Origin: Pirellula sp.
Lineage (GTDB): Bacteria > Planctomycetota > Planctomycetia > Pirellulales > PNKZ01
Length of the DNA stretch: 64,000 nucleotides
Direction: 5' to 3'
Assembly (NCBI GenBank): GCA_013822735.1
Contig: PNKZ01000001.1
Location: 558,001-622,000 of the forward strand
Shown here: in pieces, positions 1-64,000 of the stretch
Layout: every line of letters begins with the position of its first letter
Position numbering within the stretch: the stretch's first letter is position 1
Made by a program: the position numbers and the translations under genes
The notes under the pieces: generated by a model
Databases searched by the model: none
What the model was told of the DNA's origin: nothing
The model's input: the letters and a program-made list of their open reading frames with translations, nothing else

Positions 1-536
1 CCGGTTGGAAGAATCATCCGGAATCGAAGAGCGTCTACACCGTTACGCCCGAGGGCTGGATCAACGTGAAGAACGGGCGCGGGCAACTGGAAAGCGATGC
101 CCAATTCGGCGACTTCATCGCGAAGTGGGACTGCTTCTCTAACGGCAAGGCGTTGAACTCCGGCGTGTTCTTCCGCTGCATTCCGGGCGAAGTCACGCTC
201 GGCTACGAGTGCCAAATTCAGAACGGTTTTAAGGACGGCGATCGCACGAAGCCCGCCGATTTCGGCACCGGCGGCTTCTATCGCCGCTCGCCCGCCCGCA
301 TCGTCATGGCGGATGATTTCACGTGGTTTACGCAGGTTTTAGTCGTCACCGGTCCGCACATGGCCTGCTGGGTCAACGGCTTTCAGGTCAGCGATTGGAC
401 GGATACTCGTCCGCCCAACGCGAACCCGCGTGAAGGCCTGCGGGTCGAGAAGGGGACCCTCATGCTGCAAGGTCACGACCCGACAACCGACCTCAACTTC
501 CGCAATCTCGAAGCTGTGGAACTCCCGGCGCGCTAA
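1..536 (+). CDS. DUF1080 (3-keto-disaccharide hydrolase-like) protein, 3' part
   Basis: The reading frame is open from base 3 to the TAA at 534-536, so this is the C-terminal part of a gene that starts before the window. The residues GWINVKNGRGQLES, then a stretch on keeping only an acceptable CIPGEVTLGYECQIQNG core, and a closing HDPTTDLNFRNLEAVELP are typical of the DUF1080 beta-sandwich (concanavalin-like lectin/glucanase fold). Planctomycetes carry many secreted members; some characterised relatives hydrolyse 3-keto-glycosides, so a role in carbohydrate breakdown is a family inference. Signal peptide and any N-terminal domain lie outside the window. Confidence 0.8.
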   Translation, partial: GWKNHPESKSVYTVTPEGWINVKNGRGQLESDAQFGDFIAKWDCFSNGKALNSGVFFRCIPGEVTLGYECQIQNGFKDGDRTKPADFGTGGFYRRSPARIVMADDFTWFTQVLVVTGPHMACWVNGFQVSDWTDTRPPNANPREGLRVEKGTLMLQGHDPTTDLNFRNLEAVELPAR

Positions 537-923
537 TGAATGCTATGCATTTTCATTCTTCTCCCCTCGCCCTTTGCGGGAGAGGGGCTGGGGGTGGAGG
601 GGTTGAATCATTCAAAGTGTTGCTCAATCACCACACGAGCATCGTGATAACTTTCACGAACAGCGCTCGACAACGACGGTACCAACCACGTCGCAATTCT
701 TTACACGGCGCGTGGCAATTCTTCGCGCAGCTCGAGCGAATATTCTGCACGGAATTTGTTTGACGCTCTGCGCGCAAGCCCGCTAGAGTCGGGGATAGGA
801 ACAGCGTCGGGCAGTACGCGTTGGGCAACAGAGCAGCGCCTTGCGACGATCAGTCGGTGCGTCGCGCGGCTCTCACTTCTTTATCGGTTCCGATTCATCT
901 CTCGTCCGCAGGAGGATTCCGCC
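537..923. other. Intergenic stretch with one REP-like palindrome
   Basis: No supportable gene lies between the DUF1080 stop and the CBS gene. It holds a REP-like hairpin at 559-604 (listed separately). Open frames here lack ribosome sites and look like read-through of the non-coding leader. Confidence 0.6.
559..604. repeat. REP-like palindrome (CTCCCCTCGCCC / GGGAGAGGGGCTGGGGGTGGAGGGG)
   Basis: A pyrimidine-rich arm CTCCCCTCGCCC is followed by TTTG and a purine-rich arm CGGGAGAGGGGCTGGGGG, allowing a stable stem-loop just after the DUF1080 stop. The same word pattern (CCCTCTC, then GGGAGAGGG, then GGGTGAG) recurs at 37724-37762 inside a cytochrome gene and, in a related form, in the tandem array at 12488-13120. 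This fits a dispersed REP family; it could also end transcription of the upstream gene. Confidence 0.65.
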
Positions 924-1364
924 GTGAAACTGATGGACATATTGCGCAACAAGGGTACGACCGTTTATTGCATTACTCCCAGCGCTACGCTGGCCGACGT
1001 CGTACAGAAGCTCGTCGAGCACAAGATCGGCTCGCTTGTGGTGCGCGAAGATCTCGGCCCTCGCCTCGGCCGTGTGTTGGGCATCATTACCGAACGCGAT
1101 ATCCTCAAAGCGTGCGCCGGCAACCAACGGTCGCTCTCGGAGCAATCGGTTGCCGAAGTCATGACCGGCGAAGTGGTCACCGGAACTCCTTTCGATTCAA
1201 TTGATGAGACCATGGGATTGATGACCGAACACCGCATCCGTCACTTGCCGGTGATGGACGGGGAAGAACTCAAGGGAATGATTTCGATCGGCGACGTCGT
1301 CAAGGCGCACCACCACTTGGCCGTCGTCGAGAATCACTATTTGAAGAGCTACATCCAGAGCTAG
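924..1364 (+). CDS. CBS-domain-pair regulatory protein
   Basis: A 146-residue cytoplasmic protein made almost entirely of two CBS modules (about residues 10-65 and 75-135). Motifs include GSLVVREDLGPRLGRVLGIITERDIL in the first module and HRIRHLPVMDGEELKGMISIGDVVK in the second. Such pairs bind adenosyl ligands (AMP, ATP, SAM) and act as energy or redox sensors; the target is unknown. GTG at 924 is chosen because GCAGGAGG lies about 8 bases upstream; the same frame stays open further upstream (to 756) but that part has no CBS character. A strong terminator follows at 1401-1434. Confidence 0.85.
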   Translation: MKLMDILRNKGTTVYCITPSATLADVVQKLVEHKIGSLVVREDLGPRLGRVLGIITERDILKACAGNQRSLSEQSVAEVMTGEVVTGTPFDSIDETMGLMTEHRIRHLPVMDGEELKGMISIGDVVKAHHHLAVVENHYLKSYIQS

Positions 1365-1400
1365 GCGGAAAGCGTAAGTCGCCATAACGCGGTTCTCTGT

Positions 1401-1434
1401 GCGGCGGGGGCTCGTCCCCCCGCCGCTTTTTTCT
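1401..1434 (+). terminator. Rho-independent terminator after the CBS gene
   Basis: GCGGCGGGGG, loop CTCGT, CCCCCCGCCGC, then six T. It sits 37 bases after the CBS stop codon and is the clearest intrinsic terminator in the window. Confidence 0.85.
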
Positions 1435-1645
1435 TGCGCATGGATGGGATCGTTAAGTGCTAATTCGCACAGCGCGCCGACTTCGCCACTTCGTGCTTGG
1501 TGAGCATTTCATGTGCTCCCGGGGAAAAGCAGATTATTTCTCCGCGAGGCCGGCTCCGTCGGGGTGCGAAGCGGTACGATGTCGGAGATTGATCCCAAGG
1601 CGTAACCGTCGAACGCACTTCACACCTCCTTAAGAATAATCAACC

Positions 1646-3007
1646 ATGTTTCGTCCACTCACCACTGCCACGCTTGTCCAGTTTCTGACAATTATGTTGT
1701 GCGTCTCGGCGACACTCGTTCATTCTGCGCCGCCGCGCGGTGCGGGGGGCGGATCCGCAGGTCGTGGAGCGTCGGGGGGCGCAGCAGGGGCACGCGGCGG
1801 TTCGGCGCCCGGTGGAAATTGGTCGACGCAAACACATCGCGGCGGCCAAGCTTCCGGCGGGCAAGCTTTCGGTGGATTGGGAGCCGGAAACTCAGGGTCG
1901 TTCGGCGCGGCGGGAATTCATGAAGGCGCCGGCGGCGCCGCAGCCGCGAATCATCGCGGGGCGCAAGGGGCCGGCGCGAACGACGCTGCGGCGGGAGCTG
2001 CCGCCGCCCATCGCCGAGGACCGCAAGCGAACAATGCGGACAATGCCGCGGCGGGCGCCGCAGCGGCCAACCGTCGCGGTCCGCAAGCGTCGGGCGCAGA
2101 AGATGCTGCGGCTGGAGCGGCGGCCGCCAATCGTCGCGGACCGCAAGCGTCCGGTGCAGAGGGAGCTGCCGCTGGTGCGGCGGCGGCGAATCGCAATGCG
2201 CCTCAAGCGTCCGGTGCCGAAGGCGCCGCGGCGGGTGCGGCCGTCGCCAATCGCAATCAACCGCAATACTCGGGTGCTGAAGGGGCCGCCGCCGGTGCGG
2301 CGATTGCCGATCGTAACCAGCCGCAGTATTCGGGCGCAGCCGGCTACGCCGCCGGAACGGCCGCCGTACGCAATTCGTATACGAACCCTGTGCTCTACGG
2401 CGACCAATGGTACGGCGCGCATCCGGAAGTTTGGGCTCCGCGCGGGATGACGGCCGCTTCCGCTTGGGCTCCGACCAGTTGGGCAGCCGTCGCCGGGCAT
2501 CTCGGCGCGGCCGCCGCACCGGTCGCCTATAACTACGGCGACAACGTCACTTATGCCGACGGCCAGATCGCGGTCGACGGCCAGAACGTCGGCACAGCCG
2601 CCGAATTTAGCCAACAAGCCGCCGATCTCGCCCAAGCCGGAGCCGCCGCTCAAACATCCGACGACGACCAGTGGCTGCCGCTCGGTGTCTTCGCCATGGT
2701 TCGCAATGAGCAGCAGCATCCACAGCTCATCATGCAACTCGCCGTTAACAAGCAAGGAGTGATCCGCGGCAACTTTACGGACGAAGTGAGCGAGAGCACG
2801 CAGCCGGTGCAAGGATCGGTCGACCCGAAGACGCAACGAGCCGCTTGGACCGTCGGTACGAATCAGACCTCGATCATGGAAGCCGGCATGAGCAACTTGG
2901 CACAAGGCGTTGCTCCCGCTCTGATTCACAAGAATGGTCAGACCGACCACTGGCTCTTAGTTCGCCTCGATCAGCCGAACTCGGCCACCGGTGCGGCGGC
3001 ACCCTAA
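1646..3007 (+). CDS. Secreted Ala/Gly-rich protein with seven 20-residue repeats
   Basis: A 453-residue protein of unknown function. Residues 1-28 look like a Sec signal peptide (hydrophobic TTATLVQFLTIMLCVSATLV ending HSA). A Gly/Ser/Arg-rich stretch follows, then seven tandem 20-residue units of the type NRRGPQASGAEDAAAGAAAA at about residues 102-241. The later part (YGDQWYGAHPEVWAPRGMTAA onward) is less repetitive, with a folded-looking C-terminal region containing WLPLGVFAMVRNEQQHPQLIMQLAVNKQGVIRGNF, reminiscent of proteins found with other planctomycete cell-surface proteins. ATG at 1646 is the first start and gives the signal peptide directly. It stands alone; the convergent neighbour is ispH. 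Confidence 0.7.
   Translation: MFRPLTTATLVQFLTIMLCVSATLVHSAPPRGAGGGSAGRGASGGAAGARGGSAPGGNWSTQTHRGGQASGGQAFGGLGAGNSGSFGAAGIHEGAGGAAAANHRGAQGAGANDAAAGAAAAHRRGPQANNADNAAAGAAAANRRGPQASGAEDAAAGAAAANRRGPQASGAEGAAAGAAAANRNAPQASGAEGAAAGAAVANRNQPQYSGAEGAAAGAAIADRNQPQYSGAAGYAAGTAAVRNSYTNPVLYGDQWYGAHPEVWAPRGMTAASAWAPTSWAAVAGHLGAAAAPVAYNYGDNVTYADGQIAVDGQNVGTAAEFSQQAADLAQAGAAAQTSDDDQWLPLGVFAMVRNEQQHPQLIMQLAVNKQGVIRGNFTDEVSESTQPVQGSVDPKTQRAAWTVGTNQTSIMEAGMSNLAQGVAPALIHKNGQTDHWLLVRLDQPNSATGAAAP
1949..2368 (+). repeat. Seven tandem 60-bp coding repeats
   Basis: The DNA encodes seven consecutive 20-codon units (consensus NRxxPQxSGAExAAAGAAxA). Units 3 and 4 are nearly identical and units 6 and 7 share NQPQYSGA, which suggests stepwise local duplication rather than one event. 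Confidence 0.8.
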
Positions 3008-3038
3008 GACGTCGCCGGCATTTGCCTAGTACCGCTTC

Positions 3039-4034
3039 CTACGATCCATCGCTTGTTCGGGAAGCGCCGGAACCGGCGAAGTGGGCGTTCGTCGAAGAGT
3101 GCTTATCGCCGGCGGATCGCAACTCGCGCGGTAGCGGAAAAAAGACTTCCTCGCGCCGAACCATGCGGGCTTCCACCGTCGCTCCGAAGAGCCGCTTGAG
3201 GAGCTCGATGCACTCTTCCACGACGAGTTCCGGCGCGCTCGCTCCGGCCGTAACAAGAACCGTTTCATCGCCGCGGAACCAAGCCGCATTAATGTCGGAA
3301 GCGCCGTCGATCAGATGAGCCTTCTTGCCGCTCTCTCGTGCGAGCTCGGCCAAGCGTTGGCTGTTGGAACTATTTTGGCTGCCGAGCACCAGCACGATTT
3401 CCGCTTCGCTCGAAAGCGTGCGCACTGCTTCTTGCCGGTTTTGCGTGGCGTAGCAGATGTCGTCTTTCGGCGGATTGTCGATGTGCGGAAAGCGGACCCG
3501 AAGTCGCGAGATGATTCGGTTGGCGTCGTCGACGCTGAGAGTCGTTTGCGTCAGATAGGCGACCTTCCGTTCGTCCGGCACTTGGAGCGCATCGACTGCT
3601 TCCGGCGTTTCGACCAGAAGCATCGACTCCGGCGCCTCCCCCATCGTGCCGATCACTTCATCGTGTCCTTCATGCCCGATGAGCAGGATCGTGTAGCCGA
3701 GCTTGGCGTAGCGGATCGCTTCGAGATGCACCTTCGTAACGAGCGGACAGGTGGCGTCGACGGTCTTGAGCTTGCGCGAAGCGGCCAGTTCGCGAATCTG
3801 CGGCGATACGCCATGTGCCGAATAGAGCAACAATGCGCCCTCGGGCACTTCCGTCAGATGGTCGACGAACACGGCGCCGCGATCGCGAAAAGTTTCGACG
3901 ACGTACTTATTGTGCACGATCTCGTGATAGACGTAGACCGGCGTGCCGAACATCTGCAGCGCCAGGTCCAGGCTCTCGATCGCCATGTTGACGCCGGCGC
4001 AAAACCCGCGCGGACTAGCCAGAAGAATCTTCAT
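3039..4034 (-). CDS. ispH: 4-hydroxy-3-methylbut-2-enyl diphosphate reductase IspH (LytB)
   Basis: IspH is the last enzyme of the MEP pathway; it converts HMBPP into IPP and DMAPP using a [4Fe-4S] cluster. The three cluster cysteines are visible in SPRGFCAGVNMAI, DATCPLVTKVH and DICYATQNRQ. Conserved substrate-site motifs HEIVHNKYVV and GHEGHDEVIGTMGEA are present. The usual start MKILLASPRGFCAG is at 4034; the frame is open 35 codons further upstream but those residues have no family counterpart. The length of 331 residues is normal. It diverges from hpnC-hpnD-hpnE, whose enzymes use isoprenoid precursors made downstream of IspH. Confidence 0.95.
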   Translation of the reverse strand: MKILLASPRGFCAGVNMAIESLDLALQMFGTPVYVYHEIVHNKYVVETFRDRGAVFVDHLTEVPEGALLLYSAHGVSPQIRELAASRKLKTVDATCPLVTKVHLEAIRYAKLGYTILLIGHEGHDEVIGTMGEAPESMLLVETPEAVDALQVPDERKVAYLTQTTLSVDDANRIISRLRVRFPHIDNPPKDDICYATQNRQEAVRTLSSEAEIVLVLGSQNSSNSQRLAELARESGKKAHLIDGASDINAAWFRGDETVLVTAGASAPELVVEECIELLKRLFGATVEARMVRREEVFFPLPRELRSAGDKHSSTNAHFAGSGASRTSDGS

Positions 4035-4178
4035 AACGGAAGCGTCGCCGAGGTTCGAAAGCGAGACGAAAGCCGCGGCTTGTTGCGTCGGTTGGAGACT
4101 CGCACCGCTTAGAGGTATCATATCTCCACGGCCGCACAACGACTAGGCGACGGCCGGCATCCCCCTACGACGAACAGC

Positions 4179-5114
4179 GTGAGCAGTAGCAGTTTCTCCA
4201 TCGACGCCGAGTTGCCGATTTACGGCCCTGCGGGGAGCGCTGCGCCCCCTTCGCTCAACGATGCGGAAGCGTATTGCCGGCATTTAGCGACGACGCACTA
4301 CGAGAATTTCGTCGTTGCCGGCGTGCTGGTGCCGCGACGTCTGCGGCGGCATTTTTATAACGTCTACGCCTACTGTCGCTGGTCGGACGACTTAGCTGAT
4401 GAAGCCGGAAGCGCCGAGCGCAGCTTGCAACTTCTTGAATGGTGGGGCACGGAACTCCGCGAATGCTACGCCGGCCGGTGTCGGCATCCGGTCTTTGTTG
4501 CGCTGCGCGGCACGATCGAGCAGTTCGGCATTCCGATCGAGCCGTTCGCCGATTTGCTGACGGCATTCCGACAGGATCAAACGCAGACGCGCTACGGGTC
4601 CTATGACGAGCTGCTCGGCTACTGCCGCAATTCGGCAAACCCCGTCGGGCGGCTGGTGTTATATATGGCTCGTTGCCGCGAGGAGCGGTTCTTGCCGTGG
4701 AGCGATGCGATCTGCACCGGCCTGCAGTTGGCGAACTCTTGGCAAGACGTGAGCCGCGACCTCTTGAAGGGGCGCGTTTATTTGCCGCACGAAGATCGTG
4801 AACGGTTCGGAGTAGACGAAGCCGCGCTCGACCAAACGTCGACGCCGCGGAACTTGCGCGATTTGATTGCCTTCGAAGTAGATCGCGCCGAGCAGTTGTT
4901 GCGATCCGGCTTGCCGCTGGTCGATGCCGTGCCCCGTGGGTTGCAGGGGAGCATTTGGATGTTTGCCCACGGCGGATTGAAAATTCTGGAGAAGATCCGA
5001 GCGATCGACTACGACGTACTCGCGATGCGACCGCGCGTCACGAAGGTCGACCAGTTGCGTTTGCTGGCGGGCTGCCTTTGGCGCAATGCGTGGCGCGGCG
5101 AGGCGCTGCGATGA
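4179..5114 (+). CDS. hpnC: Squalene pathway enzyme HpnC (hydroxysqualene synthase)
   Basis: HpnC converts presqualene diphosphate to hydroxysqualene in the three-enzyme HpnCDE route. The trans-isoprenyl diphosphate synthase fold shows in the two aspartate-rich motifs, RWSDDLADEAGS near residue 70 and NSWQDVSRDLLKGRVYLP near residue 185. The start is GTG at 4179 (SSSSFSIDAELPIYG), the first good start after the divergent ispH promoter region. The stop overlaps the hpnD start as ATGA, so the two genes are translationally coupled. Length 311 residues is slightly longer than many HpnC, mainly at the N-terminus. Confidence 0.9.
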   Translation: MSSSSFSIDAELPIYGPAGSAAPPSLNDAEAYCRHLATTHYENFVVAGVLVPRRLRRHFYNVYAYCRWSDDLADEAGSAERSLQLLEWWGTELRECYAGRCRHPVFVALRGTIEQFGIPIEPFADLLTAFRQDQTQTRYGSYDELLGYCRNSANPVGRLVLYMARCREERFLPWSDAICTGLQLANSWQDVSRDLLKGRVYLPHEDRERFGVDEAALDQTSTPRNLRDLIAFEVDRAEQLLRSGLPLVDAVPRGLQGSIWMFAHGGLKILEKIRAIDYDVLAMRPRVTKVDQLRLLAGCLWRNAWRGEALR

Positions 5115-6028
5115 GCATAGTCTCGCTAAAAGAAAGCTACCGCGTTTGCAGCACCACGGCACGCCGCTCCGCGGGGAACTTTTACTATTCCTTCTGGGCG
5201 CTCCCGGCGGCGAAGCGGCGTTCGATGTGTGCGCTTTACGCATTCTTCCGCCGTACCGACGATCTCGGCGACGACCCCGGCCCGGTCGACGAGCGCCGCA
5301 AGGCGCTGATGCGATGGCGCGGTTCGCTGAAAGACGCCGCCGAGGGTAAGTTCGACGATCCGGTCTTTCCGGCCTTGATGGATACGATTCGTCGCTATGA
5401 GATTCCGTTGGAATACTTTGAAACGGCGATCGACGGCGTGGAAACCGATCTCGCGCGGACGGAGTTTGAGACGCTCGCAGAGTTGGAACGCTATTGCTAT
5501 CAAGTTGCCTCGGTCGTCGGCTTGGCTTGTATTCATGTGTGGGGCTTCCATCGTGAGCCCTCCGCCTACGAAGCCGCACATCATTGCGGCGTGGCATTTC
5601 AACTGACGAACATCGTGCGCGACGTGAAGGAAGACGCCGAACGCGGCCGCGTGTACCTTCCACGCCGGCTACTATTGCAACACGGCATCTCCCCGAGTTC
5701 GCTTATCGACGGGCATTTCGACGCTATCGTTTGCGACGTCATTCGCCGCGTCGCGTACCACGCGGAAGAGCATTACGCGTCGGCGCGCCGGCTCACGCCT
5801 TATCTCAGCTCCGACGGTCGCCGAGCCTATGGCGCAATGCTCGCCATATATCACGGCCTGCTCAAGCGGATTCACGCGGCGAATTACGATGTGTTCACGA
5901 CCCGCATTCGCCTTCCGGCTTGGCGGAAAACGGCCATTGCTCTGCAACATATGTGGCCTCGGTTCGTGCCGCAATTCGGTTCGCGCGCGCCGCGGCGGAC
6001 GATTGATTCGCTGAGCGACCATTCATGA
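5111..6028 (+). CDS. hpnD: Presqualene diphosphate synthase HpnD
   Basis: HpnD condenses two farnesyl diphosphate molecules to presqualene diphosphate, the first step of the HpnCDE route. The 305-residue protein has both metal-binding motifs, [12 protein letters not shown] near residue 45 and TNIVRDVKEDAERGRVYLP near residue 170. The ATG at 5111 overlaps the hpnC stop (ATGA); an upstream extension of this frame to 4955 lies inside hpnC and is rejected. It is coupled to hpnE in the same way. Its order C-D-E is the common arrangement in hopanoid producers, but no shc is seen here. Confidence 0.92.
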   Translation: MSIVSLKESYRVCSTTARRSAGNFYYSFWALPAAKRRSMCALYAFFRRTDDLGDDPGPVDERRKALMRWRGSLKDAAEGKFDDPVFPALMDTIRRYEIPLEYFETAIDGVETDLARTEFETLAELERYCYQVASVVGLACIHVWGFHREPSAYEAAHHCGVAFQLTNIVRDVKEDAERGRVYLPRRLLLQHGISPSSLIDGHFDAIVCDVIRRVAYHAEEHYASARRLTPYLSSDGRRAYGAMLAIYHGLLKRIHAANYDVFTTRIRLPAWRKTAIALQHMWPRFVPQFGSRAPRRTIDSLSDHS

Positions 6029-7431
6029 CCGAGCCGCGCGGACGAACGATCATCGTCGGCGGCGGACTCGCCGGCCTAGCCGCGGCCGTGGCGCTGGTCG
6101 AGGCCGGTGAACCGGTGGAACTGTTCGAGGCCCGGCGCCGTCTGGGGGGCCGCGCCTCGTCTTGGCTCGATCCTTCGTCGGGCGAGATGATCGACTTCTG
6201 CCAACACGTCGGTATGGCCTGCTGTACGAACTTCGCCGACTTCTGTCGCCGCACCGGCTTGAGCGGCTCGTTCCGTCGCGCAAGCGTGCTCCATTTCTTC
6301 GGGCCTGATGGTCGACGCTACGACCTTCGCGCAACGCCCGGCCTTCCCGCGCCGCTGCACTTGCTGCCGTCGCTCCTGCGGCTGGGCTATCTTTCCCTGA
6401 CTGAACGGCTTAGTGCAATCGTCGCCGTCGGGAAGTTGGCCCGGATGCACTCCGGGCTCGATGCGATGAGCGTCGGCCAATGGCTGCGCGAGCAGCGGCA
6501 GAGCCCGGCCGCCCTCGAGCGGTTCTGGGCGCCGGTGTTGCTAAGTGCCTTGGGGGAAACGCTCGACAAGGCGTCGCTCAAGTATGCCCGCAAGGTCTTC
6601 GTCGACGGCTTCTTGGCAAACCGCGAGGCTTTCCAGGTCGACGTGCCGCAAGCTCCGCTCAGCGAACTGTTCGGCGAGCTCGTGCCGGCGTGGCTGCGCG
6701 AGCGGGGGGCCATGGTGCAAACCGGCCTCGCGGTGCGGTCGATCCGTCGCACGGGCGCAGGCTCCTACGAGCTCAATCTCGGCGACGGCGTCACGCGTGA
6801 GGCCGAGCGGGTCATCGTCGCGCTGCCGTGGCGCAAAGCGGCCGAGGTCCTTGCGCCGGTCGCCGATGCCTGGCCGGCCGTACGGCAATGGCGGACGATC
6901 GACGGTTCTCCCATCTCCGGCGTCCACCTCTGGTTCGACCGGCCGCTTACCGATTTGCCGCACGCCGTGCTGGTCGGCACCCTCGCGCAATGGCTCTTCC
7001 GACCGGAGCTCGGCACGCCCCAGACCACCGGCGGCGAGCACTACTATCAGGTCGTCATCAGCGCGTCTTACGACCTCGAAGCGATGGACAAGCCGACGGC
7101 CGTCGCACAGATCGTCGGCGAACTCCAGCGAGCCTTTCCACAAGCCGGCGACCTGCATCTCCTCCGGCATCGCATCGTCACCGAGCGTGAGGCGGTCTTC
7201 TCCGTTCGCCCGGGCCTCGACGTCGTGCGGCCGTCGCAGAGGTCGCCGCTGCCGGGCTTGGCGATCGCCGGCGATTGGACCGCCACGGGCTGGCCCGGCA
7301 CCCTGGAAAGTGCCGTACGGAGCGGCTATCTCGCGGCCCAAGCCCTCCGGCGCGTCGAGGATCCTGATATGCGTCAGCTCGTGTCCGATCTCCCCACGGC
7401 TCGGCTCGCGCGGCTCCTGTTCGGGTTGTGA
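6025..7431 (+). CDS. hpnE: Hydroxysqualene dehydroxylase HpnE
   Basis: HpnE is the FAD-dependent amine-oxidase-fold enzyme that reduces hydroxysqualene to squalene. The N-terminal dinucleotide-binding motif IIVGGGLAGLAAAVALVEAGEPVELFEA and the following RRRLGGRASSW are textbook for the family. The closing FAD motif is GLAIAGDWTATGWPGTLESAVRSG near residue 415. At 468 residues the length is typical. The ATG overlaps the hpnD stop (ATGA), making the third coupled gene of the operon. In planctomycetes squalene may serve as such or as a sterol/hopanoid precursor; no cyclase is in the window. Confidence 0.92.
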   Translation: MTEPRGRTIIVGGGLAGLAAAVALVEAGEPVELFEARRRLGGRASSWLDPSSGEMIDFCQHVGMACCTNFADFCRRTGLSGSFRRASVLHFFGPDGRRYDLRATPGLPAPLHLLPSLLRLGYLSLTERLSAIVAVGKLARMHSGLDAMSVGQWLREQRQSPAALERFWAPVLLSALGETLDKASLKYARKVFVDGFLANREAFQVDVPQAPLSELFGELVPAWLRERGAMVQTGLAVRSIRRTGAGSYELNLGDGVTREAERVIVALPWRKAAEVLAPVADAWPAVRQWRTIDGSPISGVHLWFDRPLTDLPHAVLVGTLAQWLFRPELGTPQTTGGEHYYQVVISASYDLEAMDKPTAVAQIVGELQRAFPQAGDLHLLRHRIVTEREAVFSVRPGLDVVRPSQRSPLPGLAIAGDWTATGWPGTLESAVRSGYLAAQALRRVEDPDMRQLVSDLPTARLARLLFGL

Positions 7432-7645
7432 CTTTGGGGCAATGTGCAAGGCCGCACGGCCGCCGGCGATGCCGGCTTCGCAGCCCGCCTTGTTTGCCTA
7501 AGCCGCACCCGTTACCATCCGCCGCCTTGTGCTAATTCCTCGGGCATAATTGTCTGCGGGAAGCGGCTCTTCTCGCCGAAGCGCAGCGGCAAAAGTCGCC
7601 GCGGCGCCACGTTGTTCACGTTCGGCTTGCGGGGAGATTTCGGCC

Positions 7646-8473
7646 ATGTGCCGACGAACCAACATCATCATCTGCGGAACTCTCGCGCTGCTCGCCTTGT
7701 CGGGCTGCGCGCAGAACCCGCTCGCGCTGCAAGGCAAAGTGCAAACGCTCGAACAGGCGCAAACGTCGCTTGCGTCGAAGAACGACGAACTGCAAACCCG
7801 CGCGAACTCGCTCGATCGCAACAACCAAGAACTCGAAACGCTCCTGGCCCAAGAGCGCCAGCAGAAGCGCATCTTGGAAGATCAAGTCGGCGCGATGCGC
7901 GATCAACTCAATACGACAAACTCCCAACTCGCGAAGGTGAAGGGAGACGCCGACACGTTCACTCGCAAGGCCGAGACGCTCGAAGCCTCGCTGAAGAAAC
8001 AAACCGGCGCCACAATCCGCGCGAACAACAGCTTGCGCGCCTCGCTCCCGACCATTCGCATTCAAGGCGTCGAAGTGCGTGAAGACGGCGACGTCGTCCG
8101 TATCGAGCTGCCGGCCAATCGACTGTTCGAGCCCGGCACCGCTCGTCTCACTCCTGAAGGCGTGCGCCTCGTCGACGACGTCGCCGCCCAAGTCCTGCGC
8201 ACCTATCCTGAGCAGATCATCGGCGTCGAAGGGAACACCTCGACCGATCCGGTTCCCGCCGGCCGTTGGGCCAGCCATCATCAATTGTCGACCGGCATGG
8301 CGATGGCCGTCTACGACCAGCTCATGGCCCGCGGTCAGTTCGGCGCGGCGCGCTTGTTCATCGTCGGCCACGGCTCCAACCATCCGGCGGCGTCGAACGC
8401 CACGCAGCCCGGCCGCGACCGCAATCAACGGGTCGAACTCGTCGTGTATCCGGATAAGCCGGTCGGGCGATAG
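7646..8473 (+). CDS. OmpA-family peptidoglycan-binding lipoprotein
   Basis: A 275-residue lipoprotein: the lipobox LALSGC places the lipidated Cys at residue 21. Residues 30-120 form a coiled coil rich in Gln, Glu and Asn (LEQAQTSLASKNDELQ and following). The C-terminal half is an OmpA/MotB-like domain (ANRLFEPGTARLTPEG, then GRDRNQRVELVVYP) that should bind peptidoglycan. ATG at 7646 has GGGGAG about 10 bases upstream and gives the lipobox; the frame extends to 7550 without signal features. It probably tethers the outer membrane to the cell wall. Confidence 0.85.
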   Translation: MCRRTNIIICGTLALLALSGCAQNPLALQGKVQTLEQAQTSLASKNDELQTRANSLDRNNQELETLLAQERQQKRILEDQVGAMRDQLNTTNSQLAKVKGDADTFTRKAETLEASLKKQTGATIRANNSLRASLPTIRIQGVEVREDGDVVRIELPANRLFEPGTARLTPEGVRLVDDVAAQVLRTYPEQIIGVEGNTSTDPVPAGRWASHHQLSTGMAMAVYDQLMARGQFGAARLFIVGHGSNHPAASNATQPGRDRNQRVELVVYPDKPVGR

Positions 8474-8594
8474 GTCGCCGGAAAATGCGGAATTACCGGG
8501 CTGCTTATGCGGCCCGCTCGCCGGTGAATGCACGCATTTACGCGATCCTGCACGGCTAGGATTTCAGCCCCTCTCATTTACAATGGGGCTTTCC

Positions 8595-8684
8595 CGCGAA
8601 CGCAATTCCGCGTTCGCGTGTCTTCGATTGCGAGATCCGCTTTCGCAATCGTTCCCGCCCGCGACCACCGGTCGCGGCTTTGTG
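8595..8684 (+). promoter_or_regulatory. Three consecutive hairpins before hisH, the last followed by T-rich sequence
   Basis: Hairpin A: CGCGAACGC / GCGTTCGCG at 8595-8618. Hairpin B: CGATTGCGA / TCGCAATCG at 8625-8651. Hairpin C: CCGCGACC, ACC loop, GGTCGCGG at 8659-8677, then CTTTGTGTTTT. C looks like an intrinsic terminator. It may simply end the lipoprotein transcript, or form a leader that controls hisH-hisA, whose start codon is 37 bases on. No histidine-rich leader peptide was seen. Confidence 0.6.
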
Positions 8685-8714
8685 TTTTGATCCCTTGTTG
8701 GATATCGCCGCCGC

Positions 8715-9320
8715 ATGATTGTCATCGTCGATTACGGAATGGGAAATCTGCGGAGCGTGCAGAAGGGGTTCGAGAAGGTCGGCCATGCCGCGGAAATCTC
8801 GAGCGACCCCGCCGTCGTGCGCCGCGCCGCGAAGGTCGTGCTCCCCGGCGTCGGCGCCTTTCCGGATGCCATGACCGAGCTGCGAGCGCGCAAGCTTATC
8901 GACCCGATTCGTGAAGCGATCGACGCCGAGAAGCCGGTGCTCGGCATCTGCCTCGGCTTGCAGCTCTTGTTTGAAACCGGCACCGAAGGAGGTCGCTACG
9001 AAGGGCTCGGCATCCTCCGCGGCGAGGTCGTGAAGTTCGATCTGCCGCACGAATTCAAAGTGCCCCACATGGGGTGGAACCGCTTGAACATCGTCCGCCC
9101 GTCGCCGCTCACCGCAGGGCTCTCGGCCGAGCCGTTTTTTTACTTCGTCCACTCGTACCATGTCGTTCCCCAGGACGAAGAGATTGTCGCGGCCACGTGC
9201 GACTACCATCGTCCGTTCGTCGCGCTGGTCCGGCGGCGCAACCTGTTTGCCGGCCAGTTCCATCCGGAAAAAAGCCAGCACGACGGGCTGCAGCTGCTCA
9301 GGAACTTCGCAGCACTCTGA
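8715..9320 (+). CDS. hisH: Imidazole glycerol phosphate synthase subunit HisH
   Basis: HisH is the glutaminase subunit that supplies ammonia to HisF in histidine and AICAR synthesis. The class I glutamine amidotransferase features are present: the N-terminal IVDYGMGNLRSVQKG, the nucleophile in GICLGLQLLFE (Cys near residue 80) and the His/Glu pair in QFHPEKSQ near residue 182. At 201 residues it is full length. hisA follows 159 bases later on the same strand, so they may be co-transcribed, although a repeat hairpin lies between them. HisF is not in the window. Confidence 0.95.
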   Translation: MIVIVDYGMGNLRSVQKGFEKVGHAAEISSDPAVVRRAAKVVLPGVGAFPDAMTELRARKLIDPIREAIDAEKPVLGICLGLQLLFETGTEGGRYEGLGILRGEVVKFDLPHEFKVPHMGWNRLNIVRPSPLTAGLSAEPFFYFVHSYHVVPQDEEIVAATCDYHRPFVALVRRRNLFAGQFHPEKSQHDGLQLLRNFAAL

Positions 9321-9406
9321 GGCGAGCGTCGAGGCGCCAGCCCGACGTGTCCGGAAATCGTCGCCGGAATGCCCAAACACGTCGGCCTTACGGCTCGACG
9401 CTCGCC
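9321..9406. repeat. 86-bp inverted-repeat element, copy 1
   Basis: The arms are about 30 bases each: 9321-9350 begins GGCGAGCGTCGAG and ends CCCGACGTGT; 9377-9406 runs ACACGTCGGCC to CTCGACGCTCGCC, its near-complement. The element begins at the first base after the hisH stop. A second copy of the same length lies directly after the cysE stop (15447-15532). Confidence 0.85.
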
Positions 9407-9479
9407 CCACTCACTTTCTTGCTTTCCGCCTGCTCGCGTGTCATATTCGGGTCGTTCGCTTTGAGGAGTTTCGCTTCGC

Positions 9480-10223
9480 ATGAAAACTTCCGTTTTGGAA
9501 ATCTGGCCGGCGATTGACTTGCGCGGCGGGCAATGCGTCCGCTTGCAGCAGGGAGACTACAATCGCGAAACGGTCTTCAACGGCGATCCGGTCGCCGTGG
9601 CCCGCCAATGGGTCGAGGCCGGCGGCGAGTATCTGCATCTCGTCGATCTCGACGGAGCCCGCGACGGCAAGCTCGTGAACCTGGAAGTGGTGCGCGCCAT
9701 CACCAAGGCCGTGAGCATCCCTTGCGAACTCGGCGGCGGCGTCCGGAGCGAAAGCGATATCCGCACGCTGCTCGACGCCGGCTTGTCGCGCGTCGTCGTC
9801 GGCACGAAAGCCTTGCGCGAGCCGGAATGGTTCCGCGAAATGTGCCACAAGTTCCCTCGCAAAATTGCGCTGGGGATCGACGCTCGGAGCGGCATGGTCG
9901 CCACGCACGGCTGGTTGGAAACGAGCGACGTCTCGGCCGTGAAGATGGCGCGGCAGTTTGAAGACGAGCCGATCGCGGCCCTGATCTATACCGACATTGC
10001 GACCGACGGCATGCTCCAAGGTCCGAATCTCGGCGCCATGCGCGAGATGGCCGAAGCGGTGCAGTTGCCGGTCATCGCTTCCGGCGGCGTGAGCAACGCC
10101 GCCGACGTGGCAAAACTCACGGAGACCGGCGTGGCCGGCGTGATCATCGGCCGCGCTTTGTACGAACACAAACTCACTTTAGGAGACGCCCTGGCCGCCG
10201 CGCGAGGCTCCCCGACCATGTAA
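9480..10223 (+). CDS. hisA: Phosphoribosyl-formimino-AICAR ribotide isomerase HisA
   Basis: HisA catalyses the Amadori rearrangement of ProFAR to PRFAR in histidine synthesis. The TIM-barrel catalytic aspartates are seen in PAIDLRGGQCVRLQQG near residue 12 and YTDIATDGMLQGPN near residue 175; phosphate-binding GGG (CELGGGVRSE) and GGV (IASGGVSN) are intact. ATG at 9480 follows a GAGGAG site by about 10 bases. Length 247 residues is normal. It supplies the substrate for HisH/HisF, matching the hisH neighbour. Confidence 0.95.
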   Translation: MKTSVLEIWPAIDLRGGQCVRLQQGDYNRETVFNGDPVAVARQWVEAGGEYLHLVDLDGARDGKLVNLEVVRAITKAVSIPCELGGGVRSESDIRTLLDAGLSRVVVGTKALREPEWFREMCHKFPRKIALGIDARSGMVATHGWLETSDVSAVKMARQFEDEPIAALIYTDIATDGMLQGPNLGAMREMAEAVQLPVIASGGVSNAADVAKLTETGVAGVIIGRALYEHKLTLGDALAAARGSPTM

Positions 10224-10359
10224 CCCGGCAACTCGTGACCCGTCAACGAACGGGCCCCGACGCCAAGCTAAGGGGAGCGCCCTGCAGAGAAGCACGACGG
10301 CATGACGGTTTTGGTTTACTGACCGAACGTTGGCCCGCTACTCGGAAAGGATCGCTCTT

Positions 10360-12465
10360 ATGTCGCACCCCAGCGTTGAGACCATCCGCAGCATTGCGGT
10401 TTGCGGCCATGGCGCCGCCGGAAAAAGCACTCTCATCGAGCAGATGCTGCTCAAGACGGGCGCGGTGAAGCCCGTCGTCGGTGACCAAGGAACCGACATC
10501 GTCGACTACGACGAACTCGAAAAGGCTCATCATCACTCGATCGAGAGCCACGTCACCCACTTCGAACACGCCGGCAAGTATTTTCAGATTATCGATACGC
10601 CCGGCTATCCCGACTTTATCGGGCAGACGATCGGAGCTTTGCACGGCGTCGACACGGCGGTGATCGTCGTCAACGCCCACTCCGGCCTGGAAGTAAACAC
10701 GCGCCGCACCTTTTCGGAAGCCGGTAAGCGCGGGCTCGGGCGGTTGATCGTCGTCAACAAGCTGGACTCGGAGAACATCGATTTCCCGGGGCTGCTCGCC
10801 TCGATTCAAGAAACGTTTGGCGCGGAATGTCTGCTCTTGAACGTGCCGGTCGGTTCCGGGCATGAATTCAAGAGCGTCGTGAACTTGCTCAAAAGTGCCG
10901 ACGGCGCGAAGGGCGCGCTCGTGAATCCGGCCGAGCATTCCGTGAAGCTGATCGAATCGATCATCGAACTCGACGACGAAGTGACCGGTCGTTACTTCGA
11001 AGGGCAGCAACCGACCGAAGCAGAAATCTCCCGGCTCATCATCGAAGCCGTGGCCACCGGGCACGTGATCCCCGTGCTTTGCACCTCGGCCAAGACGGGG
11101 GTCGGCGTCGTCGAACTGATGGAAGCTTTGGCGCTCGCTGCGCTGCCGCCGAACCGGTTGCCGCACTTAGCGACCAAGGAAGACGGCACGATGGTGGAAG
11201 TGAAGCCCGACCCGACGGGGCCCTTCGTCGCGCAAGTGTTCAAGACGCGCATCGATCCGTACGTACAGAAGCTCAGCTTCCTGCGCATCTACTCCGGCAC
11301 CGTCAAGAAAGACGACGTGGTCCACGTCTCCGGCCAGCGCAAGGGAATCAAACTTCACCAATTGCTGCGCGTGCAAGCGGGACAAACCGAAGCGATCGAG
11401 AGCGCCGGGCCGGGAGAAATCATCGCCGTCGCGAAGACCGACGAACTGCACACCGGGTCGACATTAGGCGACCTGACGATGGAGCCGATTCATTTCCCCA
11501 CGCCGATGGTCGGGCTGGCCGTGATGCCGAAGAGCCGGAACGATGAAACCAAGCTCAGCGGTGCGCTGCACAAACTGGCGGAAGAAGAGCCGACATTGCG
11601 CCTCGATCGCGATCCGCAAACGCACGAGCTCGTGATGAACGGCATGAGCGAACTGCATTTGCAGCTCATTCAAGAGAAGATCAAGAAGCGCGACAAGGTC
11701 GACCTCGAAACGCACGAGCCCAAAATTCCGTATCGCGAAACAGTGCTCGGCGAAGCGGAAGGAAGTTATCGGCACAAGAAACAATCGGGCGGCCGCGGCC
11801 AGTTTGGCGAGGTGCATATCCGCGTTTATCCGCTGCCCGAAGGAACGAAGCCGGAGTTGTTTTGCACGAAGGACCGATTCCCCTCGATGCGCGAATACAA
11901 ATACGACCCGGAGTTGAATTTCCTTTGGATCGATTCGATCGTCGGCGGCACGATTCCGAACAACTTCCTGCCGGCGGTGGAAAAAGGGTTCCGCGAGCGG
12001 ATCGAGAAGGGAGTGATCGCCGGCTACCGTTTGAAAAACGTGGCCGTCGAAATCTTCTTCGGCAAGCATCACCCGGTCGATAGCTCGGAAGCGGCGTTCA
12101 AGATCGCCGGAGCGATGGCCCTGCGCAACGTCGTGCGCGAAGCGAGGCCGGCCCTCTTGGAACCGGTCGTGAAAATGAACATCACCGTGCCGAGCGCAAA
12201 GCTCGGCGATATCTCGAGCGACATGTCGGGCCGGCGCGGCCGCGTGTCAGGGATGGAAAGCGCCGGCGGCGACCTGCAGACCGTGATCGCGGAAGTACCG
12301 CTCTCGGAAGTGACGACGTATGCCCGGAGCTTGTCGAGCATCACGGGCGGGCAGGGGAGCTTCACGATGGAATTCAGCCACTACGACGCCGTACCCGGCA
12401 ACGTACAGAAGCAGATTATCGATAAGGCCGGCGTGACTCACGATGAGGAAGAGGTGGAAGTGTAG
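10360..12465 (+). CDS. EF-G2-like translational GTPase
   Basis: A 701-residue paralogue of elongation factor G with all five EF-G domains. The G1 loop is CGHGAAGKST rather than the AHIDAGKTT of canonical EF-G; G3 is DTPGYPDF and G4 is NKLD. Canonical switch residues differ, as in the EF-G2/FusA2-type subfamily with GHSGSGKT-like loops. Function of this subfamily is not settled; roles in ribosome stress or alternative translocation are proposed, so no gene name is given. ATG at 10360 is preferred (AAAGGA about 10 bases upstream) over the GTG/TTG-type extension to 10330. No rpsL, rpsG or tuf neighbours are present, in contrast with the main fusA operon. Confidence 0.88.
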   Translation: MSHPSVETIRSIAVCGHGAAGKSTLIEQMLLKTGAVKPVVGDQGTDIVDYDELEKAHHHSIESHVTHFEHAGKYFQIIDTPGYPDFIGQTIGALHGVDTAVIVVNAHSGLEVNTRRTFSEAGKRGLGRLIVVNKLDSENIDFPGLLASIQETFGAECLLLNVPVGSGHEFKSVVNLLKSADGAKGALVNPAEHSVKLIESIIELDDEVTGRYFEGQQPTEAEISRLIIEAVATGHVIPVLCTSAKTGVGVVELMEALALAALPPNRLPHLATKEDGTMVEVKPDPTGPFVAQVFKTRIDPYVQKLSFLRIYSGTVKKDDVVHVSGQRKGIKLHQLLRVQAGQTEAIESAGPGEIIAVAKTDELHTGSTLGDLTMEPIHFPTPMVGLAVMPKSRNDETKLSGALHKLAEEEPTLRLDRDPQTHELVMNGMSELHLQLIQEKIKKRDKVDLETHEPKIPYRETVLGEAEGSYRHKKQSGGRGQFGEVHIRVYPLPEGTKPELFCTKDRFPSMREYKYDPELNFLWIDSIVGGTIPNNFLPAVEKGFRERIEKGVIAGYRLKNVAVEIFFGKHHPVDSSEAAFKIAGAMALRNVVREARPALLEPVVKMNITVPSAKLGDISSDMSGRRGRVSGMESAGGDLQTVIAEVPLSEVTTYARSLSSITGGQGSFTMEFSHYDAVPGNVQKQIIDKAGVTHDEEEVEV

Positions 12466-12487
12466 GATCAGGCGCGGGCCGAGCACC

Positions 12488-13120
12488 AAAACTCCTCTCC
12501 CCCTGGGAGAGGATGCCCGCAGGGCAGGTGAGGGTGGCGCGGCAAGACGCTTGGTATGGGAGATGAGAAAGCGCAGCAGCGTTATCCACCTCGAACGAAT
12601 ACGCGCAGCCAAGCGTGTGCAGCGCGACCCTAATCCGGCCTTCGGCCACCTTCTCCCAGTGGGAGAAGGGTTGAGAGTCAAGACGGCGCGGGCGGCGCAT
12701 CAAAACTCCTCTCCCACTGGGAGAGGATGCCCGCAGGGCAGGTGAGGGTGGCGCGGCGTGAAGCTGGATATCGCGTGTGCGCGGACGTGAGATTCGTAAA
12801 AGCGCACTCCGGTTTGAGTTCGCATCACCAAGCGTGTGCGGCGCGACCCTCATCCGGCCTTCGGCCACCTTCTCCCAGTGGGAGAAGGGTTGGGGTTCAA
12901 CGCGGCGCGGGCGGCGCATCAAAACTCCTCTCCCACTGGGAGAGGATGCCCGCAGGGCAGGTGAGGGCCGCGCGGCAAGACGTTTGGCATCGCGTGCGCG
13001 CGGACGTCAGATTCGTAAAAGCGCACTCCGGTTTGAGTTCGCATCACCAAGCGTGTGCGGCGCGACCCTCATCCGGCCTTCGGCCACCTTCTCCCAGTGG
13101 GAGAAGGATTGGGGGCTAGC
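12488..13120. repeat. Three tandem ~216-bp units, each with inverted arms
   Basis: Units start at 12488, 12702 and 12921 (spacings 214 and 219). Each opens with CTCCTCTCCCACTGGGAGAG, continues GATGCCCGCAGGGCAGGTGAGGGTGG, and closes with GACCCTCATCCGGCC, TTCGGCCACCTTC and TCCCAGTGGGAGAAGG, which is close to the reverse complement of the opening. Units 2 and 3 are almost identical, including the spacer; unit 1 has a different middle. The array looks like a BIME-type cluster of REP sequences. It is non-coding; open frames through it are artefacts of the repeat. Confidence 0.88.
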
Positions 13121-13387
13121 GCACTCCGGGTCGGCCTCTCGTCCTATTTGTAGAACCCCGACGCGGTTCCACAGATCGTTACGTGGGTGATTCCGTAACG
13201 CAGGGTGCGCTGCGCGACCCCGGGCTTTGTTGTGAAACGCCTTCGGCGTTTTCTGCGGAGAGACGTTTTGGATTTATGAAAAAGTAGAATGTCCCCTTTT
13301 CTGTTTTGTCCCCTTTTCTGTTTCCCCTTTTCTGTATTTCCCTTTTCTGTTTCTGACAAGTGCAGCGGCTAAGTCGGCGTTTGGGCA
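13121..13387. repeat. Further intergenic repeat sequence, including four CCCCTTTTCTGT-type direct repeats
   Basis: At about 13288-13353 the words CCCCTTTTCTG, CCCCTTTTCTG, CCCCTTTTCTG and TCCCTTTTCTG follow each other; on the minus strand this reads AGAAAAGGGGACA next to TTCTACTTTTTC. From memory, sequences of this kind accompany REP-associated Y1 transposases in planctomycetes. The preceding part (13190-13260) contains GAAACGCCTTCGGCGTTTTC, a perfect-looking short hairpin. No transposase gene is present here. Confidence 0.55.
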
Positions 13388-13744
13388 CTATAATTCCACC
13401 CCGGCCGCCTCGAACGCCTGCGACATAGCCATATCGGCCGCCTCTGCGAACCGATGTGACTTTGCGTCAACGAGATGGATTGTGATCGCGGTGAGTGTGA
13501 CCTGAAGGTATCCCACATCCCGACGCTCGGCCGCTCGCCGCGATACGAAGGATCGGACTCCCTTCTCGACATACGGGGCGAAACACGCCGCATCTGAATT
13601 CGCGACCGCCGAGGAGAAACTCACTCCGGGGTTGTCTAGGTCGGGGGCAAGCCGGAGCGTGAGATTGGCCACGTAACTGCCGCCCGACATATTGAGGTTC
13701 TGATGTCGTATGGGCTGCTCGAACTCGCGGTCAACCGTCCACAC
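13388..13744 (-). CDS. Small protein resembling EF-G domain IV alone
   Basis: A 118-residue protein with no GTPase domain. The run GGSYVANLTLRLAPD, then GVSFSSAVANSDAACFAPYVEKGVRSFVSRR, then LQVTLTAITIHLVD and a helix-like AADMAMSQAFEAAG follows the spacing of EF-G domain IV (compare FGEVHIRVYPL, LPAVEKGFRERIEKG, NVAVEIFFG, and SEAAFKIAGAMAL of the nearby EF-G2-like protein). GTG at 13744 is supported by GGAGG seven bases upstream and an in-frame stop just before. It is convergent with the EF-G2-like gene across the repeat array. The homology is my reading by eye. Confidence 0.5.
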   Translation of the reverse strand: MWTVDREFEQPIRHQNLNMSGGSYVANLTLRLAPDLDNPGVSFSSAVANSDAACFAPYVEKGVRSFVSRRAAERRDVGYLQVTLTAITIHLVDAKSHRFAEAADMAMSQAFEAAGVEL

Positions 13745-14495
13745 CTCGAAGCCTCCGTCGCCGAACTATGTTATTAGATAGTTTCTATCTTTCACCTGTA
13801 GAGGGCAAGTTTGCGTCCTATCACGCAGACGCTGTTTTGCCGTAAGTCTGATCCTAGCTGACGCTTGCTGAAGTTTCACGAGTCGCGATGCGTGATAGAT
13901 CGTTTCTTGATAACGCGCAAATCTGACGCGCACGTTGTCTGTGGGAGCGGAGATCGCGAGACAGAATGCGGGAGCGATTCTTCGCCGAGTTGCTTAGCCG
14001 CCGCGGCCACGCGGCGAATGGACGTCGCAAGTAGAGTTCCCGGACGTGGACGACCGGGCTAAGCGAAGTGGTAATATTGGTCCTTAGTTCCGGTCAAAAT
14101 GTCCGGCGGCGGCGTTAAGTTCGGCGGTCTGCGTGGTCGAAGAAGATAACGTGTCGCTTGATTTTGCCGTCGGCAACGCCTAGCATGCCGGTACAGACTA
14201 CGCAGCTTGCGCGGTTTGATGGTGTGTGGAAAAGCGGCGGTCGCTTGCGGTGTAAGAAGTTCCCGTACGGTCGGTATGACCCTGCGGGAGCCGACGCCGC
14301 GAGCGCAAGTTCATGGTTCAAACGGTAGGTAAGGGCGCCTCGCGTGGCCGTTCGGCTCAGAGTGTGTTGTTGCACGTGTCGCTGTCCGGCGTAGGCGTCG
14401 GATGTTGCTTGCATTGCGCCGCCCCGTTTTGAATTTTCTTCCGAAGTCCTGATTGATGCGCGCTCTTTACCGCTTGCGCGCAGGAGCAGACTACC
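13745..14495. other. Intergenic stretch without a supportable gene
   Basis: A 750-base gap between the small EF-G-like gene and cysE. Short open frames (for example 13865-14062) have no ribosome site and no protein-like composition. A small palindrome AGATAGTTTCTATCT lies at 13776-13790, in the likely promoter zone of the minus-strand gene. Nothing else recognisable. Confidence 0.5.
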
Positions 14496-15446
14496 GTGGC
14501 TTCCGATCTTCGCCGTAAAGAACAACTGCCCGAGCTCACGAAGAAAATTGTCGAGACCTACCGCGAGGTCGGCTCGATCAATCATTTGGGGCATTGCCCG
14601 CTGCCGAACTACGACGTGGTCGTGACCATCTTGGAGGATCTCAAGGAGATTCTCTTCCCGGGCTTTCGCCGGCGCGAAGGTTTGCACTTCGGCAACGTGC
14701 TCTACCACGTGGGCGACCTCATCGACGGCCTGCACGATAAGCTCACGACGCAGATCGCCCGGGCGCAGCGGCATGAGGCCGGCCGCGTATGCCTGGATGA
14801 AGGGGACACCGATTTCGAAGCGCTGGGGCAAGCCAAGGCGATTGAGTTTCTGGAACGCATTCCCGAGCTGCGCCAGATGCTCTCGCTTGACGTGCAGGCC
14901 GCCTACGACGGCGATCCTTCGGTGCGCGGACTCGATGAAATCATTTTTTGCTATCCGGGCTTGGAAGCGGTGACCGTGTATCGCATTGCCCACGTGCTCT
15001 ATGAGCTCGAAGTGCCGCTCATCCCGCGGATGATGACGGAGTGGGCCCACAGCAAGACCGGCATCGACATTCACCCGGGGGCGACGATCGGCACGCATTT
15101 CTTTATCGATCACGGGACGGGCGTGGTGATCGGGCAGACGTGCGAGATCGGCCATCATGTGAAGCTCTACCAGGGCGTGACGCTCGGGGCGTTGAGCTTT
15201 GCGACCGACGGCGACGGCAACTTGGTGCGCGGCACGAAGCGGCACCCGACGATCGAAGATCGCGTGGTGATCTACGCCAACGCGACGGTGCTCGGCGGCA
15301 TGACCGTGGTGGGGCACGATTCCGTGATCGGCTCCAGCGTGTGGCTCACGCGCAGCGTAGAGCCGCGCTCGACCGTGGTGCTGGAAAAGCCGAAGCTGCG
15401 GATTCGGGCCGAGCAGGAAGAGCCGGAATCGAATTATACGATTTAG
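14496..15446 (+). CDS. cysE: Serine O-acetyltransferase CysE (EpsC type)
   Basis: CysE acetylates L-serine with acetyl-CoA to make O-acetylserine, the cysteine precursor. The C-terminal left-handed beta-helix hexapeptide repeats are clear: [44 protein letters not shown], with the two catalytic-site histidines, then [21 protein letters not shown]. The 316-residue length with a long N-terminal helical region is like the EpsC/planctomycete form. GTG at 14496 follows CAGGAG by about nine bases. The gene is monocistronic and its stop abuts copy 2 of the 86-bp hairpin. Confidence 0.93.
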
Positions 15447-15532
15447 GCGAGAGTCGAGGCGTGAGCCCGACGTGTTTGCGAGATCGACGTCGGATAAACC
15501 GGACACGTCGGCCTTACGGCTCGACGCTCGCC
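15447..15532. repeat. 86-bp inverted-repeat element, copy 2
   Basis: Left arm 15447-15474 (GCGAGAGTCGAGGCG to CCGACGTGT) and right arm 15503-15532 (ACACGTCGGCC to CTCGACGCTCGCC). The right arm is identical to that of copy 1 at 9377-9406; the loops differ. It begins at the first base after the cysE stop and lies between convergent genes, where it could act as a bidirectional terminator. Confidence 0.85.
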
Positions 15533-15545
15533 GTCCAACGAGCGT

Positions 15546-16820
15546 TCACTGCTTCGCTCGGACGTCGTACACCAGCAGCGTTCCTTGGTCGCGCAAGTAC
15601 AGCATGCCGTCGGCGACGACCGGGTGGGGCCAGCTTGGTTTATCGCTCCGGTCGGGTTGTTCGAACTCGCTGACGACCTCGCACTTTTCCGGCGAGACGT
15701 TTACGAGGCAGAGCTTTCCTTTTTCGCTGCGCGTGATCATCTGGCCGCCGGCGAAGTAGATGAGGGAGCATTTGCCGGGCGCGCGCTCCTGCCATTGGTC
15801 TTTGCCCGTGGCGAGCTCGATGCAGGTGAGAATGCCGGGGTCGTCGCTGCCGTAGAGGAAGCCGTCGACGAGAACCATGCCGCCGTGGTGGTTCTTCATT
15901 TTCTTGGTGAAGAACGCTTCGTCGGCTGCGAACTTATCCCCCTCTTTCTTGATGTCGGCCGCGCCGCCGCCGGTGCCGTAGCCGCTGGCCGCGAAGACTT
16001 TGTTGCCCGCGACGAGCACCGTCGAGCAGTTGGCCGTGCCGTTGGCCGGCGCTTCGTAACGCCAGAGCGGCACGCCGTTGCGGGCATCGACGCCGACGAC
16101 CGCGCCGTGCATGAACTGGACGTATTGCTTCACGCCGTCGATCACGGCAGGGGCGATCGAGGCGTAGCCGGCCCGTTCGCCGAACTCCGAACCCCAGGCT
16201 TGCTTGCCGGTGAGCTTGTCGAAGGCCGCGAACGTGGCTTTGCCGCCGCCGGGAGTGACGACGACCCAAGGGCCGTCGACGAGCGGCGACTCGGTGTAAC
16301 CCCAGGTGGGAATCTTGCCGTCGAACTCGGCGACGAAATCGTGCCGCCAGAGGATCTCGCCGCTGCGCACATCGAGACAGACGAGGTCGCCGTTCAGGCC
16401 GATCGCGTAGAGACGATCGCCGTCGACGGTGGGCGTACTGCGCGGCCCGGCGTAGCCCGCGCCCTTGTGGCGCACGGGGCCGATCGCCGTGGCCCAAAGC
16501 TCTTTGCCTTGGGTGCGGACGTCGTAGGCGAGCACGTATTCTTGTTCGACGTCGGCCTCGGCGCCCGCTTTTGCTTTGCGGTTGCCCATCACGAAGAGCT
16601 TGCCGCCTGCGACCGACGGCGTGCTGAACCCTTCGCCGAGCCCGGTGATTTTCCAAGCGAGCGGCGGACCATCGGCGGGCCAAGACTTCGCGAGGCCGGT
16701 CTCTTGCGAAATGCCGGTCCGCGCGGGACCGCGCCATTGCGACCAATCGGCGGCCGGGGCCGGCGATGTTTCCAAGGCGACGGGTAACAACAGTACGGCA
16801 ACGACGGCGCGAAGCGACAT
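15546..16820 (-). CDS. Exported PQQ-like beta-propeller protein
   Basis: A 424-residue secreted protein. MSLRAVVAVLLLPVALETSPAPAA is a signal peptide; the mature part opens with DWSQWRGPARTGISQETGL, the usual start of planctomycete PQQ-binding-like propellers. Repeated blades show patterns such as ELWATAIGPV, GEILWRHDFV, TGKQAWGSEFG and TGKDQWQERAP. No dehydrogenase metal or disulfide signature is evident, so it may be a BamB-like binding scaffold rather than a quinoprotein enzyme. ATG at 16820 gives the signal peptide; the longer frame to 16967 does not. Convergent with cysE. Confidence 0.82.
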   Translation of the reverse strand: MSLRAVVAVLLLPVALETSPAPAADWSQWRGPARTGISQETGLAKSWPADGPPLAWKITGLGEGFSTPSVAGGKLFVMGNRKAKAGAEADVEQEYVLAYDVRTQGKELWATAIGPVRHKGAGYAGPRSTPTVDGDRLYAIGLNGDLVCLDVRSGEILWRHDFVAEFDGKIPTWGYTESPLVDGPWVVVTPGGGKATFAAFDKLTGKQAWGSEFGERAGYASIAPAVIDGVKQYVQFMHGAVVGVDARNGVPLWRYEAPANGTANCSTVLVAGNKVFAASGYGTGGGAADIKKEGDKFAADEAFFTKKMKNHHGGMVLVDGFLYGSDDPGILTCIELATGKDQWQERAPGKCSLIYFAGGQMITRSEKGKLCLVNVSPEKCEVVSEFEQPDRSDKPSWPHPVVADGMLYLRDQGTLLVYDVRAKQ

Positions 16821-17045
16821 GTAATCCTCATCCGTGGGAAAGCGTGCGATGGGAGAGAGTTTAGCCGATCGTCTCCCCTCGCGACTACGGAAGTCGCCCG
16901 GATCTGCCGGCACGCGCTGCGATATTATTGACACGCTTCGTCGGGGGGCTGAGAATCGCCCACGCACGCGCGAACGAACGTTTGCGCGACGCGTTGACGA
17001 TGCCGTTTGCCGGATGCCGCCTGCGCCCCACGGAAAGAGCGATCG

Positions 17046-19010
17046 ATGGCCAGCCCGATTCTCTACGTCGAAATGCTGACGGTCGGGCGCCGTCGCCGAT
17101 ATTTTTTACTGCGCGTCGCGTATGCCTTGTTGCTGCTCATCGCGGCATGGATTTGTTACGAGTCGACGTTTCACCGCTACGGTAGTTCGCCGCTGAAGGA
17201 TCAGGCCGAGTTTGCGTATGCGTACTTCATCGCGTTCACGTGGATTCAGCTGTTGGCCGTGGTGATGATGACGCCGGCGATGCTCGCCGGAACGATTGCA
17301 TCGGAGCATGAGCGGCGGACGATCGACTACCTGCTGACGACGCCGCTCAACGATTGGGAGATTGCGCTCGGGAAGTTCACGGCCCGGTTCGGCGCCGTGG
17401 CGTATCAATTGGCGGTGGGCTGGCCGATTTTGGCGATCTTCATGACGCTCGGCGGCGTCGGGCCGGACCAGTTGGCGATGTCGTTCGGCACGGCGCTGCT
17501 CACGCTGATGTCGACGGCGAGCATGAGCTTGGCGATTTCCGCGCGAGCGAAGAAAGCGCGGGAGTCGATCACCCGAACGTATTTAGTGCTGATCGCGCTG
17601 CTGCTTATTCCGCCGATGGCCGCGGGGGTTTGTGCCGGGTTTCGGCGTGCGAGCAGCTACCCTCTGTTGTCGACCATCGCCGAGCTGCTCTTCGAGCCGA
17701 TGCAGTGGCTTTCGGCGTTCAACCCGTTCGTGTTTCTGTTCGACGTGCTCTTGGAAGGGCGCATGAACTTGCCGATCGGCTTTGCCGGCTTTGCGACGGG
17801 GCACTTGGCGGCGACGGCGTTCTTACTGTATTCGTCGGTCGTGGGGACGCGAAGGTTCTATTTGCGCTCGGCGAGCGCGGCGGTGAAGAGCGACGGGGGA
17901 GCGCCGGCGCGAACGGCTCCGGTGCGATCGCCGGCGGCTGCGAAGCCCGTCGCACCGGTTGCCGCGGCGTCCGTTGCGCCTCGAGAAGAGCTGCTCGAAC
18001 CAATCGAGGCCGATCCGGCGCCGACCGCCGCCGCGCGGGTGACTATCGCCGAAGTTCCTCGTTCCGGCTACGCGGGGCGGTGGTTGCGCACGCTTGAGAA
18101 TAGCCCGATGCTCTGGAAAGAGCTGGTGAGCGAACGAACGGCGCTGAAGCTCGGCATCGTCGGCAAAATCGCCGCGGTGCTCATTTACGGCAAGGCCGTG
18201 CTCTGGATCATCGCGGCATTTTGGTTCAGCATCGATCGAGAGTATTTCTACGATCAACGGCCGATGAATTCGCCGATGCAGATTTTCGCCATGACCGGCG
18301 TGCCCATGATGGCGTTTCTCGCGCTGTTGCTCGTTACGTCGCGCGCCGCCGGATCGCTCACGGCGGAAAAAGAGCAAGATACTTGGCTCACGCTGTTGAG
18401 CACGCCGCTGGAGGGGCGCGAGATCGTACGGGCCAAAATTCTCGGCGCGCTTTCCAGCGTGCGCTACTGGTACTACTTGGTCGGCGTTACGTGGCTCTTG
18501 TGCGTGATACTCTACCCGCCGTTTATCGTCGCCGTGCCGTTTCTGTGCGCACTCCATCTGTTGGCGGCGCTATTTTGCGCGTGTGTCGGCGTGCGGGCCT
18601 CGCTCACGGCATCGACTTCACTCAAGGCGATGGGCGGGGCGCTGGCGGCCGTGTTTTTCGGCGCGGCCGTCGGACCGCTGATCGCCGCCGGAGTGCTGCA
18701 AACGGTTTATGCGACGCCGTTTTCACTCCCCACGCTGATCTGCTACGGGCATGCGTTCTTTACGGCGATTCTTACCGAGTGGCATTCGTCGTCAGATTAT
18801 TCCGTGACGAGCGAATCGGAATTCGTCGGTATGACGGCGATGGGCGTGATTGCCGTGCTCGGCTATGCCGTGCTTACTTGGTTCGCCTACCAAGGCACCG
18901 TCAACCGGTTCGACGAATACTCCGGCCGCATCCGGCCCAGGCCTGGCGGTCCGCCGGTCAATCGCTCGACGAAACCGCCTGCGACGTTGCAGCCGTCGGA
19001 CGTCGTCTAA
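17046..19010 (+). CDS. ABC-2 type permease, internally duplicated
   Basis: A 654-residue integral membrane protein of the ABC-2 transporter family. It contains two similar halves separated by an Ala/Pro-rich linker at about residues 285-345. Half one has HERRTIDYLLTTPLNDWEIALGKFTARFG and half two KEQDTWLTLLSTPLEGREIVRAKILGALSS, so one chain probably provides both membrane halves. No ATP-binding subunit lies beside it, so the partner must be encoded elsewhere. ATG at 17046 (ASPILYVEMLTVGRRRRYF) is the start that puts the amphipathic N-terminus and first TM at the right place. Its stop codon overlaps that of the convergent small gene. Confidence 0.8.
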   Translation: MASPILYVEMLTVGRRRRYFLLRVAYALLLLIAAWICYESTFHRYGSSPLKDQAEFAYAYFIAFTWIQLLAVVMMTPAMLAGTIASEHERRTIDYLLTTPLNDWEIALGKFTARFGAVAYQLAVGWPILAIFMTLGGVGPDQLAMSFGTALLTLMSTASMSLAISARAKKARESITRTYLVLIALLLIPPMAAGVCAGFRRASSYPLLSTIAELLFEPMQWLSAFNPFVFLFDVLLEGRMNLPIGFAGFATGHLAATAFLLYSSVVGTRRFYLRSASAAVKSDGGAPARTAPVRSPAAAKPVAPVAAASVAPREELLEPIEADPAPTAAARVTIAEVPRSGYAGRWLRTLENSPMLWKELVSERTALKLGIVGKIAAVLIYGKAVLWIIAAFWFSIDREYFYDQRPMNSPMQIFAMTGVPMMAFLALLLVTSRAAGSLTAEKEQDTWLTLLSTPLEGREIVRAKILGALSSVRYWYYLVGVTWLLCVILYPPFIVAVPFLCALHLLAALFCACVGVRASLTASTSLKAMGGALAAVFFGAAVGPLIAAGVLQTVYATPFSLPTLICYGHAFFTAILTEWHSSSDYSVTSESEFVGMTAMGVIAVLGYAVLTWFAYQGTVNRFDEYSGRIRPRPGGPPVNRSTKPPATLQPSDVV

Positions 19011-19243
19011 CGTTTGCCGGCTCGCGGCGGCGTGCTGGGGCCAAACAATCGGCGGAACGCCGCATCCAAATCCGCCGCGAGTTGCTCGGCGTCGACGCGC
19101 ACGAGTTCCACGCGGCAGCGGGCGGCGTCTTCCATCAGCGCCGGCGGCTTCGTCGTCGTGGCGGATTCGGTCTTCGAGCCGGGCCACGCGAGATCGCGAG
19201 CCAAGCGAGGAAGCGAAGCGACGATCGTCGCCGTATTCGGCAT
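19007..19243 (-). CDS. Small unknown protein coupled to the FHA gene
   Basis: A 78-residue protein starting PNTATIVASLPRLARDLAWPG and ending LDAAFRRLFGPSTPPRAGKR. I do not recognise it. It begins two bases after the FHA stop (19246-19248), which suggests translational coupling. The central ARCRVELVRVDAEQLAADLDAAFRRL region looks like a short strand plus an amphipathic helix. Its TAG stop shares two bases with the TAA of the convergent ABC permease gene. Confidence that it is a gene rests on the close spacing and sensible composition. Confidence 0.5.
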   Translation of the reverse strand: MPNTATIVASLPRLARDLAWPGSKTESATTTKPPALMEDAARCRVELVRVDAEQLAADLDAAFRRLFGPSTPPRAGKR

Positions 19244-19245
19244 GG

Positions 19246-19812
19246 TTAGTCGTTCCAGGTTTCCAGGGGGCCGAAGGGAAACGTCATGGCCTCGAAGAGC
19301 CCTGCGGCGGGATCGGCCGTCACGATTTCCGGACGGCTGATGCTGCGCGGGAAATCTCCTTCGGCAAACTCGGCCGAGTTTGCGGGCGACGGCCAACTGA
19401 TCCGAATGCGGAATTCGTAAGGGCCGGTGCGGAGCCGCGAGCCGTCGGGGACCAACGCCGAAGAGAGCACCGGCTGGGCATCGACCGTGATCTCCGGGCC
19501 TTCGCCGAGCCAGCAAAGCGTCAGGCCCAGCGGGCTGCGTAGCAGGTACGAGTGCGAATCCGGAAACTGCTCGTCGGCCAGGACGAGGTCGTTGTCTTCC
19601 GCAGCGCCGATCAGGTAGGCGAGGCCGCCGATCGTGCGCACCGTGTTCCGTGCCCGACCGCGCGTGATTTGCAATTCCACTTCGGGCAGCACCGCCGGGG
19701 CGTGAGGACGACCGAGCGAGTGCGAGCCGTGACGACGAATCGGACGATTCATGAACCAGATTCCCGGGTGCCGCTGCCGCCGGGGCGACGACCGCCCGGG
19801 CGAGTTGCTCAT
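19246..19812 (-). CDS. FHA-domain protein
   Basis: A 188-residue cytoplasmic protein. Residues 45-150 form a forkhead-associated domain: VELQITRGRARNTVRTIGGLAYLIGAAEDNDLVLAD contains the start strand and GxxxxxDL pattern, followed by PDSHSYLLRSPLGLTLCWLGEGPEITVDAQPV in the place of the SxxH/N region. FHA domains bind phosphothreonine, so it may read output of Ser/Thr kinases such as those at 53525-57449 (inference). The basic first 30 residues look disordered. It is followed two bases later by the small gene at 19007-19243. Confidence 0.7.
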   Translation of the reverse strand: MSNSPGRSSPRRQRHPGIWFMNRPIRRHGSHSLGRPHAPAVLPEVELQITRGRARNTVRTIGGLAYLIGAAEDNDLVLADEQFPDSHSYLLRSPLGLTLCWLGEGPEITVDAQPVLSSALVPDGSRLRTGPYEFRIRISWPSPANSAEFAEGDFPRSISRPEIVTADPAAGLFEAMTFPFGPLETWND

Positions 19813-20046
19813 GGTGACGAAGCTTCCGAGGGAAACTTCCTAGATGATTTCGGCAACCGGCAGCCGGCGCGTGAAAGGCATTCGGCGAGAGCGCGCAGTT
19901 TGACGCGCGCGGCCGTGCGAGGGTCGAGTCCGGCAAGATGTGCGGGCCGGCGGCGTGCGAACGCGCCGACGTTCGTCGCAGCGCGGAGAATCTACAGTCA
20001 AAATGGCGAAATGCGGCGAACTATTTCGCGGAGCTATTTGGCAGCG

Positions 20047-20475
20047 CTATTTGGATCGGCGCACGGCTCGCAATTGGGCCCGCGATTGGGCGATGACGCG
20101 GTCGCGGATGGCGAGCAGTTCGTCGGTGTCGGCCTTCTGCTTGAGGGCACCCTTGAGTTGCTCTTCGGCCGCGGCGGCGTTGAGATCCTTCACCTCGACC
20201 GAGCGATTCGTGAGCACCGATACGACGTTGTCGGCGACCTGCACGAAGCCGCCGTCGATGTAGATGCGATGTTCGACTTCGTTGCGGACGATCCGCATTT
20301 CGCCGAAGCCGAGCCGGCCGATCATCGGGCTATGCAACGGCGCGATGCCGATTTCGCCGTCGAACAGCGGCAGGGCGACGAAGTCGGCGACGTCGTCCAC
20401 CAGCGTGGCTTCCGGCGTCACGACGACGACGCGAAGTTCGCCGGGGGGCGCGGTGATTTCAGGTTCTTTTGCCAT
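20047..20475 (-). CDS. atpC: ATP synthase epsilon subunit
   Basis: The last gene of the atp operon, 142 residues. It encodes the epsilon subunit of the F1 central stalk, which couples rotation and can inhibit ATP hydrolysis. The N-terminal beta-sandwich shows LRVVVVTPEATLVDDVADFVALPLFDGEIGIAPLHSPMIGRLGFGEMRI, with the conserved DGEIGILPxHxP-like signature; the C-terminal two-helix part begins ALNAAAAEEQLKGALKQKAD. Normal length. A REP-like hairpin separates it from atpD. Confidence 0.93.
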   Translation of the reverse strand: MAKEPEITAPPGELRVVVVTPEATLVDDVADFVALPLFDGEIGIAPLHSPMIGRLGFGEMRIVRNEVEHRIYIDGGFVQVADNVVSVLTNRSVEVKDLNAAAAEEQLKGALKQKADTDELLAIRDRVIAQSRAQLRAVRRSK

Positions 20476-20488
20476 GATTGTTCTTTTT

Positions 20489-20545
20489 ATTTAGCCGCGA
20501 CGCTGGTCGTCGCGCGGAGCGCGGAGGGGAGCTCCGCGGCTAAAT
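20489..20545. repeat. REP-like hairpin between atpD and atpC
   Basis: ATTTAGCCGCG at 20489-20499 pairs with CGCGGCTAAAT at 20535-20545; the inside contains GGAGGGGAGCTCC, itself palindromic. The right half (GCGGAGG.GAGCTCCGCGGC then TAAATG) is repeated at 23108-23133 between atpA and atpG. Confidence 0.8.
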
Positions 20546-20573
20546 GGATCGAATTCGAAAAGTCGTTCGACTA

Positions 20574-22133
<1,560 letters not shown>

Positions 22134-22138
<5 letters not shown>

Positions 22139-23045
22139 TGTTCTTGAGCGCTTCGACGCCGCCGAGCACTTCCATGATCTCGCCGGTGATCTGGCTTTGG
22201 CGGGCGCGGTTGTAGGTCATCGAGAGCTTCTTGATGATCTTGTTGGCGTTGTCGGTCGCGGCCTTCATCGCCGTCATACGGGCCACTTGTTCGCTCACGG
22301 CCGCGTCGAGGAAGCACTTGAAGAGCTTCACCTTGAAGCTGGTCGGCACGACCTCTTCCAAGATGCTCGCAGCGGACGGGAGGAATTCGTAGTCGACTTC
22401 GGCCTTGGCGCTCTTGGCGCCGGCTTCGGACTCAGCTGCCGCTTTGGCGTCGAGCCCTTCAATGGTCCCGAGCGGCAGCAGCGTTTCGACGACGGCCGAC
22501 TGCTTCGAGATGCTTTCAAAGCGCGTGTAGGCGACGTCGAGCCGATCGATCTGGCCGGTGAGGTACTCGTTTAAGTACCGCGTGGCGAGGACTTCGACTT
22601 CTTCAAACCGCGGCTTGTCTTCGAAGTTGAAATAGGTCTGGTCGGCGATGATGTTTCGGTTTTTAAAACCGGACACGCCGCGCTTGCCGGAGATTTCCAG
22701 CGATACGTTCGGGATCGAAGCTTTGAGTTCTTGCAGTCGGGCAAACGCCGCGCGGAGTACGTTCGAGTTGTAGCCGCCGCAGAGGCCGCGGTTGCCGGTG
22801 AGCACCAAGAGCTTGGCCGACTTGATTTCGGGCCGCGTTTCCAAAAGGGGATGGCTGACCGAAAGGCCGGCGTTCGCCAAGTCGGCGACCAAGGCGGTGA
22901 TGCGCTTGGTGTAAGCCGTCGAGGCCGAGGCGCGGTCCATCGCCTTTTTGAAGCGCGCCGTCGCGATCAGCTCCATGGTCCGCGTAATCTTGCGGATGTT
23001 GCGGATCGCTTTGCGTCGTTTATCTAGTGCGCGAGCTTTTGCCAT
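22134..23045 (-). CDS. atpG: ATP synthase gamma subunit
   Basis: The central rotor subunit of F1, 303 residues. The N-terminal helix MAKARALDKRRKAIRNIRKITRTMELIATARFKKA and the C-terminal helix MTAMKAATDNANKIIKKLSMTYNRARQSQITGEIMEVLGGVEAL are the conserved coiled-coil pair that sits inside the alpha/beta hexamer. The GNRGLCGGYN motif near residue 85 is intact. Slightly longer than the E. coli protein because of an Ala/Glu/Lys-rich insertion around residues 190-215. The stop lies in a REP-like palindrome. Confidence 0.95.
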
Positions 23046-23068
23046 AGTCGAACTTCGTCAGCTAGTTC

Positions 23069-23133
23069 CATTTAGCACGCGTCGAAAAGTCGCCACGCGC
23101 CGAACACGCGGAGGCGAGCTCCGCGGCTAAATG
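23069..23133. repeat. REP-like hairpin between atpA and atpG
   Basis: CATTTAGC at 23069-23076 pairs with GCTAAATG at 23126-23133; the inside contains ACACGCGGAGGCGAGCTCC. Its right half nearly matches the element between atpD and atpC, so the same repeat family occurs twice in one operon. Confidence 0.78.
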
Positions 23134-23145
23134 TCCTTTTAAAAA

Positions 23146-24675
23146 CTACGCCTTGGCGTACTTCAGGTCGTACTGCTTTTGGAAATCGCCGATGGCGCCT
23201 TCCAGGGATTTGATCATCGCGTCGTCGAGCTTCTTCGTTTCGGCGAGCTTGCCGCGTACTTCCGACTTCTGCTCCCGCATGAACGTGATGAATTCCTTTT
23301 CCCAGACGGCGACTTGACTGCGCGGCACCTTGTCGAGGAAGCCGCCGTTGCCGGCGAAGATCACCATGACTTGGTCGATCACGTCGAGCGGCGCGTACTG
23401 CCCTTGCTTCAAGAGTTCGATCATGCGGTAGCCGCGATCAAGCTTGGCCTGCGTGGCGGCGTCGAGATCGGTACCGAGCTGCGCGAAGGCTTCGAGTTCG
23501 CGGAAAGCGGCGAGCGCCAAACGCAAACCGCCGGCCACGAGCTTATGCTTCATCGCCGGAATCTGAGCGGCGCCGCCGACGCGGCTGACCGAGATACCGG
23601 GGTTCATGGCCGGACGTTGGCCGGAGAAGAACAAGTCGGGCTGCAGGTAGATCTGGCCGTCGGTGATGGAGATCACGTTCGTCGGGATGTACGCCGAGAC
23701 TTCCCCTTCGAGCGTTTCGATGATCGGCAAGCTGGTGAGCGAGCCGCCGCCGAGATCGGCGCTGAGCTTGGCCGAACGTTCGAGCAACCGGCTGTGGGCG
23801 TAGAACACGTCGCCGGGATACGCTTCACGGCCCGGCGGACGACGCATCAGGAGCGACAGCTGGCGATAAGCCACGGCTTGCTTCGACAAGTCGTCGTAAA
23901 CGATGAGCGCGTGTTGGCCGTTGTACATGAAGTATTCGGCCATGGCCGTGCCGGAGTACGGCGCGACGTATTGCAGCGGGGCAGGGGAGCTGGCGCCGGA
24001 GACGATCACCGTCGTGTAGTCCATCGCGCCGTGTTGCGTGAGGGCGTTGATGACGTTGGCGACCGTGGAATCCTTCTGACCGACTGCGACGTAAAAGCAT
24101 TTTACGCCGGTGTTCTTTTGATTGATGATCGCGTCGATGCCGATGGCCGTTTTACCGGTCTTACGGTCGCCGATGATCAGTTCGCGCTGGCCGCGGCCGA
24201 TCGGCGTCATGGCGTCGACCGCCTTGAGGCCCGTCTGCAAAGGCTCGCGCACCGGCTGACGTCCGGCGATGCCGGGCGCGTTGCTCTCGACCATGCGACG
24301 GTGCGGGGTGACGATCGGGCCCTTGCCGTCGAGCGGATTGCCGAGCGGATCGACGACGCGCCCCAACAGGGCTTCGCCGACGGGCACGCTTAGGAGCTTG
24401 CCCGTGCTCTTAACCTCTTCTCCTTCGGAGATGTTGAGGTAATCACCCAGGATGATCACGCCGACGGAGTGTTCTTCCAGGTTGAAGGCGAGGCCGATCG
24501 TGCCGTTGGCAAACTCGACCATTTCGCCCGCCATTACGCCGGAGAGGCCGTAAACGCGCGCGATGCCGTCGCCCACCTCGAGAACGCGTCCGATTTCACG
24601 GACGTCGATCTTGGCGTCGAACTGCTCAATTTCCTGCTGTAGTACGGACGCTATCTCGTCGGCGTTGAATTTCAT
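23146..24675 (-). CDS. atpA: ATP synthase alpha subunit
   Basis: The regulatory nucleotide-binding F1 subunit, 509 residues. Walker A is [15 protein letters not shown] near residue 170; the conserved [20 protein letters not shown] stretch and the [41 protein letters not shown] region are complete. The start [31 protein letters not shown] is typical and overlaps the 3' end of atpH by 50 bases, a larger overlap than usual but with good family matches on both sides. Confidence 0.97.
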
Positions 24676-25300
24676 GGACGCTCCTAGTGATCAACTGTTC
24701 GCGAAGTCGTGCCAAATTAGCGGAGAGCGAGCCGTCGAAAACGACGTCGCCGACCTGAACGACCAGGCCGCCGATGAGGCTCGGATCGACTTCCGTCTGG
24801 AGGATCGGTTCTCCTCCCAAAGCTGTACGAATACGGGCGGCGACGGCTTGCGCCTGCGCCGGCGACAACGGAGTGGCGGTTCGGACGCGCACGGGAATGA
24901 TCCCCCGAGCTTTGTCATACAACTTGCGAAACTCCTCGCGGATCGACCGCAAGATGCGCACACGTTGATGAACCGCCAGCACTTTCAAAAATCGTGTTAG
25001 TAGCGGGTGAGCCCGCCGGCCGAAGGCCCGGTCGATCATCTCGACCTTTTTCTCCGGCGAAAACATGCCCGACGCAAAGACGTCGACCAGTTTCGGGTTT
25101 CTGTCCAAAGCTTCCGTGGCGAGCGCGTCAAACTCTTCGACGATCACGTCCAAGGCGCCGGCCTTTTCCGCGGAGGCGAAGAGCGCTTTGGCGTAAGCCG
25201 CGGCGAGCGGTTGCAAACCGATATCGACCGGCTCGGCGAACGCCCCTACGTTCAAGGCTTCCGCCTCGCTCTGATTCGTCGATTTTGCTTGGTTTGCCAT
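24626..25300 (-). CDS. atpH: ATP synthase delta subunit
   Basis: The peripheral-stalk cap subunit, 224 residues. The N-terminal helical domain ([29 protein letters not shown]) and the C-terminal signature ([64 protein letters not shown]) are diagnostic. It carries a 27-residue N-terminal extension ([18 protein letters not shown]) and a C-terminal tail of about 20 residues that overlaps atpA. It connects subunit b to the alpha subunits. Confidence 0.92.
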
Positions 25301-25368
25301 CTTTAAGGAACGCTGCTGCTGAAGTAACTCGGTGGCTCGGCTGCGACTCGGTTAGTTACGGCCGGGAG

Positions 25369-26049
25369 TCAGTTTCGGCTGGGACTCTTCGTGGGGAACT
25401 TGGCCAACGCGTCGTCGATCAGTCGGGCATGGTCGGCGGGTTGCAGCTTTTGTTGCAACAACTTGCCGGCCAAGGCGAGCGCCTGATCCGTGGCGACGGT
25501 CGCCAACTCGCGCATCGCGGCGTCTTTCGCCGCCTCGATGTCGCGCATGACGCGCGCCCCTTCGGCCGCCGCTTCCGCTTTGGCTTCGGCCACGGTTTGC
25601 TGCTTCGCGTTCTCGGCGTCGCGTCGTGCTTCGTCCAAGATGGCGCGAACTTCCAACTGCGCGGCGTCGAGCTTCTTCTGGTATTCGACCAGAATGGCCT
25701 TGGCTTCGCTGTTGGCCCGTTCGGCCCCGGCGATCTCGTGGGCGATGTGCCCTTCGCGCTTTTCCAGGCCCGCGGCGATCGGTCCCCACGCGAACTTGCG
25801 GAGGATGACCACCAAGAGCAGGAACACGGCGGCAGTAAACACTGCCATGTCCGTTTTCACTTCTCCCGGCTCGGTGTTCGCGCCGGCATGTCCCAAGTGA
25901 GCGTGATCGTCGTGGTGGTCGTCCGAACCGTGACTCTCGGCCGCGGCGGCAGCCGCGTAGAGGTCGCCGGAGTTCGTGAGCACGCACGCCCCGATCACAA
26001 GCACTGCAGAAAGTACCCGACGCAAGAGCGAAGTCATGGCGAATCCCAT
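25369..26049 (-). CDS. atpF: ATP synthase subunit b with N-terminal leader and His-rich stretch
   Basis: The peripheral-stalk b subunit, 226 residues. Before the usual single TM (MAVFTAAVFLLLVVILRKFAWGPIAAGLEKRE) it has an extra N-terminal hydrophobic leader (SLLRRVLSAVLVIGACVLTNSGDLYA) and a His/Asp-rich stretch HGSDDHHDDHAHLGH. The leader looks cleavable, which would place the His-rich segment on the outer face of the membrane. The long helix AKAILVEYQKKLDAAQLEVRAILDEARRDAENAKQQ is typical stalk sequence. The second Met (26037) is an equally likely start. Confidence 0.9.
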   Translation of the reverse strand: MGFAMTSLLRRVLSAVLVIGACVLTNSGDLYAAAAAAESHGSDDHHDDHAHLGHAGANTEPGEVKTDMAVFTAAVFLLLVVILRKFAWGPIAAGLEKREGHIAHEIAGAERANSEAKAILVEYQKKLDAAQLEVRAILDEARRDAENAKQQTVAEAKAEAAAEGARVMRDIEAAKDAAMRELATVATDQALALAGKLLQQKLQPADHARLIDDALAKFPTKSPSRN

Positions 26050-26142
26050 AACGAAAAGTAGCCGGACAGGAGGAAGCGAAACGCGACTCGTCGCGGCGGC
26101 CTGTCAGTCGCCGAAACCATTGAAAGCCGAGACTGGGCGGAG

Positions 26143-26487
26143 TTACTTACCGACGCTGTTCAAGCAGACGACGAGCGCGAAGAACGTGAAGCCTTCGATC
26201 AGAGCGGCCGCGATGATCATCGCCGTTTGAATGTTGCCGGCAACTTCCGGTTGGCGAGCCATGCTCTCGTAAGCGCTCGAAGCGAGCTTGCCGATGCCGA
26301 AGGCGGCGCCGAGCGTGACGAGGCCGGCGCCGAACGCGGCGCTGAAGCCGATGAGCGGTACCGGAGCGGCCGTGGCTTCGGCGGCGGGAGCGGCGGCCGG
26401 AGCTTGAGCCAAGGCGGGAGCCGCCGAGAAGACCAACACGACCAACGAAGCGAACACGAATTGAGCGAGCTTATTCACGGAACGCAC
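26143..26487 (-). CDS. atpE: ATP synthase subunit c with N-terminal leader
   Basis: The rotor ring proteolipid, 114 residues, extended by a leader of about 45 residues (MRSVNKLAQFVFASLVVLVFSAAPALAQA, then Ala/Pro-rich). The hairpin core has ESMARQPE in the polar loop and the ion-carrying Glu in AALIEGFTFFALVV. Gly follows the Glu and Ile occupies the place of the Na+-type Gln in the first helix, so proton rather than sodium coupling is likely. The core without the leader is about 70 residues, as usual. Confidence 0.93.
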   Translation of the reverse strand: MRSVNKLAQFVFASLVVLVFSAAPALAQAPAAAPAAEATAAPVPLIGFSAAFGAGLVTLGAAFGIGKLASSAYESMARQPEVAGNIQTAMIIAAALIEGFTFFALVVCLNSVGK

Positions 26488-26565
26488 TCCTACATGAAGA
26501 TGAAACAGACTGTAAACCGAGGCGGCCGACGCTTCGCCGGGAAGCGTTACGCCGATCGCCTTTTG

Positions 26566-27615
26566 CTAGTGTTGATGAACGGCCGCCCCGATGAAGAGGG
26601 CCGAGAGAAACGTAAACACATAAGCCTGCAAGAAGCAGACGAACAACTCCAACAAGCTGAGCAACGTCGACCCGAGGATGCTGGCGACGGAAACCGTGCC
26701 GTACATGGCGGACGACACGTTCGCTTCGACGGCCACGATGATCAGGCCGAGGATCGACAGCAGCACCAAGTGGCCGGCGACCATATTGGCCAGAAGACGA
26801 ATGGCCAACACGCCGTGTTTGATCGCCAGCCCGAGCACTTCGATGACGAAAATCATCGGCTTGAGGAAGATGGCGATCGGCAACGGCAGGTCCATCGAAG
26901 GCACTTGGTTTTTCCAAAAGCCGACGACGCCGAACTTCAGCGAGCCGGCGATGAGCGTCGTGGCGAACGTGCAGCAGGCCAGGGCCAGCGTAACGCCGAA
27001 GGCCCCGGTCGGCGCGCCGAGCCAGGGGAGCATGCCGAATAAGTTGCAGAACAAGATGAAGAAGAACATCGTCCACAAGATCGGCAGGAACTTGTCGCCG
27101 TCGTGGTGATGCACTTGGCCGTGGATATGGCCGATGCCGTTTGCCTCTTGCTCTTGATCGTTCGGCGTGTGATGCGAATGGTCGTGCTCGTCGTGGCTGT
27201 CGATCGCCGGGCGGGCGATGCCGTCGCGAACGAACACGAGCGTGGCTTCGAAAGCGTTCCAGAAATAGCCCTTCGGGGCCTTGCCGGAGGCGATCTTGGG
27301 AGCGAGCCGCGTGAAGATCAGCACGATCACGGCCGCGATGATCAGCTCGATCACCATGAACTTCGAGATGCAGAAGCCCGACTCGGCGGCGTAGAAACTC
27401 TTGAGCTTGCCGAACGGCTGCGGGATCACGATCTTGCCCGACAACTCATGGTTGACGTCGGCGATGGTGAACTTGCCGTGGCTCTCTTCGACTTCGTGCT
27501 TCAAGAACGCCAGGGTCGGCGGCAATTCTTCCAGCGTCTTGTAGTGCGCAGGCCAGAGGACCTTCGGCACTTCGAAGTAGTAGGTGTCTTTGATGTGCAG
27601 GATGGCATCGGCCAT
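26566..27615 (-). CDS. atpB: ATP synthase subunit a
   Basis: The stator subunit that forms the proton half-channels, 349 residues. The essential Arg is in GVLAIRLLANMVAGHLVLLSILGLI near residue 270; other conserved parts are FVFIFVLFCNLFGMLP-like FFFILFCNLFGMLPWLGAPTGAFGVTLALA. A His/Asp-rich insertion (IDSHDEHDHSHHTPNDQEQEANGIGHIHGQVHHHDGDK) near residues 155-190 is unusual and echoes the His-rich segment of AtpF. Start MADAILHIKDTYYFEVPK at 27615 fits; a start at 27648 is possible and would overlap the upstream gene. Confidence 0.93.
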   Translation of the reverse strand: MADAILHIKDTYYFEVPKVLWPAHYKTLEELPPTLAFLKHEVEESHGKFTIADVNHELSGKIVIPQPFGKLKSFYAAESGFCISKFMVIELIIAAVIVLIFTRLAPKIASGKAPKGYFWNAFEATLVFVRDGIARPAIDSHDEHDHSHHTPNDQEQEANGIGHIHGQVHHHDGDKFLPILWTMFFFILFCNLFGMLPWLGAPTGAFGVTLALACCTFATTLIAGSLKFGVVGFWKNQVPSMDLPLPIAIFLKPMIFVIEVLGLAIKHGVLAIRLLANMVAGHLVLLSILGLIIVAVEANVSSAMYGTVSVASILGSTLLSLLELFVCFLQAYVFTFLSALFIGAAVHQH

Positions 27616-27619
27616 GACT

Positions 27620-28075
27620 TTAGACTCGCGCCTCCGCGCCAGGAGCACGACCGACAGGCCGCGCTACGACATTAACGAATGGAGCGACCAACAGCGTGCG
27701 GGCCGTCAAAGTCGCCAGGAAGAAGACGATGAGATAGTTGAAGAACCCGGCGTCGTGGAACGCGTGGCCGGTGTTCTGCAGCGTCATGGCGATGCCGAGC
27801 GGCACGGCCATGGCCAGGCCGTCGCCGGCCAAGACCCAAGCGACGCTGGCGGGCGTACCGCGTCCGCGATGCGCCAGGAGCAAGGCGACCAAGCCGGTCG
27901 CCAAGCAAACGACCGCCGCAAGGCCGGCCGCTTCGAACGCCGGCGTACCGCTGCGCGCCGCAACGAAGCCGACGGGAATAGCGACACAGACGACCGCGAC
28001 GACCAAGAGCGCGCAGCGAGCGACGAGCGTAAGCCCGCTGACAAATGCGCTGTAACGGCCGATCAGCCCGATCAC
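27620..28075 (-). CDS. Four-TM membrane protein of the atp operon
   Basis: A 151-residue integral membrane protein with about four TM segments (LVARCALLVVAVVCVAIPVGFVA, AAGLAAVVCLATGLVALLLA, and two more near residues 80-130). It starts with GTG at 28075 and ends four bases before atpB. The position between the AtpZ/I-like gene and atpB is where many genomes encode an AtpI-type assembly factor; I infer a role in F0 assembly or in Mg2+ handling, but sequence similarity to AtpI is weak by eye. Confidence 0.6.
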   Translation of the reverse strand: MIGLIGRYSAFVSGLTLVARCALLVVAVVCVAIPVGFVAARSGTPAFEAAGLAAVVCLATGLVALLLAHRGRGTPASVAWVLAGDGLAMAVPLGIAMTLQNTGHAFHDAGFFNYLIVFFLATLTARTLLVAPFVNVVARPVGRAPGAEARV

Positions 28076-28166
28076 GTTTCGTCGCTCCGAGCGAGTGGTC
28101 GGCGGCCGAAATGGATCGGCTCGGCGAAAACTCGTTCGCGAAAAAGTTATAAGGAAGAACTAGCTG

Positions 28167-28496
28167 CTAACCGGACGAGGAAGCATCCGAATCGTTCGAA
28201 TTGGATTCGCGCTCCGCGCTCGGCCGATTCGCGTTGGTCCCCAGCGTAGCGTCTTTGCTCTTCGCGCTCTTGCGCCGTTGCTTCTTGTTCGAGTCGCGAA
28301 CGATCTGCAACAACTGCCAAAAGCCGACCAACAAGCCGACGACCAAACCGACTAACGCCCAGTACGAGGTCCCGCGCTTCCCGTCGAGCCAACGCCCTCC
28401 CAAAATCGGCAGCAACGTCATCAGGGCCACGGTAACGATCCGTGAGACCCAGTTCATTGCTTCCGCGACGGGTGACGACTGTGGTCGATAATCCAT
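28167..28496 (-). CDS. AtpZ/AtpI-like small membrane protein
   Basis: A 109-residue protein with two TM helices (WVSRIVTVALMTLLPILGGRWLDGKRGT and YWALVGLVVGLLVGFWQLLQIVRDSNKK) and a Lys/Ser-rich disordered tail. The layout, with GxWLD between the helices and RD after the second, matches AtpZ/AtpI family proteins that assist assembly of the c-ring or Mg2+ uptake. ATG at 28496 (DYRPQSSPVAEAMNW) is preferred over the upstream extension to 28535. It is the first gene of the ATP synthase operon. Confidence 0.75.
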   Translation of the reverse strand: MDYRPQSSPVAEAMNWVSRIVTVALMTLLPILGGRWLDGKRGTSYWALVGLVVGLLVGFWQLLQIVRDSNKKQRRKSAKSKDATLGTNANRPSAERESNSNDSDASSSG

Positions 28497-29328
28497 GGCG
28501 ACCACACGCGACGACGGCCAATCCGACGGCCCCATAAAGAAGCCGTGTGTCCCAATATTAAGGACTTTGATACCGACCCGACTGGCGGAATCGAGTAGTC
28601 ACAATGCCCTTTGGGGGCACCGTTTGTCCAAGAAATATCGTGAACGACGAATACGATCGAGAAACCTGACTCGGCGTTAAGGTGGTTAATCTATCGGAGC
28701 CAAAACAGGGTGTCAATCAGACATCGTGTTTTTTTTCACAAAGTCTTCATCTGTTCGCAAAGTCTTTTGTTGTAATGGTTTATTCTTATTCACACGGACT
28801 GGGTCGGCCGAATTCGAGGTTTTGGTCACGCCTCAAGCTTGGCCGGCAAATCGGAGCGGCAGGAAGCGTGGGGGATCGGGCGAGCCTTGCCCAAATTAGC
28901 GATTTTGAGGCGCGACGCGCCACAGTTTTCCCTAAATTGGGCGGTATAAACAGCAAACGCGTTGCAACGCCAACCCAATGTGGTTAAGATAAATCCACTG
29001 CTTTTCTTCTCTCTTTCGCTCCAGATGACGTGGAAAGCCACGCCTTCGGGAGTCCTGCCTTCGAGAGAAGCGATGCATGTCTTAATCCATCTTTAACGGG
29101 ACGTTGAAGTGTGCGGTTAAGACATTCGGCATGTGCGTGAGACCGGAACGGTCGGCGAGTAAGTTTCCCCAACTTGCAAGCCTTCCAAGCTTGATCGGAC
29201 GAGGATCGTCCGCAGGTGCGGTCGAGCGCGATTTCTGTCAGGGACGACATAGTTCAGGCATCAGCCGACGCATGGCTTCCCGCCGCGGGTGGGAGAGTGC
29301 GCGGCCCCGTGTCGGGAGACGCCGTCTG
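28497..29328. other. Long divergent intergenic region of the atp operon
   Basis: About 830 bases without a supportable gene, between the atp operon (left) and the DUF4912 gene (right). The middle (28720-28800) is AT-rich with T runs, for example GTGTTTTTTTTCAC, and is the likely promoter zone for both sides. I see no riboswitch or tRNA. Confidence 0.5.
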
Positions 29329-30696
29329 ATGACCGCCGAGACTCTTAATAGCTATAGCGCAAAAGATCTGGCCGAGATGGCCAAAAACCGCGGCGTGCCC
29401 GGCTGGCACGGGATGCGGAAAGAGCAACTGATCAAGGCTCTCGTCAAAGCGGCGCGGCAGAAATCGAACAAAGTGCGCGGGCGCGAAGCCGTGCGAAGTT
29501 CGACCCCTCCCGCTCGCATGGTGAAATCGACGAAGCCCGCAGTCGCCGCGCCTCCCGTCTCCTTAAATGGCGCCAAGATGAATGGCGCGCCTGTGAACGG
29601 GGCCGCCTCGCACAAGGCCGCCGCCAACGGCAAGCCGACGGCGATGCCGGCGAAGGTCGCCGCCAACGGTGCGTCGACGAACGGACACGCTTCCAACGGC
29701 AACGCCGCTCCGCAGCGTCCTTCCGCCCCGCAGCGCGCCGCCAAGCCGCAGCCGCCGCGCGATCCGGAAGTAACGCGTAAGCTCGAAGTCATTCGCACCG
29801 CCTCGGCGCTCAAGAAAGACTTAGCCTACCTCTCGCATCAACTCGCCGCCGGCAAGAATGGTCGCGGCCTGCAGAAGATCGTTAAAGATCGCCTCGTCGT
29901 CATGGTGCGCGATTCGTACTGGTTGCAAGCACATTGGGAACTTTCGCGCAACGGCGTTGAACGGGCCCAGGCCGCGCTCGGCCAAGAATGGCATGCCGTG
30001 AAGCCGGTGTTGCGATTGGTCGAAGTGACCGACGGCGGCACCACGAGCGCCGTCGAAACGCCGGTCCGCGACATCGAAATCCACGGCGGAGTCAATAACT
30101 GGTACATCGACGTTCAAGATCCGCCGAAGAGCTACCGTGTCGACATCGGCTATCTCACGGCCGGCGGTCGCTTCTACGGCCTCGCTCGCAGCAACGTGGT
30201 GACCACGCCGCGGGCCGGCAGCAAAGACGACCTCGATCAAAATTGGAGCGACATCGCCAGCGACTTCGAGCGGATTTATTCGCAAAGCGGCGGCTACAAC
30301 GGCGACGGCAACGGCAGTGTCGAACTGCAAGAAGTGTTTGAAGAGCGTCTACGCCGCCCGATGGGCTCTTCGCTGATCTCGCGGTTTGGTCCCGGCGTCG
30401 ACGGCCTGCTTGGCGGTCGCAAAGCGTTCCACTTCGAAATCGACGCGGAACTGATCGTCTTCGGTAAGACCGAGCCCGACGCTCGCGTGACGCTGCAGAA
30501 CGAACCGATCAAGCTCCGTCCCGACGGCACGTTCACCGTTCGCTATAGCCTGCCGAACGCTCGGCAAGTCATTCCGGCCGTGGCCGCCAGCGCCAACGGC
30601 TTGGAGCAACGCACCGTGGTTCTGGCCGTCGAACGCAACACCAAGACGATGGAACCGCTCATCCGCGACGGCGGCAACAACAACTCGCAAGACTAA
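29329..30696 (+). CDS. Rho_N-like plus DUF4912 protein
   Basis: A 455-residue cytoplasmic protein. Residues 1-45 (TLNSYSAKDLAEMAKNRGVPGWHGMRKEQLIKAL) form a Rho_N/SAP-like helical domain, a nucleic-acid-binding module. A low-complexity Asn/Gly/Ala-rich linker (NGAKMNGAPVNGAASHKAAANG) spans about residues 75-140. The remainder matches DUF4912: YWLQAHWELSRNGVERAQAALG, ending around residue 300 with a proline/glycine-rich connector, then a C-terminal beta-rich part with VFGKTEPDARVTLQNEPIKLRPDGTFTVRYSLPN, like an Ig-type fold. ATG at 29329 has GGGAGAC about nine bases upstream. Function unknown; a nucleic-acid or signalling scaffold is possible. Confidence 0.8.
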   Translation: MTAETLNSYSAKDLAEMAKNRGVPGWHGMRKEQLIKALVKAARQKSNKVRGREAVRSSTPPARMVKSTKPAVAAPPVSLNGAKMNGAPVNGAASHKAAANGKPTAMPAKVAANGASTNGHASNGNAAPQRPSAPQRAAKPQPPRDPEVTRKLEVIRTASALKKDLAYLSHQLAAGKNGRGLQKIVKDRLVVMVRDSYWLQAHWELSRNGVERAQAALGQEWHAVKPVLRLVEVTDGGTTSAVETPVRDIEIHGGVNNWYIDVQDPPKSYRVDIGYLTAGGRFYGLARSNVVTTPRAGSKDDLDQNWSDIASDFERIYSQSGGYNGDGNGSVELQEVFEERLRRPMGSSLISRFGPGVDGLLGGRKAFHFEIDAELIVFGKTEPDARVTLQNEPIKLRPDGTFTVRYSLPNARQVIPAVAASANGLEQRTVVLAVERNTKTMEPLIRDGGNNNSQD

Positions 30697-30756
30697 GTGC
30701 CATCTGTAGGGAACGCCCTCCGTGGCGTTCCGTGCGACTGAAAAATGAGAATTATT

Positions 30757-30791
30757 AAGGCCCGTCGAGAATTGATTTCTCGACGGGCCTT
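30757..30791 (+). terminator. Rho-independent terminator after the DUF4912 gene
   Basis: AAGGCCCGTCGAGAA, loop TTGAT, TTCTCGACGGGCCTT: a perfect 15-bp stem, 60 bases after the stop codon. The T tract after it is short, so it may also work from the other strand. Confidence 0.85.
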
Positions 30792-31080
30792 ATTCATGGC
30801 CGGAAGTCTTTCTTGCCCCCGGCCGGCCGCGCGAGTATCATTCCGGGGTCCTCTGCCATGCCCGTGCTGGAACGTCTCATTTTCCGGGGAGCCGATAAGA
30901 AGTCCGCTGGGCGCCTGAAGATCGCTCTGGGCCGCGTGTATAGCCGACGCCCGCACTCTTCGGAGCTGCGGAATCAGCGGCCGGATCACACAACCCCGGG
31001 GCCGGTGTGCCCGCCGTTCTACGGTTAAACGGGCTCCCGAAAACCGCGTTACCACGGCATTGCGGTGGAGGATATTTTTT

Positions 31081-31992
31081 GTGTCCGCAGTATCGTCAGA
31101 AACCGTATCGTCAGAATCCGCGTCGTCACAAGCCGATCTCGCTCAGCAAGACCTCGCTTCCACGGGGCTGACTGCCAAGCGCGATCGGCTTGTGGCGTTT
31201 CTGGCCGATCTCCAGCACGTGGTCGTCGCCTACTCGGGCGGCGTCGACAGCGTCGTGGTTGCGAAGGCCGCACATGTGGCGCTGGACGACGCGGCGCTGG
31301 CGGCCACGGGCGTCAGCTCCAGCCTCGCCTCGGGCGAGCTCGACGATGCTCGCCGGCTCGCGGCGCTCATCGGCATTCGTCACGAGATCATCACCACCCA
31401 AGAATTCGCCGAGCCGGCGTACCTCGCCAACGCTCCGGACCGCTGCTACCACTGCAAGACCGAGCTCTACACCCGGCTTGAAGAATTGCTCGAGCGATTC
31501 CCTGACGCGGTGATCGTCAACGGAGCGAACCTCGACGACCAAGGGGACTACCGGCCCGGCATGACCGCGGCCCGGGAGTTTCGCGTTCGTAGCCCGCTCT
31601 TAGAGTGCGGGCTCACGAAGGCCGACGTCCGTCTGCTGGCCGCGCATTGGGAGTTGCCGGTATGGGACAAGCCGGCCTCGCCCTGTCTGAGCAGCCGGAT
31701 TGCGTATGGCGAAGAGGTGACGCCGGAGCGCGTGGCCATGATCGATCGGGCCGAGCAATTCCTTCGAGCGCGCGGACTACGCGAATTGCGCGTACGGTAT
31801 CACAAAGGGGATATGGCTCGCTTGGAAGTCCCCGGCGACGCGATTGCGCGGCTTGCCGAACCGGCGCTGCGCCGCGAGATCGTCGCGCACTTGCGCTCGC
31901 TCGGCTTCAAGTTTGTGACGCTCGATCTCGAAGGCTTTCGCAGCGGCAGCCTGAATCAATTGCTGTCGATCGAGCCGGCACCGCAGCGCTAG
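31081..31992 (+). CDS. larE: ATP-dependent sacrificial sulfur transferase LarE
   Basis: LarE adenylates and sulfurates a carboxylated nicotinate precursor during synthesis of the nickel-pincer cofactor of lactate racemase and relatives. The PP-loop motif is VAYSGGVDSVVVAKA near residue 45; DRCYHCKTELYTRLEELL and the later ASPCLSSRIAYGEEVTPERV carry the family cysteines, the latter at the sacrificial Cys position. GTG at 31081 has GGTGGAGG nine bases upstream; a TTG at 31060 is a weaker choice. 303 residues. No larA, larB or larC is in the window, so the pathway must be completed elsewhere or LarE has another target. Confidence 0.85.
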   Translation: MSAVSSETVSSESASSQADLAQQDLASTGLTAKRDRLVAFLADLQHVVVAYSGGVDSVVVAKAAHVALDDAALAATGVSSSLASGELDDARRLAALIGIRHEIITTQEFAEPAYLANAPDRCYHCKTELYTRLEELLERFPDAVIVNGANLDDQGDYRPGMTAAREFRVRSPLLECGLTKADVRLLAAHWELPVWDKPASPCLSSRIAYGEEVTPERVAMIDRAEQFLRARGLRELRVRYHKGDMARLEVPGDAIARLAEPALRREIVAHLRSLGFKFVTLDLEGFRSGSLNQLLSIEPAPQR

Positions 31993-32029
31993 GGCCGACT
32001 GCGCCGATCGCGGAGTGCGGTTCGCCCTG

Positions 32030-32521
32030 CTATTTCGCTTCGCTCGACTTGGCTTCCGGTGATTGAATCGGCGCCGGAAGCACCGACAAGATCACCCACG
32101 CCAGCACTGTGCCGGCGATCGCGGTCATTTCGCGCCCCATGCCCGCCGTCATGCCGATGGCGGCCGTGAGCCAAAGTCCGGCGGCCGTCGTAAGGCCATG
32201 TACGCCGCGCTCGTCGATCCCTTTGACGATCGATCCCGCGCACAGAAAGCCGATACCAGCGACGAGCCCTTGTATGACGCGCGAGAGATCGGCACTGGTG
32301 GCTCCGGCCTGTTGCGGCACGAGGACGAAGAGCGCCGAGCCGAGGGCCACGAGCATATGCGTGCGCAGTCCCGCGGCTTTGCCCTTGTGCTCTCGTTCGA
32401 AGCCGATGATTCCGCCTAAGATCACCGCCATGAAGAGTCGCATCAAGACGCGCGTGCACGCGGCCGTATCCGGCAGGTCCGATAGCTCGCTGCGAATCGT
32501 CGTCAGGATCGCGTCCAGCAT
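32030..32521 (-). CDS. MgtC/SapB family membrane protein
   Basis: A 163-residue protein with about five TM segments. The N-terminal LFMAVILGGIIGFEREHKGKAAGLRTHMLVALGSALFVL and following GLVAGIGFLCAGSIVKGIDERGVHGLTTAAGLWLTAAIGMTAGMG are the conserved MgtC core. MgtC proteins affect Mg2+ homeostasis and, in some bacteria, F1F0 ATP synthase activity; a link to the atp operon 3.5 kb away is only a thought. Eleven bases separate it from the upstream iron-permease-family gene. Convergent with larE. Confidence 0.9.
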   Translation of the reverse strand: MLDAILTTIRSELSDLPDTAACTRVLMRLFMAVILGGIIGFEREHKGKAAGLRTHMLVALGSALFVLVPQQAGATSADLSRVIQGLVAGIGFLCAGSIVKGIDERGVHGLTTAAGLWLTAAIGMTAGMGREMTAIAGTVLAWVILSVLPAPIQSPEAKSSEAK

Positions 32522-32532
32522 GTGGGGCGTTC

Positions 32533-32943
32533 TCAGGTGGGCTTGTTCTTTCGCGCCTCGATTTTAACGCGCGCTTCGTCCGCCAGCGTCAGATATCTTT
32601 TTCGCATCTGATCCAACTCGCATTCATCGAGTTCTTCGAGATCGAGCAGCGCATTCTCGGCCCCTTCCAAGGCTCGAATCAGCTCGTCGAGCTTGATTTG
32701 CACCGCTTCCGAGTCGCGATTTTGCGAGTTCTGAATCAGGAACACCATCAGAAACGTGACGATCGTCGTGCTGGTATTGATAACGAGTTGCCAAGTGTCA
32801 CTGAAGCCGAACACGGGGCCAAGCAGCGCCCAGGCGACGACGACCCCCAACGCGCCCGCAAACGTGATCGGTTCACCGGCCGCGCGGGCCGTGACCTTGG
32901 CGAACTTCGTGAACCAAGAGCCTTTACCGGATGGGGCAGCCAT
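32533..32943 (-). CDS. Low-affinity iron permease family protein
   Basis: A 136-residue membrane protein. FTKFAKVTARAAGEPITFAGALGVVVAWALLGPVFGFSDTWQLVINTSTTIVTFLMVFLIQNSQNRDSEAVQIKLDELIRALEGAENALLDLEEL is the hallmark of this short family (PF04120-like), with two TM helices and a helical C-terminus. True substrate in bacteria is not established. ATG at 32943 (AAPSGKGSWFTKFAK) is chosen; the upstream extension to 33093 is low-complexity. It is followed closely by the MgtC-family gene, so they form an operon. Confidence 0.88.
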   Translation of the reverse strand: MAAPSGKGSWFTKFAKVTARAAGEPITFAGALGVVVAWALLGPVFGFSDTWQLVINTSTTIVTFLMVFLIQNSQNRDSEAVQIKLDELIRALEGAENALLDLEELDECELDQMRKRYLTLADEARVKIEARKNKPT

Positions 32944-33117
32944 GGGAGTGCTTGTGGAAATTGGGGGCGTACGGGGCGAAACAGAACCGGGCGAAATCGA
33001 GCGGGAAGCGGACAACTCGCGTCGACCGCTGCGGGGCGTCGCTCTACAATCGCGGCCATCCCCTATGAGCAGCAATTCGAGTGCCGTTCGCACTTTAATC
33101 CCTAGCGAGCTTGCGCC

Positions 33118-34443
33118 TTGTCGAATCCCTTGCCCACGTCGAACAGTGCTCCCTCCGTGCCGTGGCCGGCCCGCCCGCGGGTCGCCGTAGCACTGTTGCT
33201 CTCAATCAATCTGATGAACTACGTCGATCGCCAAGTGCTGGCGGCGGTCGAAGTGAAGATCGGGCACGAGTTCGCGCTCAACGGAGTAGTGATCAGCGAT
33301 GCGAAGATGGGGCTTCTCTCCACGGCGTTTCTCCTGTCGTACATGCTCGCGTCGCCGCTCTTCGGCTGGTTCGCCGATCGCACCTCGCGCTGGAAGATCG
33401 TCGCCATCGGGGTCTTCGTTTGGAGCTTGGCGTCGGGAGCTTCAGGGCTCGCAGAGTTCTACCTCGCGCTGCTGCTCACGCGCGTCTTCGTCGGTATCGG
33501 CGAAGCGGCTTACGGGCCGACGGCGCCGACGATCATTTCCGATCTCTATCCGGTCGAGCGGCGCGGCAGCGTCTTGGCTTGGTTCTATATGGCGATTCCG
33601 GTCGGTAGCGCGCTGGGCTACGTTTGGGGCGGTCACTTGGCCGACATGCCGAATTGGGGCTGGCGGTGGGCCTTCTATCTGTCGGCGCCGCCGGGAATCT
33701 TGCTGGCGATCTGGGCGTTGTTCATGCACGAGCCTCGCCGCGCCGTGAATGCCGACGGCACTGCGCCCCGACAAGCGACCTTCGCCGACCTCAAAGTTCT
33801 GCTGCAAACGCCCTCGTACGTTTACAACACGCTCGGCATGACGGCGATGACCTTCGCGCTCGGTGGGCTGGCCTTCTGGATGCCGCGCTACATCGTGCTC
33901 TTCCGCGGCGAAGGCACCTTGGCCGACGTCGGCACGAAGTTCGGCGGCATCACGGTCGTCTCCGGACTCGTGGCTACGCTTGCAGGCGGCTACGTCGGCG
34001 ACAAGCTGCGCGTCCGTTTTCCCGGTTCTTACTTCTTGGTCTCCGGCGTCGGCATGCTCATCGGCTTGCCGCTGTTTCTCGGCTTTCTCGTCGCGCCGTT
34101 CCCGTATGCCTGGGCTCTGCTCTTCGCGGCCGAGTTCTGCTTGTTCTTTAATACGGGCCCGAGCAATACGATTCTGGCGAACGTCACGCATCCGGCCGTG
34201 CGGGCTTCGGCCTTCGCCGTGAACATCCTCATCATTCACATGTTCGGCGACGCGATCTCGCCGTCGCTCATCGGCTATATCACCGATTCCACGAAGACCG
34301 CCGAACTCCCGGTCGGCAACATGAACCTGAGCTTCGGCGCGGGGGTCTCGCTTGCGATCTTTCTGAGCGGAGTGTTCTGGATGCTCGGTGCGAAGCATCT
34401 ACAGCGCGATACGGAGCTCGCTCCAACTCGCTTGAACGTATAG
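33118..34443 (+). CDS. MFS transporter, spinster-like
   Basis: A 441-residue, 12-TM major facilitator. The first helix carries LLLSINLMNYVDRQVLAAVEVKIGHEF, the pattern of spinster/sphingolipid-like MFS members, followed by the loop motif GWFADRTSRWKIVAIGVFVWSLASG (motif A) and RVFVGIGEAAYGPTAPTIISDLYP. The start is TTG at 33118 (SNPLPTSNSAPSVPWPARP); no strong ribosome site is visible, so this start is uncertain. The substrate is unknown. Divergent from the iron-permease gene. Confidence 0.85.
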   Translation: MSNPLPTSNSAPSVPWPARPRVAVALLLSINLMNYVDRQVLAAVEVKIGHEFALNGVVISDAKMGLLSTAFLLSYMLASPLFGWFADRTSRWKIVAIGVFVWSLASGASGLAEFYLALLLTRVFVGIGEAAYGPTAPTIISDLYPVERRGSVLAWFYMAIPVGSALGYVWGGHLADMPNWGWRWAFYLSAPPGILLAIWALFMHEPRRAVNADGTAPRQATFADLKVLLQTPSYVYNTLGMTAMTFALGGLAFWMPRYIVLFRGEGTLADVGTKFGGITVVSGLVATLAGGYVGDKLRVRFPGSYFLVSGVGMLIGLPLFLGFLVAPFPYAWALLFAAEFCLFFNTGPSNTILANVTHPAVRASAFAVNILIIHMFGDAISPSLIGYITDSTKTAELPVGNMNLSFGAGVSLAIFLSGVFWMLGAKHLQRDTELAPTRLNV

Positions 34444-34493
34444 CTTTCGCTTCTAAGTTCGCTGTGAGCAACTATTCTGCACCGCACATTTCT

Positions 34494-34700
34494 TTAGTCC
34501 CGCGGAGTAAAATTCATTACGAAAAGCAGGCACAAGAGCGCGAGTCCCAACGCCAAAGTGCTGAGTACCGTCGCGACAACGACGGCTAAAGCGAACCTGC
34601 CGGGGTTCGTTTGTGGGAGAGTGAGTCGTCTTGCAACCAACCAACCCAGAATAGCGCCTGGACCGAACAGCAGGATGCACCTGATCAAGCTGTCGATCAT
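34494..34700 (-). CDS. Small two-TM membrane protein
   Basis: A 68-residue protein with two hydrophobic helices (LIRCILLFGPGAILGWLVARR and FALAVVVATVLSTLALGLALLCLLFV). ATG at 34700 overlaps the stop of the truncated hicA (ATGA) and has AAGGA immediately upstream. Not recognised. It may be a real gene brought next to the toxin remnant by a deletion. Confidence 0.5.
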   Translation of the reverse strand: MIDSLIRCILLFGPGAILGWLVARRLTLPQTNPGRFALAVVVATVLSTLALGLALLCLLFVMNFTPRD

Positions 34701-34801
34701 TCCTTACCTCGGCGTTGCATGACGACGTGACCGCCTTTGCGTCGCACTTCGACGAATCCGAGCGCAAAGAGAATCGAACAAACTTCTGCGCCGGAAAGCA
34801 C
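34697..34801 (-). pseudogene. Truncated HicA-type toxin
   Basis: Directly after the HicB-like gene, in another frame, the strand encodes LRVLSGAEVCSILFALGFVEVRRKGGHVVMQRRGKE and then stops. This is the N-terminal half of a HicA/YcfA mRNA interferase: the SGxEVxxxLxxxGF helix and the QKGSHxxM-like RKGGHVVMQ strand with the catalytic His. The second half, including the P-DHxE-type strand and the terminal helix, is absent. Only about 35 residues remain of the usual 60-80, so the toxin is probably inactive. The likely start is GTG at 34801, in-frame residues before it being shared with the hicB end. Confidence 0.6.
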
Positions 34802-34808
34802 GCGAAGC

Positions 34809-35033
34809 TTACCCGACGCGCACCTCGAGCGGAGTTACATACGACTCGACATTCAACCGACCAGCAATTTCGGTATGCGAAGCTGTTTCGAGGAGTAGCT
34901 CCACCGCTTCGCGAAGATTATCCCGAGCTTCTTCGATGGAGTCGCCCTGGCTTGCGACATCCAACTCCGGGCAAAGCGAGACGAATCCGTCTCCTTCGCG
35001 ATGAACGATTGCAGTGAACGTTCGCGTGCTCAT
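34809..35033 (-). CDS. HicB-like antitoxin
   Basis: A 74-residue protein STRTFTAIVHREGDGFVSLCPELDVASQGDSIEEARDNLREAVELLLETA, the HicB/HicB_lk fold with the FxAxVxxExxGFVxxCPEL signature. No DNA-binding helix-turn-helix follows. ATG at 35033 is used; GTG at 35042 overlaps the thiC stop (GTGA) and is also possible. The adjacent toxin gene is truncated (34697-34801), so this may be an orphan antitoxin. Confidence 0.8.
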   Translation of the reverse strand: MSTRTFTAIVHREGDGFVSLCPELDVASQGDSIEEARDNLREAVELLLETASHTEIAGRLNVESYVTPLEVRVG

Positions 35034-35038
35034 TTTGC

Positions 35039-36550
<1,512 letters not shown>

Positions 36551-36625
36551 TCAAACCGGGTAAACGACGGAAAGGCGCTTCGTCGAGCCGTTAGGCCGAC
36601 GTGACGAACGGCGGCGGACGAAAAT

Positions 36626-36831
36626 CGACGTAAGTCCGCGGCAAGGTTTCCCGCGCCAACACGACTTACGTCGAGCGTGCGCATCGTCCCTGCGCAGATA
36701 ACTCGAGCTATCTGCGCACCCCTTGTGGGTTCTGGGGTTGTGCGCAGATAGCCGGAGTTATCTGCGCACTCGCCGAGGGCGCGCATCGACGTAAGTGGCC
36801 GAAATAGCGGTACGGTTTTCAACGACTTACG
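36626..36831. repeat. ~205-bp composite inverted repeat with nested palindromes
   Basis: CGACGTAAGT (36626-36635) and ACTTACGTCG (36664-36673) bound the left end; CGACGTAAGT (36787-36796) and CGACTTACG (36823-36831) bound the right end. Between them two near-identical palindromes, TGCGCAGATAACTCGAGC TATCTGCGCAC at 36691-36719 and TGCGCAGATAGCCGGAGTTA TCTGCGCAC at 36740-36768. The left half is close to the reverse complement of the right half, with the centre near 36727. This resembles a miniature inverted-repeat or BIME-like element. Confidence 0.75.
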
Positions 36832-37004
36832 CACGCCGAAAGCTCACGGTTGGGCGCCACGCGACGGCGGTCTGTCGCACACGATTCACCATCCCGCAAG
36901 GTAGCGATTTCGTGGCGCCAAGCAAGAAAACTTTTGGCCGGCCTCGTTGCTTCGAGCAGAGTGCGCGCCAAGACGCCGAGAAGGCACAAATGCGATACTC
37001 TTGA

Positions 37005-37035
37005 ATACTAGCCCGCTCTCGCAAGCGAAGGGACT
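37005..37035. repeat. Short dispersed hairpin repeat, copy 1
   Basis: ATACTAGCCCGCTCTCGCAA followed by GCGAAGGGACT. The same ~31-base word occurs at 60847-60878 after the cytochrome gene, with three differences. CCGCTCTCGC and GCGAGGGG can pair into a small stem. Confidence 0.65.
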
Positions 37036-37192
37036 CTGCAATGTAGTAGGCCCACCACGTGTGCCGTCGGGCGCAATACAAAAAACGGCTTCGGCTATCG
37101 TGATCGGCGTCGACCAAGGTCGACGAAGGTAGTGGACAGCGACGAGCTGCTAAGGGGCGACGGCACGCGGAGCGTGTCTACTACATTTCGCC

Positions 37193-38707
37193 CTAGAGCG
37201 TCTTCAGATACTCGAGCACGGCTCGCCGCTGCGTCGCATCGAGCGCATCGGGAAACGTGTGGCCGGCGGCGCTTTTGCCGGGGAGGCTCGTGTCGAAGTA
37301 GAGGCGGCGCTTGCGGTAGTCTTTCGCGTCGGCAGGCGGAAGTTCGCTCAGGCTCTCCGCTTCGAGGCCGATCTTGGTTTGATCGTAGCCGTCGAGCGTG
37401 CGGCGCCAGATCTTCGGGCGCGTGGAGCTTTCGAGCACGGCCGCGAGCGTCGGCACGCTGCCGTTGTGGAAGTAAGGGGCCGAGGCCCACACGCCTTCCA
37501 GCGGCGGCGCGACGTAGCCGCCCGGATCGAGATCGGTGACGTCGTTGCCGAAGTGCGTGAACCAGGTGGCGGCGTACTTCTCGCGCCCGGGACGGCTCAT
37601 CGCGTCGAGCCGGACCGGATCGGTGCCGATCTCCGTGCGCGGGATGATCCGTTCCGGGTAGCTGAGGAGCGTGCTGTGTGTGGGGTAGGAGTTAACATGA
37701 GGCGTAGTGGCCGCAGCATCGCGTCTCTCACCCGCGCCCTCTCCCGCCAGGAGAGAGGGGGCCGAACCGTTCGCGGTCGGCGCGCGATAGCGGCCGTGGC
37801 AGTCGGCGCAGTTTTTCTCGAACACTTGGTAGCCGGCGGTCGCCAGTTTGTCATCGATTGCAAACGGATACTTCGGCGCTTCCAGCGAAGTGATCCAGGC
37901 CTCCACGTCTTGATACTCGCGCTCCCAGGCCGCGAACTGCTGAGGGCCGTTGCGCGGGATAAGCAGAAACTGCATCAGCGCGCGATGGTTCTTCGGCGCG
38001 AAGTTGTCGACGTAGAGTTTCGTCTTGTACTTGTAGTGCCACCACGGAATCGCGTCGGCGTCGTGATGCGTGAGCTTCGGCAGCGGGCGATCGGCGTGAA
38101 ACGTCAGGTCGGGGTCGCGGAAGTTTAAGAGGATGTGGCCGAACATCACGGCGTTGGTCGTGCCGATGCTGCCGCCGAGCGGATAAAGGAGCGAGCCCTT
38201 ATCCATGTGCGTGAACTTCTTGCCGGTGGCAAACTTGATCGTGCGAACGTCTTCGGTGAGCGTTTGCAGCAGGTATTGCGTGTTGGGCGCGCCGAACACG
38301 ACACGGCCTGCGACCCGGCCCGTGTGGCAGGCGAGGCAGTTCATCGTCCAGCCGCCCGCGGGAGCGGGCGTGTATTGCAAGGCAGTGGCGCGCGGCGAAT
38401 CGGGAAACTCGCTGAGGCCGTAGCGTGCGAAGGTGAGCGCGCGCCGTTCGGCCGGCGTCGCCCGCTGGGCGGCTTCGCGCGCCGCCGGCTCCCACGTCGT
38501 GTAGAGCTTGTCAAAAACTTCCTGATCGAAGTCGGGCGTGAGGTACGCCTTCGTCGTCAGATAGCGGAAGCCGCGCTCGGCCGATGTTTCGGCGGCTGCA
38601 GAACTGAAAAGCGGAGAGGTCACCGCGGAGGAACAAAGATATGCGCACAGGAGAAAAGAGACTGCGAGACCGGTGCGGCGGATCGACCTACGATTTAGCT
38701 CAGTCAT
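37193..38707 (-). CDS. Exported di-heme c-type cytochrome (RoxA/peroxidase-like) with REP-derived insert
   Basis: A 504-residue secreted protein. RRTGLAVSFLLCAYLCSSAV is a signal peptide; heme-binding motifs are CLACH near residue 125 and CADCH near residue 300. The C-terminal YVAPPLEGVWASAPYFHNGSVPTLAAVL is typical of RoxA-like and di-heme peroxidase-like cytochromes. The segment SAPSLLAGEGAGERRDAA at about 318-335 is encoded by a REP-like palindrome and interrupts the family sequence just after the second heme site. ATG at 38707 precedes the signal peptide. Electron-transfer or oxidase function is a family inference. Confidence 0.82.
   Translation of the reverse strand: MTELNRRSIRRTGLAVSFLLCAYLCSSAVTSPLFSSAAAETSAERGFRYLTTKAYLTPDFDQEVFDKLYTTWEPAAREAAQRATPAERRALTFARYGLSEFPDSPRATALQYTPAPAGGWTMNCLACHTGRVAGRVVFGAPNTQYLLQTLTEDVRTIKFATGKKFTHMDKGSLLYPLGGSIGTTNAVMFGHILLNFRDPDLTFHADRPLPKLTHHDADAIPWWHYKYKTKLYVDNFAPKNHRALMQFLLIPRNGPQQFAAWEREYQDVEAWITSLEAPKYPFAIDDKLATAGYQVFEKNCADCHGRYRAPTANGSAPSLLAGEGAGERRDAAATTPHVNSYPTHSTLLSYPERIIPRTEIGTDPVRLDAMSRPGREKYAATWFTHFGNDVTDLDPGGYVAPPLEGVWASAPYFHNGSVPTLAAVLESSTRPKIWRRTLDGYDQTKIGLEAESLSELPPADAKDYRKRRLYFDTSLPGKSAAGHTFPDALDATQRRAVLEYLKTL
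37724..37762. repeat. REP-like palindrome inside the cytochrome gene
   Basis: On the plus strand TCTCACCCGCGCCCTCTCCC then GCCAGGAGAGAGGGGGCC. The stem-forming words CCCTCTC and GAGAGGG match the intergenic element at 559-604. It is in frame and adds residues SLLAGEGAGERR to the protein. Confidence 0.75.
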
Positions 38708-38768
38708 CCGCGGCCCTCTCTCACCCCATCGGCGTGCATCGGCGTCCATCTGCGGTTGCGATCAGTAG

Positions 38769-40187
38769 CTACTTCTTCTCCGCGGTCGGCTTGACGTGGG
38801 CCAAGCTTTTGCCGGCCACAAGGTCGGCCAATTGTTTCGGAATCGCTTCAAGTTCGCCGATGCCCACGTGCACGACTTGCACGACCCCTTCGCGATCGAT
38901 GAACACGGTTTGCGGCACGCCGCTCACTTTGTACTTGGCGACGATCGCCCCCTCGTCCTTAACGATCGGGAGCTCGAGTTTCTTCTCTTCGAGAAATGCC
39001 TTCACCGTGGCGGGGTCTTCCTGCAAGTTGATCGGATAGAAGACGACGCCGTCGGCCTTGTACTTGGCGGTCATCTCGGCGAGCTTCGGCAGACCGGCGA
39101 CGCACGGCGGGCACCAGGTGGCCCAGAAATCGAGGACGACGATCTTCCCCTTTTGGTCGGCGAGCTTGAACGTGCCGCCGTCGAGCAGCGGCGCTTCAAA
39201 CGCCGGAGCCGCTTTGCCGACGAGCGTCATCGCCAACGGATCGTCGATGTTTTCCAGCCGATCGTAGTCGGTCGGCGGCGTGATCGTGAACGCGTCGGCC
39301 GAGGCCGGGGCGTCGTATTGCCAACCGTCGAACGTGACGTAGAGGTTCAATTGGATGCCCGGCGGGAGCGAACCGCGGCCGTTTTTGGCGGCCATCTCGG
39401 CGGCGTTAGGCTGCGCCTTACGCAAGGCGTGCGGCTTCTCCGAATCGAACCAGAAGTCGTGATGCACTCCTTCGGCCAGCGCGCGAAGGTGATGCTGCTT
39501 GCCTCCCGACGTTACTTCCAGGCCGACGTACTCGATAAACTCATACTTGGCGCAGAGTGCGTCGAGCGACATGCCGCCGACGGCGTCGGCCACGAGCGGC
39601 AGTCCTTGTTGCGCCAGGGCGCGCGTCAGCACGAGCGACTTGCTCCAATTGGCCGGCGGAATCGAGAGGCCGAGCGTGTAGACCTTCTTGCCTGCGTCGA
39701 CGGTGAGCAACTGCTTGCCGTCGTTCACGAGCGAGACCGACGAATCTTCGTCGCTCTTCACGAGCTTGAGCGACCAAAGGTCGGGACGTTGGAGCGCGAA
39801 CTTGTATGCTTCGCTCACCGCTTGCACTTCGCTGCCGTCTTTCAGCACGACGAACTTTGCCGCGGCGTCGGCCGAGAGCGACTTGGCCGCGGTGACCGCG
39901 GCATACCAATCGGCCAGCACCTGCTTGGCCTCGGTCGAAACGCCCTTCGGCTGCGGCTTGTCGTCGGCCTTCGGAGCGACGTCGGCGGCGACGGCCGGTG
40001 AGATCGGCGCGGCTTTCGGATCGGCCGGAGCGAGCGCTGCGGCGCCCGGCGTTACGGAAGGGCTGCCCGAGCCGCCGGGGGTCGAAGGTCCTTTTTGTTC
40101 GCAGCCCGTTAGCAGGGCGACGGCCGGCAAGAGGGCCCAAGTTGCGAAGCGACGGGACGAGGCAAGCATCCGTGTGAGGCAAAGCAT
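38769..40187 (-). CDS. TlpA-like thioredoxin-fold lipoprotein with DUF2092-like domain
   Basis: A 472-residue lipoprotein; LLPAVALLTGCEQKG is the lipobox with Cys near residue 29. An Ala/Pro-rich stretch follows, then a DUF2092-like outer-membrane-lipoprotein-carrier-type domain (residues ~90-320). The C-terminal 140 residues are a ResA/TlpA thioredoxin fold: GKIVVLDFWATWCPPCVAGLPKLAEM with the redox pair CPPC and the cis-Pro in VSGVPQTVFIDREG. It probably reduces disulfides in periplasmic substrates, for example c-type cytochromes. ATG at 40187 or 40169 both give the lipobox. Divergent from the gene at 40495. Confidence 0.82.
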   Translation of the reverse strand: MLCLTRMLASSRRFATWALLPAVALLTGCEQKGPSTPGGSGSPSVTPGAAALAPADPKAAPISPAVAADVAPKADDKPQPKGVSTEAKQVLADWYAAVTAAKSLSADAAAKFVVLKDGSEVQAVSEAYKFALQRPDLWSLKLVKSDEDSSVSLVNDGKQLLTVDAGKKVYTLGLSIPPANWSKSLVLTRALAQQGLPLVADAVGGMSLDALCAKYEFIEYVGLEVTSGGKQHHLRALAEGVHHDFWFDSEKPHALRKAQPNAAEMAAKNGRGSLPPGIQLNLYVTFDGWQYDAPASADAFTITPPTDYDRLENIDDPLAMTLVGKAAPAFEAPLLDGGTFKLADQKGKIVVLDFWATWCPPCVAGLPKLAEMTAKYKADGVVFYPINLQEDPATVKAFLEEKKLELPIVKDEGAIVAKYKVSGVPQTVFIDREGVVQVVHVGIGELEAIPKQLADLVAGKSLAHVKPTAEKK

Positions 40188-40494
40188 GGAGAAGTCCGTT
40201 AGCGAGAAGTCGTGGAGTGCGGGCAAGGGAGCGCGGACGTTTTCGGGCAGGGAAGCACGCGGCGGCAGGTGAATCGTAGGCATCGCCGGTCCGGGTAGAC
40301 TAGCCTGACCGCTGCGCTCCGACAAGGTGAGGCTCTGCCGTGCCGGCACGGTATCGCGGGACATTTGGGCCGGCGGCGTTTGTTAAGCGCCTGCCCAAGG
40401 GCCGACCTGAGGGGCAATTGCCGCAATGTCGCCGCCGCCGCATAATGCGCGCGAGCATCCACGACCACTTTTGTCAGCGGAAGGAACGAGGCGC

Positions 40495-41541
40495 ATGGCG
40501 GCGACTGAGGCGATGTTTACGGCGCTCGAACAGGGAACGACGCGTCGACGGCCGTCGATCTACATCGCTTGGGCGGTGCTCCTGCTCGCGCGAGGGGCGA
40601 GCGCCGAAGAGGCCAAGCCGGCGGCGATGTTTGCTCCGGCCGGGATGGGCGTGAGCGTGGACCTGCCCGGTAAGCCGGAGGACCATAGCGGATGGGTCAA
40701 GTCGCCGACCGGCAAGATGTATCTCTGGGTCTATCAAACGACCGATGCCGCGCGGCGGCAGTCGATCACGTTGACCGTCGGGCGATTGGCGGCCGTGCCC
40801 GAGGGGGACGACGCGAAGAATGTGTTTAAGAATGCGCTCGAAGGAATCGCGGCCGCGGTGCTGGGAACGGTGCGCGACGATCGCGATGCGCCGCTCGGGG
40901 AGTTTCCGGGTCGCGCTTGGAGCGTGGCTTTGCCGAGCGGCGCTTTCGTGCACGGTCGCATGGCGCTCGCCGATCGCCGGTTCTATCAACTCATCGTCGA
41001 GTCGCCCCGGGAGAAACTCACGCCCGCCGAGCAGCAGCTGGTCGACTCGCTGCGCATCACGCCGGGGGTGAACATCGTCGAGCCGCCGCGGGCGCTCGAT
41101 TGGCGCTGGGTGACGCCCGAGGGAGAGCAGTACGCGGTGCGGTTGCCCGACGATCCGCAAGAGGAGACGTCGCGACGCAAGACGTCGCTCGGCGATGTGG
41201 AAGCGCGGCGGATGGTTTGGGAGTCGTCCGACGGGAAGCGGAGCTACGCCGTCGTGGCGCTGCGTTTGCCGCGCACGCCGACTGAAGACGAAGCCGAATC
41301 GCTGATGACGGAAGCGCGCGAGCGGTTGAGCAAGATCGAAGGCGCCGAGCCGCAGGACGAGGCCGATGTGCAGATCGGCGGCAAACCGGGCAAGCGATGG
41401 TCGTACCAAGCCGGCGAGCGGGCGCGGCACGTGCGCGTCGTCGTGGCGGGAGACCGGCTGTACGAACTGTCGGCCGTCGCCGGAGCGAAGGCTTCCGAGG
41501 AAGATACGCAGTTTTTAGAGTCGTTGAAGTTGCCGCAGTGA
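40495..41541 (+). CDS. Exported protein of unknown function
   Basis: A 348-residue protein. RRPSIYIAWAVLLLARGASA is probably a signal peptide near residues 20-40. The sequence appears to contain two related beta-rich segments, one starting APAGMGVSVDLPGKPEDHSGW and the other at about residue 210 (VTPEGEQYAVRLPDDPQEE), each followed by an AAVxGTVxD or QIGGKPGKRW-type stretch and a closing RFYQLIVESP or RLYELSAVAG. I infer an internal duplication. ATG at 40495 follows AAGGA by ten bases. Function not recognised. Confidence 0.7.
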   Translation: MAATEAMFTALEQGTTRRRPSIYIAWAVLLLARGASAEEAKPAAMFAPAGMGVSVDLPGKPEDHSGWVKSPTGKMYLWVYQTTDAARRQSITLTVGRLAAVPEGDDAKNVFKNALEGIAAAVLGTVRDDRDAPLGEFPGRAWSVALPSGAFVHGRMALADRRFYQLIVESPREKLTPAEQQLVDSLRITPGVNIVEPPRALDWRWVTPEGEQYAVRLPDDPQEETSRRKTSLGDVEARRMVWESSDGKRSYAVVALRLPRTPTEDEAESLMTEARERLSKIEGAEPQDEADVQIGGKPGKRWSYQAGERARHVRVVVAGDRLYELSAVAGAKASEEDTQFLESLKLPQ

Positions 41542-41568
41542 CAAGGTTGCCGGAGTGACTCGGGCGGC

Positions 41569-42759
41569 TTACTTGTCGAGGAGGATGTAACCCGACACCT
41601 TCGTGTTCGTGCAGAAGTCGAGGTGCACGCCCGAGGTGGTGTCTTCGCTAATCCGGCCGACGGCGAATATTTTGTCGGTGCTCACGGCGGCGACGAGCGC
41701 TTGGCGTTCGAGGCCGTACGGGATGATCGCGCCGATGCCGGTCACTCGGCTGTTGCCGATTTGGTATTCCAACAGACGCGGGCTGAAAGAATCGTTCTTG
41801 AGCGTCGGGAAAATCGACATCCGAACGGTGCCGCTGTAGCCGCCGCGGTTGAGGATGTGCTTGCCCGAGGTAATCGTGTAGTTGCCGTTGAAGACCGGGG
41901 CCCCTTCGAGCGTTTCGGCGCCCAGCGCCGAGGCGCCGTCCTTCATCGCGGCCTGCGGAATCCATTCTCCCTTCACTATCTCGTCTTGCGCTTCGTACAC
42001 GCCGAGAATGGTGCCCGCGGTAGGGCCGACGGCGGTCCAGAGTTCCTGTTCTTTAAAAGCTTGCCGCGCGATTGCCGTACCGGTCCACTTCTGGCCGTTC
42101 TGGAAGTCCATGTTCACGCTGAAGTAGTTGCCTTGCTTCGCAATCTCACAAGTTCCCTTGGCGAGGAAGGCGATATTCGAATTGATGATCGTGAACTTGC
42201 CGAGAAGTTTGTCGCGCGCCGCTTGCGACGATGCCGACGAGGCCGCGTCGGCTTCCTGCTTGAGCTTTTCCAATTCGGCGGGGCTCAATTTAAAGAGCGC
42301 CGGATTCCATTGATAAAGCGCCGCGGCGAGTTGCGAACGCGAAAGCGCATCGCCGTCGAGATAGAGCACGCGCGGCCCGCCGGCTTCCTTGCGGACGTCC
42401 TTGCCGTCGATCACCAGGAGGATCGGGCCGCCCGGCGAACGACGCAGCGTGTTGCCGTCGAAATAGGCGACGCGCGGACCTCCCGGCTCGGAGCGAACGT
42501 TATCGCCGTCGAGATAGAGCACGTGCGGAGCGCCAGGACCGGTGCGGATCGTGTTTTCGTCAATGAACAGCAACCGCGCGCCGCCCGGGGCGAGCAGCAC
42601 GTCGAGGCCGTCGACCACCATGAACCGCGTGCCGCCCGGTTCGCTGCGCACTTCTGTCGCGGCGCGGGCGTCGTCGAGCAACGTCTCACATGAAATGCCG
42701 GCGAACCAAATCGCGGCCACACAAGATATTCGTGAGAATGAAACGAAGACATTCAGCAT
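41569..42759 (-). CDS. Exported protein with six exact 17-residue repeats
   Basis: A 396-residue protein. LNVFVSFSRISCVAAIWFAGISC is a signal sequence or lipoprotein-like leader. Residues 37-138 are six consecutive units of exactly 17 residues, consensus VRSEPGGPRVLYLDGDN (each PGG turn, a hydrophobic strand, and a D-G/N-rich turn). The C-terminal 250 residues read IINSNIAFLAKGTCEIAKQGNYFSVNMDFQNGQKWTGTAIARQ and continue as a beta-rich domain similar in style to lipocalin-like proteins. ATG at 42759 has GGAG nine bases upstream. Not recognised. Confidence 0.75.
   Translation of the reverse strand: MLNVFVSFSRISCVAAIWFAGISCETLLDDARAATEVRSEPGGTRFMVVDGLDVLLAPGGARLLFIDENTIRTGPGAPHVLYLDGDNVRSEPGGPRVAYFDGNTLRRSPGGPILLVIDGKDVRKEAGGPRVLYLDGDALSRSQLAAALYQWNPALFKLSPAELEKLKQEADAASSASSQAARDKLLGKFTIINSNIAFLAKGTCEIAKQGNYFSVNMDFQNGQKWTGTAIARQAFKEQELWTAVGPTAGTILGVYEAQDEIVKGEWIPQAAMKDGASALGAETLEGAPVFNGNYTITSGKHILNRGGYSGTVRMSIFPTLKNDSFSPRLLEYQIGNSRVTGIGAIIPYGLERQALVAAVSTDKIFAVGRISEDTTSGVHLDFCTNTKVSGYILLDK
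42346..42651 (-). repeat. Six tandem 51-bp coding repeats
   Basis: Six in-frame 17-codon units code for residues 37-138 of the exported protein. Conserved positions are P5, G6, G7 and the D-G pair at 14-15; other positions vary, so the array is old but under length constraint. Confidence 0.8.
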
Positions 42760-42935
42760 GGTGGACGACTCCGGCTCCATTTCGTCCGGCGTTTGCCCAC
42801 CGCCGAAGCGGCTTAATTATACGTCACGGAATCGGCGCTTTTCCGCAAGTTTCTTGGGGAAACTCGCCGCTCGTCGCATAATCAGCCCGCCCGAGACGCG
42901 TAACTGGCTGCGACAATTTGTCGCCAAGCGTGCGA

Positions 42936-46634
<3,699 letters not shown>

Positions 46635-47050
46635 GAGAAATCGCTCCCAACGCCGAATTTTTCAAACGAAAGTCGTTACAGGGCAAGCACTTGAGTTCGG
46701 GTGATTTAGGTAAGTATGGTCAGGCCGTGCCTTGAGAACAAGGGTCGACTGCCACAAACGGACCATGTCGTCGATGCACGCAAACCATGCAATAACGTCT
46801 CTTGCCGCGTCTGGAACGGAGTTTTTTCAGCTCGTCGCGGTCAACGCTTATCGGAAGTGACGCCGTAGCAATGCTTGCGCCATCGTGAAGCGTGACTTCG
46901 GCATCCGCAATGTCTTCCCAGATTCCGCCGGCTGCGAAATCGGAAACTTCCTCAAGATCGGCAGAGCCAAGGGTCGATCAATGGGGACGAGCCCCCGACG
47001 GCACACCCGTGCCCTTTGCGCGGACTCGTCGGATCTAAGGATGGATTGCC
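46635..47050. other. Divergent intergenic region, metH / TM protein
   Basis: About 415 bases. No gene supportable, and no recognised riboswitch core on either strand. It must hold promoters for metH and for the 47051 gene. Confidence 0.45.
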
Positions 47051-47938
47051 ATGGCGCAGAACGCTCCTTCATTTACGAACGACCCGGGGCGCGTCGATTC
47101 GGTTCGCATTGCGCGTCGCCAACTGCTTACGGCGCGTGCGACTTCGGAACAACCGCCGCCGCGCGTGGTCTTGCATCTGCCCGACCTGAATGCGCTCGAC
47201 GGCGTAGTACTGGGGCCGCCGAAGCCGATCACGCACCGTCGCTTTGATGCCGCGCATACGGCGGACGATGCCTATCCGCCGCCGAGTCGCGAAACCCAAG
47301 CCGACGCCCGCCAGAAAGCGCCGGTGCGCACCGAGCCCACCTTGGCCAACGTGTTTCGTGTGCCGCTGGGGAAGTTGATGCCGCAACTGGCGAGCGGTAC
47401 GACGCTCGAGAAAATCGGCAAGCTGATCATTCTTGTCCAACAACCGAAAATGCTGCTCGCGGCCATCGTCGCCGCGGCCTTGCAATTGGCCGCCGTGCTG
47501 GCGATGTTCGTCGGCGAAGGAACGACGAGCGATCAAACTAAGTCGCCTGCGGACGATCACCACGACCACCACGACCACGGTCACGTCGCCGCGCATGCGG
47601 ATGGTCACTTCAAAGGATTTGTGCCGACCACGGGTTCGAGCGGACAGATTCGCACGCCGGCTTCGACCGGTTTTGCAACCCCTTCGGCTCCGTCGACCCC
47701 TGGTACTTCCGGTAGCGTCGCCGGTCCGACGTTGGCTCCGACCTTAGCGCCGACGTTGCCGCCGCCGCAAAGTTTGCCCGGCGCGGCGCCCGGCGAAGAA
47801 TTGCCGTGGCAAGCCCCCGCCAACATGGCGACGTCCGGCGCGCCGACGTTAACGCCGCCGAAATCGGCCGGCAAACCGACGCGTGCCAAGCTCGTCGGAA
47901 CCATTAAATCGTTAGGGACCAGCGGAGCGACTCCATGA
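47051..47938 (+). CDS. One-TM protein at the head of an ATPase cluster
   Basis: A 295-residue protein with a cytoplasmic, Pro/Arg-rich N-terminus of about 130 residues, one TM helix (MLLAAIVAAALQLAAVLAMFVG near residue 140), a His/Asp-rich stretch (DDHHDHHDHGHVAAHADGH) and a Pro/Ser/Thr-rich tail. ATG at 47051; an ATG ten bases earlier is out of frame. The stop overlaps the next start (ATGA), so the gene is translationally coupled to the CpsD-like ATPase. It may take the place of the membrane partner (Wzc-like chain-length determinant) of that ATPase; inference only. Confidence 0.7.
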   Translation: MAQNAPSFTNDPGRVDSVRIARRQLLTARATSEQPPPRVVLHLPDLNALDGVVLGPPKPITHRRFDAAHTADDAYPPPSRETQADARQKAPVRTEPTLANVFRVPLGKLMPQLASGTTLEKIGKLIILVQQPKMLLAAIVAAALQLAAVLAMFVGEGTTSDQTKSPADDHHDHHDHGHVAAHADGHFKGFVPTTGSSGQIRTPASTGFATPSAPSTPGTSGSVAGPTLAPTLAPTLPPPQSLPGAAPGEELPWQAPANMATSGAPTLTPPKSAGKPTRAKLVGTIKSLGTSGATP

Positions 47939-48984
47939 GCACTTTGGACCAAGCTTTCATCCGCGCCTACCAGGCGGAAACCGCCGCTCCGCGCAAGGCA
48001 AGCTCCGCCGCTCCGGTTGCTGGGCAGCCGCCGGAACCGCTCGCCGACAAGCCGACGCGTTTCGCCGCGAAGCCGACGGCTTCCGCGACGACCACGGCGC
48101 AGCCGCCGAGTATGTCGCCGTCGTTCGCGCAGCCGACGGTGCGAACTTCCTTACTGCCGGAAGACTCCGCGTTGCGCTATTACGTCGACTCGGCGCACAC
48201 CGTGCCGTCGCGTCATTTGCAAACGGCCATTCCCGTCTACGCGGAGCCGGCCGTGAGTCTTTCGGCCGCCGCGCCGCCGTCGCCGATGGACACTTCCGTT
48301 CAAGGCGCGTTTCGCGCCGCGTTTGAAACGCAGCGATTTTCTTGGCCGCGCCCCGTCGAAGTGCTGATCGCCGCCGCGGGTAGCGAATTCGCACAGTTCA
48401 TCACGGAGCTTGAGGAACGCATTCGCGGCGGTCGGCAATCGCTCACGATCACCGGTTGCCAGCGGGGGGAAGGTCGCACGACCCTCACGCTGGCCCTCGG
48501 CCGACTGTTGGCCAACCGGGGCCTGCGGACGGTGCTCGTCGATTGCGACGTGCGCGCTCCGCAAATGGCCGAAGCGCTCGGCGTCCGACCGGAACTCGGT
48601 TGGGACGACGTCTACGCCGAACGCCTCAGCGTGACCGACGCTATGATCGAATCGCTGGACGATCGTATGAGTCTGCTTCCGATGCGCAACGGGCTCGCCA
48701 ATCCGCGCGCCATGGCGGGCAATCGCACGTTGGCCGGCATCATCGATACGCTGCGGGCCCACTTCGACGCCGTGCTGCTCGACGTCGGTCCGCTCGCCGA
48801 CGACCCCGCCGCGATTGATCTCACCTCCGCGATGACCGGCTCGCGACTCGACGATGCTCTCGTCGTGCGCGATCGACGCCGCACCGGCTCGAAGGAAGTG
48901 CAGGCGGTTTGCCGCCGTCTTTCGGCGCTCGGCATCCACCATTGGGACATCGCCGAAAACTTCACGGAACTGCAAGGCTACTAG
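47935..48984 (+). CDS. CpsD/BY-kinase-like P-loop ATPase
   Basis: A 349-residue protein. An Ala/Pro-rich N-terminal part of 150 residues precedes an ATPase domain of the MinD/CpsD type: ITGCQRGEGRTTLTLALGRLLANRG (Walker A, with Arg where Lys is expected), VLVDCDVRAPQMAEALG (Walker A'), and AVLLDVGPLADDP (Walker B). The C-terminus lacks the multi-Tyr tail of true BY-kinases and ends ELQGY. It could be a kinase-like regulator of polysaccharide export. ATGA overlap with the upstream gene. Confidence 0.78.
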   Translation: MSTLDQAFIRAYQAETAAPRKASSAAPVAGQPPEPLADKPTRFAAKPTASATTTAQPPSMSPSFAQPTVRTSLLPEDSALRYYVDSAHTVPSRHLQTAIPVYAEPAVSLSAAAPPSPMDTSVQGAFRAAFETQRFSWPRPVEVLIAAAGSEFAQFITELEERIRGGRQSLTITGCQRGEGRTTLTLALGRLLANRGLRTVLVDCDVRAPQMAEALGVRPELGWDDVYAERLSVTDAMIESLDDRMSLLPMRNGLANPRAMAGNRTLAGIIDTLRAHFDAVLLDVGPLADDPAAIDLTSAMTGSRLDDALVVRDRRRTGSKEVQAVCRRLSALGIHHWDIAENFTELQGY

Positions 48985-48989
48985 TAGGA

Positions 48990-49069
48990 AATGCTGAATG
49001 CAGAGTGCTGAATGCTGAACAGCCTCTGTTGCGAACTTGTTCAGCATTCGACATTCAGCATTCAGCATT
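48990..49069. repeat. Hairpin of AATGCTGAATG-type words between two ATPase genes
   Basis: Left arm 48990-49020 (AATGCTGAATGCAGAGTGCT, then GAATGCTGAAC) and right arm 49039-49069 (GTTCAGCATTCGACATTCAG, then CATTCAGCATT). The arms are 31 bases with about four mismatches. It starts six bases after the CpsD-like stop and ends just before the GGAAG of the next gene. Confidence 0.85.
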
Positions 49070-49081
49070 GGAAGTTCATCG

Positions 49082-49906
49082 ATGTACGAATCCTACTGGG
49101 AGCTGGAGCGGAAGCCGTTCGGCAGCGGTTGCGAAACCGAACTGTACTATCCCGGCGAAGCGCACCAAGGAACCTTGCTCAAGTTGCGCTATGCCGTCGA
49201 AAGCCGGCATGGGGCGGCGCTGGTCACGGGGCACTCCGGCACCGGGAAGACGCTCATTGCGAAACTCCTCGGCGAACGGGTCGCTCCGCAGTGCAAGCCG
49301 TGGGTGCATCTCACCTTTCCGCAGATGCCGACGGCGAATCTCCTGGCCTACCTCGCGCACGAGTTGCAAGCGCCCGGCACGAGCATCGGCCGCGAGCCGT
49401 CGATCGACGAGTCGGTGCGGCTCGTGCAAACGCAGTTGATCGAAAACGCCAAAGCCGGCGGCCATGCGACGATCGTCGTCGACGAGGCGCACCTGCTCGA
49501 CGGCACGCGGACGTTTGAGGCGCTTCGGCTCCTGTTGAACTTCGAACACGAGGGACAGCCGACGTGTACGCTGCTCTTCGTCGGGCAACCGGCGCTCCTG
49601 CCTATGCTCGAACGGATGCCGCAATTGGAACAGCGCTTGGTGGTGAAGTGCTTGCTCCGCGCGCTGACTGTGGATGAAACCCATGCGTACGTGCAGCATC
49701 GTTTGCAAACGGCCGGCGCGAAGCGGCAGATCTTCGAACCGGAAGCGCTCGACGCCTTACGGGCCGTGAGCCAAGGCATTCCGCGCGACATCAACCGGCT
49801 TTGCGACCTGGCGCTCTTGATCGCCTTTGCCGACAACGATTCGCGGATCACTCCGGAACGGATCGAAGCGGTGGCGGCGGAGCTTGTGAACGTCGCCGAC
49901 GACTAA
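49082..49906 (+). CDS. ExeA-like AAA ATPase
   Basis: A 274-residue AAA+ protein of the ExeA/GspA type. The N-terminus YESYWELERKPFGSGCETELYYPGEAHQGTLLKLRYAVESRHGAALVTGHSGTGKTLIAKLL has the typical PFxxxP and Walker A; Walker B is ATIVVDEAHLLD, followed by an LRLLLNFEHEGQPTCTLLFVGQP sensor-1 region and a C-terminal winged part (IPRDINRLCDLALLIAFAD). ATG at 49082 has GGAAG nine bases upstream. Relatives occur in type II secretion and in exopolysaccharide/exosortase loci, which suits the CpsD-like neighbour. Confidence 0.88.
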   Translation: MYESYWELERKPFGSGCETELYYPGEAHQGTLLKLRYAVESRHGAALVTGHSGTGKTLIAKLLGERVAPQCKPWVHLTFPQMPTANLLAYLAHELQAPGTSIGREPSIDESVRLVQTQLIENAKAGGHATIVVDEAHLLDGTRTFEALRLLLNFEHEGQPTCTLLFVGQPALLPMLERMPQLEQRLVVKCLLRALTVDETHAYVQHRLQTAGAKRQIFEPEALDALRAVSQGIPRDINRLCDLALLIAFADNDSRITPERIEAVAAELVNVADD

Positions 49907-49999
49907 CATTCGAAGTCGGGTGGCTGGGGCAGGGCTTATGCGATGCCCCAGTCGATGGAGTCCTGGGGCATCACTTCGTTCTGCCCCTGCCACCCAAGG

Positions 50000-51274
50000 C
50001 TATTGCGTTGCAAATCGCGAAGCGTAGAGATCGAGCCCTTCGCGATCGCCGATGATTGTGAACAGCGCCACGATCTGCTCATGGCCGTGCGACAACAGGA
50101 AGTCGCCGCGCCGGCCGTAACTTTTTGCACCGAGCACGTAAAAATCGGGCTCGGGATTGAGCAGCGCTTGGGCCAACGCACGCCGCAGGGCCGCAGAGTC
50201 GGACAAAGGTTCCAAGGCTTGGCGGCGCAGGAAATCGGCCATCGGCAACGGCGCTTCCGTCGCCGGACAAACGAGCATCTGCATTTCGCGCCATAGCAAA
50301 CCATCGGGCCGTCGGACGACGTCGGCGATGATGCGATCGAACGTCGCACGACCGGCGTGCAGGCCGCTGAATTCGACTTCGATTGGTCCGGCGTCCCCTG
50401 TTTGATCGATGGCTTCGATGTGCGTCGCCGGCCAAAAGTCGAGAATGCCGCCGGGTTGCGCGGCGAGTTCGTTGGCGCGTCGGGCTAACTCGGCACGCGC
50501 GGGAAGCGGGTCGTTCGCGAGTTCGACGATCGGCCCGCCGGCGGAGTCGTTCGGCATGCTCCGCGTGACCCAAGTGATGCGCGTTTGGGAGTTCTCGGCG
50601 GCGAGTTGTGCGAGTTGCACGACGGCCCGGGCCGCATCGAGGCCGTCGCCGAGGGCGAGCGTGTGTTTGCCGGCGAATTCGGAACGTTGCGTTCCGAGAA
50701 GATCGGGCAAGCCAAGTTCGTCGCCTCTAAGGGCACGGTTTCCCAGTGTGGCCAGCCCGCCGTTTCCCTCATTACAGTGAGCGCCCGCACTACCTGAGCA
50801 GTCGAAGACGACGTCGGCATGTTCGACGCGCTGGTTCCCCTCCGCATCGCCGATAATCAACCGAAACGGCACGTCGATCCGGCGGTCGTCCTGCAAGTAG
50901 TCGCCGCGCAGCAGGCCTTCGCGCCCCAGAGAGTGAACAAAGTTGTTTTCTTGAAGGCAATCGGCGAGCAAGTCACAGGCGGCCAAGGGGAGGAAGTAGC
51001 GCTCGGCGAGTTCGCCGTAGGTCAACAGTGCGTCATCGTCGGCGGGACGCCATTGCGGATTTTGGTTGGCTATCGAAGCTCGACCGAGCGGTGTGGTGAC
51101 GCTGCTCCAAGGTTCCAGCGAGCGTACGTGCGCGGCTTGTTGCAAACCTTCCACCGTGCGCCCGCACTCGTAGAGATCGACGTCGTAACCGAGGAAGCGC
51201 GCGTAAACGGCGGCCTCGAGCCCGACGGGCCCGGCGCCGATGATCGCGATTTTAGCGGGAGTATCTACGGCCAT
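50000..51274 (-). CDS. FAD/NAD-binding oxidoreductase
   Basis: A 424-residue flavoprotein. The N-terminal Rossmann motif is IAIIGAGPVGLEAAVYARFLGYDVDLYECG; a second dinucleotide motif appears near TLALGDGLDAARAVVQLAQLAAENSQTRITWVTRS. The VVFDCSGSAGAHCNEGNGGLA stretch and the C-terminal EPDFYVLGAKSYGRRGDFLLSHGHEQIVALFTIIGD are like the class-I pyridine-nucleotide-type monooxygenase/thioredoxin-reductase-like proteins. Substrate unknown. ATG at 51274. It is not close enough to its neighbours to form an operon with certainty. Confidence 0.75.
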   Translation of the reverse strand: MAVDTPAKIAIIGAGPVGLEAAVYARFLGYDVDLYECGRTVEGLQQAAHVRSLEPWSSVTTPLGRASIANQNPQWRPADDDALLTYGELAERYFLPLAACDLLADCLQENNFVHSLGREGLLRGDYLQDDRRIDVPFRLIIGDAEGNQRVEHADVVFDCSGSAGAHCNEGNGGLATLGNRALRGDELGLPDLLGTQRSEFAGKHTLALGDGLDAARAVVQLAQLAAENSQTRITWVTRSMPNDSAGGPIVELANDPLPARAELARRANELAAQPGGILDFWPATHIEAIDQTGDAGPIEVEFSGLHAGRATFDRIIADVVRRPDGLLWREMQMLVCPATEAPLPMADFLRRQALEPLSDSAALRRALAQALLNPEPDFYVLGAKSYGRRGDFLLSHGHEQIVALFTIIGDREGLDLYASRFATQ

Positions 51275-51329
51275 ACGAAGCTGCAGTGCAAAGAAGAAAA
51301 GTTAAGAACGTGGAAGCTCGGCCGCTTCG

Positions 51330-51587
51330 CTACGAGGAAAGCAGCGCGTCGTACTCGTAGTGATTGCCGATCCAAAACCAGACGAGCCCTTCGCTTCGAT
51401 CGCGCGCGAGAGCTCGATAACGCAGGCCGATGCGCGCCGACCAAAAACTGCCCACCTTTTTCAACCGCAACGAAGGGTGCTGGGGATTCTCGCGCAACAG
51501 CGAGAAATTCTTATCGGCCAGCTCACGCACTTCCGGAGGCAAAAGGCGGTAATGATACCAAAAGCCCGGCGTTGCAAAATGCGTCAT
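51330..51587 (-). CDS. ParE/RelE-superfamily toxin
   Basis: An 85-residue protein, THFATPGFWYHYRLLPPEVRELADKNFSLLRENPQHPSLRLKKVG, then SFWSARIGLRYRALARDRSEGLVWFWIGNHYEYDALLSS. This is the compact RelE/ParE fold with the C-terminal WxxIGxHxxYxxL signature. ATG at 51587 overlaps the antitoxin stop (ATGA); TTG at 51599 is an alternative. The paired antitoxin gene precedes it, the usual order for a coupled type II toxin-antitoxin pair. Confidence 0.8.
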   Translation of the reverse strand: MTHFATPGFWYHYRLLPPEVRELADKNFSLLRENPQHPSLRLKKVGSFWSARIGLRYRALARDRSEGLVWFWIGNHYEYDALLSS

Positions 51588-51781
51588 AGCGGCGTGCAAC
51601 GGCCCGCGTCAAAATCGTCGTCGGCGCGCTTGGCGGCGCCGTCAAGTCGTCCGGCGGCAACGTCGGATTCAATGCGTCGATCCCAGGCGTCGGCAAGAAA
51701 CTCCTCAAACCACTGCGCGAACTCGCGCAGCTGATCTTGAGGTAATCCGCTCACAGCGGTTTCGAGTTCTTGAAGACTCAT
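51584..51781 (-). CDS. Antitoxin partner of the ParE-like toxin
   Basis: A 65-residue acidic protein, SLQELETAVSGLPQDQLREFAQWFEEFLADAWDRRIESDVAAGRLDGAAKRADDDFDAGRCTPL. The helical first half (FAQWFEEFLADAWDRRI) and the Asp-rich tail match the short antitoxins that accompany WFWIGxHxxY-type toxins. ATG at 51781; its stop overlaps the toxin start. The C-terminal disordered part should wrap the toxin. Confidence 0.78.
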   Translation of the reverse strand: MSLQELETAVSGLPQDQLREFAQWFEEFLADAWDRRIESDVAAGRLDGAAKRADDDFDAGRCTPL

Positions 51782-51873
51782 TGCGTTCGTCGCCCGAAAA
51801 ATTGCAAAGGGGTTTTATGCATTATGGTCGCCGCGCGTAGTGTTCGCAATTGGATGAGCGGTGCGGCGGCTGT

Positions 51874-52986
51874 CTACCGCCCGATGCGAAACGCCGTGAG
51901 GTCCACGCTTGTCGGTTCGCCAAGCAGGAGTTGGGTCATCACGACGGCGGTGCCCGGCGAGAGGGCCAAGCCCCAACGGTAGTGCCCCGCTGCGACGCAA
52001 ACGTTGGACAGGTTCGGGGCGCGGCCGAGGTAGGGAACGCCGTCGGCCGAATGGGGTCGTAAGCCGGCCCAGGTGCGCTCGACGCGGGCGTCTTGCAACG
52101 CCGGCGCAAGTTGCACGGCGAAATCGAGCAGGTCGCGGATCGTGCCGGCGGTCGTCGACTTATCGAAGCCGACGTCTTCTTCCGTCGAGCCGACGAGAAT
52201 CCGGCCGTCGTCGCGGGCGACAAAGTATTTCCGTCCGACATAGACGATGCCGCGAATTACCGTTGCCCCGGGATTGATCAAGGCGATCTGACCTCGGATA
52301 GGTTTCACCGCGAGCTGCAGGCCGAGCTCGGCGCCGACGCGACCGCTCCAGGCGCCGGTAGTGAGGCAATATTGTTCGGCGGCAAACGCGCCCAGCGGCG
52401 TGCGCACTTCTACGAGCTTTCCGCCGCGTACGACGAACTCTTCCACGGGGGCGCCGGTCGTCAGGGTCACGCCCCGTTTCACGCAAGCTTCAGCAAGAGC
52501 GCGCACGTGGCGCGGGTTGCGCAGTTGCGCTTCGCCGGGAACGTGAAAGCCGGAGACGAGTCGACCGTCGTCGAGCGCGCCGACTAGGGCCGGTTCGATG
52601 GTCGCCAACCGTTGCGAGTCGATCGGTTCGCAAGATATCTGCTGCGCGCGAAACGGTGCGAGCTCTCCTTCGGCCTTGGCCAGCGTCTCCGGTCCGTCGG
52701 CCAGGTAGAGCGCACCGGTGACGTGGTAGCCGTTGTCGATGCCGGTCTCACTCCGCAGTCGCTCCGCCCATTCGACATGCAACCGCGCCGAGAGCCCGGC
52801 CAGTTGCACAAGCGGCGCATCGGCGCGATTCTCCCTGGCCGGCGGCACGATGCCGGCGCCGGCCCAAGAGGATTCGCCGCCGAGTTCGCCGCGCTCGACC
52901 ACGTGCACGCGTCGCCCCCGGCCGGCAAGTTCGTAAGCGATGGAGAGGCCGACGGCGCCGCCGCCGATCATGAGAACGTCGTGCAT
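51874..52986 (-). CDS. thiO: Glycine oxidase ThiO
   Basis: ThiO oxidises glycine to dehydroglycine for thiazole synthesis in thiamine biosynthesis. The 370-residue protein begins DVLMIGGGAVGLSIAYELAGRGRRVHVVERGELGGESSWAGAGIVPPARE, with the DAO-type FAD motif; later parts PIRGQIALIN, RGIVYVGRKYFVARDDGRILVGSTEEDVGFDK and TWAGLRPHSADGVPYLGRAP are diagnostic. ATG at 52986. It is preceded 12 bases upstream by a thioredoxin-fold gene. ThiC is also in the window, 16 kb away. Confidence 0.9.
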   Translation of the reverse strand: MHDVLMIGGGAVGLSIAYELAGRGRRVHVVERGELGGESSWAGAGIVPPARENRADAPLVQLAGLSARLHVEWAERLRSETGIDNGYHVTGALYLADGPETLAKAEGELAPFRAQQISCEPIDSQRLATIEPALVGALDDGRLVSGFHVPGEAQLRNPRHVRALAEACVKRGVTLTTGAPVEEFVVRGGKLVEVRTPLGAFAAEQYCLTTGAWSGRVGAELGLQLAVKPIRGQIALINPGATVIRGIVYVGRKYFVARDDGRILVGSTEEDVGFDKSTTAGTIRDLLDFAVQLAPALQDARVERTWAGLRPHSADGVPYLGRAPNLSNVCVAAGHYRWGLALSPGTAVVMTQLLLGEPTSVDLTAFRIGR

Positions 52987-52998
52987 CGGATTCGGTCC

Positions 52999-53244
52999 TT
53001 AGTTCACATCGGCGAGCAATCGCCGCAAGAGTATCGGTTCGATACGGCCTCGAAAGCGGACGACGCCGTCGATCTCAATGACCGGCACCCATTCGTGGTG
53101 CGCGTCACGCAACGCCGGGTCGGCGTCGATATCTACGAGCTGCGGCGTGAGCCCATGTGCATGGAGCACCTGAGCCGCATCGTCGCACAAATGGCAACCG
53201 TTTCGGGTATACAGCACGACGTTTTTCAGAGGGCTTCGGCTCAT
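52999..53244 (-). CDS. Glutaredoxin-family small thiol protein
   Basis: An 81-residue thioredoxin-fold protein: NVVLYTRNGCHLCDDAAQVLHAHGLTPQLVDIDADPALRDAHHEWVPVIEIDGVVRFRGRIEPILLRRLL. The redox motif is CHLC near residue 17 and the cis-Pro is in VPVIEIDG. This is the DUF836/glutaredoxin-like family. ATG at 53244 (SRSPLKNVVLYT) is more probable than 53253. It lies 12 bases from thiO and is probably co-transcribed; a redox role for ThiO or thiazole sulfur chemistry is only a suggestion. Confidence 0.82.
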   Translation of the reverse strand: MSRSPLKNVVLYTRNGCHLCDDAAQVLHAHGLTPQLVDIDADPALRDAHHEWVPVIEIDGVVRFRGRIEPILLRRLLADVN

Positions 53245-53524
53245 GGCCCGCATAACCCGATAGTTTGTGAGGAAATGGTTTGTTTCATGTAAGAATGCTC
53301 CCCGGTGTCGAAGAGATTCTTATGATTCGAGCTGTTACGCCTAGGGAAACGACGCCCGGCCGGCTAGGCTCGACGATTGAAGTTCGTAGGCGAATCGTTC
53401 GCCGAGTGACGCACGGGCTGCGCAGTCGCGTGGTACGCGTCTCGATGACTACTGACCAGTGTAGCTTCCGCCCGCAGGGGAGGGGAGCGGGTCGACGATG
53501 TGAGGGAACCTCGGAGATTCGCGG

Positions 53525-55324
53525 GTGAACAAGACGGTCGTCCCGACGAATGCCAACATGACGAACGCTGCCGGCGTGAAAATACTGGAAACCATTGAGA
53601 AGAGCGCGCTGCTCTCGGCCGAGGTCTTGCAGAAGACCGTCGTCGAGTGGGAGGAGCGTTGCGCGCAGGCTGGGACCAACATCTTTGAGGACGACGGCTC
53701 GCGCTCGTTGTTGGAATTCTTCGTCGCCAGCGGCCGGTTAACAAATTGGCAAGCCGCCAAATTGCAAGACGGCCGGCACAAGGGTTTTTTCCTCGGCAGC
53801 TACCGACTGCTGAACCGGCTGGGCGCGGGGGGCATGAGCACCGTGTATCTCGCCGAGCACGTGCACATGCGACAGCTGCGCGCTTTGAAGGTCTTGCCCC
53901 GCCATCGCGTGGGCGACTCGTCGTACCTCGAGCGCTTTTATCGCGAAGCGCGCGCCGCCGCGGCCCTCGATCATCCCAACGTCGTTCACGCCTACGACGT
54001 CGGCTGCGACGACGGTACGCATTACCTTGTCATGGAATATGTCGAGGGGAGCGATTTGCAAAAGGTGGTCGCGCGGCGCGGCGTGTTGAGCTATGACTCG
54101 ACGGCCGACGTCGTCCGCCAAACCGCCGAAGGGCTGGCACACGCACACAAGGCCGGCGTTATTCATCGCGACATCAAGCCTGCCAACTTGCTGCTCGATC
54201 CGTCAGGTCTCGTCAAGATTCTCGACATGGGACTCGCGCGCCACACCGCGGAAGAGTCGGAGAAGCAAGCGTCGCTGACGCAGTTGCACGATGAGAACGT
54301 CATCGGCACGACCAACTACCTCGCGCCGGAGCAAGCGCTCCACAGCCATTCGGCGGACGCCCGGAGCGATTTGTATAGCCTCGGCTGCACGATGTACTAC
54401 TTGCTCACGGGCCTGCCGCCGTTTTCGACCGGCACGGTCGCCGAGCGTTTGATGGCGCACATTCATCAAAAGCCCGAACCCGTCACGAAGCATCGGCCGA
54501 ACGTGCCGGAGTCGTTGGCGAAGATCTGCGCGAAGTTGTTGGAGAAGAAGCCCGACGATCGCTACCAGTCGTCCGAAGAACTCGCCTCGGCCTTGAAGGC
54601 CTGGCGCAAAGAGTGGCTTACGCAAGGGGGCGCGGAATCGTCGTCAGGCGTACAGGTAGGCGTTCCCTTCTCGGGCACGGAACAAGCGGACGAAGTGGAA
54701 GTTGCCGGAAGCGGCAGCATGCGGGATACCGACGCCGTGCGTGCTCAAGCGACCTCGATCGGACGGCGTTCGACGCAAGATGACGACGAACTTCAACTTG
54801 CCGATGTCGACGATATCCCTAAGTCGAAGGGTGCTGCGACGCGCCGGCCGACCGCGCCGAGCAAGCCCGCTTCCGGATCGTCGGCACGTAAAACTTCGTC
54901 GCCGCGGCAGGCCGATTCGTCGCGGTCGAACCTCAAAGCTCCGAAGAAAGTGTCGGATACGGTCAACTCCGCGGCGATTGCGGCGCCCGCGAATAGCGAC
55001 TTCCTCGATGAAATCATGTCGGCGGCATCCGCTCCCGCGCCGGCCACGTATTACGTTCCGCCGACCCAGCGCTCCGGGGGGCTTCCCGCGGCGCGTCCGG
55101 GACGTCCGATGCCCGGCGCCCCCTCGCGCAGCCCGTCATCACGGCGCGACGTCGACGATGGGGATGTGAAGTCCGATGTGGAGAATCTATTCCGGAAGCA
55201 CCCGGGGTTTGCAGCTTTGGTGTTCTTATTCTTTAGCTTGGTGCTTGTATTCGGTTTATATTATATGATAAGAACTTCGGCTGAATCTGCCGTTCCAGAT
55301 TTCTCGGGAACCGCTCGCGACTAA
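53525..55324 (+). CDS. Ser/Thr protein kinase, membrane anchored (1)
   Basis: A 599-residue PknB-type kinase. Residues 20-95 form the N-terminal planctomycete extension (GVKILETIEKSALLSAEVLQKTVVEWEERC and later FFVASGRLTNWQAAKLQDGRHKGFFLGSYRLL). The kinase domain follows: GAGGMSTVYLAEH, LRALKVLP (Lys), HRDIKPANLLLDPSG (catalytic loop), DMGLA and the APEQALHSHS activation segment. A Ser/Thr/Pro-rich region of about 180 residues leads to a C-terminal TM helix (GFAALVFLFFSLVLVFGLYYMI), placing the kinase in the cytoplasm. GTG at 53525 follows CGGAG. Targets unknown; the FHA protein at 19246 is one candidate reader. Confidence 0.9.
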   Translation: MNKTVVPTNANMTNAAGVKILETIEKSALLSAEVLQKTVVEWEERCAQAGTNIFEDDGSRSLLEFFVASGRLTNWQAAKLQDGRHKGFFLGSYRLLNRLGAGGMSTVYLAEHVHMRQLRALKVLPRHRVGDSSYLERFYREARAAAALDHPNVVHAYDVGCDDGTHYLVMEYVEGSDLQKVVARRGVLSYDSTADVVRQTAEGLAHAHKAGVIHRDIKPANLLLDPSGLVKILDMGLARHTAEESEKQASLTQLHDENVIGTTNYLAPEQALHSHSADARSDLYSLGCTMYYLLTGLPPFSTGTVAERLMAHIHQKPEPVTKHRPNVPESLAKICAKLLEKKPDDRYQSSEELASALKAWRKEWLTQGGAESSSGVQVGVPFSGTEQADEVEVAGSGSMRDTDAVRAQATSIGRRSTQDDDELQLADVDDIPKSKGAATRRPTAPSKPASGSSARKTSSPRQADSSRSNLKAPKKVSDTVNSAAIAAPANSDFLDEIMSAASAPAPATYYVPPTQRSGGLPAARPGRPMPGAPSRSPSSRRDVDDGDVKSDVENLFRKHPGFAALVFLFFSLVLVFGLYYMIRTSAESAVPDFSGTARD

Positions 55325-55448
55325 GTTCGCGCCAACGTCCTTGAGGGGTTGGTGAACGGCAATAAGACGCCCGCACGTCCCGTATTGTCCGTTCTCCATC
55401 GCACGATCCCCTCTGAGCGACGCGCTCACGCGCGCCGTGGTCGGCATT

Positions 55449-57449
55449 ATGTCGAACCTTACCGGCGACAAATATCTGGAGCTTGTGGAGAAGAGCGGCC
55501 TGCTCGAGGCCGCCGTCATCACGAAAGCGCTCGCAGATTTTGAATCGGAGCTTTCCGCGACAAGCAAGAGCGGTTCGCCGGCGCCCGCCGATCCCGCCAA
55601 AACCGACGGCCAACGATTCATTGAGTATCTGCTGCGCGTCGGCTTGGTCACCGAATGGCAAGCCGACAAATTGCTGCAAGGGCGCCACAAAGGATTCTTC
55701 CTCGGCAACTACAAGTTGCTGCGGCATCTCGGCTCCGGCGGCATGAGCGCCGTGTTTCTCGCCGAGCACAAACACATGCGGCAGCGCCGCGCGGTCAAGG
55801 TGTTGCCGCAAGCGCGCGTCAACGATTCGTCTTACCTCGGCCGCTTCTATCGCGAAGCGCGGGCTGCGGCGGCAGTCGAGCATCCGAACATCGTGCGCGC
55901 CTACGACGTCGATAACGACGGCGACAATCACTTCTTGGTGATGGAATTCGTCGAAGGACAGGACCTGCAGAAAATCGTCGATACCGGCGGCCCGCTCCCG
56001 TACGAAACCGCGGCGGAGTACATCCGCCAGTCGGCCGCAGGGCTGTCGCACGCACACGGCGTCGGCCTCGTACATCGCGATATCAAGCCGGCGAATTTGC
56101 TTGTCGATCCCAAGGGGACCGTCAAGGTGCTCGACATGGGTTTGGCGCGCTTCAACGACGACGAGAAGCAAGCGTCGCTCACGCAGATGCACGAAGAGAA
56201 CGTGCTCGGCACGGCCGACTATCTTGCCCCCGAACAAGCTCGCGATAGTCACACCGTCGACGCCCGCGCCGACATCTACAGCCTCGGCTGCACGCTTTAT
56301 TTTTCCCTTACCGGGCACCCGCCGTTTAACGAGGGGACGCTCACGCAGCGACTGCTGGCCCATCAGAATCGCGAACCGCCGGCAATTACCGTCGATCGGC
56401 CCGACGCGCCGAAGGATTTGCTGGCGATTTGTCGCAAAATGATGTCGAAGGATCTCGCTCAGCGTTATGCCACGGCCTTGGATGTCGAGCAGGCTCTAAC
56501 GCAGTGGCTCGTCGATCGCGGAGCGATGCGTCCGTCCGGCGGGGCATTTCAGCAGAATTCGAATCGCCCCACGCCGCCGCGGGCGGCTTCCTTGTCGCCC
56601 GGCGCCAATCGCCCGGGTGGAAGTCCGCCGCAGGCTCAACGGATCGCGCCGAAGGCGAAGTCGCCTGATAGCTCCGGCGCAATGCCGGCCGTGCACGATA
56701 CGCTCTCCGGGCAGGGCCAACCGACGACCAAGGGGCCGGCAGGCCGTTCGCCCGACGCCGCTCCGGGCGATAGCTCGTCGAAGCTCGGCAAGAAGCCGCC
56801 GGTGGCGAAGTCGATCGAACCGCCCGGTTCCGGAATCGGCAAAGGGGGCAAGCCGGCCGATGCATCCGGCGGCTTCAACTTCCAGATCAAGACTGATGGT
56901 AGCGACGTCCATTCGACGAAATACGGCAAGAAGCCGACCAAGCCGGGGGAGAGCGGGAAGCAGTTGCCGGTCGGCGGGACCGGTTCCAGTAAGTCGAACG
57001 TGCCGAACAAAGCCATTTCGGATACTTCCGTCCCCAAGTCATCCAAGCCGGGCTCGGGAAAAGGGTTGGGAAGCGATTCTTCCGGAAGTGCGAAAGCACC
57101 TGCACTCGGCGCCGCCAAGGAATCTGACGGCAAGCCGGTCCCCCCGAAGAAGCTTCGGAAGCAGGGAATGTCGGTGAAGTCGCTGATTGTTATCGGCGTC
57201 GGCGTGATCCTGCTGGCGATCGGGCTTGTCGCCGGGCTGATCGTCGTCTTGCAAAAAGACGCCGAGCGTAAAAAAGAGAATATGGAGAAGCTGAAGTCGA
57301 AGGCGGCCGCCGGCGTCGCTCCGGATGCCGCAGCACCCGCAGGCGCACTTCCATCCCCCGTTGCCCCGCCGACCGCCGGTCCTCCGGCACCCGTTCCGCC
57401 GACTTCGGCGAACGATATTCCGATCGTGAAGCCGCTCTCGCCGAAGTAG
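55449..57449 (+). CDS. Ser/Thr protein kinase, membrane anchored (2)
   Basis: A 666-residue paralogue of the upstream kinase, 124 bases after it. The extension SNLTGDKYLELVEKSGLLEAAVITKALADFESEL and VTEWQADKLLQGRHKGFFLGNYKLL precedes the kinase core: GSGGMSAVFLAEH, RRAVKVLP, HRDIKPANLLVDPKG, DMGLA, and APEQARDSHTVDARADIYSLGCTLY. A long Lys/Gly/Ser/Pro-rich linker runs to a C-terminal TM helix (SLIVIGVGVILLAIGLVAGLIVVLQ) and a Pro-rich tail outside. ATG at 55449 is chosen; GTG at 55437 is an alternative. The pair is clearly a tandem duplication. Confidence 0.9.
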   Translation: MSNLTGDKYLELVEKSGLLEAAVITKALADFESELSATSKSGSPAPADPAKTDGQRFIEYLLRVGLVTEWQADKLLQGRHKGFFLGNYKLLRHLGSGGMSAVFLAEHKHMRQRRAVKVLPQARVNDSSYLGRFYREARAAAAVEHPNIVRAYDVDNDGDNHFLVMEFVEGQDLQKIVDTGGPLPYETAAEYIRQSAAGLSHAHGVGLVHRDIKPANLLVDPKGTVKVLDMGLARFNDDEKQASLTQMHEENVLGTADYLAPEQARDSHTVDARADIYSLGCTLYFSLTGHPPFNEGTLTQRLLAHQNREPPAITVDRPDAPKDLLAICRKMMSKDLAQRYATALDVEQALTQWLVDRGAMRPSGGAFQQNSNRPTPPRAASLSPGANRPGGSPPQAQRIAPKAKSPDSSGAMPAVHDTLSGQGQPTTKGPAGRSPDAAPGDSSSKLGKKPPVAKSIEPPGSGIGKGGKPADASGGFNFQIKTDGSDVHSTKYGKKPTKPGESGKQLPVGGTGSSKSNVPNKAISDTSVPKSSKPGSGKGLGSDSSGSAKAPALGAAKESDGKPVPPKKLRKQGMSVKSLIVIGVGVILLAIGLVAGLIVVLQKDAERKKENMEKLKSKAAAGVAPDAAAPAGALPSPVAPPTAGPPAPVPPTSANDIPIVKPLSPK

Positions 57450-57893
57450 TCGACGGCGCTTCCGTCGCGTCGATGCACCTCGTGCGCGCTTCATTCTGTT
57501 GCGCAATTGGCAGCGCGCTGCGCCTCAAAATGCGACAAGCATTCCCTCTTCACCGTCATCGCAACGTCGATTGCGCTCGATTCCCCTGCGAGGCGAAAAG
57601 GGTCCCAAAACCCTCTGAACGGCCGTTTTGGACCTGTCAAATGGAATTGCAAGCCCTTGCTGCTTAGAGACTTGCGTCTTCGCTTGTCTCCCGCCCCCGG
57701 TGGCTTAGCATTGATAGGAGGGCGGTACGGGCGGTTTTGCCGATCGTACCGCCTTTTGTCTCGGCTTCGAACTCGATGTTTGCCGCCGCGACGTCTCTCT
57801 GAATCTGTTTCACCGCACGCTGCGGACCAGGCCGAAGACGGCCGACCTTCTCGAACGGACTCGATCGCACGTGCCTCGTAAGGGCCGCTTTCC
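57450..57893. other. Intergenic region after the kinases
   Basis: About 440 bases. It contains an intrinsic terminator at 57721-57757 and no supportable gene. The open frame at 57507-57881 has no ribosome site and lies across the terminator. Confidence 0.5.
57721..57757 (+). terminator. Hairpin terminator between kinase and zincin genes
   Basis: GGCGGTACG, 15-base loop, CGTACCGCC, then TTTT. A good intrinsic terminator shape; it lies about 270 bases after the kinase stop, so it may belong to a short untranslated transcript. Confidence 0.75.
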
Positions 57894-58580
57894 ATGTCGA
57901 GCTTCCACGGTCGCAATAGCAATCGTCCGCAAGGTGCCGCAGGTCGGGTCAGCCATTCACGGCCGGCCCGGGTGCGCTCCAATCGCCGTGTCGCGCCGCG
58001 CACCCGTAGCCGTGGCGAATCGAACGCTCCTAGAGTCTTCATGCCGCCCGAAACGTGGTATGAACCGCGGGAAAACGCCCAAGGGTACCGCGTCGTGGTC
58101 CAGGATGCCGGGGCCGGTTATCGGCACGTTGTCACCCCGGGAGAGGTTCGCGACCGTCTAGCGATGCTTCCGGCCGAGTTCACGGCCGACCTGCAGATCG
58201 TGCAGCTTAGCCGGATGACTCGGAAGAAACGGTCGATGCCGCTCTACGGCATGCAATGGGGGCCGTCGATCTACCTTTACCCAATCGAGGAGAGCCTCGT
58301 CGAGAGCTATAGCCACCCGCCGACCCCGGCTCAGTTGACCGAAGCGCGGATGTACGGCGGTCACTGGGAGCCGGCGGGCAGCGGCGGTTGGCGGCTCGTT
58401 TGGACCATGGAGGCCGTTAAGGACTTCTACCTGAACAACATCCTGCTCCACGAGTTGGGGCACCTGCTGGACAATCGGAATACCCGGACCGTCGATCGCG
58501 AACGGTACGCGGAGTGGTTTGCCGTGCACTACGGCTACCTGCCGACGCAACCGGCCCGGCGGGGTAAGGCGACCGGCTAA
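57894..58580 (+). CDS. Zincin-like protein with HELGH motif
   Basis: A 228-residue protein. The first 45 residues are basic and disordered (SSFHGRNSNRPQGAAGRVSH). The C-terminal half carries the zinc site: NNILLHELGHLLDNRN (HExxH) and, 20 residues later, ERYAEWFAVHYGYLP, where the Glu could be the third ligand as in gluzincins. The rest resembles no domain I know; there is no signal peptide. It may be a small intracellular metallopeptidase or a non-catalytic relative. The ATG at 57894 is the first in the frame. Confidence 0.65.
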   Translation: MSSFHGRNSNRPQGAAGRVSHSRPARVRSNRRVAPRTRSRGESNAPRVFMPPETWYEPRENAQGYRVVVQDAGAGYRHVVTPGEVRDRLAMLPAEFTADLQIVQLSRMTRKKRSMPLYGMQWGPSIYLYPIEESLVESYSHPPTPAQLTEARMYGGHWEPAGSGGWRLVWTMEAVKDFYLNNILLHELGHLLDNRNTRTVDRERYAEWFAVHYGYLPTQPARRGKATG

Positions 58581-58600
58581 CCGAAGTCGCTCCTATGGAT

Positions 58601-58672
58601 GCTTAGCCCGGCCGGCGACGGCCGGGTTTGTCTTACGCCGCGGGACCGTAGTACCGGTCCCGCGGCCCCTCT
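58601..58672 (+). terminator. Double hairpin terminator after the zincin gene
   Basis: CCCGGCC / GGCCGGG at 58607-58627 followed by TTTGTCTT, then CCGCGGGACC / GGTCCCGCGG at 58639-58666. The first hairpin with its T run is a plausible terminator; the second may be a bidirectional element. Confidence 0.7.
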
Positions 58673-58863
58673 TCTTAGCTGGACGCACGCTTTGCGGCGT
58701 CGCTATACTGGCCTGTTAGTTTGAATGCATGCATTCTCCTGCCGCGTCTCCGATGCACCGCATGCGCATCGACGGAACAGAGACAAGGGCGTTAGAGACA
58801 TCGGTGCGGAGCCGTCGCCTCAGAGACTTCGGCCTCGCGCATTTCGGAGAGAGGTAACAGAGT

Positions 58864-60822
58864 ATGAACGCGCGCCGCTGGTTGGTGAGTTGCGTCGTGG
58901 TCGTCGCCATCGTCGGCTCGATGCCGTCGTACGGCGTCGAACTGGCGCCCGAGCACAAAGAGAAACTCGTGTGGCTCGATCAGTCGTTGCAGAAGGTCGT
59001 GACGCTCTATCGTGAAAAGAAGAGCGACGAGATGAAGAAGCTGATCGACGAGATCGACAGCGCCATCAACGGTCTGCAGATCGCCAATGAATCCGACGCC
59101 GCAATCGGCCCGGTGCTCGAACCGTTCCGCGTGCGCTTGGCCGCGGCGCGTAAACTCTCCGTGCACGTTCCGGCGCAAGTTGCGACCGCCGCCCCTGCGA
59201 AGGCCGCGCCCGGCATGACGGCGACGCCCGCCCCCGGCGCTCCGATGCCCTCCGGCACGATGCCGCGTCCGATGGCTTCGGCCACGCGTCCCGGTCGTCC
59301 CGCGAACCCGAACGCCGCCGTGAGCTTCGTGAGCGACGTCGCTCCGATTCTCGTCGCGAAGTGCGGCGGCTGCCACGTGCGCGGCAATCGCGGCGACTTC
59401 AGCATGGCCAACTTTGCGGCGCTCGCGGCCGGCACCGGCGGCACGCTCGCCGTGATCAAGCCTGGCCAAGGCGCAACGAGCACGCTCATCGAAAAGATGG
59501 CCTCGGGCGAAATGCCTCCCAACGGCAACAAAGTCACCGATGCCGAACTTGCGATCATGACCAAATGGATCGACCAAGGGGCCAACTACGACTATCCGGA
59601 TCGCATGGCTTCGCTTCTCACGTTTGCACCCGGCGGCGCCGGTGGTGCTGCGGCAGGCGGCATCGCACGGGCTACGGGCAACGAGAAGGTGCAGTTCATG
59701 CGCGACGTCGCGCCGATCCTGATCGACAACTGTTTCGAATGCCACGGTGCGCCGAACCCCGGCGACAACTCCGACAACTTCGGCATGAATCGCTTCGGCG
59801 ATTTGATGCGCGGCGGCCAAAGCGGCCCGGTGATTCAGGCCGGGAACGCCGACGGCAGCCTGATTGTGCAAATGCTCAAGGGAACCGCTAAGGGCGCGCA
59901 GAATGAAGCTCGTCCGCAGATGCCTCGTCGCGGCGAACCTCTCTCCACCGAAGAGATGGGCAAGATCACGACCTGGATCAACGAAGGGGCGAAATTCGAC
60001 GGCGAAGATCCGCAGCAATCGATCGAGCTCGCCTGGCGTATGGCCGTTGCGAAGAAGTCGACGCATGAAGAACTCATGCAAGCGCGCATGACCACGGCCA
60101 AGAAGAATTGGACGACCGGCAACCCCGACTCTCCCGCCGAGTTCGTCGAGTCGAAAGACTTCTTCATCATCGGCGACATCGGGATGACGCGTTTGGAGGA
60201 GCTCAAGGCCGCGCTCGAAGCCGAACGGACCAAGATCGCCACGAACCTGAAGATCCCCGCAGGCCAGCCGATGGTGAAAGGGCGCATCACGATCTACGTA
60301 TTCGATAAAGGTTTCGAGCACAAAGAGTTTGCCCGCGTGGCCGAGCGCCGCGAACTGGCCAACGGGATCAACGCCCACTGGATGTTCAACTACATCGACG
60401 CCTACGGCTGCGTGACGGCGACCAAGGGCCCGGCGACCGAGTATGCGGCGCTATTGGATGAAGTGATCCTCGGGTGCTACTTCGACTCGACCGTCGAGAA
60501 GTTGCCGCGCTGGTTCACCGTCGGCACGGCCCGCAACATGGCCGGCAAGATGCACCCGCAGAGCCCGATCACCAAGGCTTGGGAAGACGACATTGCCAAA
60601 GCTCCCTCCGGCCTCACGCCGAAGTCTCTGATGGACAGCAAGAATCTTGATGCCGGCATGTCGGCCATTTCGCAAGCCTTCGTGAAAGACTTGATGAAGT
60701 CGCCGCAGTGGGCCGGCCTGATGGGCAACCTCGGCAAGGGCGCTAATTTCGACGGCGCCTTCGCACAAGCCTTCCGCGGCCAACCCGTGCAAGTGCTCAC
60801 ACAATGGCTCTCGCGCCGTTGA
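58864..60822 (+). CDS. Exported PSCyt1-like double cytochrome with C-terminal peptidase-MA-like domain
   Basis: A 652-residue secreted protein. RRWLVSCVVVVAIVGSMPSYG is a signal peptide, then a helical stretch to residue ~110. Two c-heme domains follow: CGGCHVRG near residue 175 and CFECHGAP near residue 295, each preceded by DVAPIL(V/I), the form seen in planctomycete PSCyt1. Residues 470-610 read like a peptidase-MA fold in which the HExxH stretch is replaced by LLDEVILGCYF and the WLxEG stretch by LPRWFTVGTARNMAG. The C-terminus is probably non-catalytic. Start ATG at 58864. Confidence 0.8.
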   Translation: MNARRWLVSCVVVVAIVGSMPSYGVELAPEHKEKLVWLDQSLQKVVTLYREKKSDEMKKLIDEIDSAINGLQIANESDAAIGPVLEPFRVRLAAARKLSVHVPAQVATAAPAKAAPGMTATPAPGAPMPSGTMPRPMASATRPGRPANPNAAVSFVSDVAPILVAKCGGCHVRGNRGDFSMANFAALAAGTGGTLAVIKPGQGATSTLIEKMASGEMPPNGNKVTDAELAIMTKWIDQGANYDYPDRMASLLTFAPGGAGGAAAGGIARATGNEKVQFMRDVAPILIDNCFECHGAPNPGDNSDNFGMNRFGDLMRGGQSGPVIQAGNADGSLIVQMLKGTAKGAQNEARPQMPRRGEPLSTEEMGKITTWINEGAKFDGEDPQQSIELAWRMAVAKKSTHEELMQARMTTAKKNWTTGNPDSPAEFVESKDFFIIGDIGMTRLEELKAALEAERTKIATNLKIPAGQPMVKGRITIYVFDKGFEHKEFARVAERRELANGINAHWMFNYIDAYGCVTATKGPATEYAALLDEVILGCYFDSTVEKLPRWFTVGTARNMAGKMHPQSPITKAWEDDIAKAPSGLTPKSLMDSKNLDAGMSAISQAFVKDLMKSPQWAGLMGNLGKGANFDGAFAQAFRGQPVQVLTQWLSRR

Positions 60823-60846
60823 TCGGCTTGTGAGCTCGGTAATCGC

Positions 60847-60878
60847 ATACTGGCCCCGCTCTCGCAAGCGAGGGGACT
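60847..60878. repeat. Short dispersed hairpin repeat, copy 2
   Basis: ATACTGGCCCCGCTCTCGCA followed by AGCGAGGGGACT. It matches 37005-37035 at all but about three positions. Confidence 0.65.
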
Positions 60879-60890
60879 GACAGTAACCGA

Positions 60891-60926
60891 AAAGGCCCGA
60901 CGATCCACACCGGTCGTCGGGCCTTT
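60891..60926 (+). terminator. Rho-independent terminator after the cytochrome gene
   Basis: AAAGGCCCGACGA, loop TCCACACCGG, TCGTCGGGCC then TTTT. Lies about 70 bases after the stop codon. Confidence 0.85.
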
Positions 60927-61000
60927 TCATGCGCGCACCACCTCGCGCATAATGACGCGACTCACGCCCGCTTTCTAATCTCCGAACACGGAAGGTTCCC

Positions 61001-61615
61001 ATGCTTGGCGCCAAGCTCGACGTCTCGGCCTATCTCGATCGCCTGAATTCGGAAACGGCGCGCCTCGATCAAGGGGCGATTCAACGCTGGGCCGATCTGA
61101 TCTACGGCGCCTGGGAGTCCGGCAAGTTCGTCTACATCATCGGCAACGGCGGATCCGGCTGTAATGCGTCGCACATGGCCGAAGACCTCGGCAAGAGCAC
61201 GCTCCGCGAACCGGAGTTGAAAGACGAATCGAAGAAGCGGCTGAAGGTGCTCAGCCTCACCGACAACCTCGGCTGGATCATGGCCGTCGGCAACGACATC
61301 GGCTACGACCAAATCTTCGTCCAGCAACTCATGAACTACGGCACTGCCGGCGACGTGTTGCTCGCCATCTCCGGCTCCGGCAACAGCCCCAACATTCTCG
61401 CGGCCGTCGATTGGGCCAACCGCCACGGACTGAAAACCTTCGGTCTCACCGGCTACTCCGGCGGTAAGCTCCTCAAGCAGCAACAAGACGGCCTGCACGT
61501 GGCGCTCGACGACATGGGCATGGTCGAAAGCCTGCACCTCTGCGCCTTCCACTGGGTGCTCAACGACGTATTTGCCCGCATCAACGGCGAAGGACGGTTT
61601 GCCGCGGCCAAGTAG
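61001..61615 (+). CDS. SIS-domain sugar-phosphate protein (GmhA-like)
   Basis: A 204-residue protein with a single SIS domain of the phosphoheptose-isomerase type: FVYIIGNGGSGCNASHMAEDLGKST near residue 45 and LAISGSGNSPNILAAVDWANRHGLKTFGLTGYSGG near residue 125. The GNGGS loop binds sugar phosphates. Catalytic residues of GmhA are only partly visible, so the exact substrate is uncertain; heptose or another sugar-phosphate isomerisation for cell-envelope sugars is the best guess. ATG at 61001. Confidence 0.8.
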   Translation: MLGAKLDVSAYLDRLNSETARLDQGAIQRWADLIYGAWESGKFVYIIGNGGSGCNASHMAEDLGKSTLREPELKDESKKRLKVLSLTDNLGWIMAVGNDIGYDQIFVQQLMNYGTAGDVLLAISGSGNSPNILAAVDWANRHGLKTFGLTGYSGGKLLKQQQDGLHVALDDMGMVESLHLCAFHWVLNDVFARINGEGRFAAAK

Positions 61616-61789
61616 TACCTGCACTGCAACGACGCGTGATGCCGCCGGCACTACATGCGGCCGTAAAGTTTGCGGAACCGTTACAGTTTGCCGGCCCGGG
61701 TCGCCGATAACTGCCGGTGACGGCGAAGTCGGTCTTCGGCGTCGTTGCCGGCAATTGTACGCCGGCACCTAGAGCCGGAGCGTGCGGCC

Positions 61790-62695
61790 ATGTGGTGTTC
61801 CAGCTGTCGACAAGAAGTGCCCGGCGTGACCAGCCCGGTCGACGGCAAGCACGCCTGTCCGCGCTGCGGCATCCTGCTCGGGCTCGATAGCGGGCTCGAC
61901 CTGGCCGACTTCACCCCGGAGTTGCTCGCCGCGGAAGCGGAGCGGGTAGCACCGATCAAGCCGCGCGAACCGCTCCCGGATTTCAAACCGGTCAAGCCGC
62001 CGCAGGCCGAGCCGGTGCGCATCTCATCGCTCCGCTGGGAAGCGGCCAATTGGGAACTCAACGAAAAGCTGCGCCACGTCGAACGGGTAACGGCGACTGC
62101 CCGCCGCCGCTACGACGAACCGAGCCCGCATGCTTCCGCAGGCCCGCACTTCGCGCTGCCGTACGTTCCTACACAGCCCGCTTCGAATTTTCGCGCTGAA
62201 GCGGAACCGCCGGCCTTCGCGCCGCCGCCGCGTCAACCGTATGGTCCGCCGGCGTACGCTCCGCAATATCCATCGCCGCATAGTCCGAGCGGTCCGCAAG
62301 ATCCTTACCCGAGCGCGCCGGCTCCCGAGTCGGCGCCGCACGAATGGAACGAGCAGGACGATCGGCCGCGCCCGGGCGTGTTCGCCGCTTCGGTCGTGAC
62401 GTGGATTTTTCTCGGCCTGGCAACCACGGCCTTCAGCTGCGGCGGATTCCTCGCCGCTTGGGGAGCCGTCGTCGAACGCGAAGCGTTGCAACGGCTCGGC
62501 ATGCCGATCTTGCTCGGCGGCGTCTTGGCGCTGGTCGTCGGCGTCTTGCCGCAGGTGATGCTCAAGAGCCTCGAAGACGAACGGAAACGCCGCGAAGAGG
62601 CGGCGCATGCGGCCTGGCTCGCGGCGAAACATGAATCCGCGCATCTGTCGGAATCGGCGCGCAGGCCGGCGCACTACGAACGCCGCGCCGCGTAA
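61790..62695 (+). CDS. Zinc-ribbon membrane protein
   Basis: A 301-residue protein. The N-terminus WCSSCRQEVPGVTSPVDGKHACPRCGILLGLD is a four-cysteine zinc ribbon (CxxC ... CxxC). A Pro/Tyr/Ala-rich disordered segment (YAPQYPSPHSPSGPQDPYPS) follows, then two TM helices (VVTWIFLGLATTAFSCGGFLAAWGAVV and LGMPILLGGVLALVVGVLPQVML) and a charged tail. ATG at 61790 is chosen for the zinc ribbon and the GAGCCGGAG upstream. Function unknown; similar ribbon plus TM proteins are common in planctomycetes. Confidence 0.72.
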   Translation: MWCSSCRQEVPGVTSPVDGKHACPRCGILLGLDSGLDLADFTPELLAAEAERVAPIKPREPLPDFKPVKPPQAEPVRISSLRWEAANWELNEKLRHVERVTATARRRYDEPSPHASAGPHFALPYVPTQPASNFRAEAEPPAFAPPPRQPYGPPAYAPQYPSPHSPSGPQDPYPSAPAPESAPHEWNEQDDRPRPGVFAASVVTWIFLGLATTAFSCGGFLAAWGAVVEREALQRLGMPILLGGVLALVVGVLPQVMLKSLEDERKRREEAAHAAWLAAKHESAHLSESARRPAHYERRAA

Positions 62696-62703
62696 CTAGA
62701 CTT

Positions 62704-62759
62704 GCTTAGCCCGCTCGACCACGAGCGGGATTCGCGCCGCGTGGACGCGGCGCCTAAGC
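62704..62759. terminator. Three-stem structure between convergent genes
   Basis: An outer stem GCTTAG / CTAAGC encloses two perfect hairpins: CCCGCTCG ACCA CGAGCGGG at 62710-62729 and GCGCCGCG TGGA CGCGGCGC at 62734-62753. It lies between convergent genes and may end both transcripts. Confidence 0.75.
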
Positions 62760-62791
62760 CCGAGACGGACGTTGATTCCAGATATCGGGTT

Positions 62792-64000
62792 TTAGATCTC
62801 TTGTCCCGCGGCGTCGGCCTTGGCTTGCGGCGGTAACGCTTGCGGCGGATTTGGGGCAGGGGCCCGTTTCACCACCGGCTGCCCGCCTTGTGCTTCCTCC
62901 GCTTCCATCCGCTGCACGATCGTGCGAAAGACGTCGATGTGCCACGTTTCGCCGGCTTGCACCTCGCGGGCCTTTGTGAAAAACGGGGCCGAACGGAGCG
63001 GATCGGCATCGAAGAAGAGCATCACGCCGGTGAGGAAATAGAGATCGGCCGAAGGTTGATCGAGGGCGGCCTGCGCTAGCGCTTCGAGGTGCGAGGTCTG
63101 CGCGAGCCGATTGTCGCCGTAGAGCTTCGTGTATTTAAACTCACCGTCGACGTACGTGCTCGAAATGCGCAGGCCGTATTTCAAGGCGTCGACCGCCGCT
63201 TCATAGCGACGCTGCGCAACGGCCGCGGCCGCTTGATGAAAGTAAGCGTCGGCGACGTCCGGCGCAGCACGCGCCGCTTCCTTGTACGCGATCCACGCAT
63301 CGCCGTATTGCTGCTTGCGAAACCAATCGTCGCCGATTTCCAGTTGCCGCTTGCTGCGCGCGCGCGCTTCGGCGTTTGTCGGAGGAATGTGCAACTTCGG
63401 CGGGTTCACGCCCCCGGCATTCACACCGAAGCCGCCGCCGTTGCGAGGCACGCCGTTGTTCAACGCCGTGTTCGGCGCGTTGTTGACGTACGTCGTGTTG
63501 TTGACGACCGACGTGCCGAGCGGCGGCGCGATTCCCATCACGCGCTGCACGGCCGCGGGTCCGTACATCACCTCGGCCGGAATGATCGCCGGCGGGAGCG
63601 CGAAGCCGTTGATGAAGGGGCGGCCGTACCAGCCGCCGTAGCGACCGTAGAACGGATAACCGCCGTAGTTGAAACCGTAACCGCCGGGAGCGTAGCCGAC
63701 GAACGGTCCGCCGCCGTAGTAGCCCGAGCCATATCCCGGACCGAAGTAGCCGCCGTTCCAGCCGCCGATGCCGTAGTTGGTATAAGCGCCGTACGGACCG
63801 TACGTCACTGCGCCCGCCGTGATGCCGGGTGTGACGAGCAGCGTCGTGCCGGAAGTGAACGACGACTGCGAACCGTAGGAGCCGAAGCCGTTGGATAATC
63901 CAAACGACGCACCGCCGCCGACCACTGCGACTTGAGCGCGCGCGACGGATGAAGTCGACACGGAAAAAATAGACGAACCGACGCCGGGGATTTGCACTCC
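62792..64000 (-). CDS. Gly/Tyr-rich protein with TPR-like C-terminus, 5' end beyond the window
   Basis: About 402 residues are visible; the frame is open to the window edge, so the true start may be upstream. The visible N-terminus (FSVSTSSVARAQ) looks like the end of a signal peptide. Residues 40-160 are rich in Gly and Tyr (YGPYGAYTNYGIGGWNGGYF). The later part has TPR-like helices: SRKQLEIGDDWFRKQQYGDAWIAYKEAARAAPDVADAYFHQAAAAVAQRRYEAAVDALKYGLRI, continuing to residue ~330. The architecture is that of planctomycete exported proteins with glycine-rich surface parts and tetratricopeptide scaffolds. Function unknown. Confidence 0.7.
   Translation of the reverse strand, partial: GVQIPGVGSSIFSVSTSSVARAQVAVVGGGASFGLSNGFGSYGSQSSFTSGTTLLVTPGITAGAVTYGPYGAYTNYGIGGWNGGYFGPGYGSGYYGGGPFVGYAPGGYGFNYGGYPFYGRYGGWYGRPFINGFALPPAIIPAEVMYGPAAVQRVMGIAPPLGTSVVNNTTYVNNAPNTALNNGVPRNGGGFGVNAGGVNPPKLHIPPTNAEARARSKRQLEIGDDWFRKQQYGDAWIAYKEAARAAPDVADAYFHQAAAAVAQRRYEAAVDALKYGLRISSTYVDGEFKYTKLYGDNRLAQTSHLEALAQAALDQPSADLYFLTGVMLFFDADPLRSAPFFTKAREVQAGETWHIDVFRTIVQRMEAEEAQGGQPVVKRAPAPNPPQALPPQAKADAAGQEI

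Follow-up and report, generated by a model that had tools for sequence, protein, structure and literature searches.

A free-standing EF-G domain IV gene behind an attC-like repeat in Pirellula sp., a candidate immunity or antitoxin gene

Domain IV of EF-G, a universal translation factor, is the part that reaches into the decoding centre. Why, then, should a genome of Pirellula sp. carry this domain as a gene of its own, a short distance from a gene for an EF-G2-like GTPase? A search of open-licence papers turned up no account of EF-G domain IV as a stand-alone protein, and the question arose from an earlier note on the letters of this DNA, which had proposed the domain and implied a link between the two genes. 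We analysed the stretch of 64,000 nucleotides (contig PNKZ01000001.1, positions 558,001 to 622,000; hereafter the window) together with related genomes. The features concerned, in window coordinates, are as follows; G001 and G003 are congeners of the window's genome (G000), and L112 and L114 are loci with further copies of the attC-like repeat.

10330 to 12465, plus strand: EF-G2-like translational GTPase of the NCBIfam PRK12740.1-5 subfamily, convergent with the open reading frame (ORF) and outside the inserted unit
12466 to 14092: lineage-specific 1.6-kb insertion containing the repeat array, the ORF and the attC-like repeat (71 bp here in G001)
12609 to 13115: 219-bp tandem repeat array, 2.3 copies with 93% matches, related sequence beginning near 12480
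13262 to 13353: on the 3' side of the ORF, a AGAATGTCCCCTTTTC-type repeat and a tandem repeat rich in T, with similar stretches near other attC-like copies (L112, L114)
13388 to 13744, minus strand: stand-alone EF-G domain IV protein, 118 aa, GTG start at 13744 and TAG stop at 13388
13751 to 13918, minus strand: 165-bp attC-like repeat, directly 5' of the ORF
13752 to 13756, minus strand: GGAGG, ribosome-binding site predicted from the sequence, 7 nt 5' of the GTG
13818 to 13827, minus strand: 3' arm of the repeat's stem, 10 bp, box GATAGGA here and canonical GTTAGGC in the G001 and G003 copies
13889 to 13898, minus strand: 5' arm of the stem, 10 bp, box ATCTATC here and canonical ATCTAAC in the G001 and G003 copies
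14496 to 15446, plus strand: cysE-like gene for a serine O-acetyltransferase, on the far side of the insertion site

The 118-residue ORF with its own GTG and GGAGG was correctly placed by the earlier note and lies on the minus strand; on the plus strand, stops close the frame read across 13388-13744. Its codon score is higher than that of 97% of the off-frames of window genes and lower than that of 86% of true gene segments, that is, in the low range for real genes, and it does not separate from antisense frames. Such codon usage agrees with there being a gene and does not settle the matter.

In a Pfam search the protein had a sole match, EFG_IV (PF03764, E 2.3e-4), at 21.4 bits and so under the gathering cut-off of 24 bits, and the EF-G models of NCBIfam matched it in their domain IV part only. 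Its significant matches in 392 genomes from the phylum were the domain IVs of full-length EF-Gs (the best down to E 1e-7), mostly with nearly the whole ORF aligned. Alignment of 18 EF-G domain IVs with the ORF by hhalign gave E 3.2e-15 over 116 columns, end to end, as against 0.015 for the best of 100 shuffles and 0.43 for the reversed sequence, so that the similarity is well beyond chance. An AlphaFold2 model (pLDDT 80) fits EF-G domain IV (EF-G residues about 483-600) over residues 1-118, with a Z of 15.5 and an rmsd of 2.6 for 116 residues. This fold match is not independent of homology, because EF-G rows were present in the input alignment. The free-standing domain IV that had been claimed is upheld by the profile-profile alignment and by the predicted fold, the Pfam HMM being sub-threshold.

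No remnant of domain III or V was present in the flanks of the ORF when all frames were compared with whole EF-Gs, and the protein itself has neither a GTPase domain nor domains II, III and V. An EF-G remnant with lost flanks was rejected on this absence of domain III and V signal, and BLAST extensions beyond the stop fail on their own. The window protein is confirmed as EF-G domain IV alone, from start to end. It resembles PF03764 over the whole domain and fold, including the H-x-V-D of the tip loop, and differs in being encoded alone and in a Pfam score just short of the cut-off. Domain IV is also common to the EF-G paralogues (EF-G2, spdEFG and the tetracycline ribosomal protection proteins); these are multi-domain GTPases, whereas the window protein has no G domain or any other domain.

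The neighbouring genes show how the ORF came to lie where it does. The distance from the EF-G2 stop to the homologue of window position 14093 onwards, which leads up to cysE, is 71 bp in G001 and 1627 bp here, and G003 is similar. Because both congeners have an empty syntenic site, we conclude that the ORF arrived with the insertion, and that the segment was recently inserted. A copy of the ORF was found in none of three congeners nor in the other sampled relatives within the family and order, and no close relative occurs among GTDB contigs, viral contigs, phages or plasmids; at relaxed E-values, the plasmid matches are full EF-Gs where annotated, mostly from rhizobia. A duplicate of the adjacent EF-G2 was ruled out, since the two have no BLAST match. 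The proposal that only the repeat array separates the two genes holds spatially, with the end of the EF-G2-like gene at 12465 and the repeats at about 12480-13115, but the genes are convergent. A functional pair is unsupported: G001 and G003 keep EF-G2 without the ORF, so the pair is not conserved, and its adjacency here is accidental. The array at 12480-13115 consists of inverted CTCTCCCACTGGGAGAGG / CCTTCTCCCAGTGGGAGAAGG units, with related copies elsewhere in the genus.

The 165-bp repeat occurs five times in the window's genome and once each in G001 and G003, every copy just upstream of a different, unrelated small gene. Its 10-bp stem covaries, with 95.7% of cells paired, a value reached in 0 of 500 shuffles. 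Integron attC sites carry RYYYAAC/GTTRRRY boxes. In the G001 and G003 copies, ATCTAAC and GTTAGGC enclose the stem (85 bp overall), and canonical boxes are thus present in 2 of the 7 copies. The ORF is accompanied by such a site, with R boxes and a stem that covaries, on the 5' side only; a strict scan of 12466-14495, of a kind that also passes over degenerate sites, gave no attC 3' of the ORF. Integron integrase was sought with TIGR02249, which has no match above cut-off in G000 and is present in the congener G003 and in G517, a genome of the same order. The integrase of the congener (L098, G003:C4, 90-1100) has no adjoining cassette array.

The window's genome also contains an integron-like array headed by the 165-bp attC-like repeat (L112, G000:C2:213000-225000, about 3470-7300). 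It includes an Imm63 immunity gene (E 2.8e-25), and a DKNYY-family gene lies behind its second repeat copy. Palindromic, REP-like GGGGACATTCT...AGAATGTCCCC repeats recur beside attC-like copies, at 13262-13353 in the window and at about 5310-5370 and 6720-6810 in L112. Like the gene of an integron cassette, the window ORF is a small gene directly behind an attC-like repeat. It differs in being single and in having degenerate boxes. Because G000 has no intI above cut-off and the ORF's own 3' attC was not found, we call the ORF cassette-like and not a proven cassette.

Other stand-alone domain IV proteins do exist in the order, though none is close to the ORF. Short genes of one such family are present in G012 and G517, and the G012 member is hit by EFG_IV of Pfam at E 2.7e-4; G039 has a stand-alone copy of another kind, above the Pfam cut-off at 27.1 bits. 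A profile of the stand-alone proteins, which matches G517, G012, G039 and the window protein by construction, added six genomes (G695, G733, G580, G572, G739 and G650) with frames of 132-155 aa, all at E 1.5e-16 or better, the next matches being full EF-Gs at 2e-6. Nine proteins of the family from eight genomes of the order, with the window protein and G039 left out, were then taken as a set (A7). This set matches EF-G domain IV at E 9e-9 (shuffles reached 0.02 at best) and the window protein at E 1.2e-5, and five of the nine proteins match Pfam EFG_IV. The window protein is only remotely related to this cassette family. When the whole phylum was searched with A7, no other stand-alone member came up, and the best match was the domain IV of a full EF-G. 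A G517 model built without EF-G rows except the stand-alone ones gave a low-confidence structure (pLDDT 67), which resembled S5-domain-2-like folds generally and not EF-G specifically.

The stand-alone family resides largely in integron-like arrays. G517, which has a true integron integrase, holds three copies in arrays with a repeat every 0.4-1.7 kb; an attC-type stem is common to 12 of the repeats, with 99% of cells paired and double changes in 43 cells (0 of 500 shuffles), and one of them overlaps the 3' end of a domain IV gene. The G517 genes, flanked on both sides by attC-type sites, are cassettes, and those in other arrays probably are as well. The copies in G580 and G650 lie within rows of small same-strand genes, and that in G733 lies among a tyrosine recombinase and IS91-type transposases. 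A SUKH-type gene and a macro-domain gene are also present in the G517 array. This large chromosomal array (L057, L058) includes two identical stand-alone domain IV copies, and common C-terminal tails (ARESPS) in it are seemingly attC-encoded.

The G039 copy has a different setting and starts inside the last codons of a toxin-type RHS-repeat protein of 1320 aa. The position directly behind a toxin gene is the usual one for an immunity gene. The G039 toxin domain was found also in G487 and G531. Its neighbour in G487 appears by eye unrelated to domain IV, and that in G531, a 207-aa protein behind an RHS-type toxin end (L130, 932-1884), has a C-terminus that is domain IV-like by eye and reaches only E 0.09 in hhalign; neither was counted. 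The stand-alone proteins resemble the immunity proteins of polymorphic (RHS-type) toxins in size, mobility and variability, and the G039 copy does so in position, whereas the window ORF has no toxin gene adjoining it at its locus. The available part of a 2012 survey of polymorphic toxin systems makes no mention of EF-G or elongation factors (PMC3482391).

We hypothesize, with a probability of roughly 0.45, that the window ORF is a horizontally acquired cassette-type gene that puts EF-G domain IV to another use, most likely in immunity or as an antitoxin. In this lineage the gene would have entered the region between EF-G2 and cysE together with its attC-like repeat. Its product would be out of service in translocation; most likely it would bind an incoming toxin, in the manner of an orphan immunity or antitoxin protein. 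This role is favoured because of the mobility and orphan state of the gene, the immunity genes in similar arrays and the G039 locus. Against it, only the G039 gene among the stand-alone genes adjoins a toxin-type gene, and its product is without the tip histidine; cassette arrays also host many functions. The search for a 3' attC and for intI, negative as described, and the distance of the cassette family from the window protein weigh on the same side. The protein may act by target mimicry, in which a toxin that recognises either the EF-G tip or the decoding site would be drawn to the kept tip as a decoy; such mimicry would explain why the tip was kept.

That tip is only partly that of EF-G. 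In the window protein the tip motif reads IHLVDAK, and its His90 aligns with the tip histidine of EF-G; what is retained is the core of the domain and the tip motif H-x-[VI]-[DN]. Of the positions that EF-Gs conserve as GGRGQ and GG-IP, most are gone. The protein keeps 17 of 29 EF-G-conserved positions, where most EF-Gs keep at least 22 and two divergent EF-Gs keep 16-17 of 24-26. The window protein shares this histidine with all nine A7 proteins; the G039 copy has Asp instead. The tRNA-like mimicry that the earlier note suggested would rely on a tip that keeps the histidine but has lost most of those other positions. Translocation stalls when E. coli EF-G carries the H583K mutation (PMC4490557). 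On our reading of the alignment, H583 would be the kept tip histidine. A free, cassette-borne EF-G tip may circulate as an EF-G mimic, either as a decoy for toxins directed at the EF-G tip or decoding centre or as a competitor for the ribosomal A site, and the invariant histidine of the cassette family is consistent with both; we regard this broader proposal as possible and rather doubtful.

The main rival to an immunity or antitoxin role is that the free domain IV acts on the ribosome itself, entering the 30S A site or competing with EF-G, and thereby tunes or blocks translocation or clears a bound ligand. The EF-G tip-domain fold, the kept histidine and the stalling caused by H583K argue for such a protein, but the loss of most other conserved tip positions, the lack of a GTPase and of domain V contacts in a single domain, and the failure of the ORF to be conserved even within the genus make it unlikely. 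Next comes a functionless relic: an EF-G or ribosomal-protection gene would have been acquired, and a piece of it would have decayed or survived by chance. Such a piece would fit an ORF that is restricted to a single genome, scores low in codon usage and is flanked on both sides by repeats, with degenerate attC boxes in this copy. We judge it somewhat less probable still, as the frame is open, with its start, ribosome-binding site and stop at the domain boundaries, the flanks hold no traces of domains III and V, and stand-alone domain IV proteins occur independently elsewhere.

Another accessory role for the cassette, for instance in anti-phage defence or in interfering with an EF-G-binding drug-resistance factor, would suit the mobile setting, and the FusB-EF-G complex structures in the PDB imply that factors binding this part of EF-G exist; the protein matches no PADLOC family, however, and its PHROG matches are unconvincing, and we consider such a role improbable. 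That the protein partners or regulates the neighbouring EF-G2-like GTPase, as adjacency and the common domain family might suggest, is highly improbable given the convergent orientation, the congeners that retain EF-G2 beside an empty site and the lack of BLAST similarity.

The incidental adjacency to EF-G2 at this locus is a caution against inferring function from a neighbouring gene. If a family of free, integron-borne copies is real, domain IV of EF-G would have been cut loose from its factor and recruited elsewhere, plausibly in bacterial conflict. The family would then allow immunity by target mimicry to be put to the test, or would provide a natural probe of the ribosomal A site that consists of a single domain.
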